A stretch of 59,080 bases of DNA from Candidatus Zixiibacteriota bacterium. Its GTDB lineage: Bacteria; Zixibacteria; MSB-5A5; RBG-16-43-9. Positions within the stretch are counted from its first letter, which is position 1, and every line of letters begins with the position of its first letter. The DNA is taken from NCBI GenBank assembly GCA_030692925.1, contig JAUYBY010000010.1:1-59080 (forward strand), written 5' to 3'. The notes under the pieces were generated by a model. It was not told the origin of the DNA, made no database searches, and saw nothing but the letters and a program-made list of their open reading frames with translations. Positions 1-59,080 of this stretch are shown here, piece by piece. A program made the translations under genes and the position numbers.

Positions 1-234
1 TGTAGCGGAAACCTTTAGGTTTCCATCTTTTAATTTTAAAAAAATGGAGGGCTGAAGTCTTCGCCAGGATCCTGTGGACAAGACCTTGAGGCCCTCCGCT
101 ACACAATCCCTTATTGCTTTTGAGAAGTGGAACGGTAGAACAGGCATTCTTGCCTGTTCTATTTGCGACCCTGTCCTACCCTACGGGGGCTTGCTCCGGA
201 TCCATCAATAGGAAAAGGGTCGCACTACATACTG
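1..234. repeat. Cluster of REP-like stem-loops
   Basis: No gene. It holds a GGAAACC/GGTTTCC hairpin (7-24), a long nested element (46-104), an AGAACAGGCA/TGCCTGTTCT hairpin (137-160) and a GCGACCC/GGGTCGC pair (165-223) whose arms are pushed apart by about 45 bases of unrelated sequence. All of these stems recur elsewhere in the window. Confidence 0.8.
46..104. repeat. Long nested stem-loop element, copy 1
   Basis: About 59 bases: outer stem GGAGGGC/GCCCTCC, inner stem AAGTCTT/AAGACCTT, and a loop containing the perfect palindrome CAGGATCCTG; it ends in the GCTACA tail shared by the short hairpins. Other copies lie at 8361-8440 and 34016-34073. Confidence 0.85.
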
Positions 235-1044
235 CTAACCTGATTTATCAATTTCAATGGGTTTCGCATCTTCAGGAATTTTAATCTGAAATTTTTTATC
301 CGGAATGGAGATGTTTATGTTCCTCTCTAAAAATTTGAGTTTCAGTTTCACTTTTTCATCCAGGGATTTTATCTCTATAGTTCTGGGAAGCTTGGTCTGG
401 TTGAATTTCTCAAAATTCTTATACTCTATTACGAATTCATTGAATTCACCTGCTTTTATTCCGATAGAGGAGATTGGTTTCCAGATACTCTTTGTCAGGA
501 AAGCTCCTTCTTTATTTACCCAAAAGCTTCTTTTCCAGGTCTCGATGCTGTCCTCGTAAACGTAGTTCTCCTTATCCATACCTGTGAAATGAGCTTTCTC
601 CTGGTTTATCTTTGTCTCAGAGACAAGGAGTCTCAAAAGACAGAAAAGGTTAAATTCAGTTTGAGAGTCAACCCCCTTTATGCAATTTATACTCCTGCCT
701 TTATAATACTGCTTGCTCCGCGGGAAAAAAAGCAAAAGGCTGTCAGCACTGATCGAACCGGAGACAAAGTCCGGACCTAAAAGGGCTTTAACTGCAAAGG
801 CAAAATCGTCCGGCTTTCTGAAAAAAAGCTCTAAATCTCCGGAGAAACTTTCTTGTGGAGACTTAAAGTTGAAACTTATGAGAGAAGCTGAGGAGTTAAC
901 CAGCTCCTGGTTTGAAATCGTCCTTTCTAAGACTCTTTCCGGAGTAAGCTCTTCTGGAGGAGGCTTCAGGCGGGCTGATGGATAACAACCAAGAAAAAGA
1001 AGAGTTATATAAAAAAGAAGTTTCGTTAATCTGTTTTTTGTCAT
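235..1044 (-). CDS. DUF4292-like lipoprotein
   Basis: Predicted lipoprotein of 269 residues. From the ATG at 1044 the product starts MTKNR, then has a hydrophobic helix and the lipobox LFLGC with Cys20 as the likely lipidated residue, so it would be anchored in a membrane facing the periplasm. The rest is a soluble, beta-rich sequence resembling DUF4292, a family related in fold to LolA/LolB-type carriers; that role is inference. The reading frame stays open for 36 codons upstream to 1152, but those bases are a dispersed repeat (1041-1125), so I place the start at 1044. The ATG itself lies at the edge of that repeat and no clear ribosome site is visible. It follows the M50 protease gene. Confidence 0.55.
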   Translation of the reverse strand: MTKNRLTKLLFYITLLFLGCYPSARLKPPPEELTPERVLERTISNQELVNSSASLISFNFKSPQESFSGDLELFFRKPDDFAFAVKALLGPDFVSGSISADSLLLFFPRSKQYYKGRSINCIKGVDSQTEFNLFCLLRLLVSETKINQEKAHFTGMDKENYVYEDSIETWKRSFWVNKEGAFLTKSIWKPISSIGIKAGEFNEFVIEYKNFEKFNQTKLPRTIEIKSLDEKVKLKLKFLERNINISIPDKKFQIKIPEDAKPIEIDKSG

Positions 1045-1125
1045 TCTGAGGAAGCGAAGCGACCGAAGAATCTGTCCAACTTCAAATGGATTCTTCGTCC
1101 CGCCTTTGGCGTGACTCAGAATGAC
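1041..1125. repeat. 85-base nested repeat, GTCATTCTGAG type
   Basis: Outer arms TCATTCTGAG and CTCAGAATGACA, an inner pair around GAAGAATC/GATTCTTC, and a CCGCCTTTGGCG hairpin near one end. A shorter relative is at 23693-23756. When read through it adds spurious codons to the neighbouring ORF. Confidence 0.8.
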
Positions 1126-1151
1126 ATCAAGGGAAGAATAGCGCTCCAGCA

Positions 1152-1808
1152 TTAGATGAACCGGATAAAATCCGGACCTGCGAAGAGAGTTCCGAAAAAG
1201 AAAATGAATGGCTTGAAAATAGCCCAGAGGATACCCAGATTAAGAAAATAGTCCAGGACGATTACTCCTAAGAGGACGTAAAATGAATATCTCTGAATCT
1301 GTTGCAACTGGCTCTGGTACTGCAGGGGCATAATCCCGCTTAGAATATGGGAACCATCCAGGGGGTTTACAGGAATGAGATTGAATACCGCCAGAACCAG
1401 GTTTAATTGTATCCCCTTAATTAGCATTATCAGAAAAAGCTGGTGAGTAGGGGCTTCAGAGCCGAACGGGTAAGAGCTGATCAGCAACCTGAAGATAATC
1501 CCGAAAACTAAAGCTAAAACCATATTTGAACCGGGTCCAGCCAAAGAGACCCAGAGCTCATCTTTCCGTGGATTTCTAAAATTGTAAGGATTTACCGGCA
1601 CCGGCTTTGCCCAGCCGAAGCCATAAAAATAAAGAAGCAGCAACCCGATTATGTCAATATGCGCGAGCGGGTTTAAAGTCAGCCTGCCGGCATATTTAGC
1701 AGTCGGATCGCCTTTGCGGTTCGCCATCCAGGCATGAGAGAATTCATGAAAGGTGATGGCAAAAAGCAGAGGGGGAGTTATAATCAGATAATAAACGAGC
1801 TGGTTCAT
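1152..1808 (-). CDS. Site-2 protease family (M50) membrane metalloprotease
   Basis: Integral-membrane zinc protease of 218 residues, the short rhomboid-free S2P type common in bacteria. The metal site is visible: HEFSH at residues 21-25 in the first membrane helix supplies two His and the catalytic Glu, and NPLDGSHIL near residue 150 supplies the Asp ligand. At least four hydrophobic helices are present. There is no PDZ domain, unlike RseP. The family usually cleaves membrane-anchored substrates, but the substrate here is unknown. It is a single gene, followed after a repeat by the DUF4292 lipoprotein. Confidence 0.88.
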   Translation of the reverse strand: MNQLVYYLIITPPLLFAITFHEFSHAWMANRKGDPTAKYAGRLTLNPLAHIDIIGLLLLYFYGFGWAKPVPVNPYNFRNPRKDELWVSLAGPGSNMVLALVFGIIFRLLISSYPFGSEAPTHQLFLIMLIKGIQLNLVLAVFNLIPVNPLDGSHILSGIMPLQYQSQLQQIQRYSFYVLLGVIVLDYFLNLGILWAIFKPFIFFFGTLFAGPDFIRFI

Positions 1809-2134
1809 AACTACATTTCGGTTTGCTGTCAGGTGGTAACACCTGACAGCACGCTAGGTTCATAATTTTTTGTAGTCCATATTTTATCAGGTTATAGCAC
1901 CTGACATCATCCTAAATACTCTAAGGTAGTCATTGCGGAGAGTTCTTCTGGACGACGAAGTCCCGCTTTTAGCGGGGCTTCGTCCCCTACGGGACTCGCA
2001 ATGACTTCATATCTCATGGTAGAACAGACAGTCGTGTCTGTTCACCATGGTCAGAGAGCAAAGCCTGGCGTCCTACGGACGGGCTGGCGCGTAGCCACAG
2101 GAATGTCTGACCTGCCAGAATTTTTGAAACAGTT
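1809..2134. repeat. Gene-free stretch filled with stem-loop repeats
   Basis: Contains a CTGTCAGGTG/CACCTGACAG hairpin (1825-1850), an ATTGCGAG-type nested repeat (1929-2005), an AGAACAGACA hairpin (2016-2048) and a TCAGA/TCTGACC hairpin split by an insert (2049-2112). No open reading frame of substance was seen. Confidence 0.8.
1929..2005. repeat. Nested repeat, GTCATTGCGAG type, copy 1
   Basis: Arms GTCATTGCG and CTCGCAATGAC enclose GACGAAGTCCCGC/GCGGGGCTTCGTC. Related copies are at 27113-27199 and 28892-28977 with a different middle (GAAGCAATC/GATTGCTTC). Confidence 0.8.
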
Positions 2135-2725
2135 TTAGCTTCTCGAAACAAATCTGTTATCTCTTAAGTAAAACCTCCATTTTTTCTCTTTTCCCTCATC
2201 AATGCCAATCCGGTTAGTGGAAACGATCTTCCCTACCGCTTCATTTCTATCTTCCACATAAATGGTCTTACCGATAAGGTCTGCCCCGTTCAATGACTTA
2301 TCTACTCCCATAGCCTGGCATAATTTTCCCGGACCGCTGGTTAGGTCTTCAATCTTTTCTTTTTTCCTTTTTTTCCTCATTATCTCTATGCCGTTTTTTG
2401 GCTCCAGCGCCCGGATCAACACGCCGGCTGGAAACCCTTTTCTTTCAGTGATGACATTCAGGCAATAATACATACCATAAGTGAAATAAACATAAGCATA
2501 ACCTGGTTCTCCGAACATAATTCTATTTCTGGGAGTCATTCCTCCATAAGCATGCGAAGCCGGATCATATAGTCCTCGGTAGGCTTCAGTCTCCACAATT
2601 TTCCCGGAAAGCTTTGTGCCATTCTTATTTACAACCAGATATTTGCCTAACAGTTCTTTAGCCACTTCTAAAGTTGGTCGATTATAAAATTCCCTTTTTA
2701 GCTTTTTGATTCCTGCAGATTTCAT
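2135..2725 (-). CDS. mpg: 3-methyladenine DNA glycosylase (AAG/Mpg family)
   Basis: Base-excision repair glycosylase of 196 residues, full length for the bacterial AAG family. Seen: the VETEAY block with the catalytic Glu (about residue 47), DPASHAYGGMTPRN, and the YVYFTYGMYYCLNV stretch that forms the DNA-intercalating pocket. It removes alkylated purines (3-methyladenine, 7-methylguanine, hypoxanthine). The start codon overlaps the stop of the upstream HEAT-repeat gene (ATGA), so the two are translationally coupled and probably one transcript. Confidence 0.92.
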   Translation of the reverse strand: MKSAGIKKLKREFYNRPTLEVAKELLGKYLVVNKNGTKLSGKIVETEAYRGLYDPASHAYGGMTPRNRIMFGEPGYAYVYFTYGMYYCLNVITERKGFPAGVLIRALEPKNGIEIMRKKRKKEKIEDLTSGPGKLCQAMGVDKSLNGADLIGKTIYVEDRNEAVGKIVSTNRIGIDEGKEKKWRFYLRDNRFVSRS

Positions 2726-3657
2726 TTACCTGAACCGGATTCTGTTTTGATTTTAGCTAAACTTTCCTCAATTCTCCTTTTGACGAAAGGGTGAGATTCA
2801 GTTGTCTCCATCTTCCTGATCGCATCAATCCCCTTTTGATCCCCGATATCGGTCAGAGCTTCCACTGCAAAACCTCTTTCTGCCCAATCCTGTGATTTTA
2901 ATTCATCAATTAGAAAGGGAATTGCTCGCGGGTCCTTAATTTTCCCCAAAGACTCGATTGAGAGATATCTTGTATCATCATTCTTATCTTTCAATACTTG
3001 TAGTAATGGTTCAACTGCTGGTTTTCCAGGCCTGACCAGAGAATTTGAAGCGGTCATCCTCACGCTGAAATGTCTATCTTTTAACGCTTTGATCAGGGCA
3101 TCAATTGCTCTGGGATTATTCAAATCACCCAAGGAAACTGCTGCGCTTTTCCTCACCACCTCCACAGAATCATTTAATAAAGACATCACCTCATTTAAGA
3201 CTGTGGTATCACCTATCTTGCCTAAAGAAGCGCAAGCGTTTGCCCGGATATTGTAATCAGAATTACTAAGCAAGTCTGAAAGTGGCTGAACTGCCCTTTT
3301 GTTTTTAATATCACCCAAGATTCGGGATGCAGTCTTGACTTTATCCTTGTTATCGCTTTTGAGAACTTCGATTAAAGGAAGAACTGCTGGCTCCCCGATT
3401 TTGCCCAGGATTTCAATTAAAGTCAGAATCTCCCTGGCATCCTGGGTATCCAGCTTTTCAATCAGATAAGGCACTGCATCTTGTCCCATTTCGATCAGAG
3501 CTTTTTTTGAGGGCTCGACCAGATCCCTGTATCTTTCTTCACCTGAGGAGGCTTTGAGAAAAAGCTCATCTACTTTTGATTTCAAATCCTCTGACCAGGA
3601 AGTGGCACAGAGTGCAAGAACAATACCCAGCAGCAAATAAAAAAGTACCTTGCGCAT
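2722..3657 (-). CDS. Exported HEAT-repeat protein
   Basis: A 311-residue protein with an N-terminal signal peptide (hydrophobic core LLLGIVLALCA, likely cleavage near residue 22) followed by about seven HEAT/PBS-lyase-like repeats of roughly 31 residues, visible as recurring patterns such as VLKSDNKDKVKTASRILGDI. HEAT solenoids bind other proteins; no enzyme residues stand out. Probably periplasmic. It is coupled to mpg through a 4-base overlap, which looks like shared transcription rather than shared function. Confidence 0.8.
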   Translation of the reverse strand: MRKVLFYLLLGIVLALCATSWSEDLKSKVDELFLKASSGEERYRDLVEPSKKALIEMGQDAVPYLIEKLDTQDAREILTLIEILGKIGEPAVLPLIEVLKSDNKDKVKTASRILGDIKNKRAVQPLSDLLSNSDYNIRANACASLGKIGDTTVLNEVMSLLNDSVEVVRKSAAVSLGDLNNPRAIDALIKALKDRHFSVRMTASNSLVRPGKPAVEPLLQVLKDKNDDTRYLSIESLGKIKDPRAIPFLIDELKSQDWAERGFAVEALTDIGDQKGIDAIRKMETTESHPFVKRRIEESLAKIKTESGSGK

Positions 3658-3682
3658 ATGAGCTCTTAACTAAAAAATATAT

Positions 3683-4579
3683 TCAACAGACCGCCGCACC
3701 TAAGGCTATGGATAAAAGCTTAATCTCCGCAGAGTCAGAGCGGGAGAGCAGGACTATTGGAGCGCCTCCACCTACCACTATGCCTCCCACTTTGGCTCCG
3801 GCTAAGTAGATTAACCCTTTGACCAGGATGTTGCAGGAGGAGATATTCGGGCACAGGAAGATGTCAGCCTCGCCTGAAACCGGTGAGATTATCCCCTTGG
3901 TCCGGGCAGACTTTGAGTCTATAGCCACATCAAAAGCCACCGGTCCATCCACAATAACATCTTTTATTTCTCCCCTCTCAGCCATCTTGGAGATTATCGA
4001 GGCATCGATAGTCTCCGGCATATCCGGATTCACTAACTCCACTGCTGCCAGGCAGGCGGCTTTTGGCATCTCTATCTCCAATTTCTTGGCCATCTGAACT
4101 GCATTTTTCAAAATCTCGATTTTCTTCATAACATCCGGAGCGATATTTATTCCCCCATCAGTCAAAAGCATAAGCTTCTGGTATCTTTCCACCTCTACCA
4201 CTGCCACGTGGCTAAAAAGCTTTCCACCCTTCAACCCCTTTTCCTTATCCAGAACGGCTCGCAAGAGAGTAGGGGTATCGACTTTTCCTTTCATCAGCAT
4301 ATCCGCTTTCTTCTGTTTGACCAGCTCCACGGCTAAAGAAGCGCACCTTTGAGGCTCTTTTTCTCCCAGAATCTCAATACTTTTAAAATCAAAATTTAGC
4401 TTTCCGCATAGAGTCTCAATTTTAGCCGGATCTCCTATCAGGATAGGTGAGATGATCTTCTCCTCAGTAGCGATCTTGGCAGCTTCGATTATCTCCTCAC
4501 TCTCTGCCCCGGCAATTGCCAGGATTTTCTTCGGCTTATCTTTGACAGAACCCAGAAGCTCTTTAAAACTTCTTATCAT
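3683..4579 (-). CDS. ptb: Phosphate butyryltransferase-like acyltransferase (paralogue 1)
   Basis: A 298-residue member of the PTA/PTB family, with the short Ptb architecture rather than the long Pta. It exchanges acyl-CoA and phosphate for acyl-phosphate and CoA. Family signatures include MKGKVDTPTLLRAVLD, VVEVERYQKLMLLTDGGINI and the C-terminal SRSDSAEIKLLSIALG. GAGGT precedes the ATG by about six bases. It lies downstream of the aminotransferase gene, and a second Ptb lies on the other side of that gene. With butyrate kinase nearby, the likely substrates are butyryl- or branched-chain acyl-CoA; which paralogue takes which is not visible. Related bifunctional enzymes cannot be excluded. Confidence 0.85.
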   Translation of the reverse strand: MIRSFKELLGSVKDKPKKILAIAGAESEEIIEAAKIATEEKIISPILIGDPAKIETLCGKLNFDFKSIEILGEKEPQRCASLAVELVKQKKADMLMKGKVDTPTLLRAVLDKEKGLKGGKLFSHVAVVEVERYQKLMLLTDGGINIAPDVMKKIEILKNAVQMAKKLEIEMPKAACLAAVELVNPDMPETIDASIISKMAERGEIKDVIVDGPVAFDVAIDSKSARTKGIISPVSGEADIFLCPNISSCNILVKGLIYLAGAKVGGIVVGGGAPIVLLSRSDSAEIKLLSIALGAAVC

Positions 4580-4616
4580 CTTTTACCTCAAAGAAAATCT
4601 ATTTTACGTTTTCTCT

Positions 4617-5540
4617 TTACTTCACAATGGTAAGCCAGCCGTATTTATCTTCAATCTGACCTTCGACTATCTTGAAGAACTTGTCCTGTAATTTCGCAGT
4701 TATCGGACCGCGTTTACCCGTGCCGATGACTATTTTATCGATTGAGCTTATCGGCGTTATCTCCGCGGCACTGCCGGTGAAGAAGACTTCGTCTGCAATA
4801 TAGAGCGCCTCACGCGGGATGTTCTCCTCGATAACCTTCAACCCCAACTCCTGAGCTAAACAGATCACCGAATTACGTATGATTCCAGGAAGTATGGAAG
4901 CGCCAAAGGGTGGGGTTATTAGGGCGCCATCCCTGACTATGAAGATGTTCTCACCGCTCCCCTCGCTGACGTGACCGAAAACGTCAAGGGCTATGCCTTC
5001 GGCGTATCCGTGTTCTTTGGCTTCCAATTTTATCAACTGGGAGTTCATATAATTGGCACCGCTTTTAGCCATAGCCGGAAAGGTATTGGGTGCCATCCGG
5101 TTCCAGGAGGAGACGCATACCGGCACTCCATTTTCCAGGGAATCCTTGCCCAGATACCTCCCCCATTTCATCACCGCAATAGCCGCATCGATCGGACAGC
5201 CCGTCGGGTCAACCCCTAATTGTTCATAACCTCGATAGACTACCGGACGGATATAACATTCATCCATTTTATTGAACTTTATCAGATCGATGATTGCCTG
5301 GTTGATCTCCTCCTTGGTATAAGGGATCTTCATCCGGTAGATCTTGGCAGAATTGAAAAGCCTGTCCGTGTGCTCTTTTAACCGGAAAATAGCCGGTCCT
5401 TTTCTGGATTTATAACATCTTGCCCCCTCGAAAACGCTGGAGCCGTAGTGCACCACATGGGAGAGCACATGAATTTTAGCATCATCCCAGTTCACCATCT
5501 TTCCGTTCATCCAGATTTTTTCTGCTTTTTCAAACGGCAT
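4617..5540 (-). CDS. ilvE: Branched-chain amino acid aminotransferase
   Basis: A 307-residue PLP fold-type IV transaminase interconverting Leu/Ile/Val and their 2-oxo acids with glutamate/2-oxoglutarate. Seen: the N-terminal [12 protein letters not shown] block, RPVVYRG, the PLP-lysine region [12 protein letters not shown], and the [12 protein letters not shown] motif carrying the substrate-contacting Glu. Length is normal for IlvE. A strong AAGGAGG ribosome site stands seven bases before the ATG. It is sandwiched between two Ptb genes, which suggests use in amino-acid breakdown, feeding 2-oxo acids to acyl-CoA and then acyl-phosphate, rather than only in biosynthesis. Confidence 0.9.
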
Positions 5541-5655
5541 AATACCTCCTTCGGACTAGGTTATAGGTCATAGGTTGTGGGATCTGACTTCATCCAAATA
5601 TTCCAAAGTTCGAGTATGACTTTTGTATTTCTTTTCCCTGTCTTCTGTATGCTGT

Positions 5656-6558
5656 CTACTGTCTACTACTTGCTACTCCTAACGCAATCGACATAAACTT
5701 GGTCTCGTGCGAATCCGCCCTTGATGTCAAAACCACTGGTGCTTTTGTGCCAAGGACAATAGCCGCACATTTTGCTTTGGCAAATTCGACTAAGGTTTTG
5801 TATATCACGTTTCCGGTCTCGATATCAGGGCAAAGAAGTATATCTGCCTTTCCCGCAATTGGGCTTTTCACCCCTTTTATCTTAGCAGATTCCTCTGAAA
5901 CGGCATTGTCCAAACCAAATGGACCATCTACCATTCCGCCTTTAATCTGACCTCTTTTTGCCATCATCGAAAGACAGGCCGCATCCACAGTTGCCGGCAT
6001 CTTTTCCGGGTTGACTTTTTCCATCGCCGCTATGCAGGCCACACTCGGTTTTTCAATGCCCAGGCATAAAGCTAAATCAATTGCATTTTGAATGATCTGG
6101 GCTTTTTCCAGAAGAGTCGGGGCGATATTTATAGCCGCATCAGTCAAAAGCAGAAGCCTGGGAAAATCAGGTATCTCAAAAACAGCCACATGTGTCAGAA
6201 GCTTCCCGGTAGACAATCCCTTTTCCCGGTCCAGAATACCTTTCATAAAAATACCGGTATCTAAAAGTCCTTTCATCATCACATCTGCTTTTCTCTGATT
6301 AATCAACTGAGAACATAAAAGCGAAGCCTGTAACGGGTCATTCTCCTCGATCAATTCATATTCAGACAGGTCAATTCTGTTCTTTTCAGCCAACGCTTTT
6401 ATCTTTTCTTTAGACCCCACCAAAATCCCTTGAGCGATCTTTTCTCTGCGAGCCTGATCCAGGGCCAAGAAGACCTCCTCATCCTCAGCCTTAGCCACAG
6501 CAATTCTCTTAGGACCTCTCGACCGGGCTAAAGTGAGTATTTCTCTAAGCTCTTTCAT
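5656..6558 (-). CDS. ptb: Phosphate butyryltransferase-like acyltransferase (paralogue 2)
   Basis: A 300-residue PTA/PTB family enzyme, clearly homologous along its whole length to the copy at 3683-4579 but well diverged. Signatures: MKGLLDTGIFMKGILD, VFEIPDFPRLLLLTDAAINI and the end SRADSHETKFMSIALG. It forms acyl-phosphate from acyl-CoA for butyrate kinase. A good promoter (6589-6617) lies just upstream, so this gene probably leads the ptb-ilvE-ptb transcript. The butyrate kinase gene expected next to it lies 1.9 kb upstream, separated by two plus-strand genes. Confidence 0.87.
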   Translation of the reverse strand: MKELREILTLARSRGPKRIAVAKAEDEEVFLALDQARREKIAQGILVGSKEKIKALAEKNRIDLSEYELIEENDPLQASLLCSQLINQRKADVMMKGLLDTGIFMKGILDREKGLSTGKLLTHVAVFEIPDFPRLLLLTDAAINIAPTLLEKAQIIQNAIDLALCLGIEKPSVACIAAMEKVNPEKMPATVDAACLSMMAKRGQIKGGMVDGPFGLDNAVSEESAKIKGVKSPIAGKADILLCPDIETGNVIYKTLVEFAKAKCAAIVLGTKAPVVLTSRADSHETKFMSIALGVASSRQ

Positions 6559-6562
6559 AAGA

Positions 6563-6591
6563 TTTACTTTGACAAAAAAACTCGGTATAAT
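6563..6591 (+). promoter_or_regulatory. Putative sigma70-type promoter (plus strand)
   Basis: TTTACT (6563-6568), 17-base spacer, TATAAT (6586-6591); start expected near 6598, ahead of the gene at 6627. Its -10 box overlaps the -10 box of the opposite promoter. Confidence 0.45.
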
Positions 6592-6617
6592 ATATTGATT
6601 GAGAAAAGATTTATCAA
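6589..6617 (-). promoter_or_regulatory. Putative sigma70-type promoter for ptb
   Basis: TTGATA (6617-6612), 17-base spacer, TATATT (6594-6589); start expected near 6582, giving a leader of about 24 bases before ptb at 6558. Confidence 0.6.
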
Positions 6618-6626
6618 CAGAAAAAG

Positions 6627-7473
6627 ATGAGAAACAAAAATGATAGTATTAAAACAATCTTAATTGTCTCTGGAATTGCTATAATAATCTTAGCTCCACC
6701 TGTATACATTTATTGTAGAACCAAGGATTATATTCCTGCAATCGCCATGGCAACAGCAATTGCTACTGCGACAATGGCAATAATAAATTTCTTCTATCTA
6801 AGAGGGCTTAAAAATAGCAGGTTAGAGGCTTTGACAAGAGAGATTAAGGAAGTAATTTATTCTAGACTGTACAAAGAACTAGAACTGTTTTTAATACCCG
6901 AGAGCCATGCCAGGGAAGACATCGAAACAATAGCTTTGCCTATTACCTGGTCGTGGACTAATATAAGGAATGCTCAATTTCATTTGGCTTATCAAGTACC
7001 TAAAAGGATTTTCAATAAATTTGAGGAATTTACAAAACTTTTTATAGAATACGAAAAACGTTTCAAAGAAGAATTAACAGAAATTAGAAATAAAATTATA
7101 TTAGAGCTACGAAATATTCTCCTTGGCGTTGACACTGAACTCTATAGGGTCGAGGTTTATTTTCTTCCCCACGAAAAGCCCAGATTACCGTTCAAAATAT
7201 TTGAGAATCTCTTTTTGCAAAAAAAATATACAAGAAAGCGTAAAGCAATTTAAATCGAGAAATGAAATAGATTCCGGTCTAATATGTAAGTTTCTAAATA
7301 ATAGATATGAAAAATTGAATTCTATAGAAGGTGAACAAGAGGTTATAAAGTTCTTCGAGAATTTATTTGAAGATATTAAGGAGAACTCTGAGAATTTCAA
7401 AGAACTATTAAGATTAAGGCAAGTCGGGATGAATCTTGCAAAACAGATATTAAAACAAATTTCACCTGAATAG
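6627..7473 (+). pseudogene. Membrane-anchored helical protein, reading frame broken at an A8 run
   Basis: I do not recognise the family. The first frame (6627-7253) encodes two hydrophobic helices (residues about 10-32 and 36-59) and then a long charged helical region. At AAAAAAAA (7219-7226) the frame would have to shift by +1 (or -2) to continue into the frame ending at 7473, which reads on as charged amphipathic helix (KNIQESVKQFKSR to the stop). Together about 280 residues. The two halves look like one gene; an indel in the homopolymer, a sequencing error or a programmed shift would all explain it. It is markedly more A+T-rich than its neighbours and lies on the opposite strand, suggesting acquisition. 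Confidence 0.55.
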
Positions 7474-7712
7474 AACGAAGAACGTCATGGATGAACGCTG
7501 ACGCTACGAAAGGAAGGGCAACCACAGGGGGTTGCCCCTACAATCTGTTAAGTGAGGCTAATCCCGCCAACAGCGGGACGCACTACGAAAAAAACAATGG
7601 AGGGCTAAAGCCCTCCGCTACAAAAAAAAGTCAGACAGGAATGTCTGACCTACCATGGAAACCTCTCCCTACCCTGTCCTTAGAAAGGAGAGGGGGAAAA
7701 GTAAAATTCCTC
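7474..7712. repeat. REP-like stem-loops between two plus-strand genes
   Basis: Holds a CCCGCCAACAGCGGG hairpin (around 7563-7577), GGAGGGCTAAAGCCCTCC (7599-7616) and GTCAGACAGGAATGTCTGAC (7630-7649). An open frame through this stretch (7491-7745) is repeat sequence, not a gene. Confidence 0.8.
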
Positions 7713-7740
7713 TTGCCAAAAAATATTTTTATGATATACT
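7713..7740 (+). promoter_or_regulatory. Putative sigma70-type promoter
   Basis: TTGCCA (7713-7718), 16-base spacer, TATACT (7735-7740). The leader to 7844 is about 97 bases and contains a strong CGTCAGGTC/GACCTGACG hairpin (7779-7800), which is also a member of a dispersed repeat family. Confidence 0.55.
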
Positions 7741-7843
7741 TATAAAGGAGAAGCCTCTCAAGTATTAGAGACTTTTTCCGTCAGGTCAGGGGACCTGACG
7801 GGCACGTTTGGAATATAAATACCTTAATCGGAAGGAGGTTTTT

Positions 7844-8224
7844 ATGAGCTTCTGTCCTTTTTGCGGAGAAGAGATAGCCGAGGGTAAGACTTTTTGCCTG
7901 CGCTGTGGCTATTCTACGACTCTTGCCCTTCCTTATCCTCATGTAAAGGTAAACTTTTCAAATTTATTATTTGCCCTTCTGGGATTAATCGCCGGAATAG
8001 GCTCCTGTATCTTCTCATTAATTCCGTCTTTAAATTATGTAGGATTTCTTCTGGTCTTGACTGCTCTGGGCTTTTCTGGGATTACCCTGGAAAAACTAAC
8101 CAGAAAAATGGACACTGTTCCTCTGAAAATCCTTGCAGTGGCTGCTCTCATCTTGGCCGCAGTTGGCTATCTTCTGTTTATTTTTTACAATTCCAGAATG
8201 CCGGGCAGCGGTAGCCACGCATAA
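7844..8224 (+). CDS. Zinc-ribbon membrane protein
   Basis: A 126-residue protein with an N-terminal double-CxxC zinc ribbon (Cys4, Cys7, Cys19, Cys22 in FCPFCGEEI and FCLRCGY) followed by three hydrophobic helices (LLFALLGLIAGIGSCIF, VGFLLVLTALGF, ILAVAALILAAVGYLLFIF). I choose the ATG at 7844 because GGAAGGAGG stands just before it; an upstream in-frame ATG at 7808 has no ribosome site. Small proteins of this layout are common and of unknown function. It belongs to the plus-strand islet that separates ptb from buk. Confidence 0.8.
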   Translation: MSFCPFCGEEIAEGKTFCLRCGYSTTLALPYPHVKVNFSNLLFALLGLIAGIGSCIFSLIPSLNYVGFLLVLTALGFSGITLEKLTRKMDTVPLKILAVAALILAAVGYLLFIFYNSRMPGSGSHA

Positions 8225-8444
8225 AACAGTTTGTTCGTTTGTCAGTTTGACCGTTTGTGCGCTGACCCAGCTCAATCGGTTCCTCATATTGCTGAAGCGG
8301 CTGTTGGCCTCGTAAGAAAGATTTGGACCGTAACCGCGCGTGCAAACTCGGTCCCCCGATGGAAGGCTGAAGTCTTCGCCAGGATCCTGTGGACAAGACC
8401 TTGTCCGAATTTGGATCCATAGGAACGGCCTTCCGCTACGATTT
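8225..8444. repeat. Intergenic repeats including long nested element copy 2
   Basis: The first half is a run of GTTTGT/TTTGACCGTTTGTGC-type degenerate short repeats. The second half is copy 2 of the nested element (8361-8440), here carrying about 20 extra bases with GGATCC before its closing arm. Confidence 0.7.
8361..8440. repeat. Long nested stem-loop element, copy 2 (with insert)
   Basis: GGAAGGC/GGCCTTCC outer arms, AAGTCTT/AAGACCTT inner arms, CAGGATCCTG core, with an extra segment between AAGACCTTG and the closing arm. Confidence 0.8.
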
Positions 8445-9512
8445 TTAATATTCCTTTTCTTTCTCCTCTCCAGTTAATACCCTTAAAGCCCCCAGAGTCA
8501 AAGCCTCCAACTCATCCTCGCCCGGAAAAACCAGGATCTTGGAGAGAAAACTAACCCTTTCTTTGGTCATATTTATCAGCCTTTCCGAACGGGCTATCCC
8601 CCCGGTAAGGACAATTGCATCTACTTTTCCATATAGAGTCGCTGCCATCGCTCCGATCTCTTTGGCAATCTGGTAGACCATTGCCTCATAAATCAACCTG
8701 GCTTTCTCGTCCCCGGAATCTATCTTTTCCTCAATCTCCTCAACGTTATCCGTTCCTAAATAAGCCAGAAGCCCGCCTTTTTTAGTAATCTTATCGTACA
8801 TCTCTGTATAGGTGTATTTCCCGGATAAGCAGAGTTTTGCTAATCCTGTAGCGGGCAAACCGCCAGTTCTCTGGGGAGCCAGAGGACCGCCATCATTAGC
8901 ATTGCTCACGTCAATCATCTGCCCTTTCAAGTGGGAGGTGACGCTTATCCCGGAGCCAAGATGGACGATGATCAAATTAAGCTCCTCGTATTTTCTTCGT
9001 AATTCAGAAGCCGCCTTTCTTGCGACCATCTTGATATTCAGAGCATGTGATAAACTTATCCTTTCTAACTCCGGCATACCGGAGATGCGGGCAACAGGAA
9101 TTAGCTCATCCACTGAGACCGGGTCCACGATGAAAGCCGGAACTTGAGTATCTTTAGTCAATTCATAAGCGATAAGTGCCCCCAGATTAGAAACATGGTC
9201 TGCCAGAACATTACCTGATTTAATGTCAGAGAGCATTTTTTGGTTTACCCTGTAAGTTCCGCTTGATAGAGGCTTGAAAGGGCCTCCTCTGCCAACAACT
9301 GCAGCCAGATCTGAGATTTTAAAATGGTTTTTCTGTAGAAACTCAACAACCAAATTTTTTCTGTATTCTAATTGATCCAGGGTGCGTGGAAATACCTTAA
9401 GCTCCTCAGTCGAATGTCTTAAGACCTCAATCACTAAAGGATTCTTATCCTCAGACAAAGAGACCTTGGTAGAAGTAGCCCCGGGATTGATGCTCAGGAT
9501 TTTGTATCCCAT
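8445..9512 (-). CDS. buk: Butyrate kinase
   Basis: A 355-residue acetokinase-family enzyme that turns acyl-phosphate plus ADP into carboxylic acid plus ATP. Seen: the N-terminal ILSINPGATSTKVSL phosphate loop, VVGRGGPFKPLSSGTYRVN, HALNIKMVARKAA, IVHLGSGISVTSH and the C-terminal VLTGGIARSERL, all typical of Buk rather than AckA. Length matches the family. It completes the Ptb/Buk route to ATP, probably acting on butyryl- or isobutyryl/isovaleryl-phosphate. Ribosome site is weak. Confidence 0.93.
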   Translation of the reverse strand: MGYKILSINPGATSTKVSLSEDKNPLVIEVLRHSTEELKVFPRTLDQLEYRKNLVVEFLQKNHFKISDLAAVVGRGGPFKPLSSGTYRVNQKMLSDIKSGNVLADHVSNLGALIAYELTKDTQVPAFIVDPVSVDELIPVARISGMPELERISLSHALNIKMVARKAASELRRKYEELNLIIVHLGSGISVTSHLKGQMIDVSNANDGGPLAPQRTGGLPATGLAKLCLSGKYTYTEMYDKITKKGGLLAYLGTDNVEEIEEKIDSGDEKARLIYEAMVYQIAKEIGAMAATLYGKVDAIVLTGGIARSERLINMTKERVSFLSKILVFPGEDELEALTLGALRVLTGEEKEKEY

Positions 9513-9559
9513 ATTACAAAATGTAAGATGTTAGAAGTAAGACGTGAGACGATTTTTTT

Positions 9560-9586
9560 TAGGGCAGGCACGGGGGCCTGCCCCTA
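9560..9586. repeat. Stem-loop repeat
   Basis: AGGGCAGGC/GCCTGCCCCT hairpin in the gap between buk and the crotonase gene, flanked by a degenerate short repeat (9525-9555) of the GTAAGACGTGAGACG kind. Confidence 0.7.
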
Positions 9587-9637
9587 CAATTAAATCACGG
9601 TCACGAGCAACGAACAATGGTCACGTTTTTTCTCTTA

Positions 9638-10411
9638 TTACGCCCAGTTCGGTTTTCTCTTCTGTAAAAACGCCTCCATACCCTCTTTCGCCTCACCGGA
9701 TGCAAAACATTCACCGAAAGCGTCAACTTCAAAAGAGCTGCCAGTGGCAAAATCTGTCTCCACTCCTCTACTTATCACTCTTTTTGCTAATCTGACCGCA
9801 GCGGGTCCTTTGGAAGCTATTTTTTTCGCCATCTCCATACACACATCCATCAGATTATCATGAGGCACTACCTGATTGACCAGACCGATAGAAAGAGCAG
9901 TCTGGGCATCGATCATATCTGCCGTCAGGATCAACTCTTTAGCTTTAGCCGTACCGACCATTCGAGCCAATCTCTGAGTTCCAGCAAATCCCGGAATCAC
10001 ACCTAAGTTTACCTCTGGCTGACCTAACTTGGCTTTATCTGAAGCGATTCTGATATCACAAGCCATCGCCAATTCGCACCCCCCACCTAAGGCAAATCCG
10101 TTGACTGCTGCAATCACAGGTCTATCTTGAGATTCGATCAGGGAAAAAACCTTTTGGCCCATCTCTGAAAAATCAATTGCCTGCTGTCTGGTCATATCTT
10201 TCATCTCAGCAATATCTGCACCAGCCACAAATGCTTTCCCCTCGCCGGTGATGATGATTACTCTGAGTTTCTCATCCCTGCTCCACTGGTGAGCAACGTC
10301 ATTAAGCTCATGAATGGTCTCGGTATTTAATGCATTCAACTGCTGGGGCCGGTTGATCTTGATTATGCCGATATTCTCCTTGATCTCAGTTAGAATATTT
10401 TTATACTCCAC
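9638..10411 (-). CDS. Enoyl-CoA hydratase (crotonase type)
   Basis: A 257-residue crotonase-fold hydratase of beta-oxidation, converting crotonyl-CoA-like substrates to 3-hydroxyacyl-CoA. Both catalytic Glu are present: one in GGGCELAMACD, the other in GQPEVNLGVIPG; the oxyanion-hole pattern AGADIAEM is intact. I place the start at the GTG at 10411, directly after an AAGGAAGGAGGAG ribosome site; the frame remains open to an ATG at 10450, but those bases overlap a repeat (10439-10463). Next gene upstream is an acyl-CoA dehydrogenase, consistent with a short-chain beta-oxidation set. Confidence 0.9.
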   Translation of the reverse strand: MEYKNILTEIKENIGIIKINRPQQLNALNTETIHELNDVAHQWSRDEKLRVIIITGEGKAFVAGADIAEMKDMTRQQAIDFSEMGQKVFSLIESQDRPVIAAVNGFALGGGCELAMACDIRIASDKAKLGQPEVNLGVIPGFAGTQRLARMVGTAKAKELILTADMIDAQTALSIGLVNQVVPHDNLMDVCMEMAKKIASKGPAAVRLAKRVISRGVETDFATGSSFEVDAFGECFASGEAKEGMEAFLQKRKPNWA

Positions 10412-10438
10412 GTCTCCTCCTTCCTTTTTAGCTAATTC

Positions 10439-10463
10439 GGACAGGGACAAGCCCTGTCCCTAC
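10439..10463. repeat. GGACAGGG/CCCTGTCC stem-loop
   Basis: A single arm-loop-arm unit (loop ACAA or similar) of the family whose double-hairpin copies are at 19746-19803 and 51361-51423. Confidence 0.8.
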
Positions 10464-10631
10464 TTTTGCTCATCTCTTTTTTTAACTTTTTTAAGACATA
10501 ATGCTTTATTTAATTCTCGTCTTACGTCTAAGTCTTACATCTCTTATCAGCTTAATCCATCCAATCTGCTGTGAATGAGTTTCTTTGCTTTTTTGTTCTC
10601 AGCCTTTAGACTATAGACTTCAGACTTTTGC

Positions 10632-11765
10632 CTATTTGATTAACTCCCTGAAAATAACCAGTCTCTGAATCTCTGAAGTTCCTTCTCCGATTTCGCAGAG
10701 TTTCACGTCACGCAGGTATCTTTCTACTGGATATCTCCTTGAGTATCCATATTCTCCGAAAATTTGAATTGCTTCGTAAGTAACGAATCTTCCGATCTCA
10801 GAAGCGAAAAGTTTTGCCATAGCAGATTCCTTCACGTATTTCTGCCCTCTATCTTCAAGAAAAGCAGCATGATAAATCAGATGTCTGGCTGCCTCAATCT
10901 GGGTTGCCATATCCGCCAGTTTGAACTGGATCGCCTGGGACTCAATTAGAGGTTTTTCAAACTGTATAGTCTCTTTGGCATATTTCAAAGCTTTCTCAAA
11001 AGCACCCTGAGCGATGCCTAAAGCCATTGCTCCGATACTTATCCTTCCGCCATCGAGGGTGACTAAAAATTGCTTGAACCCTTCACCTTCTTTGCCTAAG
11101 AGATTCTCCCTAGGAACTTTTAAATCCTCAAAATGCAAAGTGGCAGTATCTGACCCCCTTATCCCCATTTTGTTTTCCTTTTTGCCAACCGTGAACCCCT
11201 TCATCCCTTTTTCTAAAATGAAAGAACTGATTCCTTTGGTTCCTTTGGTTTTATCTGTTGCTGCAGTGATAACGAAGGTCCCGGCAACTGAGGCATTGGT
11301 GATAAAACATTTGGAGCCGTTTATTACGTAACTGTCTCCTTTCAACACCGCTGTGGTTTTTGTCCCCCCGGCATCTGAGCCTGCATCCGGCTCAGTCAAG
11401 CCAAAAGCACCTAATTTCTCACCCTTAGCCAGAGGAGGTATATATTTTTTCTTCTGCTCCTCACTTCCAAAAAGGTAAAGAGGACAGATAGCCAGTGAAT
11501 TGTGAGCAGCAATAGTGATGCCGGTGGAGCCGCAGACCCTTGAAAGCTCCTCCACGGCAATTGCATATCTTAAAGTATCGATGCCCGTGCCTCCGAATTC
11601 CGGAGGAACTACCATCCCTAAAAGACCCAGCTGGGCGACCTTTTTTATGTTCTCATAAGGGAACTGCGCCTTCTCATCTGCTTCCTGAGCTTTTGGCTCG
11701 ATCTCCTTTTCAGCGAACTCCCTTATGCTTTTTCGGAAATCTTCGTACTTTTTATCCAAATACAT
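10632..11765 (-). CDS. Acyl-CoA dehydrogenase (short-chain type)
   Basis: A 377-residue FAD-dependent dehydrogenase that forms the 2,3-double bond of acyl-CoA, passing electrons to ETF. Seen: the [18 protein letters not shown]-binding signature (about residues 117-131), [13 protein letters not shown], and [13 protein letters not shown] near the C-terminus, whose Glu is in the position of the catalytic base of butyryl/medium-chain enzymes. Isovaleryl-CoA dehydrogenases have Ala or Gly there, so a straight-chain or 2-branched substrate is more likely. The gene follows a second dehydrogenase nine bases upstream. Confidence 0.92.
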
Positions 11766-11773
11766 CCTGTTCT

Positions 11774-12913
11774 CTATTTCAAAAGATCTCTGGAGATGAC
11801 CATTCTCTGCGCCTCAGAGGTTCCTTCGTAGATCTCGGTCACCCTGGCATCCCGGAAATACCTTTCCACTGCATATTCCTTCATATAGCCATACCCGCCG
11901 TGAATCTGTACTGCTTCGTTTACCACATAATTTGCCGCCTCTGAGGCAAATAGCTTTGCCATCGAGGCTTCTTTTATACATCTGATATTATTTTGCTTGA
12001 GCCAGGCCGCATGATGCACTAAAAGGCGAGCAGCTTCAATCTGGGTAGCCATGCTGGCTAATTTGAACTGGATAGCCTGAAAATTACAGATCGGCTGACC
12101 GAACTGGACCCTCTCCTTTGAGTATTTCAAAGCTTCATCCATAGCGGATTGAGCTATTCCCACAGCTTGAGCTCCCACCCCTATTCTACCGGAATCAAGC
12201 AACTCTAAGGCTATCCGGAAATCTTCGTTTTCTTCTCCAATGAGGTTTTCCTTGGGTACGAGACAATCTTCAAAAGAGATTTCCCTGGTATCAGAACCCC
12301 TGATCCCCATCTTTTTCTCTTTTGTCCCAACCTTAAACCCTTTTAATCCTTTCTCTACTAAAATACAGGAAATACCTTTGGATTTTGCCTCTGGACTGGT
12401 CGAAACAAAAAGGACAAAAAGGTCTGCTATCCCGGCATTGGTTACGAAGGTTTTGGTCCCATTGACTAAATAGTTGTTCCCCTTCAAAACTGCATTGGTC
12501 TTAATGCTTCCAGCATCTGTTCCAGCCTGAGGCTCTGTTAAAGAATAAGCTCCAATGAATTCTCCCCGGGTCAATTTAGGCAGGTATTTTTTCTTCTGCT
12601 CTTCTGTTCCAAATTTAAAAATGGCGTCGCAGACTAAAGAGTTATGGACAGATAAGGAGATCTGCAAAGCAGCGCAAGCTCTGGCAAACTCCTCCATCAC
12701 CAGAATGTAGCTGATGAAATCCAGACCAGAGCCGCCATATTCCTCCGGCATCAGCATCCCCATATACCCTAATTCAGCCAACTCCTTATACAGATCTCTG
12801 GGGATCTCCTCTTTCTCATCGAACTCCTGGGCTTTGGGTGCTAATTTCTCAGAGGCAAATTCTCTGGCAGCCTCTTTTATCATCTTCTGGTCTTCGGTAA
12901 GTTCAAAATCCAT
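11774..12913 (-). CDS. Acyl-CoA dehydrogenase (short-chain type)
   Basis: A 379-residue acyl-CoA dehydrogenase, paralogous to its downstream neighbour. The start is the ATG at 12913 (MDFELTEDQ), preceded by AGGAGA; the open frame upstream to 13015 is repeat sequence. Seen: YSLTEPQAGTDAGS, FVTNAGIADLF, and IYEGTSEAQRMVISRD with the SCAD-type catalytic Glu. ETF genes are not in the window. The close spacing with 10632-11765 suggests one transcript. Exact chain preference cannot be read from sequence. Confidence 0.92.
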   Translation of the reverse strand: MDFELTEDQKMIKEAAREFASEKLAPKAQEFDEKEEIPRDLYKELAELGYMGMLMPEEYGGSGLDFISYILVMEEFARACAALQISLSVHNSLVCDAIFKFGTEEQKKKYLPKLTRGEFIGAYSLTEPQAGTDAGSIKTNAVLKGNNYLVNGTKTFVTNAGIADLFVLFVSTSPEAKSKGISCILVEKGLKGFKVGTKEKKMGIRGSDTREISFEDCLVPKENLIGEENEDFRIALELLDSGRIGVGAQAVGIAQSAMDEALKYSKERVQFGQPICNFQAIQFKLASMATQIEAARLLVHHAAWLKQNNIRCIKEASMAKLFASEAANYVVNEAVQIHGGYGYMKEYAVERYFRDARVTEIYEGTSEAQRMVISRDLLK

Positions 12914-12950
12914 GGGTTTCTCTCCTAGTTTAATAACCGGATTGATACGC

Positions 12951-13169
12951 GTAGGGGCGGAGTTTAGCTCCGCCCTACAAGATGGGTGGAGACAAGCTCC
13001 ACCCCTACGCGACATCTCTAATGGTTAATAACCTCCAAAATGAAATCTGATTTAAAAGATTGTATCATCTTCTGTAGCCTTTACAGAGGCGTTGATCGGC
13101 GGGCAAGGGTGCCCGCCCTACGAGATATGAAAAAGTCAACATTCGTAGGCGGGGCTACCAGCCCCGCTA
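12951..13169. repeat. Stem-loop repeat cluster
   Basis: Two back-to-back hairpins at 12951-13009 (GGGGCGGAG/CTCCGCCC and GGGTGGAG/CTCCACCC, with GTAGGGG at one end and CCCCTAC at the other), then GCGGGCA/TGCCCGC (around 13098-13117) and GGCGGGGCTACCAGCCCCGC (13150-13169). No gene. Confidence 0.8.
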
Positions 13170-13192
13170 TTTTGAATCCCTCAGATATTTTT

Positions 13193-14440
13193 TTACTCCG
13201 CCTTTTTGAAAATCATTGCGGTGACGGTTTTGTCATTACCGCCCATGCTGATCATCAGTGCATAGGGTCTATTCGAATTGATCTTCACCTGGTAACCGTT
13301 AGCTTTTCCGGTTAACTCGTGAATACAGTCTACAGCTTGTCTCACGCCGGTTCCGCCAACGTAATGTCCAAAACCGATTAAACCTCCACCTGGATTCGTG
13401 GGAATCTCTCCATCAATTCTGGTCTTGCCTGATTCCACCAAGGCTGCTCCCTCTCCATATTTGGCAAAACCAGCTGCTTCTAAGGCTAAAATGCCGGTAA
13501 TGGTGAAGCAGTCGTGCACTTCGAGCAAACCTATATCTTTTGGACCCAGCCCGGTCATCTGATAGGCTTTCTCTGCCGCTTTTTGAGTGGTGAGAAGCCT
13601 GGTCGGGTCTTCCGGCTGTTTGGTCAGATTAGCTTCACATTGACCATAACCCACGACCTCAATAGCATCCTTTTTATCTATCCCCAGTTTCTTAAGCCCT
13701 TCCTCTGAGGCGAATATCAAAGCAGAAGCACCGTCTGAGACTTTTGAACAGTCATAGATGTTGAGATTCTCCACAAAAGCCTTCGGATTTGGCGGGGTCA
13801 TGCCAGCACCGAACAGATCCTCTATTGAGTTCTGATATTCCTGAGCTTTTGGGTTTTTCCGGGCATTCTTTATCATCTGCTCATACCATAATGCCATCCC
13901 CTTGCGGGTAGGCTCGTATCCGAATTTCTGATAATAGACTCCAGCCCTATCTGAGAATTTAGCCGGGAAAAAATAGGCGTGCCCCTCTTTACGCTCAGAG
14001 GCATAATGCCCTGCACCGGCCAGAATATCCGCTCCATAGATAGCTTTTACCGTATTCTGAACCTCAACCCCGAGAGTCAACACCGTATCAGCAAGATCAG
14101 ATAGAACTGTCTTCATCGAAGTAACTAAAGCCAGACCTCCCGAACCGCAAGCCCCTTCGACCCTGGTAGACGGTTTGTATTCCAGAGCCGGGTCTATTTC
14201 TGGAATGAATCCTGCTAAATTACCCTGCTTACAGAACCTGGCAGCCATGAAATTGGAGATAACCCCCTCATCGATATTCTTCGGGTCGGAAATCTGGGCA
14301 ATCGATCCGCGTCCAGCTTCAGTTATATACTGCTCTATTCCTGGTCTGGCTTTTTTTGGATTAAATTCCTTTCTTCCTGAGCCAAAAGAAATAGTATTAT
14401 ACCCCGCAGCTAAATAGACTTTTTTTCTGAATTTCGTCAT
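13193..14440 (-). CDS. SCP2-type thiolase, degradative
   Basis: A 415-residue thiolase of the sterol-carrier-protein-x class. The nucleophilic Cys is in VEGACGSGGLAL (about residue 98), a His is in LEVHDCFT, and a second His is in GFGHYVGGTG, a variant of the usual GHPxGATG. There is no C-terminal Cys-x-Gly, as expected for this class. It lies 11 bases after the 3-hydroxyacyl-CoA dehydrogenase gene and has a strong AAGGAGG site, so the pair is one operon catalysing the last two beta-oxidation steps. An acetoacetyl-CoA or 2-methyl-branched 3-ketoacyl-CoA substrate are both possible. Confidence 0.85.
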   Translation of the reverse strand: MTKFRKKVYLAAGYNTISFGSGRKEFNPKKARPGIEQYITEAGRGSIAQISDPKNIDEGVISNFMAARFCKQGNLAGFIPEIDPALEYKPSTRVEGACGSGGLALVTSMKTVLSDLADTVLTLGVEVQNTVKAIYGADILAGAGHYASERKEGHAYFFPAKFSDRAGVYYQKFGYEPTRKGMALWYEQMIKNARKNPKAQEYQNSIEDLFGAGMTPPNPKAFVENLNIYDCSKVSDGASALIFASEEGLKKLGIDKKDAIEVVGYGQCEANLTKQPEDPTRLLTTQKAAEKAYQMTGLGPKDIGLLEVHDCFTITGILALEAAGFAKYGEGAALVESGKTRIDGEIPTNPGGGLIGFGHYVGGTGVRQAVDCIHELTGKANGYQVKINSNRPYALMISMGGNDKTVTAMIFKKAE

Positions 14441-14451
14441 TTTAAACCTCC

Positions 14452-15792
14452 TTAAATGTAGTCGTTAATTGGTCCGTACAAATGATAAAACCCATTCAAT
14501 AATACGTTATTCACATCCTCAGCCGTTTTAGCTACACCGATCTTCACTAACTTTTCGCCGATCTCTTTGGAGTTTTTGAGGTAGGCTAAAGCTAACTTTG
14601 CTCCCAGGGTATTAGAGGATTTCAGATTCTGGAAGAAAGTCTTGAGTTTGTCATTTTTCTTCAGGTCAGCAACCAGGTTTCTCCATGCGTAGAACCCTAC
14701 GGGATATTCACCTAACTTTTTATCTAACTCACCGCTCCATCCCTGCGGGTCGAAAAGCTTATATTCTCCCTTATCGATATCGTAAACTCCGACTGGCCTG
14801 TTCTTGTCATATTTCAGGAAACCGTCTTTCTGACTGCCATCGCTTCTCTGCCCGCCTAAGATTTTCTTATCATACATCTTTTTCAAAAGGTCATCCTCCA
14901 AATCCTCACCCTGGATATAACCGGCGACAGTCTCGGAAATAGACTGGAAAACATCCACTCCCACGTAATCGATCAACTGGAAAATCCCCATAGGCCTGAT
15001 CAATAAATCTTGACTGATTTTGTTGATTATATAAAGCCCCCCAGGCAGGGAATAATCTTTAGCCAGCTTCGTGGCTTCTCTTAGACCATATAGACCGTCT
15101 CTCAGGAAATGCCCATTTCCTACGAATCCGGCTATGTCATTTGAGGGAACGATCTTCTTGCTCAATCTTTTCGCCAGCTCCATGGAGAAATCTCTTAATT
15201 CCTGAACAGTATTATCAGCAAAGATCAACTCTGCCAGTTTCTGCACCGTGGGAGGATTATAAAAATGAAAACCGCTTATCCTACCGTTGAGGTTGGCTTC
15301 TTTATTTAAAATATTTATGGGAATAGACGAGGTGTTAGTTAGATAAAGCGTATCCTTGCCGCACAGGTTATCCATCTTCTTAAGAAGATCAACCTTCAAA
15401 TCCTTTTTCTCTAAAACCGCCTCGAAGATCACTCTGGAGTCTTTCACTATACTTAAATCTGTTCCGGTCCGGATAAAAGAGAGTGCATCCTCCACGTACT
15501 GGTTAATGCAATCCTGATTTTCCACTAAATCTTCCCGATCCTTATACATCTGCCTCAACAATACACAGGCTTTCTCCCCCGCCTTGACCAACTGGGTTCT
15601 AAGATATTGCTGTAAACCCGCCAGATGGTCGAGGTTAATATCAATCAAATATAACCTATAATTCTTGTCCTTGTTTTCCGGCTTATTTTTTAACCTGGCC
15701 ATCTCCTGAGCTAAAAGCAAAGCTATTCCGCTGCCCATCTTACCTGCCGCTCCGATTATCGCCACATTTTGCAGTCTCTCGTCAAAAGTCAT
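14452..15792 (-). CDS. 3-hydroxyacyl-CoA dehydrogenase
   Basis: A 446-residue NAD-dependent dehydrogenase, longer than the roughly 280-residue single-domain HBDs. The Rossmann nucleotide loop is GAAGKMGSGIA (residues 14-24), and TNTSSIPI followed by GFHFYNPP (His of the catalytic dyad) marks the active site; two C-terminal helical domains follow, the first with RPMGIFQLIDYVGVDV. It oxidises 3-hydroxyacyl-CoA to 3-ketoacyl-CoA for the thiolase encoded 11 bases downstream. GGAGG precedes the ATG, and a promoter is visible at 15852-15880. Confidence 0.88.
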   Translation of the reverse strand: MTFDERLQNVAIIGAAGKMGSGIALLLAQEMARLKNKPENKDKNYRLYLIDINLDHLAGLQQYLRTQLVKAGEKACVLLRQMYKDREDLVENQDCINQYVEDALSFIRTGTDLSIVKDSRVIFEAVLEKKDLKVDLLKKMDNLCGKDTLYLTNTSSIPINILNKEANLNGRISGFHFYNPPTVQKLAELIFADNTVQELRDFSMELAKRLSKKIVPSNDIAGFVGNGHFLRDGLYGLREATKLAKDYSLPGGLYIINKISQDLLIRPMGIFQLIDYVGVDVFQSISETVAGYIQGEDLEDDLLKKMYDKKILGGQRSDGSQKDGFLKYDKNRPVGVYDIDKGEYKLFDPQGWSGELDKKLGEYPVGFYAWRNLVADLKKNDKLKTFFQNLKSSNTLGAKLALAYLKNSKEIGEKLVKIGVAKTAEDVNNVLLNGFYHLYGPINDYI

Positions 15793-15851
15793 AGAATTAA
15801 CCTCCGGTTATTGGATTTTCTTAAGAAAGTCATAATTTTATCACCGCTCTA

Positions 15852-15880
15852 TATATAATCTTTTCTGGACTCATATTCAA
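15852..15880 (-). promoter_or_regulatory. Putative promoter for the dehydrogenase-thiolase operon
   Basis: TTGAAT (15880-15875), 17-base spacer, TATATA (15857-15852); start near 15845, leader about 53 bases. Confidence 0.5.
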
Positions 15881-15959
15881 GGATTTTCTTTCTTAGTTTG
15901 CGATTTTTTTCACAAGGTTGTAGCGTCCTCACTCCTGTGAGGACGACACACTCCTCTGT

Positions 15960-15985
15960 GGTGTCAGGAGTTACCTCCTGACACC
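15960..15985. repeat. REP hairpin at the 3' end of the RAYT gene
   Basis: GGTGTCAGGAG/CTCCTGACACC. The last codons and the stop of the transposase lie inside this hairpin. Same family as 16554-16579 and 1825-1850. Confidence 0.85.
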
Positions 15986-16530
15986 AGAAAATTCTTATCA
16001 ACCTCAATTAGTGAATTATCTTCACAAAAATAATTCCTGATACTGGAGTAAGGCCAGTCCGTAAAATTCTCCACCAGCCCTCTTTTTTGTGGATTGAAAT
16101 GAATGTATTGAATTTTACCTAAAAGCGTTTTCTCATTAGTTATCACCAAACAGTCAAATCTATCCTCCCAGAGTTTGAATTTCTGTCCAGAGACATTTTC
16201 CGCATTCTTTCTTAAATAACTCAATGCCCGCTTCTTATTTTCAGTTTCACAGAGTTTTCTGAATTCAAAACAAGTGAACTTCTTAAAATCGCGCATCAAT
16301 TCAGAAATTCTTGGATTTTCATCAAAGTAAGCTATGAGGTGAATATGATTGGGCATCAAAACATAAGCGATCAATTTAAATCGATACTTCTTTTGCAAGA
16401 ATCTCAAAGAGGATAAGAGAATTTCATAGCATTTTCTATTTGTGAAAATAGGTCTAAGTCCAACTACAGAAGTAGTCACAAAGAATGCCTTACCATATTT
16501 TTCGTAAATGTTTCTTTTTCTTAATCCCAT
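15964..16530 (-). CDS. REP-associated tyrosine transposase (RAYT, HUH Y1 family)
   Basis: A 188-residue Y1-type HUH nuclease. The metal-binding HUH motif is in VLMPNHIHLIAYF (about residues 57-69), and the catalytic Tyr lies in the conserved IQYIHFNPQKRGLV block (about residue 142). Size and motifs match RAYT/TnpA-REP proteins, which cut single-stranded DNA at REP hairpins. It is bracketed by hairpins of one family at 15960-15985 and 16554-16579, and the final six codons with the stop are part of the 3' hairpin. It interrupts the metabolic island between the dehydrogenase and the biotin-carrier gene. It looks intact. Confidence 0.9.
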   Translation of the reverse strand: MGLRKRNIYEKYGKAFFVTTSVVGLRPIFTNRKCYEILLSSLRFLQKKYRFKLIAYVLMPNHIHLIAYFDENPRISELMRDFKKFTCFEFRKLCETENKKRALSYLRKNAENVSGQKFKLWEDRFDCLVITNEKTLLGKIQYIHFNPQKRGLVENFTDWPYSSIRNYFCEDNSLIEVDKNFLVSGGNS

Positions 16531-16553
16531 TTAAGCTATTATCAGTTGGTGAC

Positions 16554-16579
16554 GCTGTCAGGTGGTAACACCTGACAGC
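16554..16579. repeat. REP hairpin at the 5' side of the RAYT gene
   Basis: GCTGTCAGGTG/CACCTGACAGC with a GTAA-type loop, 24 bases upstream of the transposase start. Confidence 0.85.
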
Positions 16580-16607
16580 ACAGTTAAGATTTTTTTCACA
16601 AGGTGTA

Positions 16608-16661
16608 TCGTAGCGCGAGGCTTTCAGCCTCGCAATGCGACCCTGAAAGGGTCGCGCTACA
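16608..16661. repeat. BIME-like double hairpin, GTAGCGCGA type, copy 1
   Basis: GCGAGGC/GCCTCGC hairpin, AAT, then GCGACCC/GGGTCGC hairpin, the pair enclosed by GTAGC and GCTAC. Inverted relative to copies at 26648-26698 and 31225-31276. Confidence 0.88.
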
Positions 16662-16668
16662 AACAACA

Positions 16669-17175
16669 TTACTTCTCCTCTTCCAACTCCATAATCGGCT
16701 CTTCAGTATCCACCATCTGGTTTTCCTTAAAATTGACTTTTTTCACAATTCCGTCCAAAGCCGATTTTATCTCGTGCTCCATCTTCATCGCCTCAACAAT
16801 TACCAGGCTCTGCTTTTTCCTCACCCTTTCACCTTCGGAGACTAAAATCTTGAGAATCCTGCCCGGCATTGGCGCCCGCACTAACTGTTTCCCATCGACT
16901 AAACCTGCTTCATCCTCTTTTTTTCTGACCTTAGCAGCTTCCTTTTCCTGAATGACGAATTGCTCACCCTGAACGAAGATGAATCTCTTATTCTCAGCCT
17001 CAGCTATGTAAACTGTCTGGTTATGCCCGTCAATTGTAAGAGAAAAGCAGTTAGAGGAGATGACCTGAAACTCAACTTCTCTTTTTGAATTACCCAGATC
17101 GACGAAATAGGTATCCCCCTTTTTCTCGATAGAGATTTTATAGAGTTTATCTTCTAAATTGAATTCAAATTCCAT
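16669..17175 (-). CDS. Biotin carboxyl carrier protein (methylcrotonyl-CoA carboxylase set)
   Basis: A 168-residue biotinyl protein. The C-terminal lipoyl/biotin domain has the biotinylation motif EAMKMEHEI with the target Lys near residue 129, preceded by PMPGRILKILVSEGE; the N-terminal half is a beta-rich BT-like domain. It carries CO2 from the biotin carboxylase to the carboxyltransferase. The gene starts three bases after the biotin carboxylase stop, and with liuC and mccB further upstream it forms the leucine-branch carboxylase in split form. Confidence 0.92.
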   Translation of the reverse strand: MEFEFNLEDKLYKISIEKKGDTYFVDLGNSKREVEFQVISSNCFSLTIDGHNQTVYIAEAENKRFIFVQGEQFVIQEKEAAKVRKKEDEAGLVDGKQLVRAPMPGRILKILVSEGERVRKKQSLVIVEAMKMEHEIKSALDGIVKKVNFKENQMVDTEEPIMELEEEK

Positions 17176-17178
17176 AAG

Positions 17179-18675
17179 TTATGCGCCTATCTCCCATCTT
17201 CCCAGGGAAATCCAGGGGTCGAATCCTGTGGCTTTAACCATCTTCCCTTTAGGTGAGGTCTTTTCCATTGATTGAATAGCTCCGGCTATTAAGGCAGTTT
17301 CTCTGAGCTTTTCTCTTGACCTTTTTTCTTTCCACTCGCTCATATTCTTCGGAATGAAATCAGTGCGCGTATTTCCGTCAACGAATTCCTGATGAGACAG
17401 TAAATCCTTGAGATAATTCACCTGTGTTTTAATACCCAGGATGGCATAATCGGAAAGAGCCTGAATCGCTTTTCTCCTAGCGGATTCTCTATTCTCACCC
17501 CAGCAAATTAGTTTCGCCAGGATCGGGTCATAATGCATGGTAACTTCTATGCCTGAATAAAGACCCGAGTCGTTTCTTATCCCCGGACCGGAAGGTTCTT
17601 TTATGAAAAGAACTTTTCCAAAAGAGGGGAGAAAATCGTTCTCAGGATCCTCAGCATAGATTCTGCATTCGATCGCATGCCCTCTTTGTGAAAGCTCTTC
17701 CTGCTTAAAGGGAAGTTTTTCGCAGTTGGCAATTCTTATCTGTGATTTGACCAAATCGACCCCGGTCACCATCTCAGTAATAGGATGCTCGACCTGAATT
17801 CGGGCATTGACCTCCAGAAAGTAGTATTTCCCTTTTTCATCCAGAAGAAATTCAACCGTTCCTGCATTGTTATAATTTGCAGTTTGAATCACCTTCACCG
17901 CGGTCTTCCCCATTTCTGTTCTAAGCTCGGGAGTTACGGCAGTTGAAGGAGTCTCCTCGATTATCTTCTGGTGCCTTCTCTGGATAGAGCATTCCCTTTC
18001 AAAAAGGTGAGCTGCATTTCCATAATTATCTGCTAACACCTGAAACTCGATGTGCCTGGGTCTTTCGATACACTTTTCCAGATAGACCGATTCATCTCCA
18101 AAAGCTGATTTTGCCTCCCTCATTCCAGCTTCGACAGAAGATTTCAATTCCTCTTTGGAGTGGATAATCCTCATCCCTTTTCCCCCACCACCAGCAGAGG
18201 CTTTGAGCATCACCGGATAACCAATCTTCTCTGCCTGCTCTTCGAAGTCCTTTAGACTTCCGCCTTTCATCTTCATACCAGGTATTATTGGAATTTTCGC
18301 CTGAGTCATCGTGTTTCGAGATTCAAGTTTGTCTCCAACCAATCTCAGAGCTTTTGAATTAGGACCGATGAAAGTTATCTTCTCATCTTCGCACCTTTTG
18401 GAAAAAAGATAATTCTCTGCCAGGAAACCATAACCCGGATGAATCGCTTCGGCTTTACTTTTCTTGGTTGCCTGGATGATCTTATCTATATTCAGATAGC
18501 TTTCTAAAGGAGGAGCAGGACCTAAAAGATAAGCCTCATCTGCTAATTGAACGTGCAGGGCTTTTTTATCCACATCCGAATAGACCGCCACAGTCTCAAT
18601 CCCTATCTCCTTGCAAGCCCGGATAATCCGGACTGCGATCTCTCCACGGTTGGCAATTAGAATTTTTTTGAACAT
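17179..18675 (-). CDS. Biotin carboxylase subunit (methylcrotonyl-CoA carboxylase set)
   Basis: A 498-residue ATP-grasp biotin carboxylase. Seen: the MFKKILIANRGEIAVRIIRAC start, HPGYGFLAEN, the ATP-binding glycine loop KASAGGGGKGMRI, ERECSIQRRHQKIIEE and the catalytic EVNARIQVEHPITEMVTG. It lacks a fused biotin domain; that is supplied by the next gene. By its position with BCCP, the LiuC hydratase and the beta subunit it belongs to methylcrotonyl-CoA carboxylase, though the same protein could also serve acetyl- or propionyl-CoA carboxylase. Confidence 0.92.
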   Translation of the reverse strand: MFKKILIANRGEIAVRIIRACKEIGIETVAVYSDVDKKALHVQLADEAYLLGPAPPLESYLNIDKIIQATKKSKAEAIHPGYGFLAENYLFSKRCEDEKITFIGPNSKALRLVGDKLESRNTMTQAKIPIIPGMKMKGGSLKDFEEQAEKIGYPVMLKASAGGGGKGMRIIHSKEELKSSVEAGMREAKSAFGDESVYLEKCIERPRHIEFQVLADNYGNAAHLFERECSIQRRHQKIIEETPSTAVTPELRTEMGKTAVKVIQTANYNNAGTVEFLLDEKGKYYFLEVNARIQVEHPITEMVTGVDLVKSQIRIANCEKLPFKQEELSQRGHAIECRIYAEDPENDFLPSFGKVLFIKEPSGPGIRNDSGLYSGIEVTMHYDPILAKLICWGENRESARRKAIQALSDYAILGIKTQVNYLKDLLSHQEFVDGNTRTDFIPKNMSEWKEKRSREKLRETALIAGAIQSMEKTSPKGKMVKATGFDPWISLGRWEIGA

Positions 18676-18945
18676 AGTTTCTTATTGTAGCGTCCTCACT
18701 CCTGTGAGGACGATCCTCACCCAATTACGAACTCTACTTCATTAGTCGGAGTCAGACAGGAATGTCTGACCTACCTCCGTATTCATGTGAACATCTGTCC
18801 GTGCTGTTCGAGCACGTTGCCACAGGAGTGGCAACGCTACGGTTTCATCGTCCGACATCCGTCAGAGGCGGATCGGACGCTACGTTTTTTTCTCCCTTGA
18901 GCTTTTGAACCTTTGTCCCGCCAAAGGCGGGATTGAACCTTTCTT
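18676..18945. repeat. Intergenic stem-loop cluster
   Basis: GTCCTCAC/GTGAGGAC, GTCAGACA/TGTCTGAC, GTTGCCAC/GTGGCAAC and CGTCCGA/TCGGACG hairpins, ending in a TTGAACC-type array that contains CCCGCCAAAGGCGGG (about 18900-18942). No gene. Confidence 0.8.
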
Positions 18946-19737
18946 TTATTCTTGATTCCACTTCGGCTTTCTTTTTTCCAGAAAAGCGTTCATCCCCTCC
19001 TGCCCTTCCTCGCTGATTCTCATTTTAGCAATAACCTCAGCCGTATATCTTTTGAATTCATCATAATTCATCCCGGGAACTTTCTGCAGTAACTCTTTAC
19101 ACATAGCTAAAGCTTTAGGCCCTGAAGATAGAAGCTGTTTTATCCTTTCATTCACTGCCTCATCTAATTTTTCATCTGGCACGACTTGATTTGCCATCCC
19201 GAAGTGCAAAGCCTTCTGGGCATCAATTCTCTCACCGGTTAAGAATAATTCCCTGGCAACTCTTTCCCCCACTCTCCTCAGAACATAGGGTGAGATACAT
19301 GCCGGGACCAAACCTAATTTCACCTCAGATAGACTGAACTTAGCTTTGTCCGAGGTGATAACTATGTCACAAACCGCCACTAACCCTGCTCCTCCTCCAA
19401 TAGCCGCACCATTAACCCTGGCGATGGTTGGCTGGGGAAGGGTATACATCAAATAAAAAAGCTCTGCCAACTGCAGAGACTCTTTTAAATTTTCCTCATA
19501 GGAAAAATTAACTACCCTTTTCATCCAGTTCAAATCCGCACCTGCACAGAACGATTGACCATTCCCGCTGAGAACTGCAATTCTGACCTTTTCATCCTGA
19601 GCGATTTTCTTGAAAACTTCAGAAAGCTCCAGGATCATGACGTCGTTGAAGGCATTATGAACCTCAGGTCGGTTCAAAAAAATGCGGGCAATTTTATTTT
19701 CTATTTTAAAGTCGATGGTTTGATATTGTGAAGACAT
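18946..19737 (-). CDS. liuC: Methylglutaconyl-CoA hydratase, LiuC type
   Basis: A 263-residue crotonase-fold enzyme. The first catalytic position reads GGGAGLVAVCD rather than GGxCEL, and the second block reads SEVKLGLVPACISPYVLRRVG, the pattern of bacterial LiuC methylglutaconyl-CoA hydratases rather than of ordinary crotonases. It would hydrate 3-methylglutaconyl-CoA to HMG-CoA in leucine breakdown (or the reverse). It lies between the genes for the methylcrotonyl-CoA carboxylase beta subunit and biotin carboxylase, which supports this reading. Confidence 0.85.
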   Translation of the reverse strand: MSSQYQTIDFKIENKIARIFLNRPEVHNAFNDVMILELSEVFKKIAQDEKVRIAVLSGNGQSFCAGADLNWMKRVVNFSYEENLKESLQLAELFYLMYTLPQPTIARVNGAAIGGGAGLVAVCDIVITSDKAKFSLSEVKLGLVPACISPYVLRRVGERVARELFLTGERIDAQKALHFGMANQVVPDEKLDEAVNERIKQLLSSGPKALAMCKELLQKVPGMNYDEFKRYTAEVIAKMRISEEGQEGMNAFLEKRKPKWNQE

Positions 19738-19745
19738 TGTTTTTT

Positions 19746-19803
19746 TGTAGGGACAGCCCTTGTGGCTGTCCGTTAGCGGACAGGGACGAACCCTGTCCCT
19801 ACA
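19746..19803. repeat. Double hairpin, GGGACAGCCC type
   Basis: GGGACAGCCC/GGGCTGTCC-like arms TGTAGGGACAG and GGACAGGG/CCCTGTCCCTACA form two adjacent hairpins enclosed by TGTAGGGA and TCCCTACA. Relatives at 26505-26595 (interrupted) and 51361-51423. Confidence 0.8.
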
Positions 19804-19889
19804 TTTCCATTAACATCCGACAGAAACGTCGGACGTTACGAGTTCTTTTATCCGTCATCCATCATTCATCATTAGTCATTATTTTTATT

Positions 19890-21497
19890 TCACATTCTGA
19901 AAATCCCATATTTCGTCTCAGGAATTGGAGCATTCAGAGACATAGAGATTCCTAAAGCTAAGGCGGTCCTGGTTTCGACTGGATCAACTATCCCATCATC
20001 CCATATCCGAGCGGTGCTGAAGTATGGACTTGATTCCTCTTCGTATTTCTTTAAAATGGGTTCCTTGAATTTTTCTTGCTCCTCTTCAGTCATCTTGATT
20101 CCTTTAGCCTCCAAGGCTCTCATCCTTACAGTCAAAAGAACATTTGCTGCCTGATCCCCACCCATAACACAGATTTTGGCATTGGGCCACATCCATAAAA
20201 GTCTAGGATTATAAGCTCTTCCGCACATTCCGTAATTTCCAGCGCCATAAGAGCCACCCACTATGACGGTGAACTTCGGCACGTCTGCATTTGCCACCGC
20301 ATGCACCATCTTGGCACCATCTTTGGCAATTCCGCCGTGTTCGTATTGTTTTCCGACTATGAAGCCGGTGATATTCTGCAAGAATATCAAAGGAATTTTC
20401 CTCATTGTGCACAGCGTGATGAAGTGTGCCGCTTTGACTGAGCTTTCAGAAAAGAGAACTCCGTTGTTGGCTAAAATACCAACCGGATAACCCATTATCC
20501 GGGCAAAACCAGTGACGATAGTGGGCCCATAAAGCTCTTTGAACTCCTGAAATTTGCTGCCATCAACTATCCGAGCAATGATCTCTCTCTGATCATAAGG
20601 TTTTCTTATATCCCTGGGAACGACCCCGTAAATTTCCTTCGGGTCGTAATAAGGTTCCTCCGGCTCCGAGGCTTCCAATTCAAATTTCTTCGGCGGGTCC
20701 AAATTCTCGATTATGTTCCTGGTGATCTCTATAGCATGTTCATCGTTCAAGGCATAATGATCAGCGACTCCCGAAATCCGGCAGTGAACGTCTGCTCCCC
20801 CCAACTCTTCATCTGTGACTTCCTCTCCAGTAGCGGCCTTAACCAAAGGAGGACCCCCGATAAAAATCGTCCCCTTTTTCCGAACGATAACTGCCTCATC
20901 GCTCATAGCCGGAACATAAGCTCCTCCTGCAGTGCAGGAGCCCAAGACCACAGCTATCTGTGGAATACCTAAAGCAGAAAGCCGGGCTTGATTATAAAAG
21001 ATTTTCCCAAAATGGTCTCTATCCGGGAATGTCCCTGACTGGTAGGGAAGGAAAATCCCGCCAGAATCGACCAAATAGACGCAAGGAAGTCTGTTCTGCT
21101 CTGCAATCTCCTGAGCACGGACATGCTTTTTGATGGTCATCGGGAAATAAGTTCCGCCTTTGACCGTGGCATCATTAGCCACAATCAAAACCTCTCTACC
21201 GTGCACCACACCCACACCTGTGACAATTCCTGCTCCAGGAGGATCTTCCTCATACATCTTGTTAGCGGCTAAATGGGAGAACTCCATGAAAGGAGTATTC
21301 TTATCGAACAGTAGATTGAGTCTTTCTCTCGGCAAAAGCTTACCCCTGGCTTTATGCCTTTCCCTATCCTTGGCGGATCCACCCTCCTTTACCTTAGCCA
21401 GCACCCCCTTATACTCATCCACCACCTTCTGCATTGCCTCAGAATTGGTTTTGTATTCTAAGGAACTAGTATCGATTTTAGATTCTATGCGGAACAT
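19890..21497 (-). CDS. liuB: Methylcrotonyl-CoA carboxylase beta subunit
   Basis: A 535-residue carboxyltransferase that transfers CO2 from biotin to 3-methylcrotonyl-CoA. Diagnostic stretches of the MCC beta family: [51 protein letters not shown], and the oxyanion-hole Gly/Ala in [16 protein letters not shown]. Length matches human and bacterial MCCB and differs from the shorter PCC beta encoded at 31327. It stands upstream of liuC and the split biotin carboxylase/BCCP. No HMG-CoA lyase gene is seen nearby. Confidence 0.93.
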
Positions 21498-21508
21498 CTT
21501 TTAACCTT

Positions 21509-22735
21509 TTATGATTTGGAATCAAGTTGGTTTTTCAATCCTTCAATATTTTTCTTAGTTATTTCAATCTCCATTTGGGCACCAATTTGAGTAAAAATTT
21601 TCAACGCGTCTTCATAATATTTTAATGCTTTTTCTTTATCTCCTTTTTTCTCGGAAATTACACCGAGGTTACTAAGTTGTATAGCAATACCTTGTTTGCT
21701 ATCAATCTCTTTTGCAATTTTCAAAGCCTCCTCGTGATATTTTAAGGCTTTATCTAAATCACCTTTGGTTATATAGATTCCACCAAGGTTGCTCAAGGAT
21801 CGTGCAATGCCCTTTTTATTTCCGATTTCTTTGTTTATCTTCAAAGCCTCTTCTTGAAAAGTTAAGGCTTTATCTAAATCTCCTTTGTCCTTATGTATTA
21901 TACCGAGGTTGCCAAGAACCACAGATTCCTCATCTTTCAAGCCCGCTGCTCGGTTTATCTTCAAAGCCTTCTCATAGTATTCTAAAGCTTTATCCATATC
22001 GCCTTTGTTCTGAAAAACTGTGCCGAGGTTGATAAATTGTGCTGAAACGCCTTCTTTACTCCTCAATTCCTCATAGAGCTTTAAGGCAGCTTGAAAGTAG
22101 TTAAAGGCTTTATCCAAGTCTCCTCTTATCCGATAGATTAAACCAAGATTACCAAGAGTTGCTGCTTCACCTTCCTTGTTACCAATTTCTTCGTTAATCT
22201 TCAAAGCTTTTTCATGGTAATCTAGAGCTTTATCCAAATCGCCTTTGTCCTGAAAGATTACACCGAGGTTACCAAGAGTTGCTGTTTGCCCCCGCATGTC
22301 CTTAATATCTTTTGCTATCTGAAGAGAATCTTTAAGTTTTTCTATTGCCTGATCTAAATTCCCTACAATATAATAACACCTGCCAAGCTGAGCTAAAATG
22401 ATAGCTTTCTGTCTCCCACTCGCCAAGGTTAAAGCTTTTTGAAAATAATAAATTGCTTCATCCCATTTATATTTATCCATTGCTTTTTCGCCTTCTGCCT
22501 TTAATCCTTCAATTACAATCTCTTTCCTTTCCACCATTGGATATAAAGAAAATTCACTAGCATAAAACTGTATGTCAATCGGCTTTTCCCAAAACTCTTT
22601 AGCAAAAGAAGGGATTTCTTTACGTTCTCTTATAAGTATTTCAAGTTCTTTACGAAGTTTTTTTGTTTGGAAAAACAAAGAGGCTAGAATAATTATAAGA
22701 ACGACTCCAGCTATACATGCAATTATTATTAACAT
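21509..22735 (-). CDS. Membrane-anchored TPR protein
   Basis: A 408-residue protein: one N-terminal membrane helix (residues 2-23), a short charged linker, then about eight tetratricopeptide repeats. Six are 40-residue units of the TPR_12 kind with the recurring pattern NLGxIxxxKGDLDKAL; the matching 120-base periodicity is visible in the DNA. Such proteins are scaffolds; no partner is known. It is the third gene of a three-gene unit of small membrane-anchored proteins, five bases after the second. The unit is A+T-rich compared with the enzymes around it. Confidence 0.85.
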   Translation of the reverse strand: MLIIIACIAGVVLIIILASLFFQTKKLRKELEILIRERKEIPSFAKEFWEKPIDIQFYASEFSLYPMVERKEIVIEGLKAEGEKAMDKYKWDEAIYYFQKALTLASGRQKAIILAQLGRCYYIVGNLDQAIEKLKDSLQIAKDIKDMRGQTATLGNLGVIFQDKGDLDKALDYHEKALKINEEIGNKEGEAATLGNLGLIYRIRGDLDKAFNYFQAALKLYEELRSKEGVSAQFINLGTVFQNKGDMDKALEYYEKALKINRAAGLKDEESVVLGNLGIIHKDKGDLDKALTFQEEALKINKEIGNKKGIARSLSNLGGIYITKGDLDKALKYHEEALKIAKEIDSKQGIAIQLSNLGVISEKKGDKEKALKYYEDALKIFTQIGAQMEIEITKKNIEGLKNQLDSKS

Positions 22736-22740
22736 TTAGA

Positions 22741-23190
22741 CTAGGAAATGGAAAATGCTGGTTCAGCAGATAATATCCAATTTCCCCATTCCTTTGGTTT
22801 GCGTTCGTAGTGTACAAAATACGGAAAAGGTGCGGGAATTTCTATTGGTTCTGCTTTAGTTAGTATTATTGTTTCAGGAATTGGGCTTTCTTCTGACACG
22901 GGTTTAGTGATGAAACCTTTCTCAAAAGCGAATTTCTCCATCGCTTCGCGTGATGCTTTTATTGCTTGGGCAGCTTCTTCAAGCTCCTGTATTGGTTTAC
23001 GCGATGCTTTTACTACTTGTGAAGCTTCTTCAAGTGCCTTAATGCCTTCCTCCATCGTCTTCTCTATCTTTATTTTTACCTCTTTCTCCCAAGAATCCAT
23101 AAATCTATCTGTTCTTCTGATGAAAAAAAGATACAGAAGGACGTACAAGAATAAAACAATGACTAATCCGAAAATACCTATTAGAATCAT
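22741..23190 (-). CDS. Small membrane-anchored coiled-coil protein
   Basis: Not recognised. A 149-residue product with one N-terminal membrane helix (residues 2-23), a predicted coiled coil (about residues 30-90) containing a visible duplication, ASRKPIQELEEAAQAI against ASREAMEKFAFEKG, and a Pro-rich tail. Its start overlaps the stop of the upstream gene by four bases and the TPR gene follows after five bases, so the three are surely co-expressed. Confidence 0.6.
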   Translation of the reverse strand: MILIGIFGLVIVLFLYVLLYLFFIRRTDRFMDSWEKEVKIKIEKTMEEGIKALEEASQVVKASRKPIQELEEAAQAIKASREAMEKFAFEKGFITKPVSEESPIPETIILTKAEPIEIPAPFPYFVHYERKPKEWGNWILSAEPAFSIS

Positions 23191-23483
23191 TCTTTTTTCT
23201 CCAGGCCTTCTCTCAATTTATCGACCACCTGAGATAGTGTCTTAATCTCATTAGCAATAACGGAAGTAGTGCTGTTCAAAAGCTCTAATGACTTAATGTC
23301 CTTGGCAATACTCAAAGCTGTTGTGTTTAAGGGCTCTATGGACTGTATGATATTCTTTTCGGAGCCTCTTATAGCTTTATTAAATCTTATTTCAGAGATT
23401 GCTGCGATAAAGCCTCCAGCAAGCAAACTCCCGCTAAATCCAATTAGAAATTGAATCAGAATCTGTCCAGTACAATATCCCAT
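23187..23483 (-). CDS. Small membrane protein with two coiled-coil repeats
   Basis: Not recognised. From the ATG at 23483 it has 98 residues: one N-terminal membrane helix (QILIQFLIGFSGSLLAGGFIAAI) and a C-terminal helix with two similar 16-residue units, LNTTALSIAKDIKSLE and LNSTTSVIANEIKTLS. A longer frame to a TTG at 23519 exists, but that TTG is the first triplet of a TTGACA -35 box, so it cannot be the start. The transcript would begin at or one base before the ATG. First gene of the TM/coil/TPR unit. Confidence 0.6.
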   Translation of the reverse strand: MGYCTGQILIQFLIGFSGSLLAGGFIAAISEIRFNKAIRGSEKNIIQSIEPLNTTALSIAKDIKSLELLNSTTSVIANEIKTLSQVVDKLREGLEKKE

Positions 23484-23490
23484 TTTTATT

Positions 23491-23519
23491 AATATATACG
23501 TGCTTTTAATAGCTGTCAA
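23491..23519 (-). promoter_or_regulatory. Consensus promoter giving a nearly leaderless mRNA
   Basis: TTGACA (23519-23514), 17-base spacer, TATATT (23496-23491). The expected start is about 23484, next to the ATG at 23483, and no ribosome site is present. Confidence 0.7.
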
Positions 23520-23766
23520 GCAAAGTTATTTAAAAGTCTGCATTAAAGATTCGGAATGTTTTTATTTGTCAGACAGGAATGTCTGACCTACCTGCTTGTG
23601 TTTTCTTCTTTGGCGGAGCAAGGTGCTCCGCCTACGGTTGCTTTTGCTTTTTTGTTTTTCCCCTTAAACCTTTGAACCTCTTCTTACATTTTGTCATTCT
23701 GAAGGAGCGTAGCGACTGAAGAATCTGAAGACTCTTCGCTTTCGCTCAGAGTGACAGTAAAAATAA
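23520..23766. repeat. Intergenic stem-loop cluster
   Basis: GTCAGACAGGAATGTCTGAC (around 23571-23590), GGCGGAGCA/TGCTCCGCC (23612-23632), a TTGAACC-type array (23665-23687) and a GTCATTCTGA-type repeat (23693-23756). No gene. Confidence 0.8.
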
Positions 23767-24174
23767 TTACACCGGCACGCACTTATACCCGTAACAGATA
23801 ATTCCGGCTTCGCCTTCCTGATAGATTTTCCGGAACTCGATTCTCACCGGCATGCCGATTTCCAGTTTATCGAAATCGCAATCTGCTATCTGGGATAAAA
23901 TTTTGACTCCGTCCTTTCCTGTGGATCCTGCGGATAATTCAACAATCCCCATAGCATAAGGAGCCTGGTCTGTGCACTGACTGGGAGCAACCCGTATAAT
24001 GGTATAAGTGAGAATTTTACCTTCTTTTGGCAAATTGACTTTCTCAAACTCCCTGGATTTGCACTCATCGCAAATCAGCCTTGGCGGAAAATATATCTTG
24101 CCGCATTTCTTGCACTTGCCGGCTTCCAATCTATATCTCTGAGGGATTCCCCTCCAGTATCTGGGTGATGACAT
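23767..24174 (-). CDS. DUF35 zinc-ribbon/OB-fold protein, acyl-CoA scaffold
   Basis: A 135-residue protein with an N-terminal rubredoxin-like zinc ribbon (CKKC at about 21-24 and CDEC at 36-39) and a C-terminal OB fold. In archaea the same family bridges acetoacetyl-CoA thiolase and HMG-CoA synthase in one complex that channels acetoacetyl-CoA. Its ATG shares one base with the thiolase stop (TAATG), so the two are translationally coupled, and the HMG-CoA synthase gene lies just upstream, reproducing the archaeal trio. Confidence 0.88.
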   Translation of the reverse strand: MSSPRYWRGIPQRYRLEAGKCKKCGKIYFPPRLICDECKSREFEKVNLPKEGKILTYTIIRVAPSQCTDQAPYAMGIVELSAGSTGKDGVKILSQIADCDFDKLEIGMPVRIEFRKIYQEGEAGIICYGYKCVPV

Positions 24175-25331
24175 TATACCACCTCCATTATGTGAACTAT
24201 ACTGCTTCCTCCGCTTCCTCCCATGTTTTGGGTCAACCCCACCTTAGCATTTTTAACCTGTCTTTCCCCTGCCTCACCTCTGAGCTGTTTTGTTATCTCG
24301 ATTGCCTGGGCAACGCCAGTTGCTCCTACTGGATGACCTTTTGATTTCAGCCCGCCGGAGGTATTGACCGGTATCTTTCCGCCGAGTGTGGTCATCCCGT
24401 GCTCAGTAGCCGGACCACCCTTCCCTTTTTCCGCAAAGCCCAGAGCTTCGATAACGCATATCTCCGCTATGGTGAAACAGTCGTGCACCTCAGCTAAGTG
24501 AATCTCTTCAGGACTTTTACTTGCCATCTCATAAGCGATCTTGGCTGCCCTTTCAGTAGATTTTATCTCAGTTAGATCTTTACGGCTGTGAAGGGCTATG
24601 GTATCTGTAGCGTGACCTGAGCCGATGATTTTTACTACTGGCTTTTTGGAAATCTTTTTGGCTAAATCCAGTGGAGCTAAAATTACGGCAGCGGCACCAT
24701 CTGTGATCGGAGAACAATCTAAAATCCTCAAAGGGTCTGCCACCATGACTGACTCGATGACCTCCTCTGCAGTTATCTTCTGAGGATATTGAGCTAACGG
24801 ATTCATCGAGCCGTGATAATGGTTCTTAACTGCTACCTGGGCCAGTTGTTTTCTCGTGGTCCCATATCTGTGCATATGCGCACGTGCCATCAAAGCATAA
24901 AGTCCGGGGAATGTCACTCCATGGTAAACCTCATATTCCTGGTCTGCGGCTGTGGATAAGGCAAAAGTGGCTCCATGCACGGAGACATCAGTCATCTTCT
25001 CTACTCCTCCAACTAAGACGATATCGTTCATCCCGGAGGCAACGTCGATGAGCCCGGTTCTTAAAGCCAGTCCTCCTGAAGAACAGGCAGATTCGACCCT
25101 GGTAGCAGGGATTGGTCCCATTCCCAGATAATCAGTTAAAAGCGAGGAAAGGTGCTCCTGCCCTACGAAAAGCCCTGAGGACATACAGCCGATATACATC
25201 GAATCTATATGGTCAACCTCTGCATCTTCTATTGCCAGCAAAGCGGCTTCAGTGAAAATATCTCTTAAAGAACTTTCCCATAACTCCCCCCATTTATTCA
25301 TTCCTACTCCGATAATGGCTACGTCTCTCAT
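24174..25331 (-). CDS. Acetoacetyl-CoA thiolase, SCP2/archaeal type
   Basis: A 385-residue thiolase of the archaeal/SCP2 class: nucleophilic Cys in [12 protein letters not shown] (about residue 83), His in [11 protein letters not shown], and GHPVGATG near the C-terminus. It condenses two acetyl-CoA or cleaves acetoacetyl-CoA. It follows the HMG-CoA synthase gene after nine bases with an AGGAGG site and is coupled to the DUF35 gene, so it most likely acts inside a three-protein complex. It differs from the thiolase at 13193, which has GHYVGGTG and a 3-hydroxyacyl-CoA dehydrogenase partner. Confidence 0.9.
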
Positions 25332-25339
25332 TTTCCCTC

Positions 25340-26386
25340 CTATTCTCCCTTCCTGATTTTTCCGCGGTATTTAGCGTAGGTCCCGTATTCCAGATAGCTT
25401 TTATTATTATTCAGCATATCTCTGGTCTTGACAGCAGAATCTCTGACTTGATTTATCCTCTCAGTTACTCTCCAAACAAAAGCATCACTGCCCGCACCTG
25501 AGCCGTAGGAGACCATAAAGATCAGATCATTCGGCTTGGCTTCATCCAAAATTGCGGTCAGACCCATGGGAGATGAACCCGAATAAGTGTTACCTAATTT
25601 GGGGCAAAGAAGCCCGGTCTCGATCTGTTTTTTCTCAAAGCCTAAAAGCCTTCCGACTCTCTGGGGAAATTTACCATTCGGCTGGTGAAAAACCGCATAT
25701 TGAAAATCATTGGGTTTCATCTTGACCTTTTCTAACATTGCCTTCCCTGCTCCCAAGATATGCTTAAAATATGCCGGCTCCCCGGTGAATCTTGAGGCAT
25801 GCCGGGGGTAAAATTGATATTCCCTTCTCCAGAAATCAGGGGTATCAGTCATATAGGAGTAAGTGTCAATCGCCTCAGCAATGATATTATCTTTTCCCAT
25901 TATGAAGGCAGCAGCCCCGGCAGCAGCAGTATATTCTAAAGCATCTCCGGGTGCCCCTTGGGAGGTGTCTGCTCCGATGGCTAAGCCGTATTCAATTGAG
26001 TCAGAGCTGACTAAACCCAGGCAGACGAACATTGCCTCAGAACCCGCCTTACAGGCGAATTCAAAATCTGCACAGTGGACATCCGGACAGGCACCAATTG
26101 CCTCCGCTACTGTGGTGCCTGAAGGTTTCACTGCATAGGGGTGAGATTCTGAGCCCACATAGACTGCACCGATTTTTTTAGGGTCTATCTGCGCCCTTTT
26201 CAAGGCACTGAAAGTTGCCTCAACTGACATAGTAATAGTATCCTGATCCGGACCAGGTACAGATTTTTCCTCCACGAATAGCCCTTTCTTGTAAGCTTGG
26301 GCATCCGCACCCCAGACCTTGGCGATCTCCTCCACCTTTATCCGGTGCCTGGGGATGTATACCCCGTATCCTGTAATTCCAACCAT
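25340..26386 (-). CDS. Hydroxymethylglutaryl-CoA synthase, archaeal type
   Basis: A 348-residue HMG-CoA synthase with archaeal-type sequence: the nucleophilic Cys in [13 protein letters not shown] (about 110), [16 protein letters not shown] with the catalytic Glu, [14 protein letters not shown] with the His, and [12 protein letters not shown]. The eukaryotic/Gram-positive MvaS form looks different. The start is the ATG at 26386 with GAGGAGA ahead of it; an ATG at 26413 lies only a few bases from the predicted transcription start. It leads the HMGS-thiolase-DUF35 operon. HMG-CoA reductase is not in the window, so mevalonate synthesis cannot be assumed. Confidence 0.9.
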
Positions 26387-26423
26387 ATTCTCCTCGCTTT
26401 CTTTTATTTTCAAAAGGAAAAGT

Positions 26424-26451
26424 ATTATACTAAATACCAGAAAAATGTCAA
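26424..26451 (-). promoter_or_regulatory. Consensus promoter of the HMG-CoA synthase operon
   Basis: TTGACA (26451-26446), 16-base spacer, TATAAT (26429-26424): both boxes match consensus exactly. Start near 26417, giving a leader of about 31 bases. Confidence 0.75.
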
Positions 26452-26694
26452 GGTTTTTTGGAAGAAATAATGTAGCGCCCGACCTTAGTGTCGGGCGTTA
26501 TTTTGTAGGGACAGCCCTTGTGGCTGTCCGTATTATTTATTCGGACAGGGATCCCGCATTGCTGGGATTTCACTTCGCTCAACAAGCCCTGACCTTACTT
26601 TTTTCTCCTCTTGCGGAGCCAAGGTGCTCCGCCTACGACTTTTCATCGTAGCGCGACCCTTTCAGGGTCGCAATGCGAGGCTGAAAGTCTCGCG
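26452..26694. repeat. Intergenic repeat cluster
   Basis: CGCCCGAC/GTCGGGCG hairpin (about 26467-26499), an interrupted GGGACAGCCC-type double element (26505-26595), GGAGCCAAGGTGCTCC (26616-26631), and the start of a BIME-like pair (26648-26698). No gene. Confidence 0.8.
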
Positions 26695-26698
26695 CTAC
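26648..26698. repeat. BIME-like double hairpin, GTAGCGCGA type, copy 2
   Basis: GCGACCC/GGGTCGC then GCGAGGC/GTCTCGC, enclosed by GTAGC and GCTAC. Its end touches the stop codon of the epimerase gene. Confidence 0.85.
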
Positions 26699-27093
26699 AT
26701 CTCCTTCAATTCAATCAACACCCCAAACGCATTATTTGGCTGGAGGAAAACAATTTTCTTCCCTTCCGCACCCATTCGTGGCTCGTCCACAAAGTCGACC
26801 TTTTTATCTTTTAATTCAGATACAGCTTTATCAAAATCCTCCACCTCAAAACAGATATGATGAATCCCCTCTCCTTTTTTCTGGATAAATTTATCGATGA
26901 CGCTTCCTTCCCCCATCGACTCTAAAAGCTCCAACTTCGTTCCTGAAAGCTCAATAAAAGCTATCCGGAGCTTCCGGTTCGGCACGTCGACTATTTCTGA
27001 GAGACCGAGATTCAGAATGTCTCCATAGAATTTCATCGCGCCTTTGATGCTCTTAACCGCAATCCCGATGTGTTCAATTTTTTCTATTTTCAT
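26695..27093 (-). CDS. mce: Methylmalonyl-CoA epimerase
   Basis: A 132-residue glyoxalase-fold (VOC) protein that inverts (S)- to (R)-methylmalonyl-CoA between propionyl-CoA carboxylase and the mutase. Seen: the first metal His in IEHIGIAVKS, GIHHICFEVEDFDKAV, and VLIELKEM at the end with the metal-binding Glu. Length is standard. It sits just downstream of the mutase gene at 27268. The stop overlaps the edge of the repeat at 26648-26698. Confidence 0.92.
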   Translation of the reverse strand: MKIEKIEHIGIAVKSIKGAMKFYGDILNLGLSEIVDVPNRKLRIAFIELSGTKLELLESMGEGSVIDKFIQKKGEGIHHICFEVEDFDKAVSELKDKKVDFVDEPRMGAEGKKIVFLQPNNAFGVLIELKEM

Positions 27094-27112
27094 TTTTGAC
27101 TCTCATCCTAAC

Positions 27113-27199
27113 CGTCATTGCGAGCGACTGCAAGGAGCGAAGCAATCCGTTTATTATATGAGATTGCTTCGTCGTCCATTTGGACTCCTCGCAATGACA
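27113..27199. repeat. Nested repeat, GTCATTGCGAG type, copy 2
   Basis: Outer arms GTCATTGCGAG/CTCGCAATGAC, inner arms GAAGCAATC/GATTGCTTC. A CGTCCGAC/GTCGGACG hairpin follows at about 27209-27231. Confidence 0.85.
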
Positions 27200-27267
27200 A
27201 CTATTGTTCGTCCGACACAAGGGTCGGACGCTACGACACTTGAACCCTTGACTCCTTGAATCCTTTC

Positions 27268-28866
27268 TTAGATTATTACTTTTTGTTCATACTCTCCCCA
27301 GGAATCTTTTAATACCTGGCAGATTTCGCCGATCGTGGCATAAACCTCCACGCACTGAATAACAGGATACATCAGATTTTCGTTCGTCTCGATTTTGTTT
27401 CTTAATTCGTCCAGCGATTTCTTTACTTTAGCTTTATCTCTTTTCTCTTTTACCTCTTTTAATCTTTTAATCTGTTCCAATGTTCCCTTTTTACTTACCT
27501 TAAAAATCTTTTTTCTCTTTTTAGTCTCAGCCTCAGTCTCGAATCTGTTCACGCCTACGATTATTTTTTCCTCTGACTCTACCATCTTCTGATATTCATA
27601 AGCGCTTCTCTGAATCTCCTTCTGGTAATAGCCAGACTCAACCGCCCATAAAGCTCCTCCGTTCTGCTCGATGTAATCGATATATTTTTTTGCCCCATTT
27701 TCTAAACTATTGGTAAGTGATTCTATAAAATAAGCCCCGGCTAAGGGGTCAACTGTATCCGTGACCCCGCTTTCATAGGCAATGATCTGCTGAGTCCTCA
27801 GAGCTATTTCTGCTGCTTTCTCTGATGGAAGACTTAAAGCCTCATCCATAGAGTTAGTGTGCAGAGATTGAGTGCCTCCCAAAACTGAAGAAAGCGCCTG
27901 CAAGGTTACCCGGATGATATTGTTTTCTGCCTGCTGGGCAGTGAGGGTGCATCCTGCAGTCTGAGTGTGGAACCTGAATTTACAGGCATCCTCAGATGCA
28001 CCAAATTTCTCTTTCATGATCTTTGCCCAGAGCCTTCTTGCGGCTCTGAACTTGGCTATCTCCTCAAAAAAATTGCTGTGTGAGTTCAGGAAAAAAGAAA
28101 CCCTTCTTCCGAAATCATTAACGTCCAGACCTGAGTTTATCGCTTCTTGAACATAGGCTACCCCATTGGCTAAAGTAAAAGCAATCTCCTGAACTGCGGT
28201 TGCTCCAGCCTCTCTTATGTGATAACCACTAACACTTATCGGGTTAAACTTCGGTAGATTTTCCTTAGCATATTTGAAGATGTCAGTGGTCAGTCTCATC
28301 GAAGGGCGGGGCGGAAAGATATAAGTCCCTCGGGCAATATATTCTTTCAGTATATCATTTTGAATTGTACCGCAAAGGAGGTTTAAAGGGACGTTTTGCT
28401 TTCTTGCTAAAGCCACATACATCGCCAGAAGAATAGAAGCAGTGGCATTTATGGTCATCGAGGTGCTGACTTTGTCCAGAGGGATACCATTAAACAGTAT
28501 CTCCATATCTTTGAGCGTATTAATAGCAACCCCGGTTTTCCCAACTTCTCCAGAGGATAGGGGATGGTCAGAATCATATCCGATCTGGGTGGGCAGGTCA
28601 AAGGCAATCGACAGGCCGGTTTGACCATGCTCCAGAAGATATTTGAACCTTTTATTAGTCTCCTTAGCAGTGCCGAAACCAGCATACTGCCTCATGGTCC
28701 ACAAGCGGCCCCGGTACATATCCTTCTGCACCCCACGGGTGAAAGGATATTTGCCCGGATAACCCAGGTCCCTTGCGTAATCGAAATCTGCAAGGTCCTC
28801 TGGTGTATAAAGCTCATTAACAGGAATATTTGAACTGGTGAGAGATTTCGGTTTATCTTTTTCCAA
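27268..28866 (-). CDS. Methylmalonyl-CoA mutase large subunit
   Basis: A 532-residue catalytic alpha subunit of a B12-dependent mutase, without a fused cobalamin domain. Substrate-reading residues match true methylmalonyl-CoA mutase: Tyr61 in [11 protein letters not shown] and Arg179 in [14 protein letters not shown], 118 residues apart as in the Tyr89/Arg207 pair of the Propionibacterium enzyme. It converts (R)-methylmalonyl-CoA to succinyl-CoA. The start is a TTG. The epimerase gene is downstream and a split propionyl-CoA carboxylase is upstream. No dedicated B12 subunit is adjacent; the one at 35594 may be shared. Confidence 0.92.
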
Positions 28867-28891
28867 TCATCAACCTATTTTTTGGCGCATG

Positions 28892-28977
28892 TCATTGCGA
28901 GTCCCCGCAGGGGGCAAAGCAATCCGCTCATTTTGGATAGATTGCTTCGTCATCCAGATGAATTCCTCGCAATGACA
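28892..28977. repeat. Nested repeat, GTCATTGCGAG type, copy 3
   Basis: Same outer arms as copy 2, with AAGCAATCC/GATTGCTTC inside; followed by a TTGAACC-type array (28996-29024). Confidence 0.85.
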
Positions 28978-29032
28978 TTTATTATTTCTTTTTCCTTTGA
29001 ACCATTAAACCTTTGAACTTTTGAACGTATTT

Positions 29033-29539
29033 TTATTCAAATACCACCAGCACCTCATCCTTATCCACCGCCTGTCCAGGTTTTACTTTGACTTTTTTCA
29101 CCTTGCCATCGAATTTAGCTTTCAATTCATTTTCCATCTTCATCGCCTCGATGATGGCAACGCCCTGCCCGGTTTTGACCAAATCCCCTTCTTTGACCTC
29201 AATTGCCAGAACCAAACCCGGCATTGGGGTTTTAAGTTCTTTCTCCTGTAAAATCTCTTTTTTAAAACCAGCGATATCCTTTAACCGGGAAATTTTCTCA
29301 TCCTCTAAAAAGCATTCATATTTTCTCCCGTTCATATTCACCCAGTAGGACTCAGAATTTTTTATTATTTCCACATCGAAGGATATATTATCCACCAAAA
29401 ACGAGAAGAAGTTTGGAGGTTTGATCTGAGCGAAATCAACTGAAATTGGTTTGCCGTTAAGCTTGACTTCCAATCTTCCATCGGCTTCAGTTATATCGAT
29501 TTGATAATTTTTATCTTCAATTCTGGCAACGTATTTCAT
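29033..29539 (-). CDS. Biotin carboxyl carrier protein (propionyl-CoA carboxylase set)
   Basis: A 168-residue biotinyl protein paralogous to the one at 16669 but well diverged. The biotin domain has TPMPGLVLAIEVKEGD and EAMKMENEL, target Lys near residue 132. The N-terminal half is a beta-rich domain that probably docks to the carboxylase. Gene order biotin carboxylase, then this, with pccB further upstream, indicates propionyl-CoA carboxylase in split form. A role in a sodium-pumping decarboxylase is less likely because no membrane subunit is nearby. Confidence 0.9.
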   Translation of the reverse strand: MKYVARIEDKNYQIDITEADGRLEVKLNGKPISVDFAQIKPPNFFSFLVDNISFDVEIIKNSESYWVNMNGRKYECFLEDEKISRLKDIAGFKKEILQEKELKTPMPGLVLAIEVKEGDLVKTGQGVAIIEAMKMENELKAKFDGKVKKVKVKPGQAVDKDEVLVVFE

Positions 29540-29684
29540 AATATCTTTAAAGTGTTACTTTAAGAATCTTGCCCTAGTGCATAAAGTCCGACGCCACGGA
29601 GTTCTGCTTTTCGTTGGTTCGGGAATTGGAATTCCCGAACCAATTGCATGGCTAAAGCCATGCCCTACGAAGAATAGCAAAAAA
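29540..29684. repeat. Stem-loop repeats between carboxylase subunit genes
   Basis: GGTTCGGGAATT/AATTCCCGAACC (29616-29641) and ATGGCTAAAGCCAT (around 29648-29662). These separate two genes that would normally be directly adjacent. Confidence 0.75.
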
Positions 29685-31211
29685 TCACATCCCAAATCTT
29701 CTCAAACCTCTTCTTCTCCCCTCCATCTTCCACGGATTTTCTTTCTCTTGAACCCTTGAATTCTTTCCGCCAAAGGCGGATTGAACCCTTTTTTTATTTT
29801 GATATTCCGCTAATGCCGCAAACAACGCCACCATCTTCAACTCGTCTTCTTCAAGTGTCACTTTAAGACCTTGACTGAACTCTTCCTGAATGAAATGAGT
29901 GGACAGCTCTCCTCGTTTGAATTTTTCATTGTCCAGAACCTGGATGTGAAAAGGTATGGTGGTAGCCACGCCTGAAATATGATATTCAGATAAAGCTCTT
30001 TTCATCCTCTGAATAGCTTCATCCCGGTTCGCTCCCCAGGTGATCAACTTTCCGATGATCGGGTCATAATAAATCGGAATTTCGCAACCCTCGTACAAAC
30101 CAGCATCAACTCTGATACCTGGACCAGCCGGCTCCTCATAATGGGAAACCATTCCGGTTGAAGGTAAGAAATTATTTTCCGGATCTTCGGCATAGATTCG
30201 GCATTCGATTGCCGTACCTTTCCAGGAAACATCCTCTTGCTTGTAACTCAGAGGTGAACCAGATGCGATCCTTATCTGCTCTTTGGCTATGTCGATCCCG
30301 GTGACCATCTCAGTTACCGGGTGCTCCACCTGAAGTCTGGTATTTGCCTCTAAGAAATAAAAATTCTTATCAGAGTCAACCAGGAATTCCATAGTGCCGG
30401 CATTATAATATCCAGCCGCTTTAGCCGCCTTGACTGCAGTCTCACCCATTTTCTTTCTCATCTTTTCATCCACGATTGGCGATGGAGACTCTTCAATCAC
30501 CTTCTGATGTCTTCTCTGAATGGAGCATTCTCTTTCACCTAAATGTATCACCTTACCGAATTTATCCCCCAGGATTTGAATCTCAACGTGTCTTGGCTTC
30601 TCCAGATATTTTTCAATATAAATCCTGGCGTCTGCAAAAGCGGATTTGGCTTCAGAGGCACAGGCTCTCATCGCTTCTTTCAAATCCTTTTCTTCTCTTA
30701 CCACCCTCATCCCCTTCCCACCACCACCACCTGCGGCTTTGATCAGAATCGGGAAACCTATTTTTCGAGCAATCTTAAGTCCCTGTTCTTCAGTTTCAAG
30801 AGGTTCTTCAGTTCCAGGAACAACTTCTATCCCTGCTTTTTTCATCGTTTTCCTGGCTGCCATTTTATCCCCTAAAAGCTCAATGGCTGAGGCAGGCGGA
30901 CCGATGAAAACCAGACCTTGTTCTTCAACTTTCCGGGCGAACGCAGAATTTTCCGCCAGGAAGCCATAACCCGGATGAATCCCTTCGCAACCGGCTTTTT
31001 TTGCCACCTCAATCAACTTTTCCATGTTGAGATAACTGGCCGTGGAAGGTGAGGGACCAATGAAATAAGCTTCATCTGCCATCCTCACGTGCAGACTTTT
31101 TCTATCGATCTCAGAGTAAACCGCTACCGCCTTAATCCCTAACTCTCTGCAAGCCCGGATAATCCTGACCGCAATTTCTCCACGATTGGCTATGAGAATT
31201 TTTTTGAACAT
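29685..31211 (-). CDS. Biotin carboxylase subunit (propionyl-CoA carboxylase set)
   Basis: A 508-residue ATP-grasp biotin carboxylase: MFKKILIANRGEIAVRIIRAC start, IKAAGGGGGKGMRV ATP loop, ERECSIQRRHQKVIEE, EANTRLQVEHPVTEMVTG. Its C-terminus is odd: between EYQNKK and the usual NPWKMEGRRRGLRRFG ending, about 16 codons are encoded by a dispersed intergenic repeat (29745-29792) that sits in frame. The natural tail after it argues for a real in-frame insertion. The BCCP gene follows, pccB precedes, giving a split propionyl-CoA carboxylase. Confidence 0.92.
   Translation of the reverse strand: MFKKILIANRGEIAVRIIRACRELGIKAVAVYSEIDRKSLHVRMADEAYFIGPSPSTASYLNMEKLIEVAKKAGCEGIHPGYGFLAENSAFARKVEEQGLVFIGPPASAIELLGDKMAARKTMKKAGIEVVPGTEEPLETEEQGLKIARKIGFPILIKAAGGGGGKGMRVVREEKDLKEAMRACASEAKSAFADARIYIEKYLEKPRHVEIQILGDKFGKVIHLGERECSIQRRHQKVIEESPSPIVDEKMRKKMGETAVKAAKAAGYYNAGTMEFLVDSDKNFYFLEANTRLQVEHPVTEMVTGIDIAKEQIRIASGSPLSYKQEDVSWKGTAIECRIYAEDPENNFLPSTGMVSHYEEPAGPGIRVDAGLYEGCEIPIYYDPIIGKLITWGANRDEAIQRMKRALSEYHISGVATTIPFHIQVLDNEKFKRGELSTHFIQEEFSQGLKVTLEEDELKMVALFAALAEYQNKKRVQSAFGGKNSRVQEKENPWKMEGRRRGLRRFGM
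29745..29792. repeat. TTGAACCC array with CCGCC hairpin inside a coding region
   Basis: CTTGAACCCTTGAA, then CCGCCAAAGGCGG, then ATTGAACCC. Sixteen codons long, it keeps the biotin carboxylase frame open. Intergenic relatives are at 18900-18942 and 48276-48320. Confidence 0.75.
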
Positions 31212-31224
31212 AATGTATTTTGTC

Positions 31225-31276
31225 GTAGCGCGACCCTTTCAGGGTCGCATTGCGAGGCTAAAAGCCTCGCGCTACG
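31225..31276. repeat. BIME-like double hairpin, GTAGCGCGA type, copy 3
   Basis: GCGACCC/GGGTCGC, then GCGAGGC/GCCTCGC, enclosed by GTAGC and GCTAC. A TTGAACC-type array follows at 31289-31327. Confidence 0.88.
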
Positions 31277-31288
31277 ATAATCTTTTTT

Positions 31289-31327
31289 GTCCCTTGAACT
31301 CTTGAACCCTTAAACCTTTGAACTTTT
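31289..31327. repeat. Degenerate TTGAACC tandem array
   Basis: Four or five units of eight to nine bases (CCCTTGAA, CTCTTGAA, CCCTTAAA, CCTTTGAA). Similar short arrays lie at 23665-23687, 27238-27265, 28996-29024 and 33755-33775, mostly just downstream of a gene. Confidence 0.75.
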
Positions 31328-32877
31328 TATAACGGTATATTCCCGTGCTTCTTCGGTGGATTAGAATCCTTTTTCGTCTCCAGCATCGAAAGAGCTTTAA
31401 TCAGCCTGGGTCTGGTTTCTTTTGGCTCGATCACATCATCTAAATATCCTCTTTCCGCCGCAATATAAGGGTTGGCGAACTTCTCTACGAATTCCTTCAG
31501 CTTTTCCTCAGTTGCCTTTTCCGGATCCGGAGATTCTGCTATTTCTTTCTTGAAAATGATTTCTACAGCGCCTTTGGGACCCATCACTGCAATTTCGGCG
31601 GTGGGCCAGCCGTAATTGATATCCCCTCTTATGTGCTTGGAGTTCATCACGTCATAAGCCCCTCCGTAAGCTTTGCGAGTGATAACAGTCAATCTCGGCA
31701 CAGTTGCCTCGCTGAAAGCATACAGAAGTTTTGCACCGTGCTTGATTATCCCTCCAAACTCCTGAGCAGTCCCCGGTAAAAATCCGGGCACGTCTTCGAA
31801 GACCACCAGAGGAATATTGAAAGCATCGCAGAATCTTACGAACCTTGCTCCTTTGATGGCTGAGTCTATATCCAGAACCCCAGCTAATACCGCAGGCTGA
31901 TTAGCCACAATCCCCACAGATTTGCCACCAAGACGTGCAAAACCTACCACTATGTTCTGGGCATAATCTTTATGAACTTCAAGAAAATCTCCATCATCCA
32001 CCACTCTTTTTATGACATCCTTTATATCATAAGGTTTAGTCGGCTCCTCCGGAACGATGAAATTCAACTCCGCGTCCATCCGGTCAATCGGGTCAGTACA
32101 TTCCTTATCCGGAGGGTCTTCCATATTGTTAAGCGGGATAAAGCTGAAAAGCTTCCTGGTTAAAAGGAGCGTTTCAGCCTCGTTTTCACAGGCAAAATGA
32201 GACACTCCGCTCCTGGTAGAGTGAACAAGAGCACCACCTAACTCGTCATAGCTCACCTCTTCGTGCGTGACTGTCTTCACGACAGAAGGTCCGGTGACGA
32301 ACATATAACTTGTCCCCTTGACCATCAGGATGAAATCGGTAATCGCAGGAGAATAGACCGCACCTCCAGCACAGGGACCTAAGATCACCGAAATCTGTGG
32401 GATGACTCCTGAGGCTAAAGTGTTTCTCAAAAAAATATTGGCATAAGCGCCTAAACTCACTACTCCTTCCTGGATCCTGGCACCACCTGAGTCGTTCAAG
32501 CCTATCACCGGTGCACCTACTTTCATTGCCAGGTCCATAATCTTGCAGATTTTCTCTGCATGGGCTTCGGACAACGATCCCCCGAAGGTGGTGAAATCCT
32601 GAGAGAAAACGAAAACCAGCCTGCCCTCGATAGTCCCGTATCCGGTTACCACCGCATCCCCGAAAATCCTCTGTTTATCCAGACCAAAATCCCGGCAGCG
32701 GTGCATAACGAACATATCGAATTCCTCAAAGCTTCCCTCATCCAAGAGAATGTCTAACCTTTCGCGGGCAGTGAGCTTTCCCTTTTTATGCTGTTCTTCT
32801 ATCCTTTTAAGACCACCGCCTAATTTGGCTTCTGCTCTTTTCTTTTTTAACTCCTCTATTTTTTTCTCTAAGGACAT
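31327..32877 (-). CDS. pccB: Propionyl-CoA carboxylase beta subunit
   Basis: A 516-residue carboxyltransferase converting propionyl-CoA to (S)-methylmalonyl-CoA. Seen: [73 protein letters not shown], and the C-terminal KKHGNIPL ending typical of the PCC/methylmalonyl-CoA decarboxylase alpha group. Together with the biotin carboxylase and BCCP genes downstream, plus epimerase and mutase, it completes propionyl-CoA to succinyl-CoA. GGTGG precedes the ATG. Confidence 0.93.
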
Positions 32878-32889
32878 AAACCACCTTTT

Positions 32890-33741
32890 TTAAATTGGAA
32901 CCTTTCTGACTTCTATCTTATCATCTTTTTTTTCAAGACGACATAGTTTGGGATCGATCTCATGGTCAAAAGCGATCATCCAGTTATTCTCCAAACAGTC
33001 ATTTACCAGTTTTCTTTTCACTTCCATAACTTCCAGAGGGAAAATATCGACGCCCGCAACATAAGGCACTCTTAGATGAGAGACAGTCGGAATTATGTCG
33101 CTGGGATAAACTATCGTGTCTCCGCCCCCTTGGATAAAAACGATTTGCTGTCCTTTGGTATGCCCTCCAGTTAATTTCACCTTGATTCCAGGTACTATCT
33201 CCTTTTCTCCGCTCACCAGATTTATTTCTCCGAGCTCCTCTAACGCCCTGAAATTTTCCACGCTATAAGTAGCTTTGGTTCTTTCATCCGGCTGAAGCGC
33301 GTATTTCCATTCTTCTGACTGGATTATATACTTTGTTTCAGGAAAGCGGGGAACTTTTTCACCTCTTGAGTTTAGTCCGACAATCCCTCCGGCGTGATCA
33401 AAATGGAGGTGTGAGAGAATGACAAAGTCGATCTCCTCTGTTGTCAACCCGATATCGGAAAGACCCTTCTCTAAATTGGATTTTTTTTCGACCCCGTACA
33501 TCTTTCTCTGTTTTTCATTCAGGGTATTCCCCATGCCAGTATCGATCAGGATATTCTTGCCATTTGATTTAACCAGCAGAAGATTCAAGTCCAGGGTAAT
33601 CATATTCCGCTCATCCGGGACCATCAGCCTCTCCCAGATGACCTTGGGCACCACCCCAAACATCGTCCCCCCATCTATCTTGAAGGAGTTTTCAACGATG
33701 GAATAGACTTCTTTATCACCGAGTTTGAGCATGAGTTTCAT
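32890..33741 (-). CDS. Metallo-beta-lactamase-fold hydrolase
   Basis: A 283-residue MBL-fold protein. Metal ligands: HLHFDHAGG, a His in LTGGHTKGQQ, the bridging Asp in VYPSDIIP, and a final His in AFDHEIDP. The start at the ATG at 33741 (MKLMLKLGD) has AGAGGAA just before it; the frame runs on to a GTG at 33792, but that coincides with the predicted transcription start and is repeat sequence. Located between pccB and an acyl-CoA dehydrogenase, it could be a thioesterase or lactonase-like hydrolase; substrate unknown. Confidence 0.82.
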   Translation of the reverse strand: MKLMLKLGDKEVYSIVENSFKIDGGTMFGVVPKVIWERLMVPDERNMITLDLNLLLVKSNGKNILIDTGMGNTLNEKQRKMYGVEKKSNLEKGLSDIGLTTEEIDFVILSHLHFDHAGGIVGLNSRGEKVPRFPETKYIIQSEEWKYALQPDERTKATYSVENFRALEELGEINLVSGEKEIVPGIKVKLTGGHTKGQQIVFIQGGGDTIVYPSDIIPTVSHLRVPYVAGVDIFPLEVMEVKRKLVNDCLENNWMIAFDHEIDPKLCRLEKKDDKIEVRKVPI

Positions 33742-33797
33742 TTCCTCTTTAACCCTTGATCCCTTAAACTCTTTATCTTTGTGGTCATTCACCGCAA

Positions 33798-33825
33798 AAT
33801 TTAATGTTTTTAAGACCTAAGTCAA
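33798..33825 (-). promoter_or_regulatory. Putative promoter for the MBL hydrolase gene
   Basis: TTGACT (33825-33820), 16-base spacer, TAAATT (33803-33798); start near 33791. Confidence 0.5.
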
Positions 33826-34137
33826 GGGAAAGTTTAGGAGTTGCGGGGACTGTACGAGCCTGAGAAAACAAAGGGGACGGAACAATGTTCTGTCCCTACA
33901 AAGACAACGCCCGACATGCTGGCCGGGCGTTACGGGTTTCATTCCTGTGGCGGAGCAGGGTGCTCCGCCTACGAGATTTTTACTTGTAGCGGAGGTCTTT
34001 AGACCTCCAACTATTGGAAGGCTGAAGTCTCCGCCAGGATCCTGTGGACAAGACCTTGAGGCCTTCCGCTACATTTTATATTCAATTGTTGTTATTCGTG
34101 ATTCGATATTCCTCATTCGTTATTTATTTTCCTCTTC
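33826..34137. repeat. Gene-free stretch with stem-loop repeats
   Basis: Contains GGGGACGGAACA/TGTTCTGTCCC (about 33878-33897), CGCCCGACATGC/GCATG-like CCGGGCG hairpin (33907-33928), GGCGGAGCA/TGCTCCGCC (33950-33970), GGAGGTCTTTAGACCTCC (33990-34008), long nested element copy 3 (34016-34073) and an ATTCGTGATTCG degenerate array (34085-34130). No gene. Confidence 0.8.
34016..34073. repeat. Long nested stem-loop element, copy 3
   Basis: GGAAGGC/GGCCTTCC, AAGTCT/AAGACCTT and CAGGATCCTG core; nearly identical to copy 1 over its core. Confidence 0.85.
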
Positions 34138-35265
34138 TTATCTCAAATAAGCGCTGGAGATAACCAACCTCTGCACCTCTGAAGTTCCTTCGTAGATCTC
34201 TGTGATCCTCTGATCCCGGTAAAGCTTTTCTATCTCGGAGAATTCACCGATGTAGCCATACCCGCCGTGAATCTGCATTGCCCGGTCCACGATGAAATTG
34301 GAAGCCTCAGAGGCATACAGCTTGGCTTGAGCAGCTTCCCTGGAGATTTTCTCTCCTTTATCATCCATCATCGCCGCCTTGTAAGTCAGCATGCGTGCCG
34401 CCTCTAAGCGTGTGCTCATGTCCGCGATCATCCACTGGATCGCCTGTAGTTTGGCAATCGGCGCTCCGAACTGTACTCTGGTCTTGGAGTATTTTATCGA
34501 TTCATCAAATGCCCTCTGGGCAATACCCAGAGCTTGAGCTGCCACGCCTATCCTGGCACCATCCAGAGTTACCAGGGCAATCCTGAAACCTTTTCCTATC
34601 TCTCCCAAAAGGTTTTCTTTTGGAATTTTTACGTTATTCAACTTCAAACGTGCAGTGGTCGATGCCCTCAGCCCCATCTTCCATTTTAGAACCTCTGAAG
34701 TAAGTCCGGGAGTTTTTCCCTCCACTAAGAAAGCTGAAACTTTATCCTCAGTTTTGGCAATGATCACAGTTATATCTGCCACGTTTCCGCTGGTGATGAA
34801 GATCTTCTCACCGTTGAGCACATAAGAATCCCCCTCCAGTTTGGCTGTAGTCTGCTGGTTGCCGGCATCAGAACCTGCATTCGGTTCGGTCAAAGCAAAG
34901 GCACCTACCATCTCACCAGAGCACATTTTGGGCAGATATTTTTTCTTCTGCTCCTCAGAGCCAAAAGCCTCTATCGGGTAACCTGCCAGGTTATTCACCG
35001 CCATAATTATGGCAGACGCCGCATCAAACCAGGCTATCTCCTCAATCAGGGTAGTATATTCAAGTCTGCTTTTGCCCAGACCGCCATATTGTTTATTGAC
35101 CGGAAAAGCCATAAATCCCTTTTCCGCCATCTTTTTGAAAAGCTCTCTGGGAAACTCTGGCGGTTTTCTATCCATCTCCATAGCCACCGGCGCGATATAT
35201 TTCTCGCCGAACTCCTTCGCCAGATCCCTAACCGCCTGCTGTTTCTCGTCTAAATTAAAAGTCAT
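34138..35265 (-). CDS. Acyl-CoA dehydrogenase next to the isobutyryl-CoA mutase genes
   Basis: A 375-residue acyl-CoA dehydrogenase: FALTEPNAGSDAGN, FITSGNVADITVI and IYEGTSEVQRLVISS with the SCAD-type catalytic Glu. A strong AGGAGG site precedes the ATG. It follows the B12 subunit and the isobutyryl-type mutase, so butyryl-CoA or isobutyryl-CoA is a reasonable substrate guess. It is as distant from the pair at 10632 and 11774 as they are from each other. Confidence 0.92.
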   Translation of the reverse strand: MTFNLDEKQQAVRDLAKEFGEKYIAPVAMEMDRKPPEFPRELFKKMAEKGFMAFPVNKQYGGLGKSRLEYTTLIEEIAWFDAASAIIMAVNNLAGYPIEAFGSEEQKKKYLPKMCSGEMVGAFALTEPNAGSDAGNQQTTAKLEGDSYVLNGEKIFITSGNVADITVIIAKTEDKVSAFLVEGKTPGLTSEVLKWKMGLRASTTARLKLNNVKIPKENLLGEIGKGFRIALVTLDGARIGVAAQALGIAQRAFDESIKYSKTRVQFGAPIAKLQAIQWMIADMSTRLEAARMLTYKAAMMDDKGEKISREAAQAKLYASEASNFIVDRAMQIHGGYGYIGEFSEIEKLYRDQRITEIYEGTSEVQRLVISSAYLR

Positions 35266-35593
35266 CCTACCTCCTGTATTTAGATGTTAATTTTTCAAAT
35301 CTTTTTTTCATTTGAACATCCACCCACGTTGTGGGCAACGTGGGGTTTACCGATTTTCCTCTTTTTTAACCTCGTAGGCGGGGCTCCCAGCCCCGCAGTG
35401 GCGGAGCAAGGTGCTCCGCCTACGAGCTTAGATTGAATGTTATTCTCTTATTATTTTCGTGGGCGAGGGAACCTCGCCCCTACAATTTTCGTTCGACATT
35501 CGTTATCCGTCATCTGTCATTTGTTCTTCCTTTTTCCGTCTTTCTTATTTCTTAATTCCGCTCACGAGCAACGAGAAACGTTCACGTTTTTTC
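35266..35593. repeat. Gene-free stretch with stem-loop repeats
   Basis: CCCACGTTGTGGGCAACGTGGG (35321-35342), GGCGGGGCTCCCAGCCCCGC (35376-35395), GGCGGAGCA/TGCTCCGCC (35400-35420), GGGCGAGG/CCTCGCCC (35461-35479) and two degenerate arrays (TTATCCGTCATCTGTCATT at 35502; CACGAGCAACGAGAAACG at 35561). No gene. Confidence 0.8.
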
Positions 35594-36013
35594 CTAAAAA
35601 ACCGCTTCTTCTTTCCTTCCCTCTTTTAAGGCTTTCTTCAAATATTCGATTATCTCTCCAGTCGTAGCTCCGGGAGTAAAAAGCTTTCCCACCCCTTTTT
35701 TCTCTAACTTTGAGATATCCTCATCCGGGATAATCCCTCCACCGAAAACGAGGATATGTTCGCACTTCCTTTTCTTGAGCAAATCCAGGACCGCTGGGAA
35801 TAGGGTCATATGCGCACCTGAAAGGATGCTCATCCCGATGGCATCTACGTCCTCCTGGATGGCTGCTTCCACGATCATCTCCGCGGTCTGCCTTAATCCG
35901 GTGTAAATGACCTCAAATCCTGCATCCCTGAGCGCGGCAGCCACCACTTTGATTCCCCGGTCATGCCCATCCAGACCAGGTTTGGCTAAGAGTATTCGAT
36001 ATTTTTTCCGCAT
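35594..36013 (-). CDS. icmB: Cobalamin-binding small subunit of an acyl-CoA mutase
   Basis: A 139-residue B12 domain: GLDGHDRG gives the lower-ligand His17 (DxHxxG), followed by SILSGAH (SxL) and [10 protein letters not shown] (GG). It binds adenosylcobalamin base-off/His-on and pairs with a large subunit. It follows the isobutyryl-type mutase gene, so it most likely is its partner, but it is the only B12 subunit in the window and could also serve the methylmalonyl-CoA mutase at 27268. GAAAGGAAA precedes the ATG. Confidence 0.88.
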
Positions 36014-36140
36014 AAATTTTCCTTTCTATGTTTTAACCTTCCTGGCGGAGCAAGGTGCTCCGCCTACGAGTTTTTATCCGTCATTCGTCATCCATCATCC
36101 GTCATTGTTTTTATTTTTTCATCTTCCTTCTTCCATTTCT

Positions 36141-37808
36141 TTATATTAGGGGAGGTTCCACATATTCCCCAAAAACACTCTTCATTACCTCTACAATTTC
36201 TCCCTCAGTCGCATAACAACGGACGCATTCTAAGATTGCGGGCATAGTGTTATCAGTTCCCTGAACCACTTTCTTCAAATTCTCCAGACTTCTTTTTACC
36301 TTATCGTTATCCCTTTCAGTCTTGACTTTTTTGATTGCCTGGACCTGTTTTTTTTCTACCTCGGGATCTACCTTCAAAATAGGTATTTCTATTTTCTCAT
36401 CCTGGATCAAAAAATCATTAATCCCTACTACGATCCTATCTTTGCTCTCTATCTCCTTCTGGTAACGGTAAGCTGCTTCTGCTATCTCCCTCTGAAAGTA
36501 TCCTTCCTCAATGCCTTTCAGAACCCCTCCTCTTCTCTCTATCTCCGCAAAATATTTCTCTGCCTCTTCCTCCATCTTATTGGTCAGCGATTCAACGTAA
36601 TATGAGCCAGCCAGGGGATCAATCGTATTCGCCACCCCGGTCTCAAAAGCGATAAGCTGCTGCGTCCTCAGGGCTATCTGCACTGCTTTTTCAGACGGCA
36701 AAGCCCAGGACTCATCCATAGAGTTAGTGTGCAAACTCTGAGTCCCTCCTAAAACTGCAGCCAGTGCCTCAAAAGCCGTGCGCGCGATGTTATTCTCCGG
36801 CTGCTGGGCAGTTAAACTACACCCTGCAGTCTGGGTATGAAACCTCAAGAGCCAGGACTCTTCTTTTTTAGCTTTATATCTTTCTCTCATATGCCTTGCC
36901 CAGATCCTGCGCGCGGCCCGGTATTTGGCGATCTCCTCAAAGAAATCCAGATGTGAGTTAAAAAAAAAGGATAACCTCGGAGCGAAGTCATCGACATCCA
37001 AACCCGCCTTAATCCCTGCCTCTACGTAAGCAAACCCATCTGCCAGGGTAAAAGCCAGCTCCTGCACTGCGGTAGCTCCTGCTTCCCTGATGTGATATCC
37101 AGAAATAGAAATAGTATTCCATTTGGGAACGTGCCGAGAGGAAAAAGCCATTACATCAGTTATCAATCTCATATGAGGCAGAGGAGGGAAGATCCATTCC
37201 TTTTGAGCGATATATTCCTTCAAAATATCATTTTGAATTGTTCCTGTTAATTTTTCCGATGAAATCCCCTGCTTTTCTCCGACTGCAATGTACATCGCGA
37301 AAAGTATAGAAGCCGGAGCGTTGATGGTCATCGAGGTAGAGATTTTATCCAGACTGATTCCATCGAAGATTATTTCCATATCTTTCAAAGAGTCGACAGC
37401 TACCCCACATACCCCAACCTCACCCAAAGAACGAGGATGGTCTGAATCATATCCCATCAAAGTGGGCAGGTCAAAAGCAACTGAAAGACCGGTTTGCCCT
37501 CTTTGCAGGAGAAAATGGTACCTTTCGTTGGTCTGTCTGGGCGTCCCCATTCCAGAGAACTGGCGCATAGTCCATAATCTTCCCCGATACATATTCGTCC
37601 TGATCCCCCGGGTATAGGGAAACTCCCCGGGGAATGCGATGTCTTTGCTGAAATCAATATTCGCAATATCCGCTGGACTATAAAGAGGGTTGACCTCCTC
37701 ACCTGAAACGGTTATGCATCTTCGGTTGGTAGCTTTGCAGGTTTTATAAACCCCCTCCCATTTTCTTTTTTCCTCTTCAATTTTTTTAAGCTTATCTTTA
37801 TCAAACAT
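36141..37808 (-). CDS. icmA: Isobutyryl-CoA mutase-like large subunit
   Basis: A 555-residue B12-dependent mutase large subunit, homologous to the one at 27268 but with different substrate residues: Phe84 in TMRQFSGMGT and Gln202 in LKEYIAQKEWIFPP, 118 residues apart. In Streptomyces isobutyryl-CoA mutase the equivalents are Phe80/Gln198, against Tyr/Arg in methylmalonyl-CoA mutase. It should therefore interconvert isobutyryl-CoA and n-butyryl-CoA. Neighbours: a MeaB-type GTPase upstream, the B12 subunit and an acyl-CoA dehydrogenase downstream. Ethylmalonyl- or hydroxyisobutyryl-CoA mutases have other residues at the first position. Specificity is inferred, not shown. Confidence 0.85.
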   Translation of the reverse strand: MFDKDKLKKIEEEKRKWEGVYKTCKATNRRCITVSGEEVNPLYSPADIANIDFSKDIAFPGEFPYTRGIRTNMYRGRLWTMRQFSGMGTPRQTNERYHFLLQRGQTGLSVAFDLPTLMGYDSDHPRSLGEVGVCGVAVDSLKDMEIIFDGISLDKISTSMTINAPASILFAMYIAVGEKQGISSEKLTGTIQNDILKEYIAQKEWIFPPLPHMRLITDVMAFSSRHVPKWNTISISGYHIREAGATAVQELAFTLADGFAYVEAGIKAGLDVDDFAPRLSFFFNSHLDFFEEIAKYRAARRIWARHMRERYKAKKEESWLLRFHTQTAGCSLTAQQPENNIARTAFEALAAVLGGTQSLHTNSMDESWALPSEKAVQIALRTQQLIAFETGVANTIDPLAGSYYVESLTNKMEEEAEKYFAEIERRGGVLKGIEEGYFQREIAEAAYRYQKEIESKDRIVVGINDFLIQDEKIEIPILKVDPEVEKKQVQAIKKVKTERDNDKVKRSLENLKKVVQGTDNTMPAILECVRCYATEGEIVEVMKSVFGEYVEPPLI

Positions 37809-37830
37809 AAGACCTCACCTTCAGGCTAAT

Positions 37831-38766
37831 TTACAAATTCAAATTCTCCAGAATCTTCTCTCCGGCAGAATAAGGATCTTCCTGACCGGAATAGACCTTT
37901 TCTGCCAGTTGGTCCAGATTGGCATCGCTTAAGTTCTTTTCGAGCAGCTCTTTTAGTTTTAGCTCCATTATTTTTTTCAATTCCGATTTAATCTGTTCTT
38001 TACGATGTTTTTCCAGAAGATGGTTTTCGGTGATGTACTTTCTGTGCTCCTTAATTTTCTTTAACAAATCATCTATGCCTTTATTATTGACCGCTTCCGT
38101 AGAAACGATCGGGTAATTCCATTCCCCCTTTTTCCTCCGCACGTCCAGAATCATATCTAACTCTGAAACTATCCTGTTTGCTCCTTCCCTATCAGCTTTA
38201 TTCACTACGAAGATATCTGCTATTTCCATCAGCCCGGCCTTCATCGCCTGAATGCTATCCCCTGATTCCGGGACGAACACAACCAGCGTGGTATCGCAGG
38301 CATCAACTATGTCCAATTCTATCTGGCCCACGCCTACGGTTTCTATCAAAATAAAATCCTTACCAAAAGCATCCAAAAGCAAAGACACCTCCTTAGTGGC
38401 AAAAGCAAGTCCACCCAGGGAGCCCCGGGTTGCCATACTGCGAATGAAAATTCCTTTTTTAGTGGTCAAATCCTGCATCCTTATCCGGTCTCCTAAAAGA
38501 GCACCCCCGGTAAAGGGGCTGGACGGGTCGACCGCGATTATCCCCACTTCATTTCCGTTTTGAATCAGGTCACAGCTTAATTTGTCCACGAGGGTGCTCT
38601 TCCCAGCCCCTGGCGGACCGGTTATCCCTACCCGGTAAGCTTTCCCGGTTCTGGAGTATAGAGAGGATAAGATCTTGCGATAATCAGGGGCTTGATTTTC
38701 CACATAGGAGATAAGCCTGGAAAGTGCCACCTCGTCTTTTTGAAGGAATCTATCTAATAAAGACAT
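37831..38766 (-). CDS. meaB: MeaB/ArgK-type GTPase chaperone of the mutase
   Basis: A 311-residue G3E-family GTPase: Walker A GPPGAGKSTLVDKL (about 48-61), VDPSSPFTGGALLGDRIRM, IETVGVGQIELDIVD switch region, NKADREGA base recognition. These proteins load and protect the adenosylcobalamin cofactor of methylmalonyl- and isobutyryl-CoA mutases. It lies immediately upstream of icmA, with icmB next, so the three form an unfused equivalent of the IcmF fusion protein. It starts ten bases after recJ. Confidence 0.93.
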   Translation of the reverse strand: MSLLDRFLQKDEVALSRLISYVENQAPDYRKILSSLYSRTGKAYRVGITGPPGAGKSTLVDKLSCDLIQNGNEVGIIAVDPSSPFTGGALLGDRIRMQDLTTKKGIFIRSMATRGSLGGLAFATKEVSLLLDAFGKDFILIETVGVGQIELDIVDACDTTLVVFVPESGDSIQAMKAGLMEIADIFVVNKADREGANRIVSELDMILDVRRKKGEWNYPIVSTEAVNNKGIDDLLKKIKEHRKYITENHLLEKHRKEQIKSELKKIMELKLKELLEKNLSDANLDQLAEKVYSGQEDPYSAGEKILENLNL

Positions 38767-38776
38767 GTCTTTCTTT

Positions 38777-40480
38777 TTATCTCATCTGCAGGTCTTTAAG
38801 ACGCATCTGGATTTTGGAGTTTCCGTTCCAGACGTTGAGCTCCAGCACGTAAGCTAAATCTATTTTTGTGCCCCGCATTGCCAGAGGTTTGGCAAAATCT
38901 CCTAAATTAAACCCAATAGCATCCATAATTATCCCGTTTTTCTTCACTTTCAACCTCAGATGATTCTTTCCTACCACGTAGGCATCATCCGCTAATTCCA
39001 GACCTCTGGTCACGAAGACCGGTTTTAAATTGCCGGGGCCAAAAGGAGCAAAAAGCTCCAGGGCTGATATAAGTCCATCCTGTATCTCCTCTAATTCCAG
39101 CTCCGCATCCACAGTTAGCCTGGGAATTAAATCCTCATCTTTAATTCTCCTGGCTGAAACCAGTTTAAATTTCTCTTTGAAGGATTCGATCTCTTTAGAG
39201 GCAATAGAAAGACCGGCCGCATACTTGTGACCCCCGTATTTCAAAAGACAATCCTCGCATTCTTTTAGAGCCTCGAACAGGTGAAACCCTGGGATACTCC
39301 TGGCTGAACCCTTTCCTTCTTCACCATCTATGGAAATCATCACCGTTGGCCTGTAGAATCTTTCGGCAACTCTTGAGGCAACGATTCCTATAACCCCCTG
39401 ATGCCATCCAGCAGATGCTAATATAATCGCCTTGTCATTTTTCAGGTCAACCTCTTCCTGGATCAGCTCTAAAGCCTGTTCCAGGGTTCCCTCATCGATT
39501 TTTTTCCTCTTTCGATTCTCCTCATCCAAAACCCGCGAGATCTCCGAAGCTAATTTCTCATCTCTGGTGGTCAAGAGCTTGATTGCCCTTTCCGCATCTC
39601 CTAATCTTCCTACAGCATTTATCCGCGGTGCCAGGATGAACACAACCTGTCCTGTTCCGATCTCCCTTCCCATCAGCCCTGAGATGAAGATTAGAGATTT
39701 AAGCCCTGGTTTGGAGGTTTTAGCAACCTGTAAAAGCCCGTATCTGGTCAAAATCCTGTTCTCACCCAGGAGAGGGACAATGTCTGCGGCAGTTCCCAGG
39801 GCTACTAAGTCAAGATGGTCCTCTAACTCTTTTTCATCCTGGCCTAATTTTCTGTAAATAGCTTGAGCTAATTTAAAAGCCACCCCTACTCCGGAAAGTT
39901 CCTTTCCCTTATAGGTTTCTCCTTCCTGCTTGGGATTAATAATTGCCCACGCATCAGGCAATGTCTCAGCCGGTTCATGATGATCAGTAATGATACAATC
40001 TATTCCTTTCTTTTGAGCAAAATCAACCTCTTTTACTGCATTGATACCACAATCGACTGAGATAATAAGCTTTGCTCCCCTTCTTTCCGCCTCTAAAATC
40101 CCCTCCTCAGAAAGTCCATAACCTTCGACCAGTCGGTTAGGCAGATAATATGAGACCTGGGCTCCTAATTTGGTCAAAACCAGATACATAAGAGAAGCTG
40201 AGGTGATCCCATCCACATCGTAGTCTCCGAAAATCATTATCTTCTCTTTATCTGTGAGCGCTGATATAACCCTATCCACTCCCCTTTCCATATCCTTAAG
40301 CATGAAGGGGTCAGAAAGATCGCTCAGGCTGGGGTTTAAAAAGTTCTTAGCTTCTTCTGGTTCTGAATACCCCCGATTGATCAGAATTTTTCCTATTACT
40401 GGAGGCAGCCCTAATTCAGATGAGAGCTCTTTGCACTTGTTCTCATCTAATTTTTGGGGAAATTCCCATCTCAATTCCAT
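38777..40480 (-). CDS. recJ: Single-strand DNA exonuclease RecJ
   Basis: A 567-residue DHH-family 5'-3' exonuclease. Seen: DYDVDGITSASLMYL, SVDCGIN, the DHHEPAE signature, a DHHA1 domain with GGHKYAAGLSI (about 395-405), and a C-terminal OB-type domain. Used in recombination and mismatch repair. GAAAGGAAA precedes the ATG. The gene is followed after ten bases by meaB, an apparently incidental pairing. Confidence 0.93.
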   Translation of the reverse strand: MELRWEFPQKLDENKCKELSSELGLPPVIGKILINRGYSEPEEAKNFLNPSLSDLSDPFMLKDMERGVDRVISALTDKEKIMIFGDYDVDGITSASLMYLVLTKLGAQVSYYLPNRLVEGYGLSEEGILEAERRGAKLIISVDCGINAVKEVDFAQKKGIDCIITDHHEPAETLPDAWAIINPKQEGETYKGKELSGVGVAFKLAQAIYRKLGQDEKELEDHLDLVALGTAADIVPLLGENRILTRYGLLQVAKTSKPGLKSLIFISGLMGREIGTGQVVFILAPRINAVGRLGDAERAIKLLTTRDEKLASEISRVLDEENRKRKKIDEGTLEQALELIQEEVDLKNDKAIILASAGWHQGVIGIVASRVAERFYRPTVMISIDGEEGKGSARSIPGFHLFEALKECEDCLLKYGGHKYAAGLSIASKEIESFKEKFKLVSARRIKDEDLIPRLTVDAELELEEIQDGLISALELFAPFGPGNLKPVFVTRGLELADDAYVVGKNHLRLKVKKNGIIMDAIGFNLGDFAKPLAMRGTKIDLAYVLELNVWNGNSKIQMRLKDLQMR

Positions 40481-40724
40481 GAAGACTTTTCCTTTCTCAA
40501 TTTGGTAGAACAGACATTCTTGTCTGTTCTCGTGACAGTGTACTTGTGGTCAGACAGGAATGTCTGACCTACCATTCTCGGTGAATGGAGGTCTGAAGAC
40601 CTCCGCTACATTCTTCCAGCAAGCACCTGTAGCGGAAGACTTCAGCCTTCCAGAATTTTTTTCATCTTCTATTTGTAGAGGTCAGATCCCGCCAGAGGCG
40701 GGACTGCTACATTTTTTAATAAAG
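40481..40724. repeat. Stem-loop cluster between recJ and rnpB
   Basis: AGAACAGACATTCTTGTCTGTTCT (40508-40531), GTCAGACAGGAATGTCTGAC (40551-40570), GGAGGTCTGAAGACCTCC (40586-40603), GGAAGACTTCAGCCTTCC (40632-40650) and CCCGCCAGAGGCGGG (40688-40702). Located past the 3' end of rnpB; no separate terminator was recognised. Confidence 0.8.
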
Positions 40725-41093
40725 ACCAAAACAGACCATAAGCCGAGTTCTGTTATCCATTTGGATATGACGATCATTTATCTGGGACCAGGTTTGCACC
40801 TGGACTCAAGCGACCTACCCGGGAGTAAAAACGAAGCAGGCGACTTCTCCTCCCCTATTTGGTCTTGCTCTCAAGTGGGGTTTGTCCTGCTCCCGGTATC
40901 ACTACCGGGACGGTAGTCTCTTACACCACCATTTCACCCTTGCTCCTGCCCCGATGTATCGGGGCGGGGGCGGTATAGTTTCTGTGACACTTTCCGTTCC
41001 CCTGTAGGGGACCCTCGGGTTACGAGGCACTCTGCCTTGGAGAGCTCGGACTTTCCTTCCCGCCAAAGGCGGGACGATCGTCTGGTCTGTTTT
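40725..41093 (-). ncRNA. rnpB: RNase P RNA, bacterial type A
   Basis: Catalytic RNA that matures tRNA 5' ends. Reading the minus strand: P1/P2 5' arms ACAGACCAGACGAUC, a P3 hairpin CCCGCCUUUGGCGGG, GGAAAGUCCG (CR I), ACAGAAACUAUACCGCC, AGGGUGAAA, GUAAGAGACUACC, GAGCAAGACCAAAUAGG (CR IV), and AACAGAACUCGGCUUAUGGUCUGU (CR V and P1 3' arm). P2 pairs GACGAUC with GAUCGUC near the 3' end. Ends are approximate to a few bases. The P3 hairpin has the same stem as a dispersed repeat of this genome. Confidence 0.97.
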
Positions 41094-41100
41094 AGTCAAA

Positions 41101-41266
41101 GAGCAAAAAATTACTTCTCTCCTAAATCCTTCAATTTAAGAACCTCTAAAACCTGTTTATCCTCTCGTAGGCGGGGCTCCCAGCCCCGTTGATTTTTCTT
41201 CTATGGCGGAGCAAGGCGCTCCGCCTACGAGCTTGTCGAGACTTAAAGAACTCTACTATAACAATC
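41101..41266. repeat. Two stem-loop repeats between promoter and rnpB
   Basis: GGCGGGGCTCCCAGCCCCG (41169-41187) and GGCGGAGCAAGGCGCTCCGCC (41205-41225), lying in the likely leader of the rnpB precursor. Confidence 0.75.
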
Positions 41267-41295
41267 AATATAAAGGTTTGGGAAAACGTTGTCAA
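41267..41295 (-). promoter_or_regulatory. Consensus promoter for rnpB
   Basis: TTGACA (41295-41290), 17-base spacer, TATATT (41272-41267), three bases after the guaB stop. Start near 41260, about 167 bases ahead of mature rnpB. Confidence 0.65.
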
Positions 41296-41297
41296 GC

Positions 41298-43470
<2,173 letters not shown>

Positions 43471-43498
43471 TACTAAGACTCCTTAGTTTATTTTACTT

Positions 43499-43538
43499 AA
43501 AAAGAAAAGTGCACTTTTCATCGTGCACTTCTCTTTTA
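43499..43538 (-). terminator. Rho-independent terminator of the tRNA operon
   Basis: AAAAGAGAAGTGCAC/GTGCACTTTTCTTTT stem with an eight-base loop and a T-rich end on the minus strand; symmetric enough to work in both directions. It separates the tRNAs from the zinc-ribbon gene. Confidence 0.75.
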
Positions 43539-43655
43539 AATTGGCCCTCTTCTTGAAACCTTTAAAAAACCGTCGATGGTCTCTTCCCTCTGAAAAACTT
43601 TCATCCATTTTCCCTTGTCTATGAACCATGAACTATTAACTACTAACTGCTTTTA

Positions 43656-43732
43656 TGGTGGGCAATATCCGACTTGAACGGATGACCTTTCGGATGTGAA
43701 CCGAACGCTCTAACCAACTGAGCTAATCGCCC
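43656..43732 (-). tRNA. tRNA-Val (CAC)
   Basis: 77 bases with encoded CCA. Acceptor GGGCGAT/ATTGCCC, D arm GCTC-AGTTGGTTA-GAGC, anticodon stem TTCGG/CCGAA with loop TTCACAT (anticodon CAC), T arm ATCCG-TTCAAGT-CGGAT, discriminator A. Second gene of the two-tRNA operon. Confidence 0.95.
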
Positions 43733-43734
43733 AC

Positions 43735-43812
43735 ATAATACAGTGAAGAAGTGATTAGTGATAAAGTGATTAACTAATCACTCCATCACTCAGTCACTTT
43801 ATCACTCTTTTC
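43735..43812. repeat. Degenerate short-period repeat between tRNAs
   Basis: Runs of GTGATTAGTGATAAAGTGATT and its inverse AATCACTCCATCACTCAGTCAC, period seven to eight bases, also able to fold as a hairpin. Confidence 0.6.
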
Positions 43813-43886
43813 TGGGCCCACCAGGACTTGAACCTGGGACCCACTGATTATGAGTCAGTTGCTCTAACCAACTGAGCTATGGGCCC
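43813..43886 (-). tRNA. tRNA with CAT anticodon (elongator Met or Ile2)
   Basis: 74 bases, CCA not encoded. Acceptor GGGCCCA/TGGGCCC, anticodon stem ACTGA/TCAGT with loop CTCATAA, T arm CCAGG-TTCAAGT-CCTGG, discriminator A. The loop fits either elongator methionine or lysidine-modified isoleucine tRNA; it is not an initiator, because the first acceptor pair is G-C. Confidence 0.93.
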
Positions 43887-43904
43887 TCCAAAACATCTAA
43901 AAAG

Positions 43905-43934
43905 AATATATTACTTGCAAACCTCATTAGTCAA
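43905..43934 (-). promoter_or_regulatory. Promoter of the tRNA operon
   Basis: TTGACT (43934-43929), 18-base spacer, TATATT (43910-43905); start near 43898, twelve bases before the first tRNA. Confidence 0.65.
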
Positions 43935-44019
43935 GATTTTTTTCGATTTATTCCCTAATCTCTTTTTGGCTTTTGCACTATTCATACGTCCTGGAAGAAA
44001 CCTTTTTTGAGCCTGAGGC

Positions 44020-45762
44020 TCACTTCCTCATCAGCTTGTGAAGTATGACTGTCAGCTCCTCAGCTTTTTCCTTTTCACCTTTGCCCCAGGCAATTTTGAC
44101 CTCTTCCTTCAATCTCCTGATCTGGTCAGATTTCTTCTTCTGCTCTATCCTTTTTATATAATCCCCCAGCATAAGCTCCGGCTCAGCCAGCCCTAAGTCC
44201 AGGGTGGATATCTCCGATATAAGCTCTTTCAACTTTTGAGCTTGAGCCTTATCGATCAGGGCTGAGGGCGAGACTTTCCCGGCTGCTTCAAAAAGATTCA
44301 GGATCATCTCAAATAATTCTGCATTTTCAGGAAAATAGAAATCCTCCTTGCTTAGCCTGTCCCTGGTCAGGGGAATTAATCTATTCTCATCTATTAAGAT
44401 TTTTAAAAGCTCCCTTTCTAATTTATGCGGCCCTTTAAGCTTCTCTTCTGGCAAGACTTTGGAGCGCTCCTCTTTTCTGCCTATACCTTTGATTGTATCC
44501 AAGATGATTTTTTCGTTTACCTTGAAAGCTTGAACAGCTTTATTTATGAAAAGGTCTTTCCAGAGCTGGTTTTTTATCCGGCTGGCAGTTTCGGCTAATT
44601 CCTTAATTATTCCCTCCTGCTCTTTCATTGGAAGCGAATTGAACTCCGCAGGCAAAGAGTCCTTTTTATAATCGATGAAGCTCTTGGCCTCTCTCAATTT
44701 CTGAGCCATCCCTTTTAGACCATGCTTCCTTACAAAACTGTCAGGGTCTTCCCCGGAGGGTAAGACTACTATCATCATCTCCATTTCTGAGTCAAAAAGA
44801 AGGTCCGCGCTGCGGAACACGGCGGATTCCCCTGCCCGGTCTGAATCAAACAGGAGATAGACTTTCTCAGCGTAACGCGAAAGAAGCCGGGCTTGGTCTT
44901 GCGTAAAAGAGGTTCCCAGAGGAGCGACCACATTCTTTATCCCGGATTGATATAGACTGATTAAATCGATATACCCCTCTACCAGCACGGCTGCTTTTTT
45001 GTCCCGAATCACATCCTTTGAAATATTAAGTCCATAGAGGATTTTCCCTTTGTGATATATGGGAGATTCAGGTGAATTTAAGTATTTCGGCTCATCTTTT
45101 TCCTGGATGATTCTACCTCCAAATCCCACGATCTTCTGGCTTAAGTTAAATATAGGAAAGGTTACCCGGTCCCTGAACCGGTCATACCACCCGGCTTTTT
45201 TCTCTTTTTCCACCACCAGACCAGCGGACAAAAGGATTTCTGGCTTCAAACCCTTCTCATTCGAGAACCTGATCAGCCCCTCCCATTCCGCGGGAGCATA
45301 ACCTAAGGAGAAAACCTCTATCGTCTCTGAGGAAAATCCACGGCTTTGAAGATAATCTTTTGCTTTTTTGCTGCGAGTTAGAGAATCTCGAAAATACTCG
45401 TTAGCCACCTGATTGGCATAAAAAAGCTGATCTAAAGTTTCTGTAGTCTTCTGGTCTGAAGTCTTTTTGGGAAGAGAGATATTAGCCCTCTTAGCCAGTA
45501 GTTTCAGAGCTTCAAAGAAGCTTAGTTTCTCGTGCTCCATCAGGAAAGTGTAGACATTTCCTCCCTTTCCACATCCAAAGCAGTGATAAATCTGCCTTTC
45601 CTGGCTAACTGAAAAAGAAGGCGTCTTCTCCGGGTGAAAGGGGCACAAAGCCGTATAGCTCTTTCCTTTTTTCTTGAGAGGCAGGTATTCGGAGATGACT
45701 TCAACGATGTCGTTTGCTTCCCTGACCTGATTGATCAGCTCGTCTGGAATGAAATTTGACAT
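44020..45762 (-). CDS. dnaG: DNA primase
   Basis: A 580-residue primase making RNA primers for replication. Order: CHC2 zinc finger with CPFHPEKTPSFSVS and YHCFGCGKGG (about 40-64), RNA polymerase domain with GFGGRII, Toprim acidic motifs VLVEGYIDLI and LLFDSDRAGESA, and a C-terminal helicase-interaction region. The start is the ATG at 45762 (MSNFIPDELI); the frame upstream to 45813 is repeat sequence. No rpoD follows, unlike the classical macromolecular-synthesis operon. Confidence 0.96.
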   Translation of the reverse strand: MSNFIPDELINQVREANDIVEVISEYLPLKKKGKSYTALCPFHPEKTPSFSVSQERQIYHCFGCGKGGNVYTFLMEHEKLSFFEALKLLAKRANISLPKKTSDQKTTETLDQLFYANQVANEYFRDSLTRSKKAKDYLQSRGFSSETIEVFSLGYAPAEWEGLIRFSNEKGLKPEILLSAGLVVEKEKKAGWYDRFRDRVTFPIFNLSQKIVGFGGRIIQEKDEPKYLNSPESPIYHKGKILYGLNISKDVIRDKKAAVLVEGYIDLISLYQSGIKNVVAPLGTSFTQDQARLLSRYAEKVYLLFDSDRAGESAVFRSADLLFDSEMEMMIVVLPSGEDPDSFVRKHGLKGMAQKLREAKSFIDYKKDSLPAEFNSLPMKEQEGIIKELAETASRIKNQLWKDLFINKAVQAFKVNEKIILDTIKGIGRKEERSKVLPEEKLKGPHKLERELLKILIDENRLIPLTRDRLSKEDFYFPENAELFEMILNLFEAAGKVSPSALIDKAQAQKLKELISEISTLDLGLAEPELMLGDYIKRIEQKKKSDQIRRLKEEVKIAWGKGEKEKAEELTVILHKLMRK

Positions 45763-45908
45763 ATTTGCAGTTTGTAGGGGTTCAAATTTTTGCACCCCTA
45801 CGGCTCCTGACAAACCTGAAGGTTTACACTCCTAAAATTGGCATCGTCGGGCGTAAAGCCCAACGCTACGAACACCTCTCGTCTCACGTCTCCTATCTTA
45901 CGTCTTAC
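45763..45908. repeat. Stem-loops between mutS2 and dnaG
   Basis: GTAGGGG/CCCCTAC (45775-45803), AAACCTGAAGGTTT (45811-45824), GTCGGGCGTAAAGCCCAAC (45847-45865) and a CTCGTCTCACGTCTCCTATC degenerate array (45876-45905). Confidence 0.65.
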
Positions 45909-48269
45909 TCATTCCTTTAATTTAACTATCATCACTCCTGCTCCCCCTTCCTCTAACGTACCCATCCTGGTCTCTTTTACCCGATGATGTCCAGTGAGAA
46001 ATTTCCCTATCTTTTCCCTCAACGCTCCGGTTCCCTTGCCGTGAATTAAAACCACCTCAGATAAGCCAGCTAAATAGGCATCGTCTAAATATTTATCCAC
46101 CTTATCGATTGCCTCATCTGAGGTCAAGCCTCTTAAATCCATTTCTGGCGAAATATCCTTGACTGAATATAACTCATATTTAGTCGAGGATAAAGGCTCC
46201 TCTTTCTTTTTTTCCTTGACTAAAGACAGCTCGCTCTGTTCCACAGTGTACGTAAAGTTGCCGATCTTGAGCTTTACTTTACCTGCTTTGTCCGGCTCAG
46301 ACAGAACCTCACCTTCCATCTTTAAAGACTCGATCCAGACCAAATCGCCGGGCTTTATGGACTCCTTAAGGGAAGGAGTCTTTCCCTCTAGATTTTCCAA
46401 GTCTTCTTCTAAGTTCTTTTTCGTCTGTTCCAGATATGTGTGAGCTTGTTTTATAATCTCCTTTTGAGCCTTTGTGCTTTTCAATTCGGAGATGAGATGT
46501 TCGATCTCCACCCTGGTCTTCTCCACCAGCTCTCTTGATTCCCTGAGTGCTTTGGTCTTTAGCTCCTTTTGACTTGACTCAAACTTTTTTAATCTATCCT
46601 GATAAAGATTCAAAAGCTCATCTGAGACTTTTTTTTGCTCCTCTATTGCTTTTCTATTCTCCCTTACCACTTTTAGATTTCTTTCCAGCTCCTCTAAAAG
46701 CAGACCCAGATCCTTTTCCTTGGTGCCTAAAAGCTCAAAAGATTTCTGGATTATGTTCTCTGGCATACCCAATCTTCTGGCGATTTCTATTCCGTAACTT
46801 CCCCCCGGGTAACCGATCTGGAACCTGTATGTGGGCTTAAGGCTTTCCTTGTCAAATTCCAGAGAAGCGTTTTCCACCTCTGGATAGATCTGAGCTAAGG
46901 TTTTCAAAACCCCCTGATGAGTAGTTATCACCGTTCTTACTTTTTTCTGAATCAGGTCTGCAATGATTGCTTCTCCCAAAGCCACTCCTTCTTTTGGATC
47001 AGTGCCTGAACCTAATTCATCTAAGAGGACCAAGCTGCTTTCATCTGCTTCTTTTAAAGCTTTGATTATCTGACCCATATGAGAGGAAAAAGTGGATAAG
47101 GACATCTCTATGGACTGTTCATCTCCTATATCTGCGAAGACCTGCTTGAAAATCGGAAGGGTGGAGCCGAGTTCTGCCGGTATATGAAGCCCGGCTTGAG
47201 CCAGCAGGGCTGTGATTCCTATGGTCTTTAAAGCTACAGTCTTTCCACCGGTATTAGGCCCGGTGATGATCAAAACGCTGAATCTTTTACCCAAATCTAA
47301 AGAAAGGGGAACAATCTCTTCCTTGGATAACATACCGGAAAGAGATAAAATAGGATGACGGGCATCTTTAAGATTAAGATAACCCTCAGCATTAAACCTT
47401 GGCTCGTTCCCCTTGCACTCTAAGGATAAAAGCGCTTTGGAATAGATGAAATCCAGCTCCGCTATTACCTCTAAAGAAATCTGAAGGTCCTCAATATCTT
47501 TTCTGATCAGGGAAGTCAATTCCTTTAAAATCTTCTCTATCTCATTTTTCTCCTCAAGCTCCAATTCCCTTTGTTTGTTGTTCAACTCCACCACTGGCAA
47601 AGGCTCAACAAAAAGAGTAGCCCCGGAACTGGAGCGATCATGCACAATCCCTTTGCTTTTGTGAAACTCCTCTGCTGGAAGGGAGACCACATACCTCCCC
47701 TCCCTTAAAGTAACGATCTCCTCTTGTGTCTCCCTTTTTTTTATTTTTAAAAGACCTTGTAGTTTCTCCAAAATCTTGTTTCGATTGGTATTCTTTCCCT
47801 GTCTGATCGAAAAAAGAGCAGAGGTGGCATTATCTTTTATCTCGCCTGAGGAATCTATGGCCTTATTTATAGCTTTGGACAGCTCGTCGAATCGTTTGAG
47901 CTTGGAAATCAGAGAGGTCATCTGTGGATATTTTTTTTCTTTTTCCTGGATGAATTTGAGGAGCAGCCGGCAGAGTTTGAGCATCTCCTCGATCTTCAGA
48001 AACTCTCTCGGCTCTAAATATCCTCCGATCCTTTCAGCTTTTTTAAAAGAACCGGAAAGGTCTGGGATTGAATAAAGAGGGAACTTCTCCTCGAACTGCA
48101 AGATCTCTTTTAACTCGGTTGTATCCTTCTGCCATTTTGAGATAAGCTCCTGTTCCGTGACTGGAAAAAGAGAAGCTGCTTTTTTCTTACCTAACTCCGA
48201 TAAGCACTTAGACTCCAAAATCCTTTTAATCTTGTCAAATTCTAAAACTCTGAGAGTATGTTCGTCCAA
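45909..48269 (-). CDS. mutS2: MutS2 with C-terminal Smr nuclease domain
   Basis: A 786-residue MutS2: N-terminal core and clamp, ATPase with Walker A GPNTGGKTVALKT (about 336-348), VLLDELGSGTDP Walker B, a long coiled coil (about 515-625), KOW-like region, and the Smr domain DLRGLTSDEAI ... LIHGKGTGALR at the end. It suppresses recombination and, in Bacillus, rescues collided ribosomes. The start appears to be a TTG at 48269. Full length, no lesions. Confidence 0.94.
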   Translation of the reverse strand: MDEHTLRVLEFDKIKRILESKCLSELGKKKAASLFPVTEQELISKWQKDTTELKEILQFEEKFPLYSIPDLSGSFKKAERIGGYLEPREFLKIEEMLKLCRLLLKFIQEKEKKYPQMTSLISKLKRFDELSKAINKAIDSSGEIKDNATSALFSIRQGKNTNRNKILEKLQGLLKIKKRETQEEIVTLREGRYVVSLPAEEFHKSKGIVHDRSSSGATLFVEPLPVVELNNKQRELELEEKNEIEKILKELTSLIRKDIEDLQISLEVIAELDFIYSKALLSLECKGNEPRFNAEGYLNLKDARHPILSLSGMLSKEEIVPLSLDLGKRFSVLIITGPNTGGKTVALKTIGITALLAQAGLHIPAELGSTLPIFKQVFADIGDEQSIEMSLSTFSSHMGQIIKALKEADESSLVLLDELGSGTDPKEGVALGEAIIADLIQKKVRTVITTHQGVLKTLAQIYPEVENASLEFDKESLKPTYRFQIGYPGGSYGIEIARRLGMPENIIQKSFELLGTKEKDLGLLLEELERNLKVVRENRKAIEEQKKVSDELLNLYQDRLKKFESSQKELKTKALRESRELVEKTRVEIEHLISELKSTKAQKEIIKQAHTYLEQTKKNLEEDLENLEGKTPSLKESIKPGDLVWIESLKMEGEVLSEPDKAGKVKLKIGNFTYTVEQSELSLVKEKKKEEPLSSTKYELYSVKDISPEMDLRGLTSDEAIDKVDKYLDDAYLAGLSEVVLIHGKGTGALREKIGKFLTGHHRVKETRMGTLEEGGAGVMIVKLKE

Positions 48270-48275
48270 AGAAGG

Positions 48276-48320
48276 CTCAAAGGTTAAATCCGCCTTCGGC
48301 GGAAAGGGTTAAAGGGTTGG
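48276..48320. repeat. TTAACC/TTGAACC array with CCGCC hairpin
   Basis: GGTTAAATCCGCCTTCGGCGG followed by AAAGGGTTAAAGGGTT: the same composite as in the biotin carboxylase gene (29745-29792), in opposite orientation. Confidence 0.7.
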
Positions 48321-48367
48321 ATCCAGCTTTATAAGGATAAACTCCTAAACTTGTTCTGACTGTTTTT

Positions 48368-49015
48368 CTATTTATTCCCTTTTCCGAAATATTCGTCCAG
48401 GTCCTGGGCAATTATCTCTGCTCGATTCGTTCTCATGGGAGGGGTTCTGCCCAGAGATTCCCAGGGGCTTTTGACCCCTTCTGGCGACTCCTGTTTTAGA
48501 GCCACCTTGAGCTTGTCCACAAAAGAGGTGCTCTGCGGATGGAGAAAAACAGACTCCTGATAGATCAAAGGGATCGACCCCCGGATCAAAGGTCCCAGAG
48601 TAGATGTATCTATCTTGTTGGTCAAACTCAAAGGCAGAGGCGGAAAGATCAAAAGGATCAGAACAAATCCTAACACTATCCATCCCTGAAAGAAACCAAA
48701 AATTATGCCACCGAACTTGTCTATCTTCCCCAGCGGATTTAGAGAAGCCGCCTTATAGAACAAAAAGGCTAAGAGTTTAACTACCAGATAAACCAAGGCG
48801 AAAAGGAAGATCAGGCTAAAAAGGGAAACCACCACCGGCGAGACCTTCATATTGGACAAAACCCTTAAGGTTACTTTATCCACATAGTTGATGGACACAA
48901 TCACCCCAAGGAAAAGGCCGATGGTTCCCATAATCCCGCTGAAGATTCCACGCTTTGACCCGATGAAAATCGCCACCAAAAGCAAAGCGATTAAAACGTA
49001 ATCAATCCAGTTCAT
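48368..49015 (-). CDS. cvpA: CvpA family membrane protein
   Basis: A 215-residue protein with four membrane helices in the first 135 residues (starting NWIDYVLIALLLVAIFIGSKRGIFSG, typical of CvpA) and a polar C-terminal tail. CvpA proteins affect colicin V export and envelope stress; the mechanism is unclear. GAGGG precedes the ATG. Its start overlaps the end of the small Toprim-like gene by 14 bases. In related genomes cvpA next to mutS2 is common. Confidence 0.88.
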   Translation of the reverse strand: MNWIDYVLIALLLVAIFIGSKRGIFSGIMGTIGLFLGVIVSINYVDKVTLRVLSNMKVSPVVVSLFSLIFLFALVYLVVKLLAFLFYKAASLNPLGKIDKFGGIIFGFFQGWIVLGFVLILLIFPPLPLSLTNKIDTSTLGPLIRGSIPLIYQESVFLHPQSTSFVDKLKVALKQESPEGVKSPWESLGRTPPMRTNRAEIIAQDLDEYFGKGNK

Positions 49016-49489
49016 CTTTCCCTCCTTTCAATTCAAATTTTCCTTTTAAAAATCCTTCTAAAGTTTTTATCATTACACTTTTTCCCTTTATATCTTCTAT
49101 TAGTTTCACAATTCTTTCGGGTTTAATAGTCAAAAGCTCGTGTAATTCACTAGCATCATTAGATAAGCCATACTTGGAAATATCTATTTCTCTTTCTTTT
49201 GCAGCTTTTAAGACCCATTCTTCTATTCTCGGGCATAAAACAATCAAATATTTTTTATTTTTTCATCATGCAAGAGTCTAATTTGATTATCATTTGAAAG
49301 ATGTTTTAATGCTTTAAAATAACTTGGTGGGTTACTTCCGGGATCTTCATCTACTAATCCTACGGAATTTGTGTTATTCCTCAGTTTATTACAAACTTTT
49401 CCTTTGTCGCCAGCATGACGTATCTCTTGCCTAGGTAAACCGAGTGTTTTTACCAAGATTTTGTCAGGGTTACATTCCACATATATCAT
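49002..49489 (-). CDS. Small Toprim-like partner of the AAA ATPase, with a -1 frameshift
   Basis: Not assigned to a named family. Two frames join into one protein of about 161 residues: 49489 to about 49253, then the -1 frame down to 49002. The junction is the slippery heptamer A AAA AAT (49256-49250); shifting there gives KKYLIVLCPRIEEW, a continuous strand-like sequence, whereas the zero frame stops two codons later. Acidic motifs YVECNPD, GLVDEDPG and CPRIEEW resemble a reduced Toprim fold. Start overlaps the ATPase stop (ATGA). If no shift occurs, an 81-residue N-terminal piece is made, and a TTG (49247) could restart the second half. Confidence 0.6.
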
Positions 49490-50451
49490 TCTTTCTCCGT
49501 GAATTCGTCAAGGTTAAAAAATATGCTTTCATCGCGGTCAAGAGTTTCAGACATCTCTTTTTCAGTGAGTAGTCTAACCTTCGTCTGATAATCCTCAAAA
49601 TAGGTAATGAAAATTCCGATATCCTCCTTCGGGGCTTTTGCTAAAACTGGCAGAAGGAAATATGGATTATGGGTTGAGATAAAGTATTGATTAGTCTTAT
49701 CCAGAGCTATTCTCTCAGCCAAGAATTTAGTATAATAAGGAAAAGCATGAGCTTCAGGTTCTTCGAAAATGATGATAGAATCTTTGTTTGTCTCTATCGC
49801 TGCAAGGTGAAAAATAATTCTCAGTAAGGTATCAGAAACCAGAGATAAAGGAAGAGAAATTATTACATCTTCTTTCTCTTTTTGTATTGCTATTTCCTGC
49901 TCCTGAAGTTTTAAGACAATCTTAAGACCATACTCACTAAATATATCAGCCACTAATTTTCTCAAAGCTCTATTAGTTTGAATGGCAAATAAAAGATTTT
50001 CCCCTCTTGGCGGAAGAAGGAAACTATATTCCTGTCTAGTAAATTTATCTCCTAAGGCAAATCTATAAAATTTGAACGGCGAATTTCCTGAGCCTCCTGA
50101 AGTACCTCCAAGATTGTAACCATAATTAAAATCAAAATGGAAAATCTTTTTCTCTTTATCACCCCCGCTTCCAATAAACATCTGATCTGAAAACTTTATT
50201 TCATAATAATAATCATCTGCGGTAATCATTATTTTTTCACTTAACTCCAGGTCATTAAAAAGGTTTGCATAGTTATTTCCAAATCTGACCAAGTCTCCGA
50301 TCTTTCCATACATATAAGAAAAAAACCCAATACTTTCTAGGATATTAGATTTCCCTGCATTTGGCTTACCAATAAAGACATTTATTTTTTTACAGTCTAA
50401 CTCGAGATTTTTTATCGATTTAAAGTTTTGAATGTTCAAATTTTTTATCAT
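49486..50451 (-). CDS. AAA15/OLD-like ATPase
   Basis: A 321-residue ABC/SMC-type ATPase without coiled-coil arm: start IKNLNIQNFKSIKNLELDCKK, Walker A GKPNAGKSNILES (about 28-40), Walker B IIIFEEPEAHAFP (about 231-243), and FISTHNPYFLLP switch His. Such ATPases pair with nucleases in OLD, Abi and retron-type defence systems, and with Toprim partners in particular. Strong AGGAGG site; own promoter at 50513-50540; A+T-rich relative to neighbours. The Toprim-like small gene follows with a 4-base overlap. Defence function is inference. Confidence 0.8.
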   Translation of the reverse strand: MIKNLNIQNFKSIKNLELDCKKINVFIGKPNAGKSNILESIGFFSYMYGKIGDLVRFGNNYANLFNDLELSEKIMITADDYYYEIKFSDQMFIGSGGDKEKKIFHFDFNYGYNLGGTSGGSGNSPFKFYRFALGDKFTRQEYSFLLPPRGENLLFAIQTNRALRKLVADIFSEYGLKIVLKLQEQEIAIQKEKEDVIISLPLSLVSDTLLRIIFHLAAIETNKDSIIIFEEPEAHAFPYYTKFLAERIALDKTNQYFISTHNPYFLLPVLAKAPKEDIGIFITYFEDYQTKVRLLTEKEMSETLDRDESIFFNLDEFTEKE

Positions 50452-50512
50452 TATTTAACCCTCCTTAAGTCAGAGTATTTGAGTTCAAGTAAAAGCTCCT
50501 TTTGTAAACCAT

Positions 50513-50540
50513 AATTTAATCCTATGTCACGGCTTGGCAA
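50513..50540 (-). promoter_or_regulatory. Putative promoter of the ATPase operon
   Basis: TTGCCA (50540-50535), 16-base spacer, TAAATT (50518-50513); start near 50506, leader about 55 bases. Confidence 0.5.
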
Positions 50541-50706
50541 GTTATTTTTTTAGTATTTATAAGAAAGATTAGGTCAAGATTTTGTATGAGAACTTTGAAA
50601 AATCTGCACTGCGGGGCTGGGAGCCCCGCCTACGAGAGCTTAATATATAAAAAACAGGCATGGATGCCTGTTTTACCCTCTCTAATTGGAAACCTAAAGG
50701 TTTCCG
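50541..50706. repeat. Stem-loops
   Basis: GCGGGGCTGGGAGCCCCGC (50612-50630), AAAACAGGCATGGATGCCTGTTTT (50651-50674) and GGAAACCTAAAGGTTTCC (50687-50704), the last ending at the stop of the next gene. Confidence 0.75.
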
Positions 50707-51285
50707 CTACAAAAGGAGCAGAATCTGCATAACCAGACCTGATAAAATAGGCACGCTGAGATTATCATCTATCGGAATACTCAGGGCTTCGACTGCAGTT
50801 GCGACCAATGCCCCGATGGCTCCAATCCAGAAAGGTAAGCCCGGAAGCACCAGAGCAACCAGAAGACAGATGGATAAAAAAGCCAGACTTCCTTCTAAGC
50901 TTTTTTTCTCTATTTTGGTCCTGCCATAAACCCTCCCCACCAGAGCGGCTGCAATATCTCCAAGGATGACATAAACAATAGCCGCTATGGCAACTTTTTT
51001 GTCAAAGAAAAGTATAGATAAAGCAGAAGCGGAAAGTATGTGACTTGAGCCGGTCAGGGAGTAGCTTTCATGTTCTCTTAAAATGGGACCTAAAAACCAG
51101 TTAAAAAAATTGGCTAAAGGAAGTTTCCGGAGCCTGATTATGTCGACCAGGATCGAACCAAGGGCGAAAGGGACAAGAATTAAAAGAGCTATCTTCTTGG
51201 GAAGGAGATAATATCCTATGGGAATAGTCAGGGCGAATAGATGCATACCCTTCCTTTTGAACTCGTTATAAAGAGATATCTCCAA
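50707..51285 (-). CDS. Dolichol/phytol kinase-like membrane protein
   Basis: A 192-residue polytopic membrane protein of the CTP-dependent polyprenol/diacylglycerol kinase group (SEC59/VTE5-like). Seen: FKRKGMHLFALTIPIGYYLL start, a conserved GSSHILSASALSILFFDKKVAI and GDIAAALVGRVYGRTKIEKKSLEGS, the nucleotide-binding block of the family, and six or so helices. It could phosphorylate a polyprenol or another lipid alcohol. The start seems to be a TTG at 51285. Confidence 0.75.
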   Translation of the reverse strand: MEISLYNEFKRKGMHLFALTIPIGYYLLPKKIALLILVPFALGSILVDIIRLRKLPLANFFNWFLGPILREHESYSLTGSSHILSASALSILFFDKKVAIAAIVYVILGDIAAALVGRVYGRTKIEKKSLEGSLAFLSICLLVALVLPGLPFWIGAIGALVATAVEALSIPIDDNLSVPILSGLVMQILLLL

Positions 51286-51511
51286 GGATTTCTCAAGAAA
51301 ATTTATTGCCAGTTATTCTGGTAGGTCAGACATTCTTGTCTGACAGCAAGAAACAGTTAATGTAGGGACAGCCCTTGTGGCTGTCCGCATTACTGTTCGG
51401 ACAGGGACAAGCCCTGTCCCTACACTCTATTTTTTAAAGTAGTGGTATACTTCTATCCTTGGAGGTCTAAAGACCTCCGCTACACTGCTAAAGTTTTTTC
51501 TTCTTTACAGG
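51286..51511. repeat. Intergenic stem-loop cluster
   Basis: GTCAGACATTCTTGTCTGAC (51325-51344), a GGGACAGCCC-type double hairpin (51361-51423) and GGAGGTCTAAAGACCTCC (51463-51480). No gene. Confidence 0.8.
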
Positions 51512-53233
51512 TTAAAGCTTAAACTTCTTAACTAACTTTTCGTTAATCCAGATCTGCTGACCATCCCTTAATTTCTTTTGCCATTCCGCTCTGACTTTAC
51601 CTGCCTTCTCAGTGGTCACCAAATTTTTGATCTTGTCCTTGTACAACTCAACCGGGGAGTCACCTCTTCTTTCCACCACTTTGATAAGATGATACCCCCA
51701 GTCCGACTTTACCGGTCCGCCGACCTCGCCCACTTTCAATTGAGCTGCTGTTTTATAGAATTCCGCGGAGATGTCTTTATCGCTGATGAAACCTAAATCG
51801 TAGGCTACGTCACGGATCTCCTTTTCTCCGGGATAATATTCCTTAGCCATCTCCACAAAATCTGCCCCGTCTTTGATCTTTTTCAATACCTCCTCTGCTT
51901 TAAGGGAATCGCTGAAGATTATGTGATAAACGTGAATGGAGCTGTCCGGTGGAAACTGGTCCCGGTGTGCCAGATAATAGTCGTATACCTCAACATCGGT
52001 AGGGATATATCCCAGCAGAACTCCCTCATCCAGCACCCTTTTTCGGGCCACTTTCACCCGGTAATCGTTTACCTCCTTAACATATTCGGGGAGAGTATCA
52101 TATCCTCCTCTTCTCGCCGCCAGGACCAGAAGGTTAAAAAGGGAGATCTTATCCACCAGAAGTTTCTTTTCGTCTTCTAAAGTCAGGTCATCTTTTTGTA
52201 GATACTGTTTATATGGTTCTAATTCTCCTCTGTATTTTAAAAATTTTACAGTATCCTGATTATCGATGCTTAGGACCCAGGGATCGCCATTGACCGAATC
52301 CGGGTTCTGGTTCAAAACCTCTTCATTGAAAACGTAATTGGCCCGTTTCTTCTGGTCCAAAATGTAGTCATCCGCTTTTTCCCTTTGCTTGTCTTTTGCC
52401 AGACTGGATTTTATCCTGTCGATTAAATCCTTATTTAACTCCACCACCTCTGATGGTTTTTTATCCGTGTACTTCAGAATGTGATAACCGAATTTTGTCT
52501 TGAGAGGCTTGGAGATCTCATTCGGCTGAAGAGTCGAAAGCTGCTCCTCAAACTCCTTCAGCATCCTTCCCCTGGGAAGATACCCCAGCTCCCCCCCTTT
52601 TTCTCGGGTCCCATCTTCCTGGGAGTACTGCCTGGCTAAAGCCGCAAAATCCTCTCCCTTCTTAACCCTTTGGTAGACCGACTCGATCTTCTCCAGAGCT
52701 TTTTTTTCAGCCTGTTTTGCCTTTTTGGAGTTTCCTTTCTGTAAGGTATCAGTTTCTATTTTGATCAAGATATGGCTGACCTTAAACTGCTCTGGTTTGG
52801 TGAAAAGCTTCTCCCGGTTCTCATTATAGAAAACGGTTATCTCGCTATCCTGCACCTGAACCTTCTCGACTATCTCTTTCCGGAACAAGAGATCTAATAA
52901 GTGCTCGAGCGAATATTTTTCTTCCCTCTGTTTCCAGGCTTCATCCTTACTCACATCCAGTTTCTTGGCTTTTTGCTCCACTAACCTATCAGTGATCAGC
53001 GTCTCCAGGGCATCCCTCTTGGTCTTCTGTTCCTCAGCTTTATTATCTTTGGTAACGAAATTCAAGGACTCCAGTTTCTTTTTAAAATCCTCTTTGGTTA
53101 TAATCTCTCCGTTTACCTTTGCCGCAATATCCTTATTCTTTGAGCTGAACAGAAAGGCATTAGAATTTGTTGACAGGCTTAAGGAAAACAATCCCAAGGT
53201 GACCAGTTGAATAACTATTCTCGTTTTTTGCAT
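51512..53233 (-). CDS. Periplasmic SurA/PpiD-like peptidyl-prolyl isomerase, two parvulin domains
   Basis: A 573-residue exported foldase: signal peptide (core IVIQLVTLGLFSLSLS, residues 5-25), a SurA-like N-terminal helical domain, a first parvulin domain (about 145-260; KVSHILIKIE, FAALARQYSQEDGTREKGGELGYLPRG), and a second more degenerate one (about 425-530; VYHIIFSD, SDWGYHLIKVVER). It likely escorts outer-membrane proteins; the PorV-like barrel is encoded just upstream. Strong GAGGAGG site. Confidence 0.9.
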   Translation of the reverse strand: MQKTRIVIQLVTLGLFSLSLSTNSNAFLFSSKNKDIAAKVNGEIITKEDFKKKLESLNFVTKDNKAEEQKTKRDALETLITDRLVEQKAKKLDVSKDEAWKQREEKYSLEHLLDLLFRKEIVEKVQVQDSEITVFYNENREKLFTKPEQFKVSHILIKIETDTLQKGNSKKAKQAEKKALEKIESVYQRVKKGEDFAALARQYSQEDGTREKGGELGYLPRGRMLKEFEEQLSTLQPNEISKPLKTKFGYHILKYTDKKPSEVVELNKDLIDRIKSSLAKDKQREKADDYILDQKKRANYVFNEEVLNQNPDSVNGDPWVLSIDNQDTVKFLKYRGELEPYKQYLQKDDLTLEDEKKLLVDKISLFNLLVLAARRGGYDTLPEYVKEVNDYRVKVARKRVLDEGVLLGYIPTDVEVYDYYLAHRDQFPPDSSIHVYHIIFSDSLKAEEVLKKIKDGADFVEMAKEYYPGEKEIRDVAYDLGFISDKDISAEFYKTAAQLKVGEVGGPVKSDWGYHLIKVVERRGDSPVELYKDKIKNLVTTEKAGKVRAEWQKKLRDGQQIWINEKLVKKFKL

Positions 53234-53257
53234 ATCCTCCTCTTGCTGTGAATATCT

Positions 53258-54220
53258 TTAGAGTTTTACTTTTAGAGACACTCGATAACTATTATCCAAT
53301 TCTTTATGGTTTAAGAAAGCCAGATCAACGGCAAACTTTTTAAAGCTTAATCCTCCGCCCGCGCTGAAATTCCCTACATCAAACCCTAATCTGGCACTAA
53401 CCCGCTTCAGATAAACTACCTCCCAGCCATAATGCATATCCGCAGAGATATCACCCTGCCAGTACTGGGCAGCATATTTTCTTCCCTCGAAATTTAACTC
53501 CGTCTCAGTTGTAAAGATAAAATTAAAATCTCTGTACCCTTTGCTCAGGCTGAATCCGGTTCTTAAAGAAGGGGAGATAGTCTCTCGAGTGCCATTGTCA
53601 TAAGCTAACAGAGTGGAAACAGCATCTTTGAGATTTGCTCCTAAGCTCAGGAACTCGTATGGACTGTAGAGCAATCCTAAATCGATCCCCATTCCAAAAG
53701 CAGAATGATCGACTATATGGCGATAAATGATTTTGGCATTCCCTCCAAACGAAAGCTTGGGATTTTTTTGCTTGGCAAAGGAGAAAGTCAAAAGGTAATC
53801 TGCATGCCCGGCTTCTTTTTTTACGTAGGGACGGTTGGTGCTGCTTATCGGCTGACCCGGGTTGGGCAGGTCGGTTACCTTGATATCCCCACCACCCAGG
53901 CGCATCAGGCTTAATCCCAAAGTGGAGTTTTCAAATCGATTATGCAAAGGAATTGCCCAGGCTATGAAGTCATGATTTAAAAGGGAGCCGAAGGTCTCCG
54001 AATGCATAAAGACAAGCTCCTGAGAGGGAACTCTTGCCAGCCCGGCTGGATTCCAATAAGTAGCAGTGGCATCATCTGAAATCGCCACAAAGGCACCACC
54101 CATACCTAATGCCCTTGCCCCAACTCCTAAATTCAGAAATTCCCCGGCATATTTTTCTGAATATGCCTTATTGAAGACAAAAAGTAGAACTATGAATAGA
54201 AAAAGGAATTTTCTTATCAT
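53258..54220 (-). CDS. PorV/PorQ-like outer-membrane protein
   Basis: A 320-residue beta-barrel candidate with a signal peptide (FLFLFIVLLFVFNKAYS). The AGEFLNLGVGARALGMGGAFVAISDDATATYWNPAGLA block is the hallmark of the PorV/UPF0164 family in FCB bacteria, in which PorV serves type IX secretion; many distant members have unknown roles. Aromatic C-terminus SLKVKL fits a barrel. Coupled downstream to the double-parvulin gene (24 bases). Its presence supports an outer membrane. Confidence 0.85.
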   Translation of the reverse strand: MIRKFLFLFIVLLFVFNKAYSEKYAGEFLNLGVGARALGMGGAFVAISDDATATYWNPAGLARVPSQELVFMHSETFGSLLNHDFIAWAIPLHNRFENSTLGLSLMRLGGGDIKVTDLPNPGQPISSTNRPYVKKEAGHADYLLTFSFAKQKNPKLSFGGNAKIIYRHIVDHSAFGMGIDLGLLYSPYEFLSLGANLKDAVSTLLAYDNGTRETISPSLRTGFSLSKGYRDFNFIFTTETELNFEGRKYAAQYWQGDISADMHYGWEVVYLKRVSARLGFDVGNFSAGGGLSFKKFAVDLAFLNHKELDNSYRVSLKVKL

Positions 54221-54230
54221 ACCTCACCAA

Positions 54231-54259
54231 TAATAATTCCCGACGCAGGCAGTGTCAAC
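54231..54259 (-). promoter_or_regulatory. Consensus promoter very close to the PorV-like start codon
   Basis: TTGACA (54259-54254), 17-base spacer, TATTAT (54236-54231). Start expected near 54224, only about four bases before the ATG at 54220, which would cut off the GAGG ribosome site. Confidence 0.5.
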
Positions 54260-54444
54260 AAAATTCATTCTATTTTGTAGGGGCAGACCTGTCCTACGAC
54301 CTTGCTCAGGACGGTGAGCTTGTCGAACCGCGTGTCTGCCCTAAAAATTTGGGCGAACACATAGGTTCGCCCCTACGTTTGAACCTTTAGAAAATCTCGA
54401 TAAGAAAACCCTTTTTTTGTTTTTCCCTTTTTACTTTTTACGTC
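54260..54444. repeat. Interrupted stem-loop repeat
   Basis: GGGGCAGAC and GTCTGCCC arms (about 54280-54341) enclose an unrelated piece, CTCAGGACGGTGAGCTTGTCG; then GGGCGAAC/GTTCGCCC (54351-54374). No gene. Confidence 0.7.
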
Positions 54445-55017
54445 TTACTTCTTGCTTTTAGTTTTCGCTTCTTCCTTTTTCTCTTTGGTCAGCTCATCTT
54501 TTTTCTTCAGGTATTCATCATAGCTTATCTTCTTATACCAATCACCGCCGACGTAGGAGAGCATATTGGTAAACTCATTGGTCTGGACATATCCCACTAA
54601 AGGAGAGATCTTTTCTGCGGTTGGTTCCAAAAACCAGATAGTGGGATACCCCCTCACCGCATACTTGGCGGCAAGCTCTCTTTCCGTGATGCTGGCTTTG
54701 TCAACCTGCAGTGTGTTTCTGGAATCCCCGTTCACCTTTACGGTAACGAATTTGTCGGCCAAGAGCTTCTTTACCCCCTCATCTGTAAAGGTCAAGGCAT
54801 TCATTCTTTTGCAGTAACCGCACCAGTCAGTATAGAAAAAAACCATTACTTTTTTTCCATCTTTTTTGGCTTGCTCTAACCCCTGGTCATACCTTTGCCA
54901 GTTGATAGTTGCGGGGTTATCTTTGCGGGGAGCAGGTTTCTGGGAGAAAGCTTTTAGGCTTAAGGTGAAGAAAAACAGAACTGTGAGTAGGAAAAACTTT
55001 TTTGTAATTTTCGACAT
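54445..55017 (-). CDS. Exported thioredoxin-fold protein
   Basis: A 190-residue protein with signal peptide (FFLLTVLFFFTLSLKAFS) and a thioredoxin domain: WCGYCKRM active site (CxxC near residues 67-70) and cis-Pro in VRGYPTIWFLEP. The layout resembles thioredoxin-like DUF255/thiol:disulfide proteins of the periplasm. C-terminus is Lys-rich. The start is the ATG at 55017, with AAGGAGA before it; the frame continues nine codons upstream without a site. Confidence 0.85.
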   Translation of the reverse strand: MSKITKKFFLLTVLFFFTLSLKAFSQKPAPRKDNPATINWQRYDQGLEQAKKDGKKVMVFFYTDWCGYCKRMNALTFTDEGVKKLLADKFVTVKVNGDSRNTLQVDKASITERELAAKYAVRGYPTIWFLEPTAEKISPLVGYVQTNEFTNMLSYVGGDWYKKISYDEYLKKKDELTKEKKEEAKTKSKK

Positions 55018-55088
55018 AATCTCTCCTTGAAGAAACAGGTTCAAATATAATTTTTACGGGGAAGGTAAGTCATACGTTTGTTTTGACC

Positions 55089-55343
55089 TCAAACCCTCTT
55101 GAAAAGGGCTTTTCTGACCTTCTTCCAGACCAGAAATAAGGTCAGAAATATGAAAAGAAAGAACGATATAATCTTAATCCAGTTAGGTATCAACTCTGCT
55201 CCCTGTCCAATCCTTGCCTGAGGTGCAAGATTTATAAAATCATATAACCAGTTTAAACCTAAGCCCAGGATTAAAGTAACGACCATTATGCTAAGTATAT
55301 AAAGGACCAAAGACCTTTTTCCCAAGATGAAACATTGACTCAA
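55089..55343 (-). pseudogene. Possible remnant of a permease (C-terminal end)
   Basis: An 84-residue frame with two membrane helices (VLYILSIMVVTLILGLGLNWLYD and FFLFIFLTLFLVWKKV). The first part, GKRSLVLYILSI then GLNWLYD, resembles the last segment of DUF318/SO_0444-type permeases that travel with metal-resistance genes. There is no ribosome site and the N-terminal bulk is missing, so I treat it as a likely fragment; a stand-alone small membrane protein is possible. It follows the P-type ATPase gene. Confidence 0.4.
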
Positions 55344-55370
55344 ATTTTATCTTGACCAAAAATGGACTTT

Positions 55371-57704
55371 TCATTTCAACAACCGCAAGGCATTAACAAT
55401 TACTATCAGTGCGCTCACTTCATTTAGAAGCAGCCCCGGTACAAGACCAATCCATCCAATTAATGCCGCTGGAACTAGAAAGGCTACAATGGCTAATGAA
55501 GCTATTATATTCTGACGAATGTTTCTAATGGATCTTTGACTTAATCTAAAAGCATAGGCAATTTTGGATAAATCATCAGACATCAAAACTATATCACCTG
55601 TTTCTATTGCTATATCCGTACCTGCTGCTCCCATAGCAATCCCCACATCGGAAACAGCCATAGCAGGAGCATCGTTTATACCGTCCCCAACCATGGCAAC
55701 TTTGCCAAATCTCTCTTTAAGCTTTCTTACTGCTTCAACTTTATCCTCCGGCAAGAGTTGGGCTAAATACTCGTCTACCCCTACCTGTGATGCTATTGCC
55801 TTTGCTGTTTTTTCATTGTCGCCGGTAAGCATCACAACTTTCATACCAAGACTTCTCAAGGTTTTTATAGCCTCTCCTGCCTCGGCTCTCAATTTATCTG
55901 CAACTGCCAGAATACCTAGAATTCTTTGTTCAGTACCTAAAAGCACGGTAGTTTTTCCTTCATTCTCAAGGCGAGAGATTTCATTTTGAGCATGAGTCAA
56001 TGAAATTCCTTCATTTTGGAAAAGACGGCTGCTGCCGACAAGATAAAGGCTGCTGTTAACCCTTGCCTTTACCCCCAATCCAGCCATTGCCTTAAAATCC
56101 CCAATGTTTTGTAGTAGAGGAACTTCTGACTCTTTTGCTTTTCTCACAATTGCCTCTGCTATAGGATGTTCAGAGCGGGACTCAATACTGCCTGCCAAAA
56201 TAAGGATCTCTTTTTCAGAAATATCATTGGAAGCGATTACATCGGTAACCACAGGTCTTCCGATCGTGAGAGTCCCTGTCTTATCAAAGGCTATGGCTCT
56301 CAATTCTTGAGCTGCTTCAAGATAAGCACCGCCTTTAAATAGAATCCCGTTATGTGCACTATTTGCAATAGCTGCCACAACAGAAACAGGAACTGATAAA
56401 GCCAGCCCGCAGGAGCAGGAGACGACAAATACCACTAATCCCCGGTAGATAAATGATTGCCAGTCTCCTCCAAAAAATAAAGGTGGGATTACTGCTACAC
56501 TGATGCCCAAAACAAACATCGCAGGAGTGTAATATTTACCAAATCTTTCAGCAAACCGCTGATAAGAGGACTTCTTTGCCTGTGCCTCCTCTACTGAGTG
56601 AATAATTCTTGCCAGGGTGGTGTCGCTTGCTTTCTTGGTTACCTGTATCTCAAGAGAACCTTTCTGATTGATGGTTCCAGCAAAAACTTCATCCTCAATT
56701 TTCTTCTCTACCGGGATCGATTCTCCCGTGATGGGAGCCTGATCCACAAATGAAGTTCCAGCGATTACTTTGCCATCCACAGGTATCTTTTCACCAGGTC
56801 TTACAATAGTTACATCCCCGATTCCAATCTCCTCTGTGGGAAGAATAATTTCATTACCGTTTCTGCGAACAAGTGCCTCTTTGGGAACCAGTTCCATTAA
56901 AGCCCTGATTGCTCCCCGTGCCTTATCAACTGCATAAGCTTCAAGGACATCACCAAGTGAATAAATAAAAACCAAAAGTGCTGCTTCCTCCCAAAATCCA
57001 AGGAAAATAGCGCCTATGGCACCAACGGTCATCAGAAGTCGAATGTTGAGTGTCAGAGTTTTTAAGGCCAGAAAACCCATTTTTGCTGGGTAGTATATAC
57101 CAATAATGATAGCTAATCCATAAACGAGATTAATGCTTTGGTGTGGCATGCCAAGGTGCTCCGACAGGAAAGGGCGTTCCAGTAAGAAAGCTATAATTAT
57201 TAAGGCTCCGCATGTAAAGAGAAATAGCATCTGTGGCTTTTCTCTCCACCAGACTCTACCTTTCTCTTCCTTAGCTCTTAATAGAGAGGCTCTCATCCCG
57301 GTTTCGGCAATTGCCTTGATCATATCCTGAACAGAAATAAGGGATGGATTGTAGGAGATTTTTACTTGCTGGGTCATGAGATTGATGTCAAAATTGTTAA
57401 CTCCTCCGAGAGATTTCATTTTCTTTTCTATGATCTCAGACTCATCAGCGCAATCCATTCCCTCAATTTTAAGGGTAACGGCAACGCCTGGTTCTTCAGC
57501 CTCAACTGAATAACCCAGGCCTTTGATGACCGAGATTACTGCCCCAAAATCGAATTGAGTAGCCTCTGTTATCACCTTAAGTTTTGAGGTCGCAAAAGAG
57601 GCTTCGGCAAGTTTTACTCCTGGAATCTTAGATATTGCCTTCTCGATCTTGAGGGCACAATCGGCACAGTCCATTCCTTTAATGTGAAAAAGTTTTTCTT
57701 TCAT
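55371..57704 (-). CDS. P1B heavy-metal-transporting ATPase with a CSC motif
   Basis: A 777-residue metal pump. Two N-terminal HMA domains: GMDCADC in the first, GMDCADE in the second, which has lost its second Cys. Eight membrane helices, TGES actuator loop, DKTGTLT phosphorylation site, MLTGDN and GDGINDAPAMA hinge. The membrane motif that is normally CPC reads CSC (VVSCSCGLALSVP), and the last helix reads LLNEVSAL, so metal specificity (Zn/Cd/Pb type by HMA sequence) is uncertain. Start at the ATG at 57704 after AAGGA; an ATG at 57746 lacks a site. Confidence 0.9.
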   Translation of the reverse strand: MKEKLFHIKGMDCADCALKIEKAISKIPGVKLAEASFATSKLKVITEATQFDFGAVISVIKGLGYSVEAEEPGVAVTLKIEGMDCADESEIIEKKMKSLGGVNNFDINLMTQQVKISYNPSLISVQDMIKAIAETGMRASLLRAKEEKGRVWWREKPQMLFLFTCGALIIIAFLLERPFLSEHLGMPHQSINLVYGLAIIIGIYYPAKMGFLALKTLTLNIRLLMTVGAIGAIFLGFWEEAALLVFIYSLGDVLEAYAVDKARGAIRALMELVPKEALVRRNGNEIILPTEEIGIGDVTIVRPGEKIPVDGKVIAGTSFVDQAPITGESIPVEKKIEDEVFAGTINQKGSLEIQVTKKASDTTLARIIHSVEEAQAKKSSYQRFAERFGKYYTPAMFVLGISVAVIPPLFFGGDWQSFIYRGLVVFVVSCSCGLALSVPVSVVAAIANSAHNGILFKGGAYLEAAQELRAIAFDKTGTLTIGRPVVTDVIASNDISEKEILILAGSIESRSEHPIAEAIVRKAKESEVPLLQNIGDFKAMAGLGVKARVNSSLYLVGSSRLFQNEGISLTHAQNEISRLENEGKTTVLLGTEQRILGILAVADKLRAEAGEAIKTLRSLGMKVVMLTGDNEKTAKAIASQVGVDEYLAQLLPEDKVEAVRKLKERFGKVAMVGDGINDAPAMAVSDVGIAMGAAGTDIAIETGDIVLMSDDLSKIAYAFRLSQRSIRNIRQNIIASLAIVAFLVPAALIGWIGLVPGLLLNEVSALIVIVNALRLLK

Positions 57705-57883
57705 TTCAGCATCCTTTTTATTCGGAATTAGGTTTATGAAGTTCATAGTAAATGTAAACCAGTGGTCATACTGGCGGTCCAGATGAAATCCGTAATTTCA
57801 GTTGAAAGAAGAATCATTTATAACCTTAAAGAGGTCACGGAAAAAAACAGTTAAAAGCTCATAAACCTTCGCCTCAAAAGTTT

Positions 57884-58360
57884 TTATTTACATTCATCAC
57901 ATTCATCCCCACAGGCATTTTTCCTTTTCAACCATAGATACCCTAATCCCACAGAGACAGAAGTAAGTCCGGCTAAAATAAACTTATTAAACTTTAAAAA
58001 TGAAGCGCCAAACAGGCTGAGATATACTGGAAGCAAAGGAGATCCACAGCATCCTAAGAGAAAACATCCGCCAACATATAAAAGTGCAATCCAGGAAAAA
58101 CCGGCTGAAACCCCTAAAACGCTTTTTCTGCTCCTTTCAACCAATTTTAAAATAGCAAAGAGAGTAAATGTGGTAGCCAGAGCATAGGAATACCCCACCA
58201 GGCAATCTTTATTCTCAAGATAGACTGAAAAAAAGCTTTTGTCTTCTTCAAAAGAAGCCCAAGACGAGATTTTCCCTTGATAAGACCAATAGCCAATAAG
58301 AAAATGAAACGTTAAGACAAATAGAAAAGCTAAAGTTAAAATTGCTGTTTTGAATCTCAA
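57884..58360 (-). CDS. Membrane protein with Cys-rich tail, metal module
   Basis: Not recognised. A 158-residue protein with four membrane helices (about 5-22, 56-73, 85-104, 123-143), a CCGSP sequence in the third, and a C-terminal tail ACGDECDECK that could bind metal or a thiol. Position directly upstream of the P1B-ATPase suggests a part in metal handling. The start overlaps the stop of the upstream gene by four bases. Confidence 0.6.
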   Translation of the reverse strand: MRFKTAILTLAFLFVLTFHFLIGYWSYQGKISSWASFEEDKSFFSVYLENKDCLVGYSYALATTFTLFAILKLVERSRKSVLGVSAGFSWIALLYVGGCFLLGCCGSPLLPVYLSLFGASFLKFNKFILAGLTSVSVGLGYLWLKRKNACGDECDECK

Positions 58361-58821
58361 TTTACCTTCACCTTTTTGGCCTTAAGCAGAACCCCTTTTT
58401 TCTTCACCTTTTCTATTACCCCTTTAATCCAGACTTCATCTTTTATTTTAGGAAGCTTCCCTTTGTAGATCACCGGGATAGAGGGGGCATCTTCGCATAT
58501 AATCCCGCATTCTTTAAATTCTTTCAGGCTAACAATCCGGAAGGCAGAGTCCTTAGGATAGACCTTAGAGACCACCCCCACAATTTCTATTTCGCCTTTA
58601 TAGACTGAAGGATTTTTGACTAACTCTTCTACTGTCAAAGTGTCTGTTTTCGGTTCTTCTCCTTTAATTTCAATTCCAAGTATACTACCTAAAAGCAGGC
58701 AACATAAAAAAAAGCCTCTTTGCAGGAGTGCATTAGCTTGTCGAAGTTTAAAAAATGCAAGGCTGTCCGCCATAGGCGAATGCCCTACATTTTCGAGATG
58801 CTCGATTGAATTTCTTCTCAA
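58357..58821 (-). CDS. Exported OB-fold-like protein, N-terminus overprinted by a repeat
   Basis: A 154-residue frame starting with a TTG that overlaps the upstream stop. After an N-terminal part partly encoded by repeat sequence (GGGCATTCGCCTATGGCGGA region, about 58763-58795), there is a hydrophobic signal-like stretch (FFLCCLLLGSILG) and then a domain of about 90 residues (TVEELVKNPSVYKGEIEIVG ... DEVWIKGVIEKV) with the look of the OB-fold tRNA_anti-like family. Four-base overlaps on both sides tie it into the metal operon. Function unknown. Confidence 0.5.
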   Translation of the reverse strand: MRRNSIEHLENVGHSPMADSLAFFKLRQANALLQRGFFLCCLLLGSILGIEIKGEEPKTDTLTVEELVKNPSVYKGEIEIVGVVSKVYPKDSAFRIVSLKEFKECGIICEDAPSIPVIYKGKLPKIKDEVWIKGVIEKVKKKGVLLKAKKVKVN

Positions 58822-59080
58822 AAGATTTCTCCTTCTAAGTAAAGTGAATCTAAGATCTCTGGATAGTTTTCAAAAACAAAGTGTGCCTTGCAGATTTTAC
58901 AGCCAAAACATCCCTTTTTATCGTTCTTGCCCAGAGAAAGAAAAATCTTATCGATTTCTGATTTGATCTCTGCGAGCTCTTTGGTATTTTCAGCATCCTT
59001 CTCCAACTCACTTATCTTTTTATGTAAAACCATAAATGCTTGAGAATAACATACACATTTCTGTGGCTCTGGAAATCCAG
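58818..59080 (-). CDS. Cys-motif protein, partial at the window edge
   Basis: The frame is open without a stop to the end of the window, beyond the ATG at 59033, reading GFPEPQKCVCYSQAF just ahead of it; there is no ribosome site at 59033, so the gene very probably begins outside. Visible part: a charged helix, then CFGCKICKAHF, a cysteine cluster that may hold zinc or another metal. It leads the four-base-overlapping chain of genes down to the P1B-ATPase. Family not recognised. Confidence 0.5.
   Translation of the reverse strand, partial: GFPEPQKCVCYSQAFMVLHKKISELEKDAENTKELAEIKSEIDKIFLSLGKNDKKGCFGCKICKAHFVFENYPEILDSLYLEGEIF

Follow-up and report, generated by a model that had tools for sequence, protein, structure and literature searches.

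A compact two-gene ATPase–Toprim-like pair with a frameshifted and probably inactivated partner copy in a member of the Zixibacteria

Known ATPase–Toprim systems and the place of the pair among them

Communication between an ATPase and a Toprim domain is a feature of the OLD proteins (PMC12796447). In PARIS, which constitutes OLD class 4 and is restricted to bacteria (PMC12796447), the AriA ATPase senses a phage protein and releases AriB, a Toprim nuclease, and tRNAs are cut (PMC12409363). OLD classes 1–3 and 5, represented by P2 Old, GajA, the retron-Eco8 effector and Cran1, likewise combine an ABC ATPase with a Toprim part, and pairs of an AAA ATPase with a DUF4276 protein distribute an ATPase and a small Toprim-like partner over two genes.

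A gene pair of related design is present in the window analysed here, a stretch of 59,080 nucleotides from a Candidatus Zixiibacteriota bacterium (contig JAUYBY010000010.1). Its first gene (49486–50451, minus strand) is intact and encodes a 321-aa AAA/ABC ATPase of the Rad50/SMC-head type with a complete set of motifs, namely Walker A (GKPNAGKSN), Walker B (IIIFEEPEAHAFP) and STHNPYF. It matches the Pfam families AAA_15 (1.2e-17) and AAA_21 (1.4e-11) and shares 54–63% identity with six relatives. A Foldseek search with its structure model, which is of moderate quality (pLDDT 70.7), retrieved SMC/Rad50 heads as well as PtuA, a defence ATPase, with E-values of about 1e-11. The AriA HMM gave a weak match (1.8e-16) that mostly covers the ATPase motifs. 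The second gene encodes a Toprim-like partner, whose reading frame is broken in the window.

With PARIS the pair shares the adjacent arrangement of ATPase and Toprim genes, which holds for all 27 loci at which we found it, and AriA belongs to the same ABC/AAA_15–AAA_21 group as the ATPase described here. However, the partner comprises only about 150 aa and was not matched at E≤1 by any of the AriB/DUF4435 models of Pfam and PADLOC, the ATPase has only about 320 aa, and the pair occurs in archaea as well as in bacteria. Like OLD classes 1–3 and 5 it combines an ABC ATPase with a Toprim part, and the partner profile aligns in register with OLD-like TOPRIM (E, GGK, DxD), but here the two are separate proteins, the Toprim part is much smaller, and no helicase or reverse transcriptase adjoins the pair in the window. 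The DUF4276 pairs resemble it in their two-gene organization and in a similar E-x-W motif that follows the core, whereas DUF4276 (about 200 aa) and its ATPase (about 400–440 aa) are both larger. Membership in DUF4276, raised by this motif, was rejected, as PF14103 found no match in the partner or elsewhere in its genome; a weaker in-register profile match (score 20.0 versus 17.1 for the best shuffle) leaves the two families as possible kin.

Judged by sequence, the pair is thus of a split OLD-like ATPase–Toprim kind and by membership neither PARIS nor a DUF4276 pair. Since the partner has no family match in Pfam, NCBIfam, PADLOC or PHROGs, we regard the pair as an uncatalogued compact split-OLD/PARIS-like module of sporadic occurrence in bacteria, archaea and the pleolipovirus GahPV1; a literature search for a split-OLD partner of about 150 aa found no description of it. 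That it forms a separate compact class, with a minimal Toprim effector of about 150 aa whose chemistry or target differs from those of PARIS or Gabija, is a tentative proposal to which we give slightly less than an even chance. If true, a very small two-gene ATPase–Toprim system, one missed by current defence-gene libraries, would extend from bacteria through Asgard and other archaea to a pleolipovirus. It is this ATPase–partner family, rather than the frame break in the window, that makes the locus interesting.

Relatives of the pair and the Toprim-like partner

The congeneric genome G001 carries the pair at the same site between the same neighbours. A scan of 84,980 species yielded five more intact pairs, in Dadabacteria, Dehalococcoidia, Spirochaetota, Aenigmatarchaeota and Freyarchaeota. 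Protein searches added six genomes of the same class as the Dehalococcoidia genome, thirteen of the same phylum as the Freyarchaeota genome, and GahPV1, a pleolipovirus and archaeal provirus of Geoglobus, where the two proteins (gp15 and gp16) are annotated as ‘AAA family ATPase’ and ‘hypothetical protein’. Together with the window this amounts to 27 loci, all with the gene order ATPase, then partner. Three different profiles searched against IMG/VR retrieved no relatives, nor did a search of a plasmid collection. The distances among the ATPases and among the partners co-vary (Mantel r 0.92; reached in none of 2000 permutations), which would be expected if both proteins belong to a single machine. 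In GahPV1 the intact pair (locus L028, 4665–6819) has winged-helix regulators on both sides, which suggests a regulated cargo cassette.

Nine residues are invariant across 25 partners (E5, C6, D9, H25, D47, D49, E90, W92 and H117), and the family signature can be written as E-C-x-x-D / H-x-x-x-K / DxD / P-x-L-E-x-W / H. The hallmarks of a Toprim fold, a Glu after strand 1 and a DxD after strand 3, are present as E5 and as D47 and D49. Accordingly placed are these residues in an AF2 model of the partner from one relative (L006; pLDDT 91.7), in which strands and helices alternate, E5 directly follows strand 1 and D47-x-D49 lies at the end of strand 3. Moreover, hhalign aligned the partner profile in register with OLD-like TOPRIM (P=4.6e-4), pairing VEC..D with VEG..D, H-x-x-x-K with GGK, and DED with DxD; the score of 29.9 was not equalled by any of 60 shuffles (maximum 16.6), and the profile of the ATPase, used as an unrelated control, gave P 0.29. 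Foldseek with the confident partner model found nothing significant in the PDB or BFVD (best PDB E-value 0.18), and a sequence search of the PDB with the partner profile returned one chance match only. Motif, profile and predicted topology support the partner as Toprim-like. The initial annotation, which had described an ATPase with an unusually small Toprim-like partner in a two-gene arrangement of OLD/Abi-like flavour, is borne out in these respects, including the size: the joined chain of the window has 162 aa, at the long end of a family that ranges from 149 to 162 aa.

We propose that the SMC/Rad50-head-type ATPase, translationally coupled to its Toprim-type partner of about 150 aa, would form an OLD-nuclease-like machine spread over two genes. 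The ATPase would act as a sensor, or would keep hold of the small nuclease or license it, and the Toprim protein would be a metal-dependent nuclease effector; by comparison with PARIS, its most likely targets would be viruses or other mobile DNA. Both the nuclease activity and the role in defence are drawn from analogy with these systems.

The frame break in the partner gene

The stop codon of the ATPase gene and the start codon of the partner gene share an ATGA overlap, and overlaps of 1–4 nt occur in most homologues too. The N-terminal part of the partner (49244–49489, minus strand, frame 0) is an ORF of 81 aa that holds E5, C6, D9, H25, K29, D47 and D49. Its C-terminal part lies in frame −1 (49002–49262, minus strand), which is open from 49262 and was called as an ORF of 81 aa at 49002–49247; homology to the relatives begins at YLIVLCP (49250) and runs to 49002, and P87, E90, W92 and H117 are found here. 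The only stretch open in both frames is a 16-nt overlap, AAAAATAAAAAATATT (49247–49262, minus strand), within which the frame change must fall. Compared with in-frame relatives this stretch is out of frame by a net one base.

As the initial annotation had suggested, the two frames together encode one protein. In G001 the same partner is encoded at the same site as a single open frame of 153 aa, to which the joined chain is 51% identical over its whole length, and the pair recurs in 26 relatives; the joined chain is therefore a genuine protein. Its final approximately 10 residues (ELKGGKDELD) are encoded across the ribosome-binding site of the downstream cvpA gene. The 3′ end of the partner frame (49002–49050, minus strand) differs here from G001, passing this ribosome-binding site and running 14 nt into cvpA.

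In dnaX and in IS3-type elements, −1 frameshifting takes place at an in-phase X XXY YYZ heptamer. Such a heptamer, A AAA AAT at 49256–49250, was correctly located and phased in the initial annotation; it is in the phase of frame 0 and lies inside the 16-nt overlap. The annotation raised the possibility of a programmed slip that would yield a truncated and a full-length form, a reading (with slippage of RNA polymerase as a variant) that we consider very improbable despite the fitting position. Conservation of the site is the criterion by which a programmed shift is told apart from a mutation or an error (PMC3711429), and none of the other 26 loci is broken at this position; G001 lacks the heptamer altogether. 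Neither an SD-like sequence in the 30 nt before the heptamer nor an enclosed hairpin beginning 3–10 nt after it was found, and folding of the downstream RNA is not stronger than that of its shuffles (z +0.55). The site thus differs from those of dnaX and IS3-type genes in conservation and stimulators, and also in ending on AAT instead of AAG or AAA. Heptamers that end on AAY, the class to which A AAA AAT belongs, shift poorly in E. coli, where even the best motifs reach only about 0.3% without stimulators (PMC4066793). Transcriptional slippage has been reported for longer runs (n>7) than the A6 runs present here.

Two further observations fit a slip as well as other histories. Tandem slippage would produce KIKN-YLIVLCP and not the KKYLIVLCP that the initial annotation had given at the junction of an otherwise real chain, because the Asn tRNA in the A site has already read AAT; this product regains the Asn that precedes Tyr-Leu in most relatives, which a plain indel history explains equally well. 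The part after the break also retains a coding look, with pN 0.24, pS 0.63 and an excess of third-position changes against G001. At the long distance to G001, this pattern only says that the break is recent or tolerated, and nothing more; a selection analysis could not discriminate an old from a new break, as synonymous sites are saturated. The heptamer itself is common in the window, with 61 copies of AAAAAAT versus about 45 expected. Intact neighbouring genes contain 16 in-phase A-type heptamers in 6,578 codons, about 1 per 400, which corresponds to a chance of roughly 1% in a random 5-codon stretch, and two of the 16, both A AAA AAT, lie within the ATPase gene itself. The 16-nt overlap is moreover A-rich, and such runs are indel hot spots too. 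As the break is private to the window, stimulators were not found and A-type heptamers are not rare nearby, a slip could in principle occur but has no support as a programmed event, and the frame break itself is ordinary. Phase variation was considered as well; the tract consists of two A6 runs, and hypermutable tracts are usually longer.

A split partner that is still functional, made by reinitiation at TTG 49247 with subsequent assembly of the two fragments, seems hardly credible to us. The TTG overlaps the first stop codon (TTGA), and both halves have kept their conserved residues. However, the TTG is not preceded by an SD-like sequence, the break cuts the last core strand off from the remainder of the predicted fold, and none of the relatives is split in this way.

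More weight is due to an error of assembly or sequencing at the A-rich stretch of this metagenome assembly, in which case the real partner would be intact and the module would work; we consider this unlikely but not negligible. Indels in short runs are a common class of error, a singleton frameshift validated by BLAST is more often expected to be an error than a mutation according to the GeneTack survey (PMC3711429), and the purifying pattern persists past the break. On the other hand, no other compared orthologous gene is broken along about 20 kb of the contig, the second small irregularity at the 3′ end of the partner, relative to G001 and reaching into the cvpA ribosome-binding site, looks more like decay, and breaks recur elsewhere in the family. 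Lesions affect six of the 27 loci including the window; none of the five others lies at the break site of the window, two being in the ATPase (G219 and G561), one at the junction of ATPase and partner (G519) and two in the partner (G243 and G531). Since the genomes were, for the most part, probably assembled from metagenomes, some of these lesions may be errors. Repeated inactivation at this rate is what would be expected if the module is toxic and costly and useful only under certain conditions.

On balance we favour, with moderate confidence, a genuine inactivation over an assembly artefact, and infer a real mutation at the break. Owing to the net one-base difference in the 16-nt A/T-rich stretch, ribosomes would end after 81 residues. 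The product would keep the E/DxD half and lose the last core strand, P-x-L-E-x-W and H117; with this strand and the motifs of E90, W92 and H117 missing from the truncated partner, the copy in the window is probably inactive. The account as a whole, an accessory ATPase–Toprim pair whose partner frame is broken and which is probably dead here, strikes us as reasonably probable.

Genomic surroundings of the pair

Downstream of the pair lies a gene for a membrane protein resembling CvpA and the MarP N-terminus (48368–49015, minus strand), which is also present in G001, G002 and G003. Upstream is a gene whose product has the appearance of a dolichol kinase/cytidylyltransferase-like membrane protein (50707–51285, minus strand), and this flank is conserved in G001 and G002. 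The nearest relative is G002, with a CvpA 98% identical to that of the window. Here the flanks are the same but the pair is missing; about 300 nt lie between them, including a short stretch of N. A hidden insert of 1.4 kb is unlikely, because another N run nearby on that G002 contig has nearly its true length. The presence of both flanks without the pair in G002 marks the pair as accessory, judging from this comparison of genomes. In the comparison of the window with G001, identity is 93–95% for the flanking proteins and 51–62% for those of the pair, so that divergence or exchange is much more rapid in the pair than in the genes around it. Apart from the partner gene, all orthologues compared with G001 and G002 along about 20 kb have unbroken frames in the window. 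Among the loci inspected, only two have the pair beside DNA methyltransferases.

Further along the window, a gene for a 316-aa protein (37834–38781, minus strand) is intact here and in G002, and G001 has frames of 231 and 106 aa in its place. Two proteins encoded at 10635–13024 (minus strand) share 47–49% identity with the copies that the congeners have of the protein at 34141–35286 (minus strand), which indicates a paralogous family in the window; the genes at 27271–28866 and 36144–37814 are likewise paralogous, at about 58%. A palindromic repeat, GGCGGGGCTCCCAGCCCCGC, is dispersed through the genome with 28 copies at up to 2 mismatches, versus none for the reversed control. Its copies in the window lie at 13148, 35377, 41170 and, closely 5′ of the ATPase gene, 50611–50630 (minus strand). 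A second palindrome, GCGGAAACCTTTAGGTTTCC, occurs exactly at 50688–50707 (minus strand) and at 5–24 (plus strand), with 0.01 occurrences expected in the window.
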